In this document: piece by piece, positions 1 through 33,498 of the stretch
Numbering within the stretch: position 1 is the stretch's first letter
How the letters are laid out: every line of letters begins with the position of its first letter
IMG/VR virus record: IMGVR_UViG_3300031788_000069
Span: 1-33,498 of that record
Strand: one strand, 5' to 3'
DNA length: 33,498 nt
Source of the DNA: a virus
Made by a program: the position numbers and the translations under genes
The notes under the pieces: model-generated
Databases searched by the model: none
What the model was told of the DNA's origin: nothing
Seen by the model: only the letters and a program-made list of their open reading frames with translations

Positions 1-45
1 TCTCGACACCTCACATCCCAGGCCCTAAGGCCGGAGTAACGACCT

Positions 46-339
46 ATGGACACTCACCTCGTCACCGGAATCATCTGCACGGTCGTCGGATCCCTTATCG
101 GCTGGCTAGGAGGGGGCATTAAGCTCTACGGAGACGCGAGATCCGTCGCCACAGATCATGCAGCCAGACTTCTGGCGCTGGAGAAACTGACAGCCGATAA
201 CGTCATCAGTTCCCAGGGCACAAGGCTTACCGTACTTGAGGACAAGCTCTCGGACATCCGGCGCGAACTGGCCGACCTAAGGGACATGCCGAGAGACCTA
301 GCCGACATCAAAAGGATGCTTGAGGCTCACAACAAATGA
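46..339 (+). CDS. Small membrane-anchored coiled-coil protein
   Basis: This is a 97-residue protein. Residues about 5-25 form one hydrophobic, glycine-rich membrane segment. The rest is charged and heptad-like (LALEKL, VLEDKLSDIRRELADL), so a coiled coil outside the membrane is likely. A GGAG ribosome site lies about 10 bases before the ATG. The stop overlaps the next start as ATGA. Its place at the head of a run of tiny membrane genes fits a lysis accessory protein (holin or spanin-like), but no family is recognised and the lysis role is inference from context. Bases 1-45 probably hold the end of an upstream gene whose frame cannot be decided. Confidence 0.75.
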   Translation: MDTHLVTGIICTVVGSLIGWLGGGIKLYGDARSVATDHAARLLALEKLTADNVISSQGTRLTVLEDKLSDIRRELADLRDMPRDLADIKRMLEAHNK

Positions 340-470
340 GCCAGACCCAAAGGCCCCAGCCACCAAGCGACCCATACGGTTGCTTGCGGGATGCGGTCCT
401 GATAGGCGTAGTCATCATCTTCTGCGTCCTGGCGATCTTCACTTTTCTATCCAACATCAAGCCTTGTTAG
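336..470 (+). CDS. 44-residue single-span membrane protein
   Basis: This short gene starts at the ATG overlapping the previous stop (ATGA) and ends at a TAG at 468-470. It encodes a polar, proline-rich N-terminus (MSQTQRPQPPSDPYG), one strong membrane segment (residues about 20-39, rich in V, I, L and F) and a short tail ending in Cys. The tight overlap and the TAGGAG ribosome site for the next gene at its end support it as real. The function is unknown; holin-like or lysis accessory is possible from context only. Confidence 0.6.
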   Translation: MSQTQRPQPPSDPYGCLRDAVLIGVVIIFCVLAIFTFLSNIKPC

Positions 471-478
471 GAGCATTT

Positions 479-580
479 ATGCTAATCCCGCTCACGATCC
501 TTGCGCAGCTCTTCTTTGGGATGGCGGCAGCTTTCGCGCTTATCTGGGCTGCTGAAGGGCACGTCGGCAGGCGAAAATGA
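479..580 (+). CDS. 33-residue membrane peptide
   Basis: The ATG at 479 follows a TAGGAG ribosome site (468-473) at good spacing, so this start is preferred to the much longer upstream extension of the frame, which would overlap the preceding gene. The product is almost entirely one hydrophobic helix (MLIPLTILAQLFFGMAAAFA) with a short basic end (GRRK). Its stop overlaps the next start (ATGA). The function is unknown; it belongs to the membrane-protein micro-operon. Confidence 0.5.
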   Translation: MLIPLTILAQLFFGMAAAFALIWAAEGHVGRRK

Positions 581-750
581 ATCCTCGAAACTTGCACCCG
601 TTGGTATGGATCAGTCCTGCAGTCGGCGCTCTCATTTCAGCGCTAGGCCCATCCGTTTTGAATCGCATCCCGTGGACGGTCGCATCAGGGTTGCTTTTGG
701 TTCTCGTTATCGTTGCGGCCCTCTCGCCGAACGTTAAGAAACAATCATGA
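577..750 (+). CDS. 57-residue two-span membrane protein (holin-like candidate)
   Basis: This gene starts at the ATG overlapping the preceding stop and ends by overlapping the ATG of the next gene (ATGA at 747-750). It encodes two hydrophobic segments (residues about 10-28 and 33-50) joined by a short polar turn (NRIPW), with a basic C-terminus (NVKKQS). Size and topology match small class II holins, but there is no sequence signature, so the holin role is inference from shape and neighbours. Confidence 0.55.
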   Translation: MNPRNLHPLVWISPAVGALISALGPSVLNRIPWTVASGLLLVLVIVAALSPNVKKQS

Positions 751-1058
751 AACTTCAAATCGTTGAATCTGGAATCGTCAACAAGACGCTCGTGTTCCCG
801 CTTCCGGTCGAGAACGGCATCGCCACAGACGTTGAGAACGGCATCCTTGCGGCAGGCGTCGAATTAGACGCAAAGGTCCACGTGGCCAAGAACGGAAAGG
901 GTGGCTTTGACGTCACGTTGGCTCTGTCCGGGCCAGATGGCCTTTCGTATAGCTACGACGTCACGGAACCGGCCGCAGGCGGTGTGGAAGGGTTCTTGGA
1001 AGGAATCGCTATCGGCCAGGGCAAAGAGCTGGACGCCAAAGTCACGTTGATCGCCTAA
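747..1058 (+). CDS. Hypothetical soluble beta-rich phage protein
   Basis: The 103-residue protein has no membrane segment. Alternating hydrophobic and polar stretches (VHVAKNGKGGFDVTLALSG, LSYSYDVTEPA) suggest a beta-sandwich. It is last in the overlapping run 46-1058 and uses the ATGA start overlapping the previous gene. No family is recognised. A hairpin with a GCAA loop begins six bases after its stop. Confidence 0.7.
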   Translation: MKLQIVESGIVNKTLVFPLPVENGIATDVENGILAAGVELDAKVHVAKNGKGGFDVTLALSGPDGLSYSYDVTEPAAGGVEGFLEGIAIGQGKELDAKVTLIA

Positions 1059-1462
1059 CGAAGCTGGGAACGCAAGTTCCGCAGTACCCAGACGGTGGAC
1101 ATTACCTGTGCAATGAGGGGCGCGCCTGGGGTTGCACTTACCGTCCGGGAACCAATTTGGGAATCCTATGAGCGATACCATCAAGTTCCCCGAAGCGACG
1201 ACGCACGATCAAACCTATGCGATCTGAGCGGACAAGTTCTGCTTCTCCGTCGTCGTCGGCTAGTCTCGCCCAAGCCACGTCGCCCACTTTACACTATTGG
1301 GCCTGCTCGTGCCGTCCGAGCCGATAAGGTTTGTCCGGCCCTTCTCAAGGGCCATGCCTGCGCGGCTTTACAGTTTGGGACTCTAGCTCTTTTAGTCAGT
1401 GCCTTGAGTTCCATAGGGCGCTTCCTGGCCTCCCCGGGTCGTGCCCAACCCTTTTTTGAACC
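1059..1462 (+). other. Intergenic stretch without a convincing gene
   Basis: Frames here are broken. A 35-codon reading that ends with TGA at 1169-1171, overlapping an ATG at 1168, has protein-like composition (QYPDGGHYLCNEGRAWGCTY) but no ATG, GTG or TTG start. The ATG at 1168 opens only a 19-codon frame (MSDTIKFPEATTHDQTYAI) to 1227. Either could be a micro-gene or a decayed remnant. Bases 1230-1462 show no supported ORF, tRNA or promoter. Confidence 0.5.
1064..1084 (+). other. Hairpin with GNRA-type tetraloop
   Basis: CTGGGAAC pairs with GTTCCGCAG across a GCAA loop, with one bulged G, giving eight base pairs just after the stop at 1058. There is no T-run, so it is not a typical terminator. 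It could be an RNA stability or translation-control element. Confidence 0.45.
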
Positions 1463-2023
1463 ATGGAAAACGTACACGAGATACACGAAGAGAAGATTGC
1501 CGACGAGATCGATGTGAACCTCCCGGGGCACGATGAGAGGGTGACAACCCCGGTCTTCGAGCGCAGCCGCAAGCTGATGGTCGCGAGGACCGGCAACATT
1601 TGCCAGGTAACGGGCGAACCCCCGGCAGAAGGAGGCGCGATCCAATGGCATCACTTTATCGTCGAGCGATGCTTGGCGACGGCGGTGGATCCCCGGCGCC
1701 TCCATAAGTGGATCAAGCTCGTGCGCGGAATCTACACGGCTGCCGACGAGTGGTTTGAGTCGAGACTTGGCGCTGGCAAGACCTATGACGAGATCTGGAC
1801 AGACCCCTACGACTTCACCGACGACATGACGGTGAACGGCCTCGGGCTCACTCAGCGGGTCCACACCGGAAAAGGCGAAGGCATCCACTATCTGCCGGTC
1901 CCTCTCTGGCTTATGTGGGCTATCGGCAAGGTGGGGTTTGTTTTCGTGGGCAAGGACAAGGTCGTCGACGAGGCACTAACTGAGCCTCAGTCGCCAACGT
2001 CAGCGCTTAACAACTCGGATTGA
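1463..2023 (+). CDS. HNH-like protein of 186 residues
   Basis: The centre (residues about 47-70) carries CQVTGEPPAEGG followed by IQWHHFIVE, resembling the Cys-x-x-x-G ... HH core of HNH nucleases. The usual second Cys pair and the final His/Asn are not obvious, so catalytic activity is uncertain. The N-terminus is acidic and the C-terminal third has a hydrophobic stretch (LPVPLWLMWAIGKVGFVFVG). No good ribosome site precedes the ATG. In phages HNH proteins often sit near packaging genes, but this one lies beside the restriction-modification block. It could also be a zinc-binding structural protein. Confidence 0.6.
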   Translation: MENVHEIHEEKIADEIDVNLPGHDERVTTPVFERSRKLMVARTGNICQVTGEPPAEGGAIQWHHFIVERCLATAVDPRRLHKWIKLVRGIYTAADEWFESRLGAGKTYDEIWTDPYDFTDDMTVNGLGLTQRVHTGKGEGIHYLPVPLWLMWAIGKVGFVFVGKDKVVDEALTEPQSPTSALNNSD

Positions 2024-2060
2024 GTGGTTTTTGGCGCTCCGGTGGGCCTCCGCGCCACCT

Positions 2061-2315
2061 CTAAGGGGCTTTGCCGTTTCCAACACTAGGAAGCGGCATC
2101 ATCAGGCGATTTGGGGGACTTGAAGCCTCTGCTCTTGCCCGGTCTAGCCGCTTATTTCTTTGGCGGGTTTCTATTGCTGATTGAATTTCTAATTCGATAT
2201 CCCGGATCATGTTTCTTATGCCCTTTGCCAACCAGACAAAGAGAAAGAGAAGCACCCCAAGGGCCAAGAGCCCTGTGACCAACTCCACCGTTTTTGATAT
2301 TTCTTCATTGCTCAT
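2061..2315 (-). CDS. Small single-span membrane protein
   Basis: The 84-residue product has a short acidic N-terminus, one clear membrane helix (residues about 11-32, LVTGLLALGVLLFLFVWLAKGI), then a charged, helical and basic tail. The ribosome site is poor. It lies on the minus strand downstream of the restriction-modification genes and the inverted-repeat array, in AT-richer DNA. The function is unknown; small envelope proteins of this type in phage accessory regions are sometimes superinfection-exclusion factors, which is speculation here. Confidence 0.5.
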   Translation of the reverse strand: MSNEEISKTVELVTGLLALGVLLFLFVWLAKGIRNMIRDIELEIQSAIETRQRNKRLDRARAEASSPPNRLMMPLPSVGNGKAP

Positions 2316-2380
2316 TGAGTGGTCACTATCAAGAAAATTTCGGATTGCTGCCGTGGCGCTTTATTTTCCCCTGTAAGCCG

Positions 2381-2526
2381 CCTTCAAATGAAAGGGGTTC
2401 CGGCGTCGCACTTCCCTGCCCTTCGATGACCACGGCCTAGGCCTAGGGTTCATTTTCGTTTGAAGGTGGAACCCTAGGCCGTATCGACAACGAAATTCCT
2501 ACGTCTGATGGTCGATACGGCCTAGG
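2381..2526. repeat. Nested inverted-repeat array
   Basis: Three inverted repeats interlock. (1) 2381-2393 pairs with 2454-2466 (CCTTCAAATGAAA, 12 of 13). (2) 2440-2451 pairs perfectly with 2469-2480 (GGCCTAGGGTTC). (3) 2473-2488 pairs perfectly with 2511-2526 (CCTAGGCCGTATCGAC). The right arm of (2) and the left arm of (3) share 2473-2480, so those two hairpins exclude each other. CCTAGG recurs in every arm. It sits 15 bases past the stop of the nuclease gene. There is no T-run. Confidence 0.85.
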
Positions 2527-2540
2527 ATCCTCGCAGGCCA

Positions 2541-3578
2541 TTATTTCTTTTGATGGTTTGCCGCAACTATTTTGAATTCAATCAGCCACTTGAGCTTGCT
2601 TGTGTCGCCATCCACGTATGCCTTCACCGTTTCCGCAAGTTCAGCAACCCGGCCAATGGGAACGACATAATCGAAAACATTGGCCATGACCTTAAGGGTT
2701 TCGCCCGTCCACTCACCATCAACAATCAGAACCCCGAGCAAGTCCTGCGTCTTGCCCTTCCAGTTGATCGCCGAGAACATTTTATCTTTCGCGTAAAGCG
2801 AAGCATGCCGCGATGAAGATTTGCGAACCTCGATAAAGACTTTCGGCTTAACCGCATCTGGCAGGACAAAATCTGCCCGGAAGTTATAAACAACACCCTC
2901 AAGTGCGGTGTATTCGTTTTCTCTCAAAAACTTAACGCCTACGTCCTTCAAAGCGCTGTCAACGATGCTTTCAAACAGCACCCGCCCGATCAAATCCCTA
3001 ACAATGCCCTCCAGCGTGGATTCCACCCGCTGAAGGATTTCGCCTTTGTTGATTGCTCCCGGCTTCACTCTATCGCTTAAAAGTTTCGCCAACTTTGCAG
3101 CCGCAGGTTTAGAAATTGATACATCGGAAGCGCTACCAATTTCCTTTTTAAGGGCAGATTTACTGAAAACACCGGCGACGTGCTGAAAGATGGGAAGTGT
3201 GTAAGGGTTTGCGTGAATGTAATCCGCATCAAATTTTGTAAAACCATCGGTTGCGGTTTCCACGCTATCAAGAAACGTGATACTCGCCCCTCGAATGTCA
3301 CGATAGACACCAAAGGTAATTCCATCCTCCAAACTAAACGGGATGGCTTGGCGTCGCTTCCATTCTTCAACCGTTTCTAGGTCTGATGCAGTCCCGGCAA
3401 TGTCAGGGCTTACACCTAGTCCCGCAAGCAATATTGCGCGCGTGCGCGGCTCGGCAACATCGGCAGCGCTTATAATTGATAATCCAGAGGTAGCCTTTGC
3501 CAAGGCCAAATAGCTGTCGATGCATCTCCGGATTTCGGCATCCGCCAATTGATAAAGTGTTACCGCTTCGGCGCTCAA
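2541..3578 (-). CDS. Type II restriction endonuclease-like protein (PD-(D/E)XK-like)
   Basis: This 345-residue protein is probably the nuclease partner of the adjacent methyltransferase. Residues 233-253 look like a PD-(D/E)XK core: FRADFVLPD with Asp236, then hydrophobic strand KVFIEVRK with Glu250. The residue two after Glu250 is Arg252, not the usual Lys; Lys253 follows. Glu186 in the preceding helix could be the accessory acid. The frame starts with TTG at 3578, whose TTGA overlaps the methyltransferase stop, so expression is probably coupled and lower than the methylase, which would protect the host. The recognition sequence cannot be inferred. Confidence 0.72.
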   Translation of the reverse strand: MSAEAVTLYQLADAEIRRCIDSYLALAKATSGLSIISAADVAEPRTRAILLAGLGVSPDIAGTASDLETVEEWKRRQAIPFSLEDGITFGVYRDIRGASITFLDSVETATDGFTKFDADYIHANPYTLPIFQHVAGVFSKSALKKEIGSASDVSISKPAAAKLAKLLSDRVKPGAINKGEILQRVESTLEGIVRDLIGRVLFESIVDSALKDVGVKFLRENEYTALEGVVYNFRADFVLPDAVKPKVFIEVRKSSSRHASLYAKDKMFSAINWKGKTQDLLGVLIVDGEWTGETLKVMANVFDYVVPIGRVAELAETVKAYVDGDTSKLKWLIEFKIVAANHQKK

Positions 3579-4918
3579 AATGTGCCCCTAATCAATTTCG
3601 GCTTTTGTGCCCTGACAAGATACTCTCCAAGCCCAATCGGGGAACCATCTCGTTTATCGAGTAACCAACGATGGCCACGTTTGCGTACCAGCGTACAAGA
3701 GCAGTCAACATAGCCCAGACTTTCCAGTAGCTCTGCAAGCACTTGCGGAGCGCTAATATGGATACCGTAAAGCGCCGCGTCTGAAATCATTATGTGTGTG
3801 GTGCCCCCTGGTGCAAGGCATCGGTATGCCTCTTTGAAAATATCGGAGAGTTTCGAAAAGTACGGATACACCAGGAAATCATATTCTTTCTTTCCTGCGC
3901 GGGTTATTCTCTCATCTGCCAAAGACTTCACAACGGCGTCCAATTCTGCATGCACCCGCACAGGCAGGTTGCCGCGATACATCATTTGCTTTGGTTTATG
4001 GCCCTTAAGGGCTGTAGTCGTATTAACGAGAAGCTTTGATCTAACCTTATCCGTGATGTCTCCCCAAGATGATGCCATTTCCCAGAAATACAAAAGCATC
4101 CTTGTCATCTCTGCGAAGTCAAAATTATTCAAATATGGTGGCGAGGTAACGACGATGCCAACACTATCGTTAGCGACATCTTTCATGCTTGCCGCATCGC
4201 CTTCGTAAATGGTGCCTAACGACCGATACTGCAAAACACCTTTCATCGTAAGGTCGGTACATATCACATCAAAGACACTCTCTAATGCTTGCCAAGGAGT
4301 GATGAAGGACTTGCGGCTGCTTGGGGCTTTATAGATGCCATCGGTTTGAGAGTGGCAGCACTTCTCCGCCATGCTTGAGAGAATTAAAAACGCAAGATCA
4401 TCATCTTCCATGTTGGCCCTCTTAAGGGCAGCGCGCGCGCCTAGCAGACATTCTAATGACGATAGCGGGAATAACTTCTCAAGGAAAACACGCGGTGACA
4501 ATGCTAGTGAAGTCGTTGAGACGGGGCAAGAAAGCCCTGATGTTATTACATCAAAAATCCGCTTCGCCAGACTTGGCGTTGAAAGATTAGGTAGCTTTGC
4601 CCGCGCAATGCGAGCTAGCACCGGATGCGCTTCATAACCGATTGCCCGAAACCCTTTATGGCATGCCGCTACTGGTGCTGTTGCACACCCGGCAAACGGA
4701 TCAAGAAGTATGGATGATGGTGCTACACGCTCTTGCTCAAGGCATTGCGTTACAAATTCTGGTGAGAAGCCCGCGATGAAATTGAACCAGCGGTGGACGG
4801 CATGGCGGTACGTCGTGGTGTTTGTCGGTAGCCGTTCCGGCGTGATTGCCGAGGAAGCATTTGGTTCCTCGCAATCCTCCCAGAGGGCAAGCTGACTGTT
4901 AGACTGGCGCACTATCAA
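3575..4918 (-). CDS. DNA methyltransferase (m4C/m6A type, SPPY motif)
   Basis: The 447-residue enzyme should methylate the exocyclic amino group of cytosine N4 or adenine N6 using SAM. Motif I is DPFAGCAT (residues 73-80) followed by the acidic GYE (94-96). A GDA element (240-242) precedes the catalytic motif IV TSPPYLNNFD (258-267). An N-terminal motif X-like segment is HRWFNFIAGFSPEF. The order X-I-III-IV differs from the permuted order seen in many SPPY cytosine-N4 enzymes. The start is TTG at 4918, after GGTAGG; a GTG two codons later is an alternative. It is the first gene of the two-gene restriction-modification unit. Confidence 0.88.
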   Translation of the reverse strand: MIVRQSNSQLALWEDCEEPNASSAITPERLPTNTTTYRHAVHRWFNFIAGFSPEFVTQCLEQERVAPSSILLDPFAGCATAPVAACHKGFRAIGYEAHPVLARIARAKLPNLSTPSLAKRIFDVITSGLSCPVSTTSLALSPRVFLEKLFPLSSLECLLGARAALKRANMEDDDLAFLILSSMAEKCCHSQTDGIYKAPSSRKSFITPWQALESVFDVICTDLTMKGVLQYRSLGTIYEGDAASMKDVANDSVGIVVTSPPYLNNFDFAEMTRMLLYFWEMASSWGDITDKVRSKLLVNTTTALKGHKPKQMMYRGNLPVRVHAELDAVVKSLADERITRAGKKEYDFLVYPYFSKLSDIFKEAYRCLAPGGTTHIMISDAALYGIHISAPQVLAELLESLGYVDCSCTLVRKRGHRWLLDKRDGSPIGLGEYLVRAQKPKLIRGTF

Positions 4919-4974
4919 ACCAACCTACCAGACGGATGGCTGCATGCATAGGGAGCGAATACTTATCCACCACT

Positions 4975-5289
4975 TCACACCACGACCAGGCGCACGACAA
5001 CGCCGCTCGACCAGGTATCCACTTCGCACCGTGGCGGCATCAGCAAGGCGTCTTGCGCCAGCTCATCCGGATCGATGGATTTTCCAGTAGTGCTTCCGTC
5101 AACCGTCTCAATTATCGTAAGGGGCAAGGATGCCCCATATTCAAGCTCCTCCTTCTCGATCTTGGCGCGGGCCCTCTTGCGTGTGGAGTAGGTACCCAGG
5201 ACTAGCCCGGTAAGGCGGTGCTGGACTTTATAGCGTAGTCTCATTGGATTCCCATAGTTGTTAAGGCCAATTAAAGCGGTTTCTTGCAT
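4975..5289 (-). CDS. Hypothetical basic protein, probable leaderless start
   Basis: The 104-residue protein begins at the ATG at 5289. The N-terminal half is basic (MRLRYKVQHRLTG, STRKRARAKIEKEELEYG), a pattern I have seen in small phage and mobile-element proteins of unknown role; the C-terminal half is acidic then valine-rich. A TATAAT lies exactly six bases before the ATG with no ribosome site, so the transcript would start at or next to the ATG. The TTG at 5304 lies inside this -10 hexamer and is an unlikely start. It is the first minus-strand gene before the methyltransferase and could share its transcript. Confidence 0.7.
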   Translation of the reverse strand: MQETALIGLNNYGNPMRLRYKVQHRLTGLVLGTYSTRKRARAKIEKEELEYGASLPLTIIETVDGSTTGKSIDPDELAQDALLMPPRCEVDTWSSGVVVRLVVV

Positions 5290-5325
5290 GACTTGATTAT
5301 ACAATTGGTATTCAAGATATGCAAG
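5289..5325 (-). promoter_or_regulatory. Promoter/operator copy A
   Basis: On the minus strand TTGCAT (5319-5324), a 17-base spacer and a perfect TATAAT (5296-5301) precede the ATG at 5289 by six bases. The 37-base block recurs at 5830-5866 with four mismatches. An imperfect inverted repeat (CTTGATTA ... TATTCAAG) overlaps the promoter and may be a repressor site. Confidence 0.75.
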
Positions 5326-5334
5326 AGGATAAAC

Positions 5335-5362
5335 AAAAAAGTCGCCACCTTTTTGGGGCGAC
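5335..5362 (-). terminator. Rho-independent terminator
   Basis: Read on the minus strand, GTCGCCCC pairs with GGTGGCGAC (one unpaired base) around AAAAA, and is followed by TTTTTT (5335-5340). It lies downstream of the gene at 5383-5613 and just before promoter copy A, so it insulates the two units. Confidence 0.85.
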
Positions 5363-5382
5363 GACTCAATGGCCCTGGAGCC

Positions 5383-5613
5383 TCAGTCCTCGTGCGTGGC
5401 CTCGCACAGGTCGATCGCTTTCTTCTCACGCATGAACGCGAGGTGGGCCCTGAGGGCATCGTACTCCTCGGGCGTTACCTGAAAGCTGCGGGTTGTGCGG
5501 GCGACGCCACTAGGGTCCAGCGGCTTTCGGCCGGCGCCGGCCCTCGGCCCCCCGTGCGGTGGTTTGCGTCGTCGTCTCTTTGCCGGGGCTTCCACCGGAA
5601 GTTCGTTAGGCAT
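5383..5613 (-). CDS. Small basic protein with GGPRAGAGRKP motif
   Basis: The 76-residue protein has a highly basic N-terminus (AKRRRRKPPHGG) and the RAGAGRKPLDP motif found at the front of many small phage proteins thought to bind DNA, followed by a CopG-like pattern (TTRSFQVTPEEYDALRAHLAFMREKKA), which could be a ribbon-helix-helix domain. This is inference from the pattern. TAATAT lies exactly six bases before the ATG (5620-5625) and no ribosome site is seen, so it may be leaderless. It ends about 20 bases before a strong terminator. Confidence 0.75.
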   Translation of the reverse strand: MPNELPVEAPAKRRRRKPPHGGPRAGAGRKPLDPSGVARTTRSFQVTPEEYDALRAHLAFMREKKAIDLCEATHED

Positions 5614-5684
5614 GGGTGGATATTACCCCACTGGAATTCAAGGGATGCGGGAATCGCCAGGATAATTCGGCTGTAAGCTGGGCA

Positions 5685-5804
5685 TTACCAGGACCCCTTA
5701 GCGGCGCGTGCGGCCTTGCGGCTTAGGGTCACGGCTTTGGATTTCTGACGTCGAATAAAGGCCTTCTTAGGGGCGGCGGCTGATGTTTCGTTGGTTGCGT
5801 TCAT
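5685..5804 (-). CDS. 39-residue lysine/arginine-rich peptide
   Basis: The ATG at 5804 follows a good ribosome site (GAGAGG, eight-base spacer) and lies about 25 bases after the expected start point of promoter copy B. The product MNATNETSAAAPKKAFIRRQ... is alanine-rich at the front and strongly basic (net positive throughout the second half), ending KGSW. It is too short for a family call. A basic DNA- or RNA-binding peptide is plausible. Promoter, ribosome site and ORF line up, which supports a real gene. Confidence 0.65.
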   Translation of the reverse strand: MNATNETSAAAPKKAFIRRQKSKAVTLSRKAARAAKGSW

Positions 5805-5829
5805 TTGCTTGACCTCTCTTGTTTCTAAC

Positions 5830-5866
5830 TGACTTGATTATCCCATTGTTAATCAAGATATGCAAG
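5830..5866. promoter_or_regulatory. Promoter/operator copy B, in a divergent gap
   Basis: On the minus strand TTGCAT (5860-5865), a 17-base spacer and GATAAT (5837-5842) face the gene at 5685-5804. A perfect inverted repeat, CTTGATTA (5833-5840) and TAATCAAG (5850-5857) with a nine-base spacer, overlaps the promoter. The plus-strand gene at 5888 begins 22 bases away, so one repressor could control both directions. It matches copy A at 33 of 37 bases. Confidence 0.75.
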
Positions 5867-5887
5867 TAATCTTTGAGCAATTTCACA

Positions 5888-6490
5888 ATGTCAGGCAAAA
5901 ATACCAGTCCCAAGGCCGATTTCAGGAAACAGGAATACGAGCTTGCATCGATAGGTGCAATCAGGCCCCACCCCCGGAATCCTAGGCAGGGCGACGTTGG
6001 GGCCATTCACACCTCCATCGAGCAAAATGGCTTTTTTGGCGCGTGCGTCGCCCAGAAGTCGACCGGATACATCCTCGCCGGAAACCACAGGTACAAGGCG
6101 GCGATTGAGGCGGGTCAACAGGAGGTCCCGGTCCTTTGGCTGGACTGCGACGACGAGCGGGCGCTCAAGGTCCTACTGTCCGATAACAAGACCGCTGACG
6201 AGGCGAGCTATGACCGGAACGAGCTTGCGGACGGCCCTGGGCTTGAGGGTAGCGGTTTCGACGGCGACGAGCTGGACGAGATGATCGCGGAGGCGGCCAG
6301 GGGCGCAACCGAGCCATCCCGGATAGCGCACAACGGCTCCAACTCGGCTCCTCTTGCCTCGCTCAAGTGGCCAGGAGGCGAGTGTAGCGTCTCGCACGAC
6401 GAAGCGCGTGCTCTCACTCAAGCATTCCAGTACTATCGCGAGGAGGTCGGCGTCGGTTTTGGGTTCGTAAACCGACTGCTGGATCGCTGA
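5888..6490 (+). CDS. ParB-like domain protein
   Basis: The 200-residue protein has a ParB/sulfiredoxin-fold domain in residues about 15-105: HPRNPR (28-33), a box II-like GNHRYKAA (65-72) and the following PVLWLDCDDERALKVLLSDN, as in ParB-like domains attached to phage DNA-modification enzymes. The tail (about 155-200, LKWPGGECSVSHDE ... GFGFVNRLL) resembles a small C-terminal domain seen in such proteins. ATG 5888 is preferred to the TTG at 5873. There is no clear ribosome site. The stop abuts the next gene. It is probably not a partition protein, since no ParA or parS is seen; a role in DNA recognition or modification is inferred from its partner. Confidence 0.82.
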   Translation: MSGKNTSPKADFRKQEYELASIGAIRPHPRNPRQGDVGAIHTSIEQNGFFGACVAQKSTGYILAGNHRYKAAIEAGQQEVPVLWLDCDDERALKVLLSDNKTADEASYDRNELADGPGLEGSGFDGDELDEMIAEAARGATEPSRIAHNGSNSAPLASLKWPGGECSVSHDEARALTQAFQYYREEVGVGFGFVNRLLDR

Positions 6491-7875
6491 TGTTTGTCCC
6501 CGACTACCCAACTGTCGGCAACAGGCCAGCAACCTACAATCCGCGGGCAATCAAGGACGAGGGAATCTCGACCTTGCGAGCGTCGCTGAGAGAACTTGGC
6601 GTCGTCAGGCCAGTCGTCGTGACGAAGTCCGGGGTCATCCTCGCCGGACACCAACGCTCGGTGGCAATGCAGGCTGAGGGCATCACCTCTTGTCCGGCGT
6701 ATGTCCTCAGGGATATGCCCATATCCGAGGAGATCCGGTTCAACCAACTCCACAACGGATCGGACATCGAGGTCTGCGGATCACCGATGCGCGTGCCGCC
6801 ACATGCCCCCGGCTTCGTGGAGCTGAGACACAAGGAAGTTCAGGGACATTACAGCGGCTCTAACAAGGCGAGACTCAAGGAGATATGCCGGTTAATGGCC
6901 TTGCACGGGCCTTTCTCAGGCTTTGTGGCGACGGCGAGCGGTGAAGTCCTCGTTGGGGCGATATACGGCCACGCGTGCCGCCTTATGGCCAAACCAGCGC
7001 TATGCTGTTACGTGCCTGACGAACGGCGTGAGGATGTCCTGCGGTACTTCTCCAGGTCCTATGGGCACTATTCCTACGACCACCTATCAAAAACCACCTG
7101 GGCTCAAAGCATGGCCCAGATGAATCGCCTGCGCTCGGAAACCAAAGGCAAGTCCAGGACGTACGAGCTGCAGGTTATCCCCCGCTTGAAGCCAGGCATG
7201 CGGGTCCTCGACTTTGGGGCGGGAAAGTTCGATTACGTCGAGGCGCTCAGGGCCCAGGGGCATGATATCCGGGGGATCGAGTTCTACTACCGTAGGGAAT
7301 TCAACATCGACGTCCCAAGGGTGCATCGCGACATTTCCGAGCTCTGCCGCGAGCTGGGATCGCGCGGGCGCTGGGATATGGTCGTCTGTGATAGCGTCCT
7401 GAACTCGGTCGACTCCAATCAGGCTGAGAGGGACGTCCTTCTGTGCCTCGGAGCGCTCTGCAAGCCTCAAGGATCCATCATCTTCAGTGGGAGGTCCCGC
7501 GAGAAGATTGAGAAGGAAATGAGTGCGGAGACATCGAGCGACACCCGGACTTACGTGCAGTTTCTCGACCACGACGGAGCCTCAGCCATGTTCTCGAACG
7601 GAGTCTGGCTCTACCAGCGTTACCATTCGCGGGCTGATATCGAAAAGCTAGTGAAGTTCTATGGTCCCGAGGGCCGCGCCTACAATTCCGAGGGCAGGGC
7701 TTTTCCGGCCGCCAACACGAGCGGCTGGTGTGTTGTTGCTCCCAACCTCGCGAGCTATCCTCAAGAGGAGATTGAGGAGGCCTTGGGGCGTGAATTCAAC
7801 CTGCCATTACCTGGGGGCAAGTCCTACGGACGTTCAGAGGATATAATCCGGGCATGGCGAACCTTGCTGTACTGA
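6490..7875 (+). CDS. ParB-like domain / SAM-dependent methyltransferase fusion
   Basis: This is a 461-residue multidomain protein. Residues 8-90 are ParB-like (NPRAI, box II AGHQRSVAMQAEG at 52-64). Residues about 128-198 look like a second, degenerate ParB-like repeat (GEVLVGAIYGHACRL, then DERREDVLRYFSRSYGHYSY). Residues about 222-390 are a class I methyltransferase: motif I VLDFGAGKFDYV (239-250), acidic end of strand 2 GIEFY (262-266), WDMVVCDSVLNSVDS (295-309). There is no DPPY or SPPY, so it is not an ordinary amino-methylase; target and product are unknown. It starts one base into the previous stop (TGATG), so translation is coupled. Confidence 0.8.
   Translation: MFVPDYPTVGNRPATYNPRAIKDEGISTLRASLRELGVVRPVVVTKSGVILAGHQRSVAMQAEGITSCPAYVLRDMPISEEIRFNQLHNGSDIEVCGSPMRVPPHAPGFVELRHKEVQGHYSGSNKARLKEICRLMALHGPFSGFVATASGEVLVGAIYGHACRLMAKPALCCYVPDERREDVLRYFSRSYGHYSYDHLSKTTWAQSMAQMNRLRSETKGKSRTYELQVIPRLKPGMRVLDFGAGKFDYVEALRAQGHDIRGIEFYYRREFNIDVPRVHRDISELCRELGSRGRWDMVVCDSVLNSVDSNQAERDVLLCLGALCKPQGSIIFSGRSREKIEKEMSAETSSDTRTYVQFLDHDGASAMFSNGVWLYQRYHSRADIEKLVKFYGPEGRAYNSEGRAFPAANTSGWCVVAPNLASYPQEEIEEALGREFNLPLPGGKSYGRSEDIIRAWRTLLY
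7842..7853 (+). promoter_or_regulatory. Possible internal -10 element for a leaderless start
   Basis: TATAAT (7842-7847) lies inside the end of the methyltransferase gene, exactly six bases before the ATG at 7854, the same spacing as at 5289, 5613 and 22218. No good -35 is seen, so chance in coding sequence is possible. Confidence 0.4.
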
Positions 7876-8333
7876 AGCTGCGGGTGAAGGCAGATGCTTA
7901 TACTTACCTCTGGTTTAAGTCCGTGGAGGGCTTCGAGCCGGCGCACCATTGCGCTCGCTCGTTCAAGGGAGTGTATTCGAAGGGCATCCCCTTTGGAGCG
8001 ATTCCGGTGGGCCGCGAGGTCGTCCTTTCCGTAGATCCGAGGGGCGCCTTTCACTACCTCTGCGGCGTCGTCAAGGGGCGCAACTACCCGTTGAACCTGC
8101 ACTTGCCACTAGCGGCGTCAGCGTCTGGAGAACCGTGGAGGTACGAGGACGATCGCGTCGTCGTAGAAGATCCTGGGGGCGCGTTTGAGGTCCTGCGTCT
8201 GGGGCGCGTCGCCTGTTCCGAGGTCCGCGAGGAGTTCTTGAGCTGCCGCAACTGGCAATTTGGAATGAGGTACTTCTGCGGAGCTGAGTTCTTGGACGGC
8301 GCTGGGGCTCTGCCGCCAGGTCTGCAGGTCTAA
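7854..8333 (+). CDS. Hypothetical protein of the ParB-methyltransferase cassette
   Basis: The 159-residue protein overlaps the end of the methyltransferase gene by 22 bases, so it is in the same unit. It is soluble, with many aromatic and beta-type segments (AYTYLWFKSVEGF, FHYLCGVVKGRNYPLNLHL, EEFLSCRNWQFGMRYFCGAEFLDG) and four cysteines. No domain is recognised. The tight linkage to the ParB-like and methyltransferase genes suggests a partner, for example in a multi-step base modification or its recognition, which is inference. Confidence 0.72.
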   Translation: MANLAVLKLRVKADAYTYLWFKSVEGFEPAHHCARSFKGVYSKGIPFGAIPVGREVVLSVDPRGAFHYLCGVVKGRNYPLNLHLPLAASASGEPWRYEDDRVVVEDPGGAFEVLRLGRVACSEVREEFLSCRNWQFGMRYFCGAEFLDGAGALPPGLQV

Positions 8334-8417
8334 GACGCTGAATTTCGCTTTTCCGGGGTTTTACGGCCCGTACTGCCATAACTTGAAGGGGAATGGTGCG
8401 ACAGGGCGTCCTGGGGC

Positions 8418-8454
8418 AAAAAAGGACGCGGGCCGCTATTTCGCGGGCCGCGTC
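8418..8454 (-). terminator. Rho-independent terminator at a convergent junction
   Basis: GACGCGGGCCGC (8425-8436) pairs with GCGGGCCGCGTC (8443-8454) with one mismatch. On the minus strand it is followed by TTTTTT (8418-8423), ending the HTH gene whose stop lies in the stem. On the plus strand only TTT follows, so it may work weakly for the 5888-8333 cassette. Confidence 0.85.
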
Positions 8455-8666
8455 TTTAGGTCTAACAACTCGATCATCTGGGGCGGGCAATTGCGGTGTC
8501 TTAGAGCCTTGGAAGGTGCAAGCCAGGCGTTTACCGTTGCTTTGGCCACTCCCAGGGTTGAAGCAACCGAGTCGCGAGTCAATTCTCGCGACTCCATGAG
8601 AGCAAAAAGGGCTCTACCTTGTTCTGAGTGTTCGCCCGTTGCGGGCTTCCTTCCCATAACCTTCAT
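8436..8666 (-). CDS. Small helix-turn-helix regulator
   Basis: The 76-residue protein has a Cro/CI-like HTH: LFALMESRELTRDSVAS followed by TLGVAKATVNAWLAPSKALRHRNCPPQMIELLDL, with the recognition helix in VAKATVNAWLA. Almost the whole protein is the DNA-binding domain. An AGGAGG ribosome site lies eight bases before the ATG. It overlaps the upstream minus-strand ORF by 53 bases. A terminator covers its stop. It is a candidate repressor for the palindromes at 5289-5325 and 5830-5866, but nothing in the sequence proves the link. A perfect 10-bp inverted repeat lies inside its coding sequence (8569-8594). Confidence 0.8.
   Translation of the reverse strand: MKVMGRKPATGEHSEQGRALFALMESRELTRDSVASTLGVAKATVNAWLAPSKALRHRNCPPQMIELLDLKTRPAK
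8569..8594. repeat. Perfect inverted repeat inside the HTH gene
   Basis: GAGTCGCGAG and CTCGCGACTC flank a six-base centre. It lies in codons for MESRELTRDS, ahead of the recognition helix. Possible operator or mRNA hairpin, or simply codon coincidence. Confidence 0.6.
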
Positions 8667-8891
8667 TATGCTCGCCTCCTAGGGCTTCTTGTACGTCCCG
8701 AATCGCCTTCTCGAAACAGGCCCTGTCCAGTCCAAAGTCTTTATAACCTTCCAGGATGCAGTCAGCGTACATAGGTGACGGCAAACCTAGGTATGTTCTT
8801 AGGTTCCTTTTGAATACCAGTGGGATATTAAAGCGAAGAGCAAGTCTGGGTGCATGCTCCAACGAATAGCTGTCTTGAATACCTCACTCAT
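8614..8891 (-). CDS. Small hypothetical gene split over two frames
   Basis: An ATG at 8891 opens a frame (MSEVFKTAIRWSMHPDLLF...) that stops at 8799. The -1 frame continues with good coding character (YLGLPSPMYADCILEGYKDF ... CFEKAIRDVQEALGG) to 8614 and overlaps the HTH gene start. Joined at the TTCAAAAGG near 8806-8814 they would give about 80-90 helical residues. Either a programmed -1 frameshift, a single-base indel, or two separate genes (the second from TTG at 8862) would explain it. No family is recognised. Confidence 0.45.
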
Positions 8892-9459
8892 AGTCAACTC
8901 GGGCCAATCGATGCAGGACTGGGTTTCGGGCTCGATACACATTCCTACCCTATCCCCTGGAGATGGGGCTTTTGGTTTCGCAATCCGTGGGCGACAGGTA
9001 CAAACTTGCGCGGGCTGTTCCTGGGAATTTTGCAAGTTCCTTTATTCACGCGTACGCGCGATTCACGGGGCTTGGATGGGCACGGACGCTCGCGAATTGC
9101 ACGGCCCGGGCGTTTGGGCACGGACGCTCGCGAAACCTCGCCGGACGGGCAAATAACCGCTGTCCTCGCGTGAAGATGTAATCCGGGAGCGGCTGCAATA
9201 AGCGAGCCGGAGCGGGTGGCGACTGTTACGTAAACAGCGTGCCCCAGGTTCAAAACAGGCTCAAGTCAACAGCGAGTCAACAGTTCCCGGCGTCTCACGA
9301 GGCTTATTAGTCCGTGGGTGCGGGCGACGGCTCCTTGCACCAGCCATCCGAGGGTACCCCCTTGTCCGTGGCGTTTGAGTCTGGGCCCGGGAGGCATCCC
9401 TCACAGGAATTTTTCATTCCCTCGGAATTTCAAACCTCTAATGCAAGACCCCTACAGTA
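8892..9459. other. Gap before terminase genes, with direct repeats
   Basis: No convincing ORF is present. A 20-base direct repeat, TGGGCACGGACGCTCGCGAA, occurs at 9077-9096 and 9115-9134. AGTCAACAG is repeated near 9263-9283. Position just before the small terminase gene is where cos or pac sites and terminase-binding repeats often lie; this assignment is inference. The ORF ending at 8799 can be read upstream to TTG 9035 but the extension lacks support. An 8-codon ORF (MQDPYSNA, 9441-9467) overlaps the terminase start. Confidence 0.55.
9077..9134 (+). repeat. Pair of 20-base direct repeats
   Basis: TGGGCACGGACGCTCGCGAA occurs at 9077-9096 and again at 9115-9134, identical, with starts 38 bases apart. 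They lie about 330 bases before the small terminase gene. Confidence 0.85.
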
Positions 9460-9987
9460 ATGCCTAAGCGAACAGAGACGACGTATAAGCGCACTTCTGA
9501 GATGGAGGATCGCATCCTCACCTTCCTTCGGGCGGGAAACTCCAGGAACGTGGCTTGCCAGTGTGTTGGTCTCTCCTCTCGAAGCATGCGTGTCTGGATG
9601 GACAACGACGATGAGAACGAGGAGCTTGAGGACGAGAACAGATTTCGTGCCCGTGTAGAGCGAGCTGAGGCTGAGGCTTTGGCGGCGGCGGTTGCGGCAG
9701 TGAAGCGTGCGGCTGTCGGGATCCAGGTCAATAAGCGGACGGTCAAGCGCTACAAGGACAAGCTCACGGGTGCGATGGTGGAGGAGACTACCGAGTCGAC
9801 CGAGATCCTAAGCGACTGGCGGGCGGGTGCGTGGCTGCTGGAGCGTAAGGACCCTGAGAATTGGAAAGAGCGGAGGGATGTCACCTCTGACGATAGACCC
9901 ATCATGGCGGCTTTTGACGAGGCCCTAGACAAGATTTACGGAACCCCTGATGCTCTCCCCCAGCCAGCAGAACAGCCAGAGCTTTAG
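9460..9987 (+). CDS. terS: Terminase small subunit
   Basis: The 175-residue protein should recognise the packaging site and load the large subunit on DNA. The N-terminal 55 residues form an HTH-like domain (EMEDRILTFLRAGNSRNVACQCVGLSSRSMRVWM), the centre is a long helical, acidic then alanine-rich stretch (residues 55-90) suited to oligomerisation, followed by WRAGAWLLERKDPENWKERR, a motif frequent in phage small terminases. The gene overlaps the large subunit by 38 bases. There is no strong ribosome site; an upstream 8-codon ORF overlaps the start and may couple translation. Confidence 0.85.
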   Translation: MPKRTETTYKRTSEMEDRILTFLRAGNSRNVACQCVGLSSRSMRVWMDNDDENEELEDENRFRARVERAEAEALAAAVAAVKRAAVGIQVNKRTVKRYKDKLTGAMVEETTESTEILSDWRAGAWLLERKDPENWKERRDVTSDDRPIMAAFDEALDKIYGTPDALPQPAEQPEL

Positions 9988-11422
9988 CCGTTATGCCCAG
10001 GCTGCGCGGGAGCAGGGTGTTAGGAGGGACCAATTCAAGCTCATTACTGAGGGTGGCGCCGTCTTGCAGTCCAAGCAGTTGCGGGCTTGTGCGATGGCGA
10101 GGCTTTGTGATTATTCGGGCGGTCCCGTCGAGATCGGGTATGGAGGGGCGAGAGGTGGGGGAAAGTCCCACTGGATTGTGGTTCAGGTGGCGATCGACGA
10201 TTGCCAGCGTTGCCCTGGCCTGAAGTGCCTTATTCTGCGTAAGGTCGGTAAGAAGGGTCGAGAGTCCTTTGAGGATTTGCGTGCGCGTATCCTCGTCAAC
10301 AAGGTCAAGCATAGGTACAGCGCTCACGAGGGCGTGCTTACCTTCCCCAACGGTTCGCGGATCATCCTGGGGCATTACCAGAACGAGTCTGACGTCGATG
10401 CCTACCTGGGCTTAGAGTACGACGTCATCGCGATCGAGGAAGCGACGACCCTGACGCATGACAAGTACAAGTTCATCAAGACTTGCTGCCGAACCTCGAA
10501 GCAGGATTGGAGGCCAAGGATCTACTGTACGACCAACCCTGGCGGCGTGGGGCATGGCTGGTTCAAGGCGCGGTTCATTACTCCTTTCCGCAAGGGGCAA
10601 GAGACTGAGACTAGGTTCATTGCAGCGACGGTCTACGACAACGACTGGGTAAACGCCGACTACCGAAAGATCCTTGAGGCTCTTACCGGCTGGGAGCGTC
10701 GAGCATATCTCCATGGGGACTGGGATATTGCGGCGGGCCAATTCTTCACCCCGTTCCGGGTCTCCATTCACGTCATCCCTCCGTACGAGATTCCTCTCGA
10801 CTGGAGTACATGGGCGAGTTTCGACTATGGGTTCACCCACTACACAAGCTCGCATGCCTTCGCAAGGGATGGGGACGGCAACCGCCTCGTCTGGGGCGAG
10901 TATGGGCGGCGTAAGTGCTTGCCGAAGGTCCATGCCCAGGGGATTCAAGAGATGGTCGAGTCGAGATGGGGGAGCGGGCGGACCCTGGGGAACCTCAGGT
11001 GTATCGCCAGCGGCCATGACGTGTTCGCGGATACTGGCCGAAAAAATCCGACTGGGGATAAGTCCCAGACGATTGCCGAAGACTATGCCGAGTTGGGCCT
11101 GACCTTGACTCCAGCGAACATCGATAGGATCAACGGTGCGGCCGAGATCCTTGCGGCCCTAGGGGATCCAGACCTAGAACCGACTCCAATCCCGCCAAGG
11201 GTCTTCATTTTCGAAACCTGCGTGCGGCTGATCGAGTGCCTGCCGGCGCTTGTCCATGACCCGCACAGGCCTGAGGATGTCCTCAAGGTCGACTGCGACG
11301 ACGAGGGCGAAGGCGGCGACGACTTCTACGATGATTTTCGCTACGGCATGATGGCTGATGCCCAACGCCAATTCCTTTCGACCCCTCCTGCAGACAGGAT
11401 TCACGGAACCAAAAGACGATGA
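9950..11422 (+). CDS. terL: Terminase large subunit
   Basis: The 490-residue packaging motor has an ATPase domain with Walker A GGARGGGKS (residues 65-73), Walker B VIAIEEA and a coupling-type motif YCTTNPGG. The C-terminal RNase H-like nuclease shows its acidic residues in ASFDYGF, VFADTG and DDFYDDFRYGMM. Length is typical. The start overlaps the small subunit gene and the stop overlaps the portal start (ATGA). It pumps DNA into the prohead and cuts it, docking on the portal. Confidence 0.95.
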   Translation: MLSPSQQNSQSFSRYAQAAREQGVRRDQFKLITEGGAVLQSKQLRACAMARLCDYSGGPVEIGYGGARGGGKSHWIVVQVAIDDCQRCPGLKCLILRKVGKKGRESFEDLRARILVNKVKHRYSAHEGVLTFPNGSRIILGHYQNESDVDAYLGLEYDVIAIEEATTLTHDKYKFIKTCCRTSKQDWRPRIYCTTNPGGVGHGWFKARFITPFRKGQETETRFIAATVYDNDWVNADYRKILEALTGWERRAYLHGDWDIAAGQFFTPFRVSIHVIPPYEIPLDWSTWASFDYGFTHYTSSHAFARDGDGNRLVWGEYGRRKCLPKVHAQGIQEMVESRWGSGRTLGNLRCIASGHDVFADTGRKNPTGDKSQTIAEDYAELGLTLTPANIDRINGAAEILAALGDPDLEPTPIPPRVFIFETCVRLIECLPALVHDPHRPEDVLKVDCDDEGEGGDDFYDDFRYGMMADAQRQFLSTPPADRIHGTKRR

Positions 11423-12948
11423 CAAGCTACCCAATTGGAGTCCCACCCGTCACAGGGAAAACGAACGCGGGAAGGGAAACCCAGCCTTACCAGTACCCCT
11501 ACGGCGTCATTCCAAGACGGGTCGTGGGGACGGGCGGCGGTCACTCGATCGAGGGTGGCCAAGAGGGCTTTTGGAAGTTTGCGGCTGATTCTCCCCTGCG
11601 CCTGCTCTCTCTCCTCCCGGACATCCATCCATCTGTAGGGCTTGCTCTCTGGAACACTCTAAGGCTGACATGCGGCGAAGGTGATACTCAGATCATTGCT
11701 GTTACCCCCGGAACGCCCAAGAAAGGCGAGATTGTGGATGTCGAGGGTACGGCGGCGATCGAGGCGTTGTGGGAGTCCTTGCCTGAGGAGATCGGGGGTC
11801 TTGTTGGCTTGATGTCTCAGCTCACCCAACAGGCGATGCTCACTGGCCTGGTTTGTGCAGAAGCGGAGCCGGGGCCGTCAATGACCGGCGTTCATTGCGT
11901 CTGGCCAGTCGACTCGCTAACCATCTTCTTTCACAGGGACTTTAAGACGACCCGCATTTTGCCTCTCCAGCGCCAACTCTTCATTAAGAAGCCGAAGGAG
12001 ACATACCAGGGATATGCCGTGCTTTCTCGCGACACCTTCTTTTGGAGAACCATGGACGCGGTCATCGACGATCCCTATGGGCGAGCGCCATTTGCGGTTG
12101 CGGCCTTCGAGTGCCTTTGCGATCTCGCGATGATCCAGGACTTGCGGGATGCTATCCACAATGGGGCATGGCCGCGCCTGGCGCTTGGGTCCAACTTCCA
12201 AGAGCTATACAAAATCGCGACAGAGACGATGGGCCTCAAGGACAATAGCGGCGACTTTGCCGCTACCAACTGGGTAAACGCGAGGATCCAAGATACGGTA
12301 GAGGCCGTGTCGAAGCTCAAAGCCTCGGACAACCTCTTTTACGATGCGGCCGGCAATCTGAAGATCCTCGAATCGACGGGCGCCTTTAGGGCCCTAGAGC
12401 CGGTTATAGAGTATTTGCGCCAGCGCTTAGTCCAGTCGCTCAAGTCTCTGCCGACTCTGATGGGCATCAATGATGGTTCGACCCAGACCTACACCACTGT
12501 CGAATGGGCGATCTACTCAGCCGGGCTGGAGAGCGTTCGGAACATCGTCGTCAATGTCCTATGTCGCTGCGCTCAGCTTCACCTCCAGCTCTTGGGCCTT
12601 CCTCTCAAGGCGGTCGCCAAGGTTTCGAAGATCCGAACGACGGACGGCATGATCGAGGCCCAGGCCGAGTCAATACGTATCGAGAACGAGGCACGCAAAG
12701 TCCAGCTTGGATGGGTCTCGAACGACGAGGCCTCAATCACCATTACCGGATCCGGTCCTGTGGGTCCTGCGATGCCGGGGGCACTTGAATCGAAGTCGGG
12801 CGGTGGCACTCCCGGCACAGCTCCCCCGGAAAACCAGGGCGGCAAAACAGACAAGGCCAAGAAGCAGGACAGCAAGACGAGGCCCCAGGAAGACGACTCT
12901 GACAATCCCGCAGACGACGATCAGACATCCAGTGACCCCAAACCATAA
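11419..12948 (+). CDS. Portal protein
   Basis: The 509-residue protein follows the large terminase and precedes the head protease, the expected portal position and size. The first 60 residues are proline- and glycine-rich, then mixed alpha/beta with segments typical of portals (WNTLRLTCGEGDTQII; IEYLRQRLVQSLKSLPTLMGIN; TTVEWAIYSAGLESVRNIV). The last 60 residues are disordered, rich in Gly, Lys and Asp. It would form the 12-subunit ring through which DNA enters and to which the neck attaches. Identification rests on position and pattern; the subfamily is not certain. Confidence 0.88.
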   Translation: MTSYPIGVPPVTGKTNAGRETQPYQYPYGVIPRRVVGTGGGHSIEGGQEGFWKFAADSPLRLLSLLPDIHPSVGLALWNTLRLTCGEGDTQIIAVTPGTPKKGEIVDVEGTAAIEALWESLPEEIGGLVGLMSQLTQQAMLTGLVCAEAEPGPSMTGVHCVWPVDSLTIFFHRDFKTTRILPLQRQLFIKKPKETYQGYAVLSRDTFFWRTMDAVIDDPYGRAPFAVAAFECLCDLAMIQDLRDAIHNGAWPRLALGSNFQELYKIATETMGLKDNSGDFAATNWVNARIQDTVEAVSKLKASDNLFYDAAGNLKILESTGAFRALEPVIEYLRQRLVQSLKSLPTLMGINDGSTQTYTTVEWAIYSAGLESVRNIVVNVLCRCAQLHLQLLGLPLKAVAKVSKIRTTDGMIEAQAESIRIENEARKVQLGWVSNDEASITITGSGPVGPAMPGALESKSGGGTPGTAPPENQGGKTDKAKKQDSKTRPQEDDSDNPADDDQTSSDPKP

Positions 12949-12957
12949 GGAACCCTA

Positions 12958-14640
12958 ATGATCCAAGATAATCTGACCTACGCCGTTATCCCTCACGGGG
13001 CCCATTGGTGCATCGAGGAAGCGAGCGCACGCCAGTTCTGGAAGATGCTCCTTCAGGTTGACGCCGGGCGTCACCGCCAGGAATACGAAGCCCAAAGGAG
13101 GTCTGAGGAAGAGGCCGCGGGCCCGTCCCAAGATTCGCCATCGAAGCCCTTTGAGTTCTCGAATGGGATTGCCGTCCTAAGCCTAAGCGGTCCAATGACC
13201 AAGGCCGACACCTCCTGGGGCTCAGGAACCTCGACATCCAGGCTCAGACGCAAGGTAAATCAGGCCTCAGCGGATCCAGATGTCAAAGGGATCTTCCTTA
13301 TCATCGATTCGCCGGGAGGGAGTGTCGCCGGAACCTCGGATTTAGCCCAGGCGATTGCCAAGGCCGCGAAACTAAAGCCAGTTTACGCCTTCTTCGAAGA
13401 CCAGACTTGCTCTGCAGCCTTGTGGGTCGGCTCCCAGTCGACCAAGGTCTATGCCAACTCCATGGCGGTAGTCGGATCGATCGGCACCTACATGGTTTTG
13501 GAGGATTCCAGCGAGCAAGCGGCCAACGACGGCATCAAAGTCCACCTCATCAAGTCAGACGGCCTCATGAAGGGCGCGGGCGTTGATGGTGTACCGATCT
13601 CTGATGACCAGCTCGCAGACTTTAGGCGGGTTGTGCTGGACATGAATCAGCATTTCTTGCAGGCTTTGATGGCTGGAAGGGGCATGACACCCGAAAAGGT
13701 CAAGGCCTTAGCCACTGGCCAGGTGTGGGTAGGCGCCGAAGCCGTCCAAAAGGGTCTAGTCGATGCGATTTCAACCGTTGACGAGGCATTTAACGCACTT
13801 CTCCAGGCGTGTGCCGCCTCTCAGGCCCCCAAAACGCCGGAAATGGCCACAAAAGGGCAAGGAGATGCCTTAACGCTGGCAATTTCAGGCACCGTGATCA
13901 CCCCAGAGCCCAAGATTACGGCTCCAGCGGCGGTCACACCCCAAAACACAACGATTTCCGCGACGAGCGGAGGCACCGGCCCAAGTGGCGCGGGCATCAA
14001 GGTCCTGAAAGGACCGGGAGAACCAAAACATATGAAGAACCTTCTAGTTCGCGCCCTCACACGGTTCGGGCTTGGCAAGATGGCCGTCGCCGTCGTCAGT
14101 GCCGAATCTGAGGAGCCCGAGGAAATGGCGGCGTTGATGGCCCAGCAGGTCGACGCCGAAGTCACGAGCCGGATTGCCGACAATCCCCTTTTCATGGCCT
14201 GCGAGGCAGCCGGAATCAGGACGGCAGTTGATGTCGAAAAGGTCATGGAAGCCAAGCGACTTGGCGACAAGTACCTTGCTGACATTCGTGGCGATGCAAA
14301 GGCCCAGGCCGTGAGGGCCTACGGGGCCGAGGCGGGCCCTGCGATCGCGTCTCAGGTTGATTTGATGCCTGCGGCGACTGTAGAGGCGCTTCGCAACTCC
14401 TGGCGAGCCCAGGCAGACGCCCAATTCGGACTGAATCCCGACAAGCCGGCCGGACGTCAGACGGCGCCAACCGGAACGATCGCGGCTCCAGCCGACATCG
14501 ACACCGCAGCCCAAGACAAGAAGCCATGGGATCAGCTCACCAAGGCAGAACAGGATATGGGGTTGAAGATGGGAATGAAGACGCCTGAGGACCAGGAAGC
14601 CTTCGCCAAGACTCACCTCGTCAACAAGGAGGCAAAGTAA
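12958..14640 (+). CDS. Head maturation protease (S49/SppA type) fused to scaffold-like region
   Basis: The 560-residue protein has an S49 serine protease domain (about 68-280): IFLIIDSPGGSVAG (112-125) shapes the oxyanion site, Ser152 in TCSAALWVGS is the likely nucleophile, and Lys205 in DGLMKGAG the likely base. Residues 281-355 are a low-complexity linker. Residues 359-560 are helical and charged, as in capsid scaffolds. An in-frame ATG at 14032 with an upstream GGGAG could give a separate scaffold, as lambda C/Nu3 does. An AAGGA site precedes the ATG at 12958. It would process the prohead around the Mu gpT-like capsid protein. Confidence 0.9.
   Translation: MIQDNLTYAVIPHGAHWCIEEASARQFWKMLLQVDAGRHRQEYEAQRRSEEEAAGPSQDSPSKPFEFSNGIAVLSLSGPMTKADTSWGSGTSTSRLRRKVNQASADPDVKGIFLIIDSPGGSVAGTSDLAQAIAKAAKLKPVYAFFEDQTCSAALWVGSQSTKVYANSMAVVGSIGTYMVLEDSSEQAANDGIKVHLIKSDGLMKGAGVDGVPISDDQLADFRRVVLDMNQHFLQALMAGRGMTPEKVKALATGQVWVGAEAVQKGLVDAISTVDEAFNALLQACAASQAPKTPEMATKGQGDALTLAISGTVITPEPKITAPAAVTPQNTTISATSGGTGPSGAGIKVLKGPGEPKHMKNLLVRALTRFGLGKMAVAVVSAESEEPEEMAALMAQQVDAEVTSRIADNPLFMACEAAGIRTAVDVEKVMEAKRLGDKYLADIRGDAKAQAVRAYGAEAGPAIASQVDLMPAATVEALRNSWRAQADAQFGLNPDKPAGRQTAPTGTIAAPADIDTAAQDKKPWDQLTKAEQDMGLKMGMKTPEDQEAFAKTHLVNKEAK
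14032..14640 (+). CDS. Possible nested scaffold protein (internal start)
   Basis: Same frame as the protease. ATG 14032 follows GGGAG by about 11 bases, a rather long spacing. The 202-residue product (MKNLLVRALTRFGLGKMAVA...) begins right after the disordered linker and contains the helical, acidic region typical of scaffolds. Nested scaffolds of this arrangement are known in lambda-like phages; here it is inferred. Confidence 0.4.
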   Translation: MKNLLVRALTRFGLGKMAVAVVSAESEEPEEMAALMAQQVDAEVTSRIADNPLFMACEAAGIRTAVDVEKVMEAKRLGDKYLADIRGDAKAQAVRAYGAEAGPAIASQVDLMPAATVEALRNSWRAQADAQFGLNPDKPAGRQTAPTGTIAAPADIDTAAQDKKPWDQLTKAEQDMGLKMGMKTPEDQEAFAKTHLVNKEAK

Positions 14641-15054
14641 TTGAGCGCACTTACAGCCGCTTATGAGGGCTATCGAAAGGATGGCCAGGTCCAGCACTAT
14701 GGCCCCGGTGCCGTCAATATCTACAAGGGGGCACTCGTATCCGTCCGAGCTGCGGACGGGTACGCCTACCCCTCGAGGTCCGGTACCTCGACTGACGTGT
14801 TCGTGGGAGTCGCCTACGAGTCTGCCTTGAACTCAGCCGGTTCGGCAAACGCATTCCAGTTCCGTGTCAATAAGAGTGGTTCGTACCTCTTCAACACTAC
14901 GGGCGCGGCTCAGACGTGGGTGGGGTCGGCGGTCTACGCGTCGGACGACAACACCGTGACGCAGACGTCCACCAATAACCAGCTCGTAGGTTACGTGACC
15001 GAGTACGTTTCCTCGACCGTGGTTCGCGTACGAATCGACCGCGCCGTCCAGTAA
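14641..15054 (+). CDS. Capsid decoration protein (DUF2190/gpD-like)
   Basis: The 137-residue protein begins with TTG directly after the protease stop; AAGGAGG 8-14 bases upstream fixes this start. It is beta-rich with the pattern of head-decoration proteins: VQHYGPGAVNIYKGALVSVRAADGYAYPS, then VFVGVAYESALNS and the repeated FNTTGAAQTWVGSAVYASDDNTVTQ. Such proteins bind the outside of the capsid lattice and stabilise it. Its place between protease and capsid genes agrees. A terminator follows. Confidence 0.82.
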   Translation: MSALTAAYEGYRKDGQVQHYGPGAVNIYKGALVSVRAADGYAYPSRSGTSTDVFVGVAYESALNSAGSANAFQFRVNKSGSYLFNTTGAAQTWVGSAVYASDDNTVTQTSTNNQLVGYVTEYVSSTVVRVRIDRAVQ

Positions 15055-15075
15055 CGAGCGCATACCCTCCCCTAA

Positions 15076-15113
15076 AAGGGCTCTCTGCCGTCTAGGTAGA
15101 GAGCCCTTATTTT
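15076..15113 (+). terminator. Rho-independent terminator
   Basis: AAGGGCTCTCT (15076-15086) pairs perfectly with AGAGAGCCCTT (15098-15108), followed by TTATTTT. It lies between the decoration and capsid genes; with no obvious promoter before the capsid gene it may be leaky or protect the 3' end of upstream mRNA. Confidence 0.9.
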
Positions 15114-15143
15114 GCCGAATCCAGCCACCAAGGAGACACCAAA

Positions 15144-16085
15144 TTGGCAGTAGTTGACAGTGACATTCTTGCCCTAACGCTTGCGGGCATGAAGACGAAT
15201 TTTGATCAAGCGTATTTCCAGGCGAATGAAAAGGCCTCGTGGCAGTTCATCGCCACCGAGATTCCCACCACCCTTCCCATCCAGCAGTATGGCTTTTTGG
15301 GGCGAGGCGCACTCATGGAACAGTTCTATGACGAAGTCCGCGAGCAGGGCATCTTGGAAAAGACCTACTCTCTCCAGGACATCGTCTACAAGGGCATGCT
15401 CGCGATCGATCGACGAGCGATTGAGGATGATCAGTACGACCTCATCATGCTCCGCGTGCGAGCGTTGGGCGCTGAGCCAGTGCGGCACTGGAATCAGCTT
15501 GCCTATCAGGGCCTCGCGACTGGCGCCTCGAACCTTTGCTACGACGGCCAGAACTTCTTCAGCGCATCCCACTCTGAAGGCAGTTCCGGAACGCAGTCCA
15601 ATATCACGTCCTCGCCTCTTAGCGACGCGGCTCTGACGACCGCCGAGCAAACGATGATGGCGTTTGTCGACGACAAGGGCGTTCCCATGGAGATCGTCCC
15701 CGACACATTGGTAGTAGGACCTTCCAATGCCCGACTCGCCTCGGACCTTATCGGCTCCGAGATCGTCGTCCACGTACCGGGTGACGGAACCGCCTCCACT
15801 GGCGCCACCGCCTACACCCCGTTCAACAACTATTTCAAGGGCCGGTATCGCCTCGTGGTGAATCCGTACCTCATCAATACCTACGCGAACCACTGGTTTT
15901 TGCTCGACACCTCGAAGATCGTCAAGCCGATCGTCATTCAGAGCCGATCTGACGTGCCGATCACGGTCGAGAGTGACATGCTCGAACCAAACGCCCGCAT
16001 CAAGGAGAAGTTCAGGTTCGGACCTCGCGGACGATACGTCCAGGGCTACGGACTTTGGCAGACCGCCATAGGCTCAACCGCCTAG
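15144..16085 (+). CDS. Major capsid protein (Mu gpT-like)
   Basis: The 313-residue protein resembles the Mu gpT family of HK97-fold capsid proteins: start LTLAGMKTNFDQAYFQA, GFLGRGALMEQF, LAIDRRAIEDDQYD, the hallmark NLCYDGQNFFSASH, NPYLINTYANHWFLLDTSKIVKPIVIQSR, and the end FGPRGRYVQGYGLWQTAIGS. It starts with TTG after AAGGAG. It would form the capsid shell with the decoration protein and S49 protease. There is no obvious N-terminal scaffold segment. Hairpin terminators lie on both sides of the gene. Confidence 0.92.
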   Translation: MAVVDSDILALTLAGMKTNFDQAYFQANEKASWQFIATEIPTTLPIQQYGFLGRGALMEQFYDEVREQGILEKTYSLQDIVYKGMLAIDRRAIEDDQYDLIMLRVRALGAEPVRHWNQLAYQGLATGASNLCYDGQNFFSASHSEGSSGTQSNITSSPLSDAALTTAEQTMMAFVDDKGVPMEIVPDTLVVGPSNARLASDLIGSEIVVHVPGDGTASTGATAYTPFNNYFKGRYRLVVNPYLINTYANHWFLLDTSKIVKPIVIQSRSDVPITVESDMLEPNARIKEKFRFGPRGRYVQGYGLWQTAIGSTA

Positions 16086-16114
16086 TCGCCGACGGGGAAA
16101 ACCCCTTTGGCATC

Positions 16115-16144
16115 AAGGGGGGCCTCAATTTTGGGGCCCCCTTT
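16115..16144 (+). terminator. Hairpin terminator after capsid gene
   Basis: AAGGGGGGCC pairs with GGGCCCCCTT around an A/T-rich loop and is followed by TTT. A smaller GGGG-AAAA-CCCC hairpin precedes it (16094-16105). CCCCTTTGGCATC follows both hairpins (16102-16114 and 16138-16150). Confidence 0.75.
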
Positions 16145-16165
16145 GGCATCTCACAAGGAGAATTT

Positions 16166-16660
16166 ATGCTCTACGCAGTACGCAGCCTCACAGGTTTTTG
16201 GATTTCGGTGGGCGCACTCGTTTTCAATAATGTATCCCATCATCTTTTGACCAAGGACGAACTCACGGAGGAAATCCAGGCCGAAGCCTCCAAGGAAAAG
16301 CCTCGCCTCGAAATCCTTGAGGTCAGTGGTCCCGAAGACCCACAGCTCGGCGGCAAGAAGCTCACCCTGTCGAATCTTGCCGCTGCCCCGGCTCCTGCCC
16401 CAAAGGCTGAAGGGCCGCAGACAATGGAGGGTGATAGCATCCCCAAGACGGGGACAGAAGTCCCAGCCGATGGAGTGCCAAGCACTGCCGACGCGAGGGC
16501 GCCCAATGCTGCTTTCAAGGACGAATTCAGGGGCATGAAGCAACCAGAGCTTCGAGCAAAGGCCCTAGAGCTTGGGCTACCTGAGTTCCCAAAGGTTGCG
16601 AGGAACGCGGACATCGCCGACGCCATCAGGGCAAAACTGGCTGAGTCGCCGAAGGAGTAA
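16166..16660 (+). CDS. Head protein with C-terminal HeH/SAP-like domain
   Basis: The ATG at 16166 has AAGGAG six bases upstream and is preferred to the longer frame, which would run back through the terminator. The 164-residue product has an N-terminal beta-type part (MLYAVRSLTGFWISVG), an acidic linker with an alanine/proline tract (AAAPAPAPKAEGP), and a C-terminal helix-extension-helix-like unit (residues about 118-160, FRGMKQPELRAKALELGLPE ... NADIADAIRAKL). Such domains bind DNA or protein in phage head genes. It sits between capsid and connector genes, so a head or neck role is likely; the exact role is unknown. Confidence 0.75.
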   Translation: MLYAVRSLTGFWISVGALVFNNVSHHLLTKDELTEEIQAEASKEKPRLEILEVSGPEDPQLGGKKLTLSNLAAAPAPAPKAEGPQTMEGDSIPKTGTEVPADGVPSTADARAPNAAFKDEFRGMKQPELRAKALELGLPEFPKVARNADIADAIRAKLAESPKE

Positions 16661-16666
16661 CGATCG

Positions 16667-17137
16667 ATGGGCGCCTACCCGAACATCTACCCGTACATTA
16701 CGCTGCGGCTGCAAGACACGCTCGCAGAGATCGATGTCGCAGGGGGCGCCCTCGACTTCGAAATCGCGAGCGTCATTAGGAAGTGCCTCCAAGGGTACGA
16801 CCAAACCTACAATACAGTGACAGGCGAGGACCTCCTTAATCTCAATGAGGCGGTCGGTCTCTACGTCTGCGCTCGCATCATTACCCCCCTCTCCACGGGT
16901 GGCCTGAACTTTGACGTCACGTCTGAGAAGTTGCCGACCGTGGAACGCCAGTTCGCCAAAATGGGTGATCCTGACGCAGACGGAAACGTCGGAGAAAAGG
17001 CGAGATGGGAGCGAGAGGCTAACGCCTGTCTCGCCCTAATCTCCTTCGTCCAGTCGTCGGCTCCAGGCCTGACAACCTTCGCGACGGCCTCACCCAAGCC
17101 CAGGCGAATAAATGTCTGGGGAACGGGGCAGTATTGA
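16667..17137 (+). CDS. Head-tail connector (adaptor) protein
   Basis: The 156-residue, mostly helical protein in the usual adaptor place after the capsid gene. It has the pattern of gp6/gp15-type adaptors: an N-terminal helix (PNIYPYITLRLQDTLAEID), a second helix with IASVIRKCLQGYDQTYNTVTG, and a C-terminal part. GGAG precedes the ATG. The stop TGA overlaps the next gene's TTG start. It would form the ring below the portal. Assignment by position and helical pattern. Confidence 0.65.
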   Translation: MGAYPNIYPYITLRLQDTLAEIDVAGGALDFEIASVIRKCLQGYDQTYNTVTGEDLLNLNEAVGLYVCARIITPLSTGGLNFDVTSEKLPTVERQFAKMGDPDADGNVGEKARWEREANACLALISFVQSSAPGLTTFATASPKPRRINVWGTGQY

Positions 17138-17637
17138 GCCGCCTAACATCAAGGCTTGCGGCAAGAGCCACCAAGCTCATGCCGCAGGCCTGCAATATCC
17201 TCTCACGCCAGGGAGCGGCCTCCAATAACGCGGGAGGCCGAACCCAGGCCAAGACCGTTTGGGGTCCCGTCGCAGCTCCAGCTTGGTCTAGTTCTACGAC
17301 CTATGATGCGGGCGAAGTCGCTCAGGGCGCCGACTCAAAGGTCTATCACTCGACCAAGGTGAACAACCTCGACAATGAGCCCTCGGCCAGCCCTGGCTTG
17401 TGGACACCCGGTTGGCCGTGCGTCGCCTGGCGCGATCGCATATTCTCGACGCCAGACGAGCAGGCAGGCATCGCTCAGGGCGAGTCCCGATTCAAGATAG
17501 CCGTGCCCATAGGAACGCCCGTGGATGCTACCAAGCGCATTCAAATCATTGGAGGGCCGGTCTACGAAATCATTGGGTCCGACGAGATCCAAGGCAATGC
17601 AGTCCAGCTCGTCTTCGACTGCAAGAAGGTCCAGTAA
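17134..17637 (+). CDS. Probable head-closure protein with CBM5/12-like insert
   Basis: The 167-residue protein starts with TTG overlapping the preceding stop (TTGA). The C-terminal half (GIAQGESRFKIAVPIGTPVDATKRIQIIGGPVYEIIGSDE) fits head-closure or stopper proteins that bind DNA and seal the portal. Residues 51-94 differ: WSSSTTYDAGEVAQG, SKVYHSTKVNNLDNEPS and SPGLW match the aromatic pattern of carbohydrate-binding modules 5/12. A similar module occurs in three other virion genes here. The closure role is from position, the module from motif. Confidence 0.65.
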   Translation: MSRLTSRLAARATKLMPQACNILSRQGAASNNAGGRTQAKTVWGPVAAPAWSSSTTYDAGEVAQGADSKVYHSTKVNNLDNEPSASPGLWTPGWPCVAWRDRIFSTPDEQAGIAQGESRFKIAVPIGTPVDATKRIQIIGGPVYEIIGSDEIQGNAVQLVFDCKKVQ

Positions 17638-17768
17638 TGGCAAAAATCCCAGATATCGAGGTTCGCTTCGTCGTTCGCCCGCGAGGCCACGGCTGGAAAT
17701 TGCGGCTTGTCTATAAGCTGTGTCTCCTTCTTGGCCTAGGGTTCGAATTCGACACGGAAATCCAGTAA
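17637..17768 (+). CDS. 43-residue basic protein
   Basis: This short gene is joined to both neighbours by TAATG overlaps. The product is MAKIPDIEVRFVVRPRGHGW..., basic in the middle and hydrophobic around LVYKLCLLLGLGFEF, which may be a membrane helix or a buried hairpin. It lies inside the connector series. Function unknown; the two TAATG overlaps argue it is translated. Confidence 0.6.
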   Translation: MAKIPDIEVRFVVRPRGHGWKLRLVYKLCLLLGLGFEFDTEIQ

Positions 17769-18097
17769 TGAAAACCATCAGAGCTTTGAAAAATTTTGGC
17801 TTCCAGGAGAAGCATATCGAGCCGGGAACGGTTCTCGAAGTCAACCCCGACGACTTTGGAGGGACCTATCAGGACTTCATCGACGCCGGACTTTTTGAGG
17901 AGATCACTGGGCCGGGGGCGGCTACTCCCGGACAGTCGCCGGACGTCTCAGTGCCGGAGACGCCATCCTCGGACGCAGCCCCGGCATCGCCTCCGGCAAA
18001 GCCCCGGAAGCCTGTCTCAGCAACCGTGACGATCGAGGAGAGCGACGGGTCAACCGTGACTGAGCCATTGCCGGTCGCCAGCATCCCCACAATCTAA
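17768..18097 (+). CDS. Hypothetical neck-region protein
   Basis: The 109-residue product starts at ATG 17768 (TAATG overlap) rather than at an upstream in-frame codon inside the previous gene. The N-terminal half is compact (MKTIRALKNFGFQEKHIEPGTVLEVNPDDF... FIDAGLFEEI); the C-terminal half is disordered, rich in Pro, Ala and Ser. The N-terminal part resembles small phage proteins of unknown function next to tail-completion genes. Probable linker or assembly factor. Confidence 0.65.
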   Translation: MKTIRALKNFGFQEKHIEPGTVLEVNPDDFGGTYQDFIDAGLFEEITGPGAATPGQSPDVSVPETPSSDAAPASPPAKPRKPVSATVTIEESDGSTVTEPLPVASIPTI

Positions 18098-18519
18098 TGG
18101 GCGTCACCGCATCCCTCCGCATCGATAATTTCGAAAGGGTCGAGGCCGTTCTGGCTGAGTCACTTGCCAAGGCATGCCTCGTGGGTGCCGAAACGACTGC
18201 GGAGGATGCGAGGCGCCGTATCGAGGAGCAGGAAGGAAGCGGACGGAAATACCCCCAGCTTCCTAACCGCTCGTCGGCACCAGGCGAGTCGCCGGTCAAT
18301 CAATTCGGAAAGCTCGTCAAGTCGATCGAAGTAGACGAGGAGGCGGTGGGCGGCGTTGGCGCGGCTGTCGTCGTGGGCGAGAAGTATGGCGAATATCTCG
18401 AAATGGGAACACCGATCATGGCCCCAAGACCCTTCCTTGGCCCTGCATCTGAAGCAGGGGACGAGGCCGTCGTGACTTACGTCGCCTCGATTCCCGCAGC
18501 CCTGTCAAGGATCTTATAA
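18097..18519 (+). CDS. HK97 gp10-like tail completion/minor head protein
   Basis: The 140-residue protein has the features of the HK97 gp10 family: helical N-terminus (LAESLAKACLVGAETTAEDARRRI), NQFGKLVKSIEVDEEAVGGVGAAVVVGEKYGEYLEMGTP and the hallmark MAPRPFLGPASEAG. Members sit at the head-tail joint and are needed for tail attachment. It is coupled to the previous gene by TAATG and abuts the next one. Order fits: connector, closure, gp10, tail terminator, tail tube. Confidence 0.85.
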   Translation: MGVTASLRIDNFERVEAVLAESLAKACLVGAETTAEDARRRIEEQEGSGRKYPQLPNRSSAPGESPVNQFGKLVKSIEVDEEAVGGVGAAVVVGEKYGEYLEMGTPIMAPRPFLGPASEAGDEAVVTYVASIPAALSRIL

Positions 18520-19128
18520 ATGGCAGCAGGACAACCCTTTCTAGCATCGGATATCGATGAGTGGCTCTATCACGTCCTGAGTGGGGACGCCTTCCTCCAG
18601 GAGTACGCGCCTGGAGGATTCTGGGCAAGCCATCCAGACCGAGTCACTAACGTCGAATGGTCAGCCGACCTTACCTACTCGTTCTATGATGTCGCGAACG
18701 GAAGCGACGGCTATCCCTATCGATCGCTAATAAACGACAACGTCGGAAACGATCCGACCTCGTCACCAACCGCCTGGGTTGACTGCTTTCCCTGCATCCG
18801 TTGGTGGGTTCAGTCCCAGGGACGCGACCTCAAGCGCCAGGACGGTAGAGCAGGACGCGTGGAGTCGGCGCCAAAGGTGGTGGTCTGCATCGTCGACCGC
18901 CAGCGAGGCGGCGGCATCGACAGGGTCGGCGGCACGCTTGGCACGCTAAAGGCCGCGCAACTCCGGCTTGTAACCTTGCTCGACGCGAGGAACGAAATGT
19001 TCACTCTAGGCGACGGGCGTACCTCGCAGTTCACGGCCTTTGAGTTATCGGCCTACGACATGACCGAACCGACCATTGGAGACTATAGCCTTTGTCTAGG
19101 GCATTGGTACCAGTTGAGAGTTCAGTAA
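18520..19128 (+). CDS. Probable tail terminator with CBM5/12-like insert
   Basis: The 202-residue protein lies between the gp10-like gene and the tail tube, the tail-terminator position. The frame DIDEWLYHVLSGDAFL and the C-terminal beta region (VVVCIVDRQRGGG; AAQLRLVTLLDARNEMFT) suit it. Residues 47-87 are an insert with WSADLTYSFYDVANG, GYPYRSL and SSPTAW spacing like the module in the head-closure protein. The enlarged size (usual terminators are about 130-150 residues) agrees with an insertion. Function inferred from position. Confidence 0.6.
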   Translation: MAAGQPFLASDIDEWLYHVLSGDAFLQEYAPGGFWASHPDRVTNVEWSADLTYSFYDVANGSDGYPYRSLINDNVGNDPTSSPTAWVDCFPCIRWWVQSQGRDLKRQDGRAGRVESAPKVVVCIVDRQRGGGIDRVGGTLGTLKAAQLRLVTLLDARNEMFTLGDGRTSQFTAFELSAYDMTEPTIGDYSLCLGHWYQLRVQ

Positions 19129-19149
19129 CACCTATCAAGGAGCAACAAC

Positions 19150-20514
19150 ATGGGAGTACCCTATCTTAGCCTGGTCAAGGCCCAATTCGGAATCGAGTCG
19201 AGCTTTGGCACGAATGCGGCTGCAACTCGAATGTTCATCAACATCCAAAGCGGTGTGCTTGAGCCCGTCCAGGAGTTCAGTACCACGGGTATCCAGGGCA
19301 TGAAATATGGCGTTCGGAGGACTCTCATTAAGGAGTCGGCCAAGTTCAGCGCCAAGTGCATCCTGGACTATATCGACTTTGGCTATATGCTCTCGTCGAT
19401 CGAGGGCGCTCCTACTGAGGGCGCCTACTCCCCTGGAGGTACGCCGGTCTCAGGCGTTTACCAGCACGTCTGGGAGTCGAGTGCCTACAATGCTGACGCA
19501 TTCCAGTCGTACACCATCGAACAGCCGGGTAGTTCTGCCGATCGTGTCCAAAAGGCTAACGGCTTTGTATTCTCTAGCTACAAGATCGGCACCGCCAAGG
19601 ACAAGGCCTGCACGCTCGACGTGACCGGCTATTCCAAGGCGATCATCGATGCTATAAGCGGCACTCCTGTCACTGCCTCCACCGGCCAAAACGACGTTCA
19701 GACTGCGACGGTTAGCGGAACTCCCACGAGCATGACGATCATTCTCGTTTCGGACAACATCCAATCGTCAGCGATCTCCTACACGGCGACGACCACCGCC
19801 GCGTCATGGCAGACCGCACTTAGGACCCTTGGGGGCAACTGGGCATCGGCAACGGTATCGGGTTCGGCGGGCGGTCCCTACACGATGACTTCGCCAACGG
19901 GCCTCCCGCTCGAAACGCTTTCGGTCTTGGTTTCGGCCATCGTGGGAGGTTCGAGTCCAGGCTGCACGATCGCACATACGACCGTTGGCGGCATGAAAAT
20001 GAATCAGTCGTACGAAGTGCAGCCTGGCGATATCTCAATCGGTTGGTCGACCTCCCTTGCAGGACTCGACGGAGCGCCTACTACTCCCATCAACCAATTC
20101 AAGACAGATTTGGAAGTCTCTGAGCGCCATCAGCTCTACTGGCGGCAGAATACGAGCGATGTCGGAGCGGCAGGCATCGTCGAGAAGAACGCGGAGGGCC
20201 AAAAGCACGTTCAGAGCTTCATGCTCGCCTACACCAGTGAGGTCGCGGCATTTATCGCGGACTCTCAGGCTACGTCGCTGGTTGGGCTTTACTTTAGGGT
20301 CATGTTTACTGGCCCCCTAATCGCCTCTTCTGGCGTCAACCGGTCGCTCGCCTTCGACTACTATTGCGCCATCAACTGGAAGTCGGCCAACGCCGACGCA
20401 GGGGAGAACATCCGATCCTGCGAGTTTGACCTTGAGAACCTCTTCGACTTGAACGGCATTTTCGTCCGGCGAGTCACAGCAATCAACGAGCTTACGTCCT
20501 ACGCCACGGCCTAA
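19150..20514 (+). CDS. Major tail (tube) protein with inserted beta domain
   Basis: The 454-residue protein has AAGGAG before its ATG and precedes the tail chaperone, as major tail proteins do. The front (GVPYLSLVKAQFGIESSFGTNAAATR) and GMKYGVRRTLI, with MKMNQSYEVQPGDISIGWS later, fit tail tube proteins. Residues about 181-281 are an insertion (VQTATVSGTPTSMTIILVS, SYTATTTAASWQTALRTLGG, SGSAGGPYTMTSPTGL) matching a beta-repeat that decorates virion proteins of many phages. It would form the tail tube, with the insert on its outer face. Confidence 0.8.
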   Translation: MGVPYLSLVKAQFGIESSFGTNAAATRMFINIQSGVLEPVQEFSTTGIQGMKYGVRRTLIKESAKFSAKCILDYIDFGYMLSSIEGAPTEGAYSPGGTPVSGVYQHVWESSAYNADAFQSYTIEQPGSSADRVQKANGFVFSSYKIGTAKDKACTLDVTGYSKAIIDAISGTPVTASTGQNDVQTATVSGTPTSMTIILVSDNIQSSAISYTATTTAASWQTALRTLGGNWASATVSGSAGGPYTMTSPTGLPLETLSVLVSAIVGGSSPGCTIAHTTVGGMKMNQSYEVQPGDISIGWSTSLAGLDGAPTTPINQFKTDLEVSERHQLYWRQNTSDVGAAGIVEKNAEGQKHVQSFMLAYTSEVAAFIADSQATSLVGLYFRVMFTGPLIASSGVNRSLAFDYYCAINWKSANADAGENIRSCEFDLENLFDLNGIFVRRVTAINELTSYATA

Positions 20515-20537
20515 GGACAGTGCCCAACGCTTCCCCA

Positions 20538-20570
20538 GGCCCTGCTTCCCTCATAGAGGCAGGGCCCTAA
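20538..20570 (+). terminator. Hairpin after tail tube gene, weak terminator
   Basis: GGCCCTGC (20538-20545) pairs with GCAGGGCC (20559-20566), followed by CTAAATTAT rather than a clear T-run. It is probably a leaky terminator or a 3' stabiliser. Confidence 0.6.
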
Positions 20571-20576
20571 ATTATC

Positions 20577-21026
20577 ATGCCTACCTATCAAGTATTCGCT
20601 CATCTGGCCATTAGAGAACTGACCATTTCCCTCTTTGGCATCGAAATTCAGGTCACCCATCGGCTTTACAAGGATCCCAGGCGGATCATCGAGGCCCGTA
20701 ACCAGATCCTTAATCTGCGTGATTCGCTTGGGACCGCGATCGAGAAGCAGAAGGCCAAGAAGGCTGGCGAGGAAGACCAGCAGGAGGCCATCTCCGACCT
20801 TCAGCAGATATATGACCAAGCAGAATTCGCACTCGCCAACAACGAACGATATTCCCTGTGCGAGACATTCTGCGACGAGATCGCGGCAACCAACATCACG
20901 GACGACGAGGGGAATCCTATGCCTCTTGAGCCTGATGCCCTCTTTAACTCTGAGGCCCAAAGCGAGTTCCTGAAGGCGATTCTCGATGCGGTCGCTGCGG
21001 TGCCTCTCGTCCCAAAAGCGAAGTAA
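20577..21026 (+). CDS. Tail assembly chaperone, short product (gpG-like)
   Basis: The 149-residue protein is the shorter of two products from one start. It lies between tail tube and tape measure, the place of lambda G/GT-type chaperones. It has a beta-type front (YQVFAHLAIRELTISLFGIEIQVTHR) and a long charged coil (residues 40-90). A slippery heptamer CCCAAAA lies ten bases before its stop, in the right frame (C CCA AAA). Chaperones of this type coat and hold the tape measure protein until the tube polymerises. Confidence 0.85.
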   Translation: MPTYQVFAHLAIRELTISLFGIEIQVTHRLYKDPRRIIEARNQILNLRDSLGTAIEKQKAKKAGEEDQQEAISDLQQIYDQAEFALANNERYSLCETFCDEIAATNITDDEGNPMPLEPDALFNSEAQSEFLKAILDAVAAVPLVPKAK

Positions 21027-21289
21027 GGGACTTCGAGGAGTGGCTCTATATCCTCTACGGCGGCGGCTTCCCGTCGTACGTGGAGGGGGTTTGCGCGTGC
21101 CCCTGGTGGGCTCCAGCCTTCATGCAGATTCACGACGGCAAAGGCCGGCGGGTGGATCCACTCCGAGACGTTGCCTGGATCTGGGGAATCGACGACTACC
21201 CCGGCCTAAACCGAGTAATTATGGCCTGCTACAACGCCTATCAGGAGGCCCACTACAACGCCTATCGTCGACGGTTCCCTGCTCAATAA
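20577..21289 (+). CDS. Tail assembly chaperone, -1 frameshift product (gpGT-like)
   Basis: Slippage by -1 at 21011-21017 continues into an open frame without a suitable start of its own: KSEVRDFEEWLYILYGGGFPS, then EGVCACPWWAPAF and GIDDYPGLNRVIMACYNAYQ to the stop at 21289. The fusion would be about 237 residues (147 before the slip, 90 after). Frameshifted extensions of this type recruit tail tube subunits to the tape measure in lambda. Seen directly: the heptamer, the open -1 frame and the position; the ratio of products is unknown. Confidence 0.85.
21011..21034 (+). promoter_or_regulatory. Programmed -1 ribosomal frameshift signal
   Basis: The slippery heptamer CCCAAAA (21011-21017) reads GT[C CCA AAA] in the zero frame. 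Two bases later GAAGT (21020-21024) can pair with ACTTC (21030-21034), a small stimulatory hairpin. The zero-frame stop (21024-21026) follows immediately. Confidence 0.88.
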
Positions 21290-21330
21290 CCTGGCTTCCC
21301 TCGGGACTGCATACCAAACGCCCGCAGAAA

Positions 21331-22218
21331 TCACCATGGGAATGTATCCCATTTGAAGGTCATGACCCGTTCTCCATCATCGTAAAGCGGAATCTCTATT
21401 GATGCTGAGTTCGAGTGCCTCAAGCCTTGAATAAATCTGTCATATCCGTGTATGAACATCGTCGTTGTGTCATAGTCTGCGGGGCCGGTTGCCTCGAAGG
21501 TTTGTTCGGGATTGTCGCCAAATTTAACGCGAATTGAGATTTCGTCAACGCCCGTTAATATCTGTCCTCGTTCTATTTTTAGAATCACGTCATGCCCGTA
21601 TTTGGGATCCCTGCGCATTATAAGCATCGCTCGTTGCGGATCTGGGTATGGGGGCTGTAATTCAAATTCGCCGTCTGATCTAATGGCGAGAACCCTCCTC
21701 GTTCCTCTTCCCATGGGTGCTTCCTCGTCGAGTTCAGTCCATTCGAGGCCCCCATTTCGCCTAGATTCCACAGCTACTCGGTGGGCATAGCCCTTCTTTC
21801 TCTGATTCCATTTATTGAGGAGGATTTGAGCGGCTTTGCGGGCCTTACTGGATGGCTGAATAGAGGATAGTTCGGATGTGGCGTGTTCATAGGCCGCCTC
21901 GTCACCTGTCCAATGTTTCAGGGTGGATTGAGCGTCAGCGTATTTGTCATCGTCTGACCGGGCGATAGCTTGCGGCTGACCATTTTCGCGGCGCCGGGAA
22001 AATGGCGGCTCGTTCGGGGTTGCGGATCTCACACAACCTCCCGCCAGATAGATATATGAGAAGACGGCAAGGATCATTGCTCCCAGGACGGTACCTATGC
22101 GACGTTCTCGCATCGTAGCCCCTTTAGTCGTGCGTGCGTATGGTGCGATGGCCCCGCAGGCGCGGCACCTCTTACCTCTCGCCGGGTATTTGTTCAGACA
22201 CGTTGGACATTGCCACAT
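21331..22218 (-). CDS. Zinc-ribbon membrane/envelope protein (moron)
   Basis: The 295-residue protein is coded against the late operon between the chaperone and tape measure genes, in AT-richer DNA, so it looks like an acquired accessory gene. Residues 4-21 are a zinc ribbon (CPTC ... CRAC), 41-61 a membrane helix (IGTVLGAMILAVFSYIYLAGG, followed by Cys), 105-140 a charged helix, and the C-terminal half beta-rich (ISIRVKFGDNPEQTFEATG; RVMTFKWDTF), recalling envelope proteins with an all-beta domain. TAGAAT lies exactly six bases before the ATG. Possible role in superinfection exclusion or host envelope change is inference. Confidence 0.7.
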   Translation of the reverse strand: MWQCPTCLNKYPARGKRCRACGAIAPYARTTKGATMRERRIGTVLGAMILAVFSYIYLAGGCVRSATPNEPPFSRRRENGQPQAIARSDDDKYADAQSTLKHWTGDEAAYEHATSELSSIQPSSKARKAAQILLNKWNQRKKGYAHRVAVESRRNGGLEWTELDEEAPMGRGTRRVLAIRSDGEFELQPPYPDPQRAMLIMRRDPKYGHDVILKIERGQILTGVDEISIRVKFGDNPEQTFEATGPADYDTTTMFIHGYDRFIQGLRHSNSASIEIPLYDDGERVMTFKWDTFPW

Positions 22219-22349
22219 GTCCTCATTCTAACGCGACTCCGGACCTATTCGCGCGTCCTCATAACCGGAAAGGGACTTATCTGGATAGAAAAGAAGTGGG
22301 CCACACGCGTGCCTAAAGCCGCCTAGCTTCGATATTGCAATTGCACCGG

Positions 22350-22380
22350 GCCTAGTCGTTGAAAGACGGCTGGGCTTTTT
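22350..22380 (+). terminator. Rho-independent terminator before tape measure gene
   Basis: GCCTAGTCGT (22350-22359) pairs with ACGGCTGGGC (22366-22375) with one T-G wobble and a small internal mismatch, followed by TTTTT. It ends plus-strand transcription from the chaperone unit. The tape measure gene starts 22 bases later. Confidence 0.75.
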
Positions 22381-22401
22381 CGTTTCCGATCGAGTTTCAC
22401 T

Positions 22402-25400
22402 ATGCCAACTATTGCTGAGATGAATGTCCTATATACGGGCAACGACTCCAACTTTCAGACGGCCAATAACCGAGTCAAGGCGGGTCTCGTCGCAACAACC
22501 GATGCGGCGACGGATGCTGGGACGGCTGTCGATGGACTCATGGAACGAGTCTCGGCCCTTGCGGGAGTCCTAGGGCCTGCGGCAACCGAGTCCAGGGCCT
22601 TGGCGGCCGGATTAAGGGCATGCGCGAAGGGGGCGGGGGCTCTCGATGGGGCCATGGACGTCGCCAAAGCCGGGGCCTATGCAGCGGCCCTAGCCTCAAT
22701 GGTGGGGCCTGCCTCTGCACTCTCGGCTGAGTTCGCGACTCTCCAGCGAAGTGTCTCCTCCCTGAATAGGTCGTTCGCCTCACAGAACATCGCCAACTAT
22801 GGCACAAAGGCCCAAGACTCGGCGGTAAACGTCGGTGACCTGGGAACGTCGGCGGCAGCGGCAGAGCCGCAGATAGCGGCATTGAACGCCGAACTGGCGC
22901 GGATGCGGACTCTGAAGCCAGGCACGGTGAATGTGGGCGGCGGTGGGGCTGGCGGGGATGGCAGAGGTATCGGGCAAAGCGCCCTTGGCACAGCCGGAAT
23001 GCAGGTCGGACGCGCACTCACGAGGGACGTTACCGTTCCGATCCTCGCTGCGGGCGCGGCAAGCATATACGTGGCGACTCAGTTCGATGCAGCCATGACG
23101 AAGGTGCAGGCACTCTCGGGAATCAGCAAACAGCAGACCCAAGAGTGGGGTAAGGAGATCCTTGCTCTCGGCCCAAAAATTGGCATTATGCCCACCGAAT
23201 TGGCGAAGGGCCTCTTCTACGTAGCGAATGAGATTAAAGGCAGCGGTAGGGCCATGGAAGTCCTTACTGAGGCTGGCAAGATGTCTGCGATCGGGATGGG
23301 GGAAACCCTTTCCAATGCCAAAGCTCTTACGTTCGTGCTTCACGACTACGCCAGCGCAAATATGACGGCGGCGCACGCATCAGATATATTGGTCGCCGCC
23401 ACGCGCGTGGGGAATTTTGATACCGAGACATTAACTACCAATCTCGGCAAGCTCTTACCTATCGCTTCGGCGATGAAGATTCCTTTCGATCAGGTTGCTG
23501 GTGCAATCGCGGCGATGACGAAAGAGGGGGCGACGGTACCCCAGGCAACCACGGGCCTTGCTCGCATGCTCCAGAACCTTGAGAAGCCCTCGAAGGCAGC
23601 TCAGGCCGACTTCAAGCTAATTCACATGAGCGCGGCTGAGGTTGCGCATGAAATGCAGACCGACCTATTTGGCGCTCTTGTGCGCGTCAAGGCGGCTGCC
23701 GACGCTCATAACGTGTCACTCACTCGCCTTTTCACTACCCAGAATTCCTGGAAGGCTGCTTTAGCGGGGCTTGGTGACAACCTAGAGGACTCCAGAAGGT
23801 CCTTTGATGAAGTGGCCCATTCCGCTGACTCACTCGCCAGGGCGATGGGCATTACCGATGAAGGGGAGATGCAGGACTTCAAGAAGACTCTTGCATCTAT
23901 CGAAGCCGCTGGAATATCCCTCGGACATTCCCTTTCTCCCATAGCACAAGTCCTTGCACTTGACATAAAGGACCTTGCCGACGAGTTTGCGGGACTAGAC
24001 AAAGACACTCAGCTTATAATTGTGCGGCTCGCTTTACTTCTAGCTGCTATCGGACCTGTCATCACCGCGTTTGGACTCCTAGAGAAGGCGATGGTATTGG
24101 CCAAGGGCGCGAACGTGGGGATGAACTTGGCCCTATGGCTGACGGTCCCCGCTGGAAATGCCGCCGCTGGAGGGCTTGCTACCGCCGGCGCAGGCGCGAC
24201 GAGAGCCGCTGGCCTGTTCGCCGCTCTGAAAACGGAAATTAACGGAGCACGGCTTGCCATGACCGGACTGTCGGTGGCCGTGGCCGCTTATGGTGGATGG
24301 GAGGTTGGATCGCTCATCAGCAAGAAATTTGATGAGGGGGCACAGGAAAACGGCTACGATAACTTCGGCTCTCAGCTTTACGGAAAGCTCGGAGGGATGT
24401 CCGATCTCTTTGATGTTTCTGGCGGTCAACACAAAACTGGCGACGAACAGCAAGCTGAGGCTGAGACAGGCGCCCCAGGGTTTTACGGAAAGTGGAATAG
24501 TCCCGCGGCTTTCAAAATGCGGAAGGAAAAAGCCGATCGTCAGAAAGCGGCGGCTGAACTGCGCTCCTATCTGGCTGAGCTAAATGCGATCGATGCGGCC
24601 AAGAAAGCAGGGAAGCCTAAGCCCGGCTCAACTGGCGGCGGGGACGGTTCGTCTTCAGGCGCGGACGGTTCGTCTTCAGGCGGCAAGCAGTCTGACGCAC
24701 AGCGCGAACAGGATCAACGGTTGCAAGGGCTCAAGGATCGGCTCCAGTCCCTAGGCCTGACGATCCGCATGTACGGAAATGAGTCCGATTCGGCGGCGAT
24801 GAAAGACGAGCTGCTCTTTGGGGAATTCGCGACCGACGCGCAAAAGGCCAGAGGACTCGCTCTCGCAATGAAGCAACTGGGAGCGGCGAACCGTGAACAT
24901 GCGGCTATGTCGCTTTACGGCACCGCCTACGAGAAGCTCTCACCCCAGCAGAAGGACTCAGCCGATGTTTTGGCCATGACGCGCCTTACAGAGGCGCGGA
25001 AGGCCGCGACGGAGGCGCTCAAGGCATATAAGGAGGAGATCCAGGGTCTCAATAAGGACGTTGCCAAGGCAAATGCCGACGTCCTTATTGCCAAGGCCAC
25101 CTCGGACGAGGACGCTATCGCACTGGAGAAATACGGGAAGGCCTTCGCGGCCCTCACGGACCCAACTCATATCGCGGGTATCAAGGCGCTTGCAAAGGCG
25201 GCAAAGGACCTCAAGGCCGCGCAATACGATGGGTCTGAGGCCGTCTTCGATGATGGCAGTGAGCTTGCCCAGAAGTACAGGGACGAGAAGAACAAAGCGG
25301 CAGCGTCCGTCGATCCTTCCAAGGCAGCGTTCGACGATGGCAGCGAGGCCGCAGCGGCTCAGAAGAAGCGGTATCTCGATACCTTCGCTTCGGCTATGCG

Positions 25401-26205
25401 GACCTTGACCAAGGAGCTTGACAACTACGGCAAGGCATCCAAGGAGGCGAGGGTCCAGGCCCTGCAGTTCGACGAGACTGGCCAGAAGATGACCAAAGAT
25501 CAAGCGACGCAGATCGTCCAACTCCAGGACTACGTCGCAAAGGTCAAGGCGATCCGCGAGCATCTGAACGAGATAGCTGAGCAAGGCGCCTCGATCATCA
25601 GCGGGGGCGTGCAGCGCATCATGGAGCATGGCACTCGCGGGCTAGGCGGCTACCTCCAACAGAGCGTCCAATCGACAGTCAAGGACGATGCGGTTAAGTT
25701 AGTACAATCGAAGGCCAAGGAGGGCCTAGACAAGGTTCTGGGCCTCAAAAAGCAGGACCCTATGGTTGCGGCGATCAACAAGAACATCGCAGCTCTCAAC
25801 CAGAACACCCAGGCTCTTACAGGTTCAGATCCGGCCACGCCAGGGACCTCGGGGGGGGACTCCGGATTCCTGTCGACTCTTGGCGGCTCCTCTGGGAGCC
25901 AAGGTTTAGGAGGGTTTCTTGGAAGCTTGAGCCAGTTCGCGCCTTTTATTCCCCACTTCGCTGACGGCGGGAACTTCTCCGGCGGCAACATCCTGGTCGG
26001 CGAGCGCGGGCCCGAAATCATCAACATGGGCAGTCGGTCTGGAAGCGTCACTTCCAACGACAAGCTAGGCGGCACGGTCAACCACAACTACGACGTAGGC
26101 GGCATCCACATCCATGGCGATGCGTCGGAGCGAAACCAATTGTCGGCCAAGCAGCATGCCGACCGCATCTTTAAGCACCTGAGGGCTGCACACAACGCGA
26201 GATAA
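22402..26205 (+). CDS. Tail tape measure protein
   Basis: The 1267-residue protein sets tail length; at about 0.15 nm per residue it predicts a tail near 190 nm. Residues about 235-470 match the TP901-type tape measure domain (FDAAMTKVQALSGI, LSNAKALTFVLHDYASANMTAAHASDILVAAT, FDQVAGAIAAMTKEGATVPQATTGLARM). A hydrophobic region follows (LAGLDKDTQLIIVRLALLLAAIGPVI), then a Gly/Ser linker and long charged coils. The end (HFADGGNFSGGNILVGERGPEIINMG) is a common C-terminal signature. A 21-bp tandem unit lies at 24642-24682, and FDDGSE repeats at about 948-980. It should be coated by the chaperone. Confidence 0.93.
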   Translation: MPTIAEMNVLYTGNDSNFQTANNRVKAGLVATTDAATDAGTAVDGLMERVSALAGVLGPAATESRALAAGLRACAKGAGALDGAMDVAKAGAYAAALASMVGPASALSAEFATLQRSVSSLNRSFASQNIANYGTKAQDSAVNVGDLGTSAAAAEPQIAALNAELARMRTLKPGTVNVGGGGAGGDGRGIGQSALGTAGMQVGRALTRDVTVPILAAGAASIYVATQFDAAMTKVQALSGISKQQTQEWGKEILALGPKIGIMPTELAKGLFYVANEIKGSGRAMEVLTEAGKMSAIGMGETLSNAKALTFVLHDYASANMTAAHASDILVAATRVGNFDTETLTTNLGKLLPIASAMKIPFDQVAGAIAAMTKEGATVPQATTGLARMLQNLEKPSKAAQADFKLIHMSAAEVAHEMQTDLFGALVRVKAAADAHNVSLTRLFTTQNSWKAALAGLGDNLEDSRRSFDEVAHSADSLARAMGITDEGEMQDFKKTLASIEAAGISLGHSLSPIAQVLALDIKDLADEFAGLDKDTQLIIVRLALLLAAIGPVITAFGLLEKAMVLAKGANVGMNLALWLTVPAGNAAAGGLATAGAGATRAAGLFAALKTEINGARLAMTGLSVAVAAYGGWEVGSLISKKFDEGAQENGYDNFGSQLYGKLGGMSDLFDVSGGQHKTGDEQQAEAETGAPGFYGKWNSPAAFKMRKEKADRQKAAAELRSYLAELNAIDAAKKAGKPKPGSTGGGDGSSSGADGSSSGGKQSDAQREQDQRLQGLKDRLQSLGLTIRMYGNESDSAAMKDELLFGEFATDAQKARGLALAMKQLGAANREHAAMSLYGTAYEKLSPQQKDSADVLAMTRLTEARKAATEALKAYKEEIQGLNKDVAKANADVLIAKATSDEDAIALEKYGKAFAALTDPTHIAGIKALAKAAKDLKAAQYDGSEAVFDDGSELAQKYRDEKNKAAASVDPSKAAFDDGSEAAAAQKKRYLDTFASAMRTLTKELDNYGKASKEARVQALQFDETGQKMTKDQATQIVQLQDYVAKVKAIREHLNEIAEQGASIISGGVQRIMEHGTRGLGGYLQQSVQSTVKDDAVKLVQSKAKEGLDKVLGLKKQDPMVAAINKNIAALNQNTQALTGSDPATPGTSGGDSGFLSTLGGSSGSQGLGGFLGSLSQFAPFIPHFADGGNFSGGNILVGERGPEIINMGSRSGSVTSNDKLGGTVNHNYDVGGIHIHGDASERNQLSAKQHADRIFKHLRAAHNAR
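24642..24682 (+). repeat. 21-bp tandem repeat in tape measure gene
   Basis: GGACGGTTCGTCTTCAGGCG occurs twice in tandem with a 21-base period and encodes the Gly-Ala/Gly-Asp-Gly-Ser-Ser-Ser linker. A recent slippage duplication is likely. Confidence 0.85.
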
Positions 26206-26208
26206 CCA

Positions 26209-26868
26209 ATGCCATTCCACAACGTCGTCCTGAACTCCACCATCTCGGTAAATGGCTGGAAGCCCTCTCGCCTGTCAAACGTCTCGATCACGGATACAAA
26301 GAGCTTCAGTGAGTCCAGGTTCGCTCGCTCGCCTTGGCCAAGGCATAAATACTCGATCCCCTTCGAGAACCTTGAGCAGAGCGACCGGATCTACCTAAAC
26401 AACTTCTACGACGGGAGGGTGCAGACTACCTATTCGTTCCTCCTATGGGACCGTGACGAGTGCTATCTCAATGCCCAGCAGATAGGGGTTGGAGATGGCT
26501 CGACGACGGTGTTCCAGTGCGGAGTGACGGTAGGGGACTCGACATACTCGACCTTCAAGCCCCTGCTCCACCCGGTTCCAACTGGCGTGGCGATCCCTGT
26601 TGAGCTTGCTGGGCGCTGGCCTGGAACGACATTAACATCCTGGACGGTCGAGGTCGACGGCGTCACCATGGCCGAGGGAACAGACTACACCGTCAATGCC
26701 CTGACGGGGGCCTTCACCTTTGCCGTGGCACCAGCCAACACCTATACCGTAGTCATCACGGGTTGGGTCTATATGTGCGTCCGCTTCTATGGTGAGGAGT
26801 TCGCCATGGAGCTTGATTCCATTATCGGCGCCATCAGGCCAGACTTTATCGAGTGCTTCAACGAATAA
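26209..26868 (+). CDS. DUF2460-family tail protein
   Basis: The 219-residue protein belongs to the conserved tail-tip gene series of gene-transfer agents and related siphophages. The N-terminal part (MPFHNVVLNSTISVNGWKPS, FSESRFARSPWPRHKYSI) and the middle beta module (GDGSTTVFQCG ... WTVEVDGVTMAEGTDYTVNALTGAFTF) fit DUF2460. The C-terminus (YGEEFAMELDSIIGAIRPDFIE) is also typical. It follows the tape measure with a three-base gap and precedes the DUF2163 gene, the usual order. It forms part of the distal tail/hub. Confidence 0.85.
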   Translation: MPFHNVVLNSTISVNGWKPSRLSNVSITDTKSFSESRFARSPWPRHKYSIPFENLEQSDRIYLNNFYDGRVQTTYSFLLWDRDECYLNAQQIGVGDGSTTVFQCGVTVGDSTYSTFKPLLHPVPTGVAIPVELAGRWPGTTLTSWTVEVDGVTMAEGTDYTVNALTGAFTFAVAPANTYTVVITGWVYMCVRFYGEEFAMELDSIIGAIRPDFIECFNE

Positions 26869-26871
26869 GCC

Positions 26872-28551
26872 ATGTCCCTTCTTGCTTCTCTCGATTCGGC
26901 AACACCCTTGGCGGTGTCGTCCAACACGGTACTGTCCGGCGATCACACATGCGCTGGGCTAAACCTGACGCTAACGGTCAAAATCGCCTACAACTGGTTT
27001 GATCCTGCCTGGATTACATCCGTCACCTACAATGGCATCCCTCTCACGGTGGTTCCTTTGAGCGCCAATGCCTTTACCTACGGCAACGTCGAGACGATTG
27101 TTTACAAGCTCGTGCGGCCTCCAGTTGGGACCTTTCCCGTCGTCATCGAGTGCCAATATGCGACCAACATCATCGCCCTTGTCGAGTCCTGGAATAACAC
27201 TACGGGCGAGGTCGAGCTTGTATCGTTCGATGCTGAGTTTGGCAGCCCGACTCCAGGCGGCGGCTCCTACCAATTCACTCCCAATCTGGGAGACATTGTC
27301 ACAACGTTCATCGCCTACAATTCGTCCACGGTTCCGACTCCAGGCGGTGGACTGACATTGGCGACAAGCGATGCGGTTGGATCCTCTTTTGGCGCGGCAA
27401 GCTCATACGTCACTGCCCCCTCGACTTCCCTGATTACCTACTCGTGGTCGGGCATAGGCGGTACGGGATACGCGACGACTGGAATCATGCTCCAAGCGGG
27501 CCCTCAGCTCATCACGACGAGGACGCACCCGCCTGGCCTTCTCACGTCGGCAAGTAGGTGCGCGGCGGTTTTAATTCAAAGACAAGACGGCTCGCAATTT
27601 GGGCTTACTGACACCCCTTACCAGTTCTCGTTCAATGGCCTTACCTACCAAACGCTCCAAGGCGCCGACGCATCGAACGTCCACCAAGAGGCGGGAACGG
27701 GCGTAGATGACTTCGAAGTCGCGACGATCCTGAATGATGCCCTCAACTATGTGACATCCACGGATGTGCGCGGCACACGATACAACAACTCTTGGTGGAC
27801 GCTATTCGAGATTGACTATCTTAATCCGAGTGCGGGCGCCATGATTATTGGTACCTACCGATGCTCACGGGTTCAGACGACAGACACAGGCATGAAATTT
27901 GTCTTGCTCTCGATCAAGTCGATTCTCAAGCAGACGACCGGTCGCGTCTATTCGGCCAACTGCGATGTCCTGCGATTTGGCGACATTCGCTGCGATCCTT
28001 CTCAAACCGTCAGGGCGGCGATGTCGACATCCATGACCGTGTGTTCGGCGGGAGTGGCAGACCAATTCACGGTCGATTTCACGGGCGGAACAAAGCCCTC
28101 CGGCTACTACAACTTCGGAGATGCGACGTTCACGGCTGGAGCAAACGATGGCTTGGCTGGGCAAATCAAAGCCCATATTGCGATCACGCCAGGGGGCTAT
28201 TCCTCGGTCGTCGTCTACGCCCTAGGCGACTATTCGACCTACGGCGGCAGCACCTGGATTTCGCTCCAGGCCGGAAACCTGAACCACGTTCCGGCTGCCG
28301 GGGCTTGGTGGCTGCAGGTTGCGGCGAACCCGGCTACGGTGACACGCGTCGTATTCCGAACGCCAGCACCCTACCAAATAGCGATCGGGGACGTGGCCAC
28401 TCTCTGCTTTGGCTGCGATAGACGTAAGGCGACGTGCATGACCGTCCCCAACGCGAGCAACCCGAGCACTACCAATGTCGAGAATTTCCATGGCTGGTAT
28501 CTGCCAAACCCAGATGTCATCAATGTGGTCGGGAAGTCCAATGTCCAATAG
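26872..28551 (+). CDS. DUF2163-family tail hub protein with extra N-terminal and CBM5/12-like domains
   Basis: The 559-residue protein: residues about 215-390 and 495-555 show DUF2163 patterns (ASRCAAVLIQRQDG, FGLTDTPYQFSFNGLTYQTL, CDVLRFGDIRC, and GCDRRKATC with NVENFHGWYLPNPDVI near the end). DUF2163 proteins alone are about 290 residues. Here an added N-terminal beta domain (residues 1-210) and a CBM5/12-like insert (about 440-482, VVVYALGDYSTYGGSTWISLQAG ... AWWL) explain the size. It sits in the tail-tip series. Cysteines around 364, 374, 512, 515 and 522 may bind metal. Confidence 0.85.
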   Translation: MSLLASLDSATPLAVSSNTVLSGDHTCAGLNLTLTVKIAYNWFDPAWITSVTYNGIPLTVVPLSANAFTYGNVETIVYKLVRPPVGTFPVVIECQYATNIIALVESWNNTTGEVELVSFDAEFGSPTPGGGSYQFTPNLGDIVTTFIAYNSSTVPTPGGGLTLATSDAVGSSFGAASSYVTAPSTSLITYSWSGIGGTGYATTGIMLQAGPQLITTRTHPPGLLTSASRCAAVLIQRQDGSQFGLTDTPYQFSFNGLTYQTLQGADASNVHQEAGTGVDDFEVATILNDALNYVTSTDVRGTRYNNSWWTLFEIDYLNPSAGAMIIGTYRCSRVQTTDTGMKFVLLSIKSILKQTTGRVYSANCDVLRFGDIRCDPSQTVRAAMSTSMTVCSAGVADQFTVDFTGGTKPSGYYNFGDATFTAGANDGLAGQIKAHIAITPGGYSSVVVYALGDYSTYGGSTWISLQAGNLNHVPAAGAWWLQVAANPATVTRVVFRTPAPYQIAIGDVATLCFGCDRRKATCMTVPNASNPSTTNVENFHGWYLPNPDVINVVGKSNVQ

Positions 28552-29107
28552 CGCTCCTTTCGGATCGGCAGCTTGCATCCCGCCAATCGAATGGTATCGG
28601 GAGCGTTTTGCCGGGATTGTTCTGTCCTACGTTGGGACTCCGTTCAGCAAGCACGGAAGGGAGCCTCGAAAGGGCCTTGATTGCGCTGGAGTCGTGATCT
28701 GCGGGATTCGCGAGGCGGGACTCGACTGTACCGACTACCCATATATTCTCAATTCCCAGCCGGATCTCTTTGACCTCATCCTCAAGTGGGCGCAAGAGAA
28801 CCTGGAGGAAGGTGACCGTCCTCTTCAAAGGGGCGATGTCCTGGCTATGCGCTGGAGCCATATGCCTAACCATATGGCGGTTTACGTCGGCAATAACACC
28901 ATCGTTCACGCGATCCCTGGGAAAGAGAGGGGAGTTAAGGCGACGCTTATGGATTACTCGGTAGAGGACCGCATCAAGAGCATCTGGCGGCTCCGATTCG
29001 GGGATTCCCGCACATTGGCAAGATGTCAGTATGCGGGGGAAATATCCAATTTTAGCCCCGAAAACTTCCACTTACCAAAGATTGACAAGGAGATCGGTAG
29101 ACCATGA
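28541..29107 (+). CDS. NlpC/P60-type tail peptidase
   Basis: The 188-residue protein has the NlpC/P60 catalytic pattern: Cys48 in KGLDCAGVV, His111 in NHMAVYVGN and the following His123 (VHAIPG). It should cut peptidoglycan during entry. The start at 28541 is chosen because the longer frame (28475) overlaps the upstream gene by 77 bases, while this ATG overlaps by only 11 and begins a clean domain. It overlaps the tip protein gene (ATGA). It stands third in the tail-tip order, as in gene-transfer agents. Confidence 0.88.
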   Translation: MSNSAPFGSAACIPPIEWYRERFAGIVLSYVGTPFSKHGREPRKGLDCAGVVICGIREAGLDCTDYPYILNSQPDLFDLILKWAQENLEEGDRPLQRGDVLAMRWSHMPNHMAVYVGNNTIVHAIPGKERGVKATLMDYSVEDRIKSIWRLRFGDSRTLARCQYAGEISNFSPENFHLPKIDKEIGRP

Positions 29108-31752
29108 GCTGGAGCGTTGCCGGTGCCGTAGTTGGGGGCGCGATAGGCTCTCTTGCCGGTGGAATAGGCATGGGCGCAGGCGCTGAATGGGGGGCGACGA
29201 TCGGCGGTCTTGCCGAAGGCATATTTGGACCCTCTGGGCACGTCTACGCTGATAAACGGTATTCGACGGTCTCGTACGGGACGCCAATTGCGCGGGTTTG
29301 GGGTGCTGGACGTGCCAACTGTGGCGTCGTTTGGGCTGCCCGCAATTCCTACGGAGAGTACATGACGGAGGTCGATGAAGGCAGCAGCAAGAAGGGAGAC
29401 GCTTCCCAGCATTGGTTCTGCACGATCTGCGTCGTAGTTGCCGAAACAGGCTTTACCTTCCCTGATGGCTCTCAGCTTGAGCGCAAAATCACGATCAATC
29501 GGATTTGGGCGGGCGATGAGATCATCTACGCCAACCCAGCTATCTACAATAGCCCGTGGCAATCGGGTGTGACCTATAATTTCGGGGATATCGTTAAGGC
29601 CTCTGACGGATACTTCTACTCATCGCTTGCGGATGGCAACATCCAGAACCCGGCCGGAGGAGCGCACCCGCTTTGGTGGCAGAAGATATCGGCATCGATG
29701 GTGACCAATAATATCACGGTCCATCCTGGGCCGTCCGAGTCTTGCTTCACGATGGCTGCCGACTCGACGATCACAACTCACGACGGCGTCTCGGTCACCT
29801 CGGCCAACAGAGGGTTTACCAATTTCGTCCTCAATGGCTTCGATACCTACTACTGTGGCAACACTATCCCTCAGAATGTGACGGTAGAATGCGCGACGGC
29901 ATCAGTTACGGACGCCGACGTCCTGACCGATTTGGCTAGGTTGTGCGGCGTGCCCCTATCGAGAATCAATTTCTCTGCATGTCAGAACCCTTGTACTGGA
30001 TTCACTCAGGACAATAGGCTTTCGGGCGAGGAGATGATGAATAACTTCTGCCTCGCGAAGGGCTACGACATTACTGAGATTGACGGATACCTCATGGCGA
30101 TTCCAAGGGGGTCGCAACCTGTCGTGACGATCCCCGATGGGGATATGGGCGCTACGCTCGATGGGCTAAAGGTCAATGACCGACTCCCCACCGACACCAT
30201 GGCCGACACGAGGCCATTGCATTCGCAGATTTCGGTTCGGTATCGAAGTCCCTCACAGTTCTTCAGGGTAATTGACATCCTGTCCCCGGCCCGTGGGGAC
30301 TGCCTTGCCGAAAATCCATGGCAGTTCGAGTCGAATATGTCGCTTACGGACGACGAGGCAGCCCAGATGGCGGCAAGACTCATCGACATCGAGTGGCTGG
30401 AGGCCGGTGGCAAATTTGGGCCCCTCCGGCTGTCGGGCGAATATGGTTATCTCGCTCAGTGCGGTGTAGTGATCGCCAACGATAATGGCGTGCCTACCCG
30501 GTTCCGGATTACCGACTTCGACTGGGTGCCTGGCCTTGTCACTCTCTCGCTCGTGCGTGACGAGGTCCAGGTCCTCATTCAAAACAACTCAGGCGACGCA
30601 GGCGAGGGCCCGATTTTGCCGGGGCAGCTGTCGGTAGCGGCGTTCATGATCGCATCGCCCATAGCTGATGCGTCCTCGGACCTAGCGAAGTTCCCCGGAT
30701 TCTATGTCTGGGCAAGGACGGCGCCCTCGAACACCCCGGTCACTATCTACTATAGCTACGATAACTTCGCGACCTATGTCGTCGGCCCATCGATCAACTA
30801 CCTCCATAACTTCGGTCTCACTCAAACGATGGCACTTGGCGACGCATCGGGCCCAGGCTATGAGACGACGAACTACACGTCCGTCAAGTACACGATCGGG
30901 GCGCTCATGCACAGCGACGACTATGACCAAAGCGCCGTAAGGGATGGGATTCAGACTGCGCTGATTGGCAATGAGTGGGTCGGAATTGTCGGCGTCGGCA
31001 CAGTGTCTGGAGGAGTCCAACAGATAGGCCCTGGCCTGATTCGAGAAGTTCAAGGCAGCGTCGGCACGGGGCACGTCACAGGCGAACAATACGCCCTGGG
31101 AAACCTGCCATCGAACATCAACAAGGGGAATATCTGCAAGGTCCAGGTGGACCCCTCGCACATCGGCCAGACCGTATATGTGCAATGCCTCACTCGGTCT
31201 CAGGAGCTAGGCGACGTCCCGGTTCAGTCCTGCGTGATCCAGGCTCCCGTGACCATGGTCGCGGTCAACCCAACGTCGGTAACGGCTTGCGCGACTTCCT
31301 ATTCGGGCACTTCCGAGATTGCGACTTTCAACATCGAGCTTGGAGGCGTCCCTCCATCAGGCCAGTCCTACTACTGGCAGTATTCGACCAACGCTGGTTC
31401 TAGCTGGTCATCGTCGGTTGTAGGAGGCACCTCTTACACCCCTCCCACATTTACAAGCGGGACGATGCGCGTGAGAGCCCAGGCGATTTTGACCTCTGGG
31501 CAAACCGGGAGCTGGGTTTCCTCGGCTGACGTCACCTATTCGGCTCCAGCGCAGAGCTACCAGGAAGCTCCTTCTGGAGCCATCGACGGCACCAATACCA
31601 CCTTTGGGCTGACCCACCCGCCTCGTACGGGGACGCTCTTGCTCTATCTGAATGGAGTACTGACCACGGCTTACACCCTGGCCGGATCGACGATCACAAT
31701 GACGACGGCGCCCTCCATTGGCGCCTCTCTTTACGCTTCCTACACCTACTAA
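29104..31752 (+). CDS. Tail tip / host specificity protein with CBM-like and C-terminal beta modules
   Basis: The 882-residue protein ends the tip series. It starts with a glycine-rich hydrophobic segment (residues 4-40) and YADKRYSTVSYGTPIARVWGAGRANCGVVW, as in tip proteins. Residues 151-192 are a CBM5/12-like module (WQSGVTYNFGDIVKASDGYFYSSLADG ... HPLWWQ). The middle carries the hub fold (VNDRLPTDTMADTRPLHSQISVRYRSP). An Ig/FN3-like part (YYWQYSTNAGSSWSS) and a C-terminal beta module (GAIDGTNTTFGLTHPPRTGTLLLYLNGV) follow; these are common in receptor-binding tail proteins. Confidence 0.85.
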   Translation: MSWSVAGAVVGGAIGSLAGGIGMGAGAEWGATIGGLAEGIFGPSGHVYADKRYSTVSYGTPIARVWGAGRANCGVVWAARNSYGEYMTEVDEGSSKKGDASQHWFCTICVVVAETGFTFPDGSQLERKITINRIWAGDEIIYANPAIYNSPWQSGVTYNFGDIVKASDGYFYSSLADGNIQNPAGGAHPLWWQKISASMVTNNITVHPGPSESCFTMAADSTITTHDGVSVTSANRGFTNFVLNGFDTYYCGNTIPQNVTVECATASVTDADVLTDLARLCGVPLSRINFSACQNPCTGFTQDNRLSGEEMMNNFCLAKGYDITEIDGYLMAIPRGSQPVVTIPDGDMGATLDGLKVNDRLPTDTMADTRPLHSQISVRYRSPSQFFRVIDILSPARGDCLAENPWQFESNMSLTDDEAAQMAARLIDIEWLEAGGKFGPLRLSGEYGYLAQCGVVIANDNGVPTRFRITDFDWVPGLVTLSLVRDEVQVLIQNNSGDAGEGPILPGQLSVAAFMIASPIADASSDLAKFPGFYVWARTAPSNTPVTIYYSYDNFATYVVGPSINYLHNFGLTQTMALGDASGPGYETTNYTSVKYTIGALMHSDDYDQSAVRDGIQTALIGNEWVGIVGVGTVSGGVQQIGPGLIREVQGSVGTGHVTGEQYALGNLPSNINKGNICKVQVDPSHIGQTVYVQCLTRSQELGDVPVQSCVIQAPVTMVAVNPTSVTACATSYSGTSEIATFNIELGGVPPSGQSYYWQYSTNAGSSWSSSVVGGTSYTPPTFTSGTMRVRAQAILTSGQTGSWVSSADVTYSAPAQSYQEAPSGAIDGTNTTFGLTHPPRTGTLLLYLNGVLTTAYTLAGSTITMTTAPSIGASLYASYTY

Positions 31753-31763
31753 GGAGAACCTCT

Positions 31764-33340
31764 ATGAAGACCCTTTTGAGGGGCGCTTTTGCGTCCCTGA
31801 TTCTCGCTTGCGTCTGCCTTGCCTCCGCGAGCCCCGGAATGATGTGCGTGGCCGCCAAGCTCGTGTCCGTGACCGCCAAGCTCATGTCCGGCTACACCTA
31901 CGTCATTTCGGCGGCGAATACATCTGGCGCTTCCCTTCCCCTGGCTCAAAATTCGTTCGCCCAAGCTCCGACAAGCGACGGCGAGAACAACGTCTCGATC
32001 GATGTCGGGCAGACAGGCGAGACCTGGAGCGGCTCAGGGGGCATGACCGTTTACTTCGCACCAATACCCACTATAAGCACGATCCAGTATCCGACGCTTA
32101 GGCCGATTAACAACTCGGATATCACCCAGTTCTCGAATCACAACACAAACGGGATTACGAGTGGGGTATCGGACCAATTCGCAACGACGGTGAACGGCGC
32201 CGGCACGATTTACGTCGTGGCTCCTTCTGGGTTCACGGGCCAGGTAACGGTCACCATTAGGGTGGGTCCGGGTGGGAACGCCTTCTCTCTTAACAACACG
32301 CTAAAGAGCGGCAACGCGTCGCTAGCGGCGATTCTGTCGGCATTGGGCACCCCATTCCAGGTTGGTGGAAGTATTGGTAATACGGCGTTCACCGCCAACG
32401 CTGGAACCAACCTCAATACGTCACTCCTGGCCCTTGAAACGGGTGGAAACCTCGCGACGGCCGCCACGCGTTTGACGACGATCGCATCCAATGGCGCGAC
32501 TGCCTCGAACCAAACGAGTGGAGCGGCCCAGACAAAAATAACAGACGGAACAAATATCGCGGGTGTCGTGCCGGGCATCGTCAATGGAGTAACCAGTAAC
32601 TCGGGGATGGTCCAGTACACATTAAGTTCCACCGGAGCGCAATCAGCAAACACCCCGATTCCGATTACTGTAAGCGGTGACGCGACTCGAAACCCAACGT
32701 CAACTACCTACATCGACACCACAGGCTACTCATCGGTTGCGGTGACGGTTGTGTCGATTGGTTCTGGTGTGACCAACATCGAGCGCTATGGCGCAAATCG
32801 AACATCCGACACGTTTTACCCAGAATCAATCTCGAATATATCTTCCTCGTCGGGCTCTTCGATAGGAGTTACGATGGGGTCTACTGCAACTATTTATACA
32901 GGTGGGCTCGCATCAAGATTCTTACAGTTTCAAACCAACGGCGTCCAATCGAGCGGAACAACGACAATTATTGTCACGTTGCGTTCTACAGGTGCATATC
33001 AGCCAGTCGTTCAGTTGGCTCAGGGGAGCAACCCTATTGGGGGACTGGCGGCAGTCACATCAGGAGGGATGAGCAGCTATGCCCCAATCGCTGGACTTCC
33101 AAGCTCTCCGACCGTGATCAAGGGGTCAGCCGGATCGCTCTATACCGTTGATATTTATAACCCAAACGCAACCATTGAATATGTTGCTTTGCTGTTTCGG
33201 GACAATCCACAAAAACAGCCAGCTTCACGACGCCGTGGAGCTTTTCGAGTACGATCTATTGCGTTACAAGTTCAACCGCTCCCGGCGGGACTTTGACCGC
33301 TCCCAGCTCGGCACTACTCGGTTCGATCGGATACTTCTAG
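31764..33340 (+). CDS. Probable fibre/receptor-binding protein with signal-like N-terminus; apparent frameshift near 33197
   Basis: From ATG 31764 (AAGGAG upstream) the zero frame runs to a TGA at 33296 (510 residues). Its last 32 residues after VALLF are arginine-rich and out of character. The -1 frame from about 33197 reads SGQSTKTASFTTPWSFSSTI ... LLGSIGYF to a TAG at 33340, matching the C-terminal beta pattern (YNPNATIEYV ... TAPSSALLGSIGYF) of tail-associated proteins; a ribosome site for the next gene follows at once. No slippery heptamer is seen, so a one-base loss is likely. The N-terminus (MKTLLRGAFASLILACVCLA) looks like a Sec signal, unusual for a virion protein. Confidence 0.72.
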
Positions 33341-33349
33341 GAGGCAACA

Positions 33350-33498
33350 ATGATTTGCTACACAGACGGAAATGGTAACTATTTCATGCCGGGTGATGTA
33401 AATGATGGAAACACGGGCGTTCTGGTTACGAGTTCAGAAAACCAGGGGGCGCATACGACAGAATGGATGCCGACCGCGTCTTTGCCGCTTCCTGGGTG
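33350..33498 (+). CDS. Partial gene running off the end
   Basis: ATG 33350 follows a TAGGAGG ribosome site (33338-33344) with a five-base spacer. Its frame MICYTDGNGNYFMPGDVNDG... EWMPTASLPLPG is open to the end of the window. The composition (Gly, Asn, Thr) suits a tail or fibre-associated protein, but no family is recognised from 49 residues. Confidence 0.75.
   Translation, partial: MICYTDGNGNYFMPGDVNDGNTGVLVTSSENQGAHTTEWMPTASLPLPG

Follow-up and report, generated by a model that had tools for sequence, protein, structure and literature searches.

What does a phage do with a ParB-like protein, a ParB-like domain fused to a methyltransferase, and a third protein that matches no described family, all encoded side by side? 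We encountered this combination in a complete IMG/VR viral record (IMGVR_UViG_3300031788_000069), analyzed over its whole length of 33,498 bases and referred to below as the window. The record is that of a tailed phage, with genes for a terminase, a Mu-like gpT capsid protein, an S49 protease, a tape-measure protein and an NlpC/P60 protein.

Anatomy of the cassette

The cassette (positions 5888-8333) consists of three open reading frames on the plus strand, to which all cassette features given below also belong. As the original prediction had it, the genes overlap tightly: ParB1 (5888..6490) and the fusion gene MT (6490..7875) share 1 nt, while MT and gene 3 (7854..8333) share 22 nt. A single coding G+C pattern runs through all three (0.72 at the third codon position) and each belongs to a conserved family; we may therefore exclude chance reading frames and consider them real genes. 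ParB1, a protein of 200 amino acids, starts with the ATG at 5888, and a longer form initiated at a TTG at 5873 is possible. It contains a ParB-N domain, detected above the cut-off with Pfam ParB_N (E = 1.8e-6), and matches PHROG ParB-like families with E-values down to 2e-29. We recognized the motifs NPR, GNHRYKA and DNK, as well as a conserved C-terminal E...GFGF segment. Upstream of the cassette lies a 22-nt direct repeat, 91% identical between its two copies (5304-5325 and 5845-5866), the second of which stops just short of ParB1. This repeat could function in regulation or in recombination.

The 461-residue MT protein is aligned over its full length with the phrog_5475 profile (residues 2-460 against profile positions 2-456 of 458, E = 2.4e-92), and its AlphaFold model, based on an alignment of 66 sequences, has a pLDDT of 92.8. 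The N-terminal domain (residues 1-95, 6490..6774) retains intact and nearly invariant YNPR, AGHQR and FNQLHN motifs, with G53, Q55, R56 and N89 invariant among the 66 members. Its match to Pfam ParB_N falls slightly under the cut-off (E = 1.5e-5); in an hmmsearch involving PDB sequences it retrieves Spo0J/ParB with an E-value of 2.6e-13, and its nearest sequences are the chromosomal Spo0J/Noc DNA clamps. In the model, the same order of strands and helices recurs in residues ~98-195 (6781..7074). The two segments align in register with hhalign (single-pair E = 2.5e-4, probability 43%), the second having lost GHQR and other ParB motif residues. This segment is likely a second, degenerate ParB-like domain, as suspected initially from the letters of the fusion gene. 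The proposed anatomy of three ParB-like domains for one enzyme, one in ParB1 and two in MT, is thus upheld.

The remainder of MT (residues 203-461, 7096..7872) is recognized by Methyltransf_23 above the cut-off (E = 2.2e-8). SAM-binding motif I, of the DxGxG type, reads DFGAG (7210..7224), with D241, G243 and G245 invariant in the 66 members, and the SAM-binding acidic residue E264 is conserved. With its Rossmann fold, motif I and acidic residue, MT qualifies as a predicted class I SAM methyltransferase of the Methyltransf_23/UbiG class. A search of MT for a (D/N/S)PP(Y/F/W) or PC catalytic motif returned none. The loop following beta-4, which occupies the position of the PPY/PC motif (7387..7410), reads CDSVLNSV, with V303 and S306 invariant and N305 conserved at 98%. 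Judged by this motif, MT would not be a canonical DNA N6A/N4C or C5 methyltransferase, and the fusion without DPPY or SPPY that had been announced is what we observe. A weak match to Mads2 (E = 0.007) was set aside.

Gene 3 encodes a conserved 159-residue protein of an undescribed family, for which we aligned 60 members. Conserved in 60/60 are H32-C33 (7947..7952), Y68, C70, N81, H83, C131-R132-N133 (8244..8252) and F136. The alignment combines 25 members found beside MT (the A3 set) with a second collection fetched by a CRN-based pattern, so that the invariance of C131-R132-N133 is an independent observation in A3 only. We found no match to gene 3 in Pfam, PHROGs, NCBIfam, PADLOC, PDB sequences or PDB folds, in agreement with its initial description as an unrecognized protein. 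The possibility of a Mu Mom-type GNAT enzyme was considered through the Pfam, PHROG and PDB fold searches, which returned no match for gene 3. Its model is strand-rich (pLDDT 81), and a comparison with BFVD yields two uncharacterized phage proteins as sole relatives; a match to the C2-domain fold (E = 0.055, TM 0.33) is not credible. Similarly, tblastn searches with three family members against 50,697 phage records retrieved nothing, and thus did not point to any annotated phage isolate encoding gene 3.

Association of gene 3 with the ParB-methyltransferase pair

ParB1 and MT form a nearly strict pair: among 68 distinct loci, 66 have ParB1 as the gene immediately preceding MT. To describe the position of gene 3, we used 42 distinct viral copies flanked on both sides by 2 kb or more, drawn from a gene-3 scan made without MT and from loci found through MT. 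MT lies at most 500 nt away in 36 of these copies, on the opposite strand in five cases. The contigs of five further copies (two on L136, two on L076 and one on L104) bear MT as well, which brings to 41 the number of viral copies sharing a contig with MT; the last copy, on the short contig L090, is not accompanied by MT. Loci fetched by gene 3 alone also have MT as a neighbor in their great majority, and in cellular genomes reached in the same way MT is present within 500 nt in 14 of 21 cases. Among cellular hosts, Streptomyces olivoreticuli ATCC 31159 (L173) has a prophage that bears the whole triad.

Seen from MT, the association is looser. Of 82 loci with MT, 53 have gene 3 next to it and 29 lack gene 3; furthermore, a gene-3 query proven to work retrieved no copy elsewhere in the 30 records searched in which MT lacks gene 3. 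Such figures would fit a gene 3 that travels in the late region as a passenger with no relation to its neighbors, ParB1-MT alone being functional. However, a passenger should not be expected to share its contig with MT in nearly every viral copy, in both orientations, and to be gained and lost repeatedly beside it. On well-supported branches of the MT tree, the presence of gene 3 changed at least 10 times and the reversed orientation arose at least three times, indicating that the association re-forms and is not a frozen inheritance. We thus hold the passenger explanation to be improbable, at roughly one chance in ten. ParB1, MT and gene 3 constitute a recurrent module, not a chance cluster; the pattern resembles that of a functional tie, and gene 3 is best read as a dedicated yet optional partner.

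Two further observations were discarded. The correlation of MT distances with gene-3 distances (0.68) equals that of an MT/terminase control (0.68) and was dropped as evidence of linkage. A 239-residue gene that follows MT in an E. coli phage-plasmid was considered as a possible gene 3, and the gene-3 profile matches nothing there.

The triad had been presented as unrecognized. In the open literature searched, where an absence counts for little, we found no description of the triad, of the second ParB-like domain or of gene 3. On the other hand, the triad recurs widely and the fusion is already catalogued as phrog_5475, a family annotated with no function and whose annotation includes neither the link to gene 3 nor the second ParB-like domain.

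Terminase neighbors and plasmid relatives

In the window, the cassette is followed on the plus strand by genes for the terminase small subunit (9460..9987; phrog_4102, E = 4.2e-14) and large subunit (9950..11422; Pfam Terminase_3, E = 5.5e-15). MT precedes a terminase large subunit in many contigs, with at least four Pfam types of terminase involved. The ParB1-MT pair is immediately 5' of the terminase genes in Bacteroides phage BS-TP3, and a few genes ahead of them in Gordonia phage Evaa and Escherichia phage 613R2. We may hypothesize from this proximity to unrelated terminases a CTP- or SAM-dependent packaging switch, in which the cassette would mark or occupy the packaging site for the adjoining enzyme. 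However, the cassette is kept while the type of terminase varies, some loci have no recognized terminase inside the flank retrieved, MT of a Brochothrix phage is located far upstream amid replication genes, and Chloroflexales genomes hold tandem arrays of MT. A packaging switch therefore appears unlikely, with a probability only slightly above that given to the passenger explanation for gene 3. Of note, an imperfect palindrome (9033-9074) is present upstream of the small-subunit gene, accompanied by two exact 20-nt copies of TGGGCACGGACGCTCGCGAA (9077-9096 and 9115-9134); as a whole, this region (9033-9134) is a possible packaging or operator site.

ParB domains also evoke partition, and the cassette could represent the maintenance genes of a phage-plasmid. 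The ParB1-MT pair is present on 62 plasmid records, mostly E. coli plasmids of 47-49 kb, and the single one examined, from ATCC 25922, bears phage genes. Against this explanation, the methyltransferase is fused to ParB and no ParA-type ATPase (PF01656) is found in the source record; the same family is matched in 2 of 48 contigs searched. Nor did the record contain any site with up to three mismatches to the parS consensus TGTTNCACGTGAAACA, a search that would miss a divergent phage site. The original prediction saw neither ParA nor parS and held partition to be unlikely; we agree and regard it as the least probable of the explanations considered here.

The cassette shares with the chromosomal ParB/Noc (Spo0J) CTPase clamps a ParB-N domain with a GxxR box. 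It differs from them by the absence of ParA, parS and a recognized helix-turn-helix, and by GHQR in place of GERR; of the features for CTP binding and hydrolysis, the sequence shows remnants of motifs only. Closer in organization are genes 1 and 2 of phage Evaa, annotated as ParB-like nuclease and ParB-N-like methyltransferase, which represent the same ParB1-MT pair with a terminase downstream; this phage has no gene 3, and its identity with our MT does not exceed 22-25%.

Possible DNA modification and its alternatives

The companionship of ParB-like domains and phage DNA-modification enzymes, invoked in the original prediction, has a published precedent. Phage CmoX has ParBc gene neighbors, and fusions of ParBc to DNA methyltransferases are frequent; the function of ParBc beside DNA-modifying enzymes is called unknown by the CmoX authors (PMC12783734). 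ParB-fused methyltransferases are also represented by phrog_498 and PADLOC MTase_II, which likewise join ParB-N to a methyltransferase, and ParB1 itself matches phrog_498 with an E-value of 1.5e-19. However, the phrog_498 and PDLC03229 matches span the ParB region only, whereas the methyltransferase of MT is of the Methyltransf_23/UbiG class. Phage methyltransferases fused to ParB, ParBc beside modification genes (PMC12783734) and the MT family itself were thus already known.

In two related phages (contigs L035 and L036), ParB-ParB-MT-gene 3 is preceded by ThiF-like, acyl-carrier, radical-SAM or DUF5131, and CmoA-like genes, and gene 3 is followed downstream by a Dam-like/GNAT fusion; this list includes genes found on one or both contigs, some on one only. 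The CmoA-like protein has CmoA as its best PDB match (E = 2e-30). The clusters are compact (L035, 1-11561; L036, 364-14501), also include KilAC, again with not all genes on both, and are candidates for multi-step base hypermodification. They resemble the published CmoA/CmoX/CmoY loci (PMC12783734) in having ParBc beside SAM enzymes and a CmoA relative just upstream, but CmoX belongs to the C5-methyltransferases and bears an SPPC motif, which MT lacks. When we looked for signs of CmoX-type Cx-SAM carboxymethylation, SPPC was absent from MT and CmoA from the source record, which has no radical-SAM gene either. Out of about 65 contigs examined for CmoA, it occurs in two, the close relatives L035 and L036, and Cx-SAM was rejected as a general donor on this ground.

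Radical-SAM proteins have a wider, still sporadic, connection with gene 3. In Chloroflexales, gene 3 is fused C-terminally to a domain that matches the PA0069/Rv2578c (DUF5131-like) radical-SAM families. Such fusions are found in L153 (8984-10480), L160, L161, L164 and L168, with MT on other contigs. In three of these genomes, MT is present on other contigs, in tandem; L182 and L183, from Chloroflexales genomes, hold tandems of two or three MT genes. On virus contig L186, MT and two copies of gene 3 are found together with three ParB genes and a radical-SAM ORF. In L148, gene 3 comes after a DUF1848 gene. Overall, confident radical-SAM/DUF5131 matches occur in 8 of 50 contigs with gene 3 versus 0 of 29 without it (Fisher p = 0.024), a post hoc comparison between contigs of unmatched sizes that does not count one weak match, below threshold, on the side lacking gene 3. 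With DUF5131 alone, the p-value is 0.15. A radical-SAM protein as general partner was rejected, these contigs being a minority of those with gene 3.

Considering its nearest relatives, the methyltransferase could act on something other than DNA. The best PDB folds for the domain (E = 1e-7) are glycine N-methyltransferase and CcbJ, with Trm9 lower down, and small-molecule and tRNA-wobble methyltransferases, including UbiG, are its nearest folds and profiles altogether. A match to a non-nucleic-acid family with no linked phage genes had been named at the outset as evidence that would count against DNA modification: the match is indeed found (glycine N-methyltransferase, CcbJ, UbiG), but the cassette is strongly tied to phage genes. 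According to this alternative, the enzyme would target a free nucleotide, another small molecule or tRNA, and the ParB domains would bind nucleotides, resulting in an altered host nucleotide pool or a disarmed nucleotide-based defense. That the ParB/Srx superfamily takes in nucleotide-hydrolysing enzymes (PMC10853773) is in its favor. However, MT domain 1 is nearest to DNA clamps, an extra, separate ParB is nearly always there in the form of ParB1, and L035/L036 place the cassette in CmoA, Dam-like and radical-SAM company. We estimate that there is about one chance in five that this alternative is correct.

DNA modification is the best reading of the cassette, which we give an even chance of being a phage DNA (hyper)modification module. 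This reading is drawn indirectly from the phage context, the ParB precedent (PMC12783734) and the neighbors in L035/L036. It is consistent with a location in the late region of phages, with relatives in Escherichia, Bacteroides and Gordonia phages, and with conserved SAM-binding residues. The lack of a PPY/PC motif and the best match to small-molecule enzymes argue against it. The interpretation initially proposed is upheld in part. What we observe directly stops at the genes and their linkage, domains, conserved motifs and phage setting; the DNA target, the chemistry, the part played by CTP, the metal or catalytic role of gene 3 and the benefit are inferences.

As a module acting on DNA, the cassette might operate as follows. 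ParB1 and domain 1 of MT would attach to phage DNA, perhaps in the manner of clamps gated by a nucleotide such as CTP, and hold the methyltransferase there, the degenerate domain 2 serving as a scaffold. MT would use SAM, although not as a standard amino- or C5-methylase. In tRNA, enzymes of the Trm9 class perform the finishing step on a side chain that the base already carries; by analogy, MT would most likely methylate an unusual position or a group already attached to the base. Gene 3, with its five invariant Cys/His residues and its Arg and Asn, may be an optional second enzyme or a cofactor-bearing subunit acting on the same substrate, with a possible metal-binding or catalytic role for these residues. 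The resulting modification would protect phage DNA against nucleases.

More tentatively, and with odds well below even, gene 3 might be the first member of a family of enzymes that lack known structural relatives and use Cys, His, Arg and Asn residues in their active site; together with the ParB-guided, PPY-less methyltransferase, it would build a not-yet-known DNA base modification. Such a modification would be common among phages and prophages across many bacterial phyla, and would extend to some archaea-assigned contigs. If the cassette does modify DNA, it would add a DNA-modification chemistry to the counter-defense repertoire of phages and provide a function for an unassigned PHROG family and for a conserved protein family outside Pfam. 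The strict ParB1-MT pairing could likewise help to understand why so many DNA-modifying enzymes have ParB domains as companions.

Elsewhere in the window, a TSPPY methyltransferase is encoded on the minus strand (3575-4918; PADLOC MTase_II, E = 6.8e-44). Its gene overlaps that of a 345-residue protein on the same strand (2541-3578), which matched nothing in family and PDB searches and carries a PD-(D/E)XK-like stretch, ADFVLPDAVKPKVFIEVRKS. Together, the two genes are likely a phage type II restriction-modification pair, and the 345-residue protein is possibly an undescribed restriction endonuclease.
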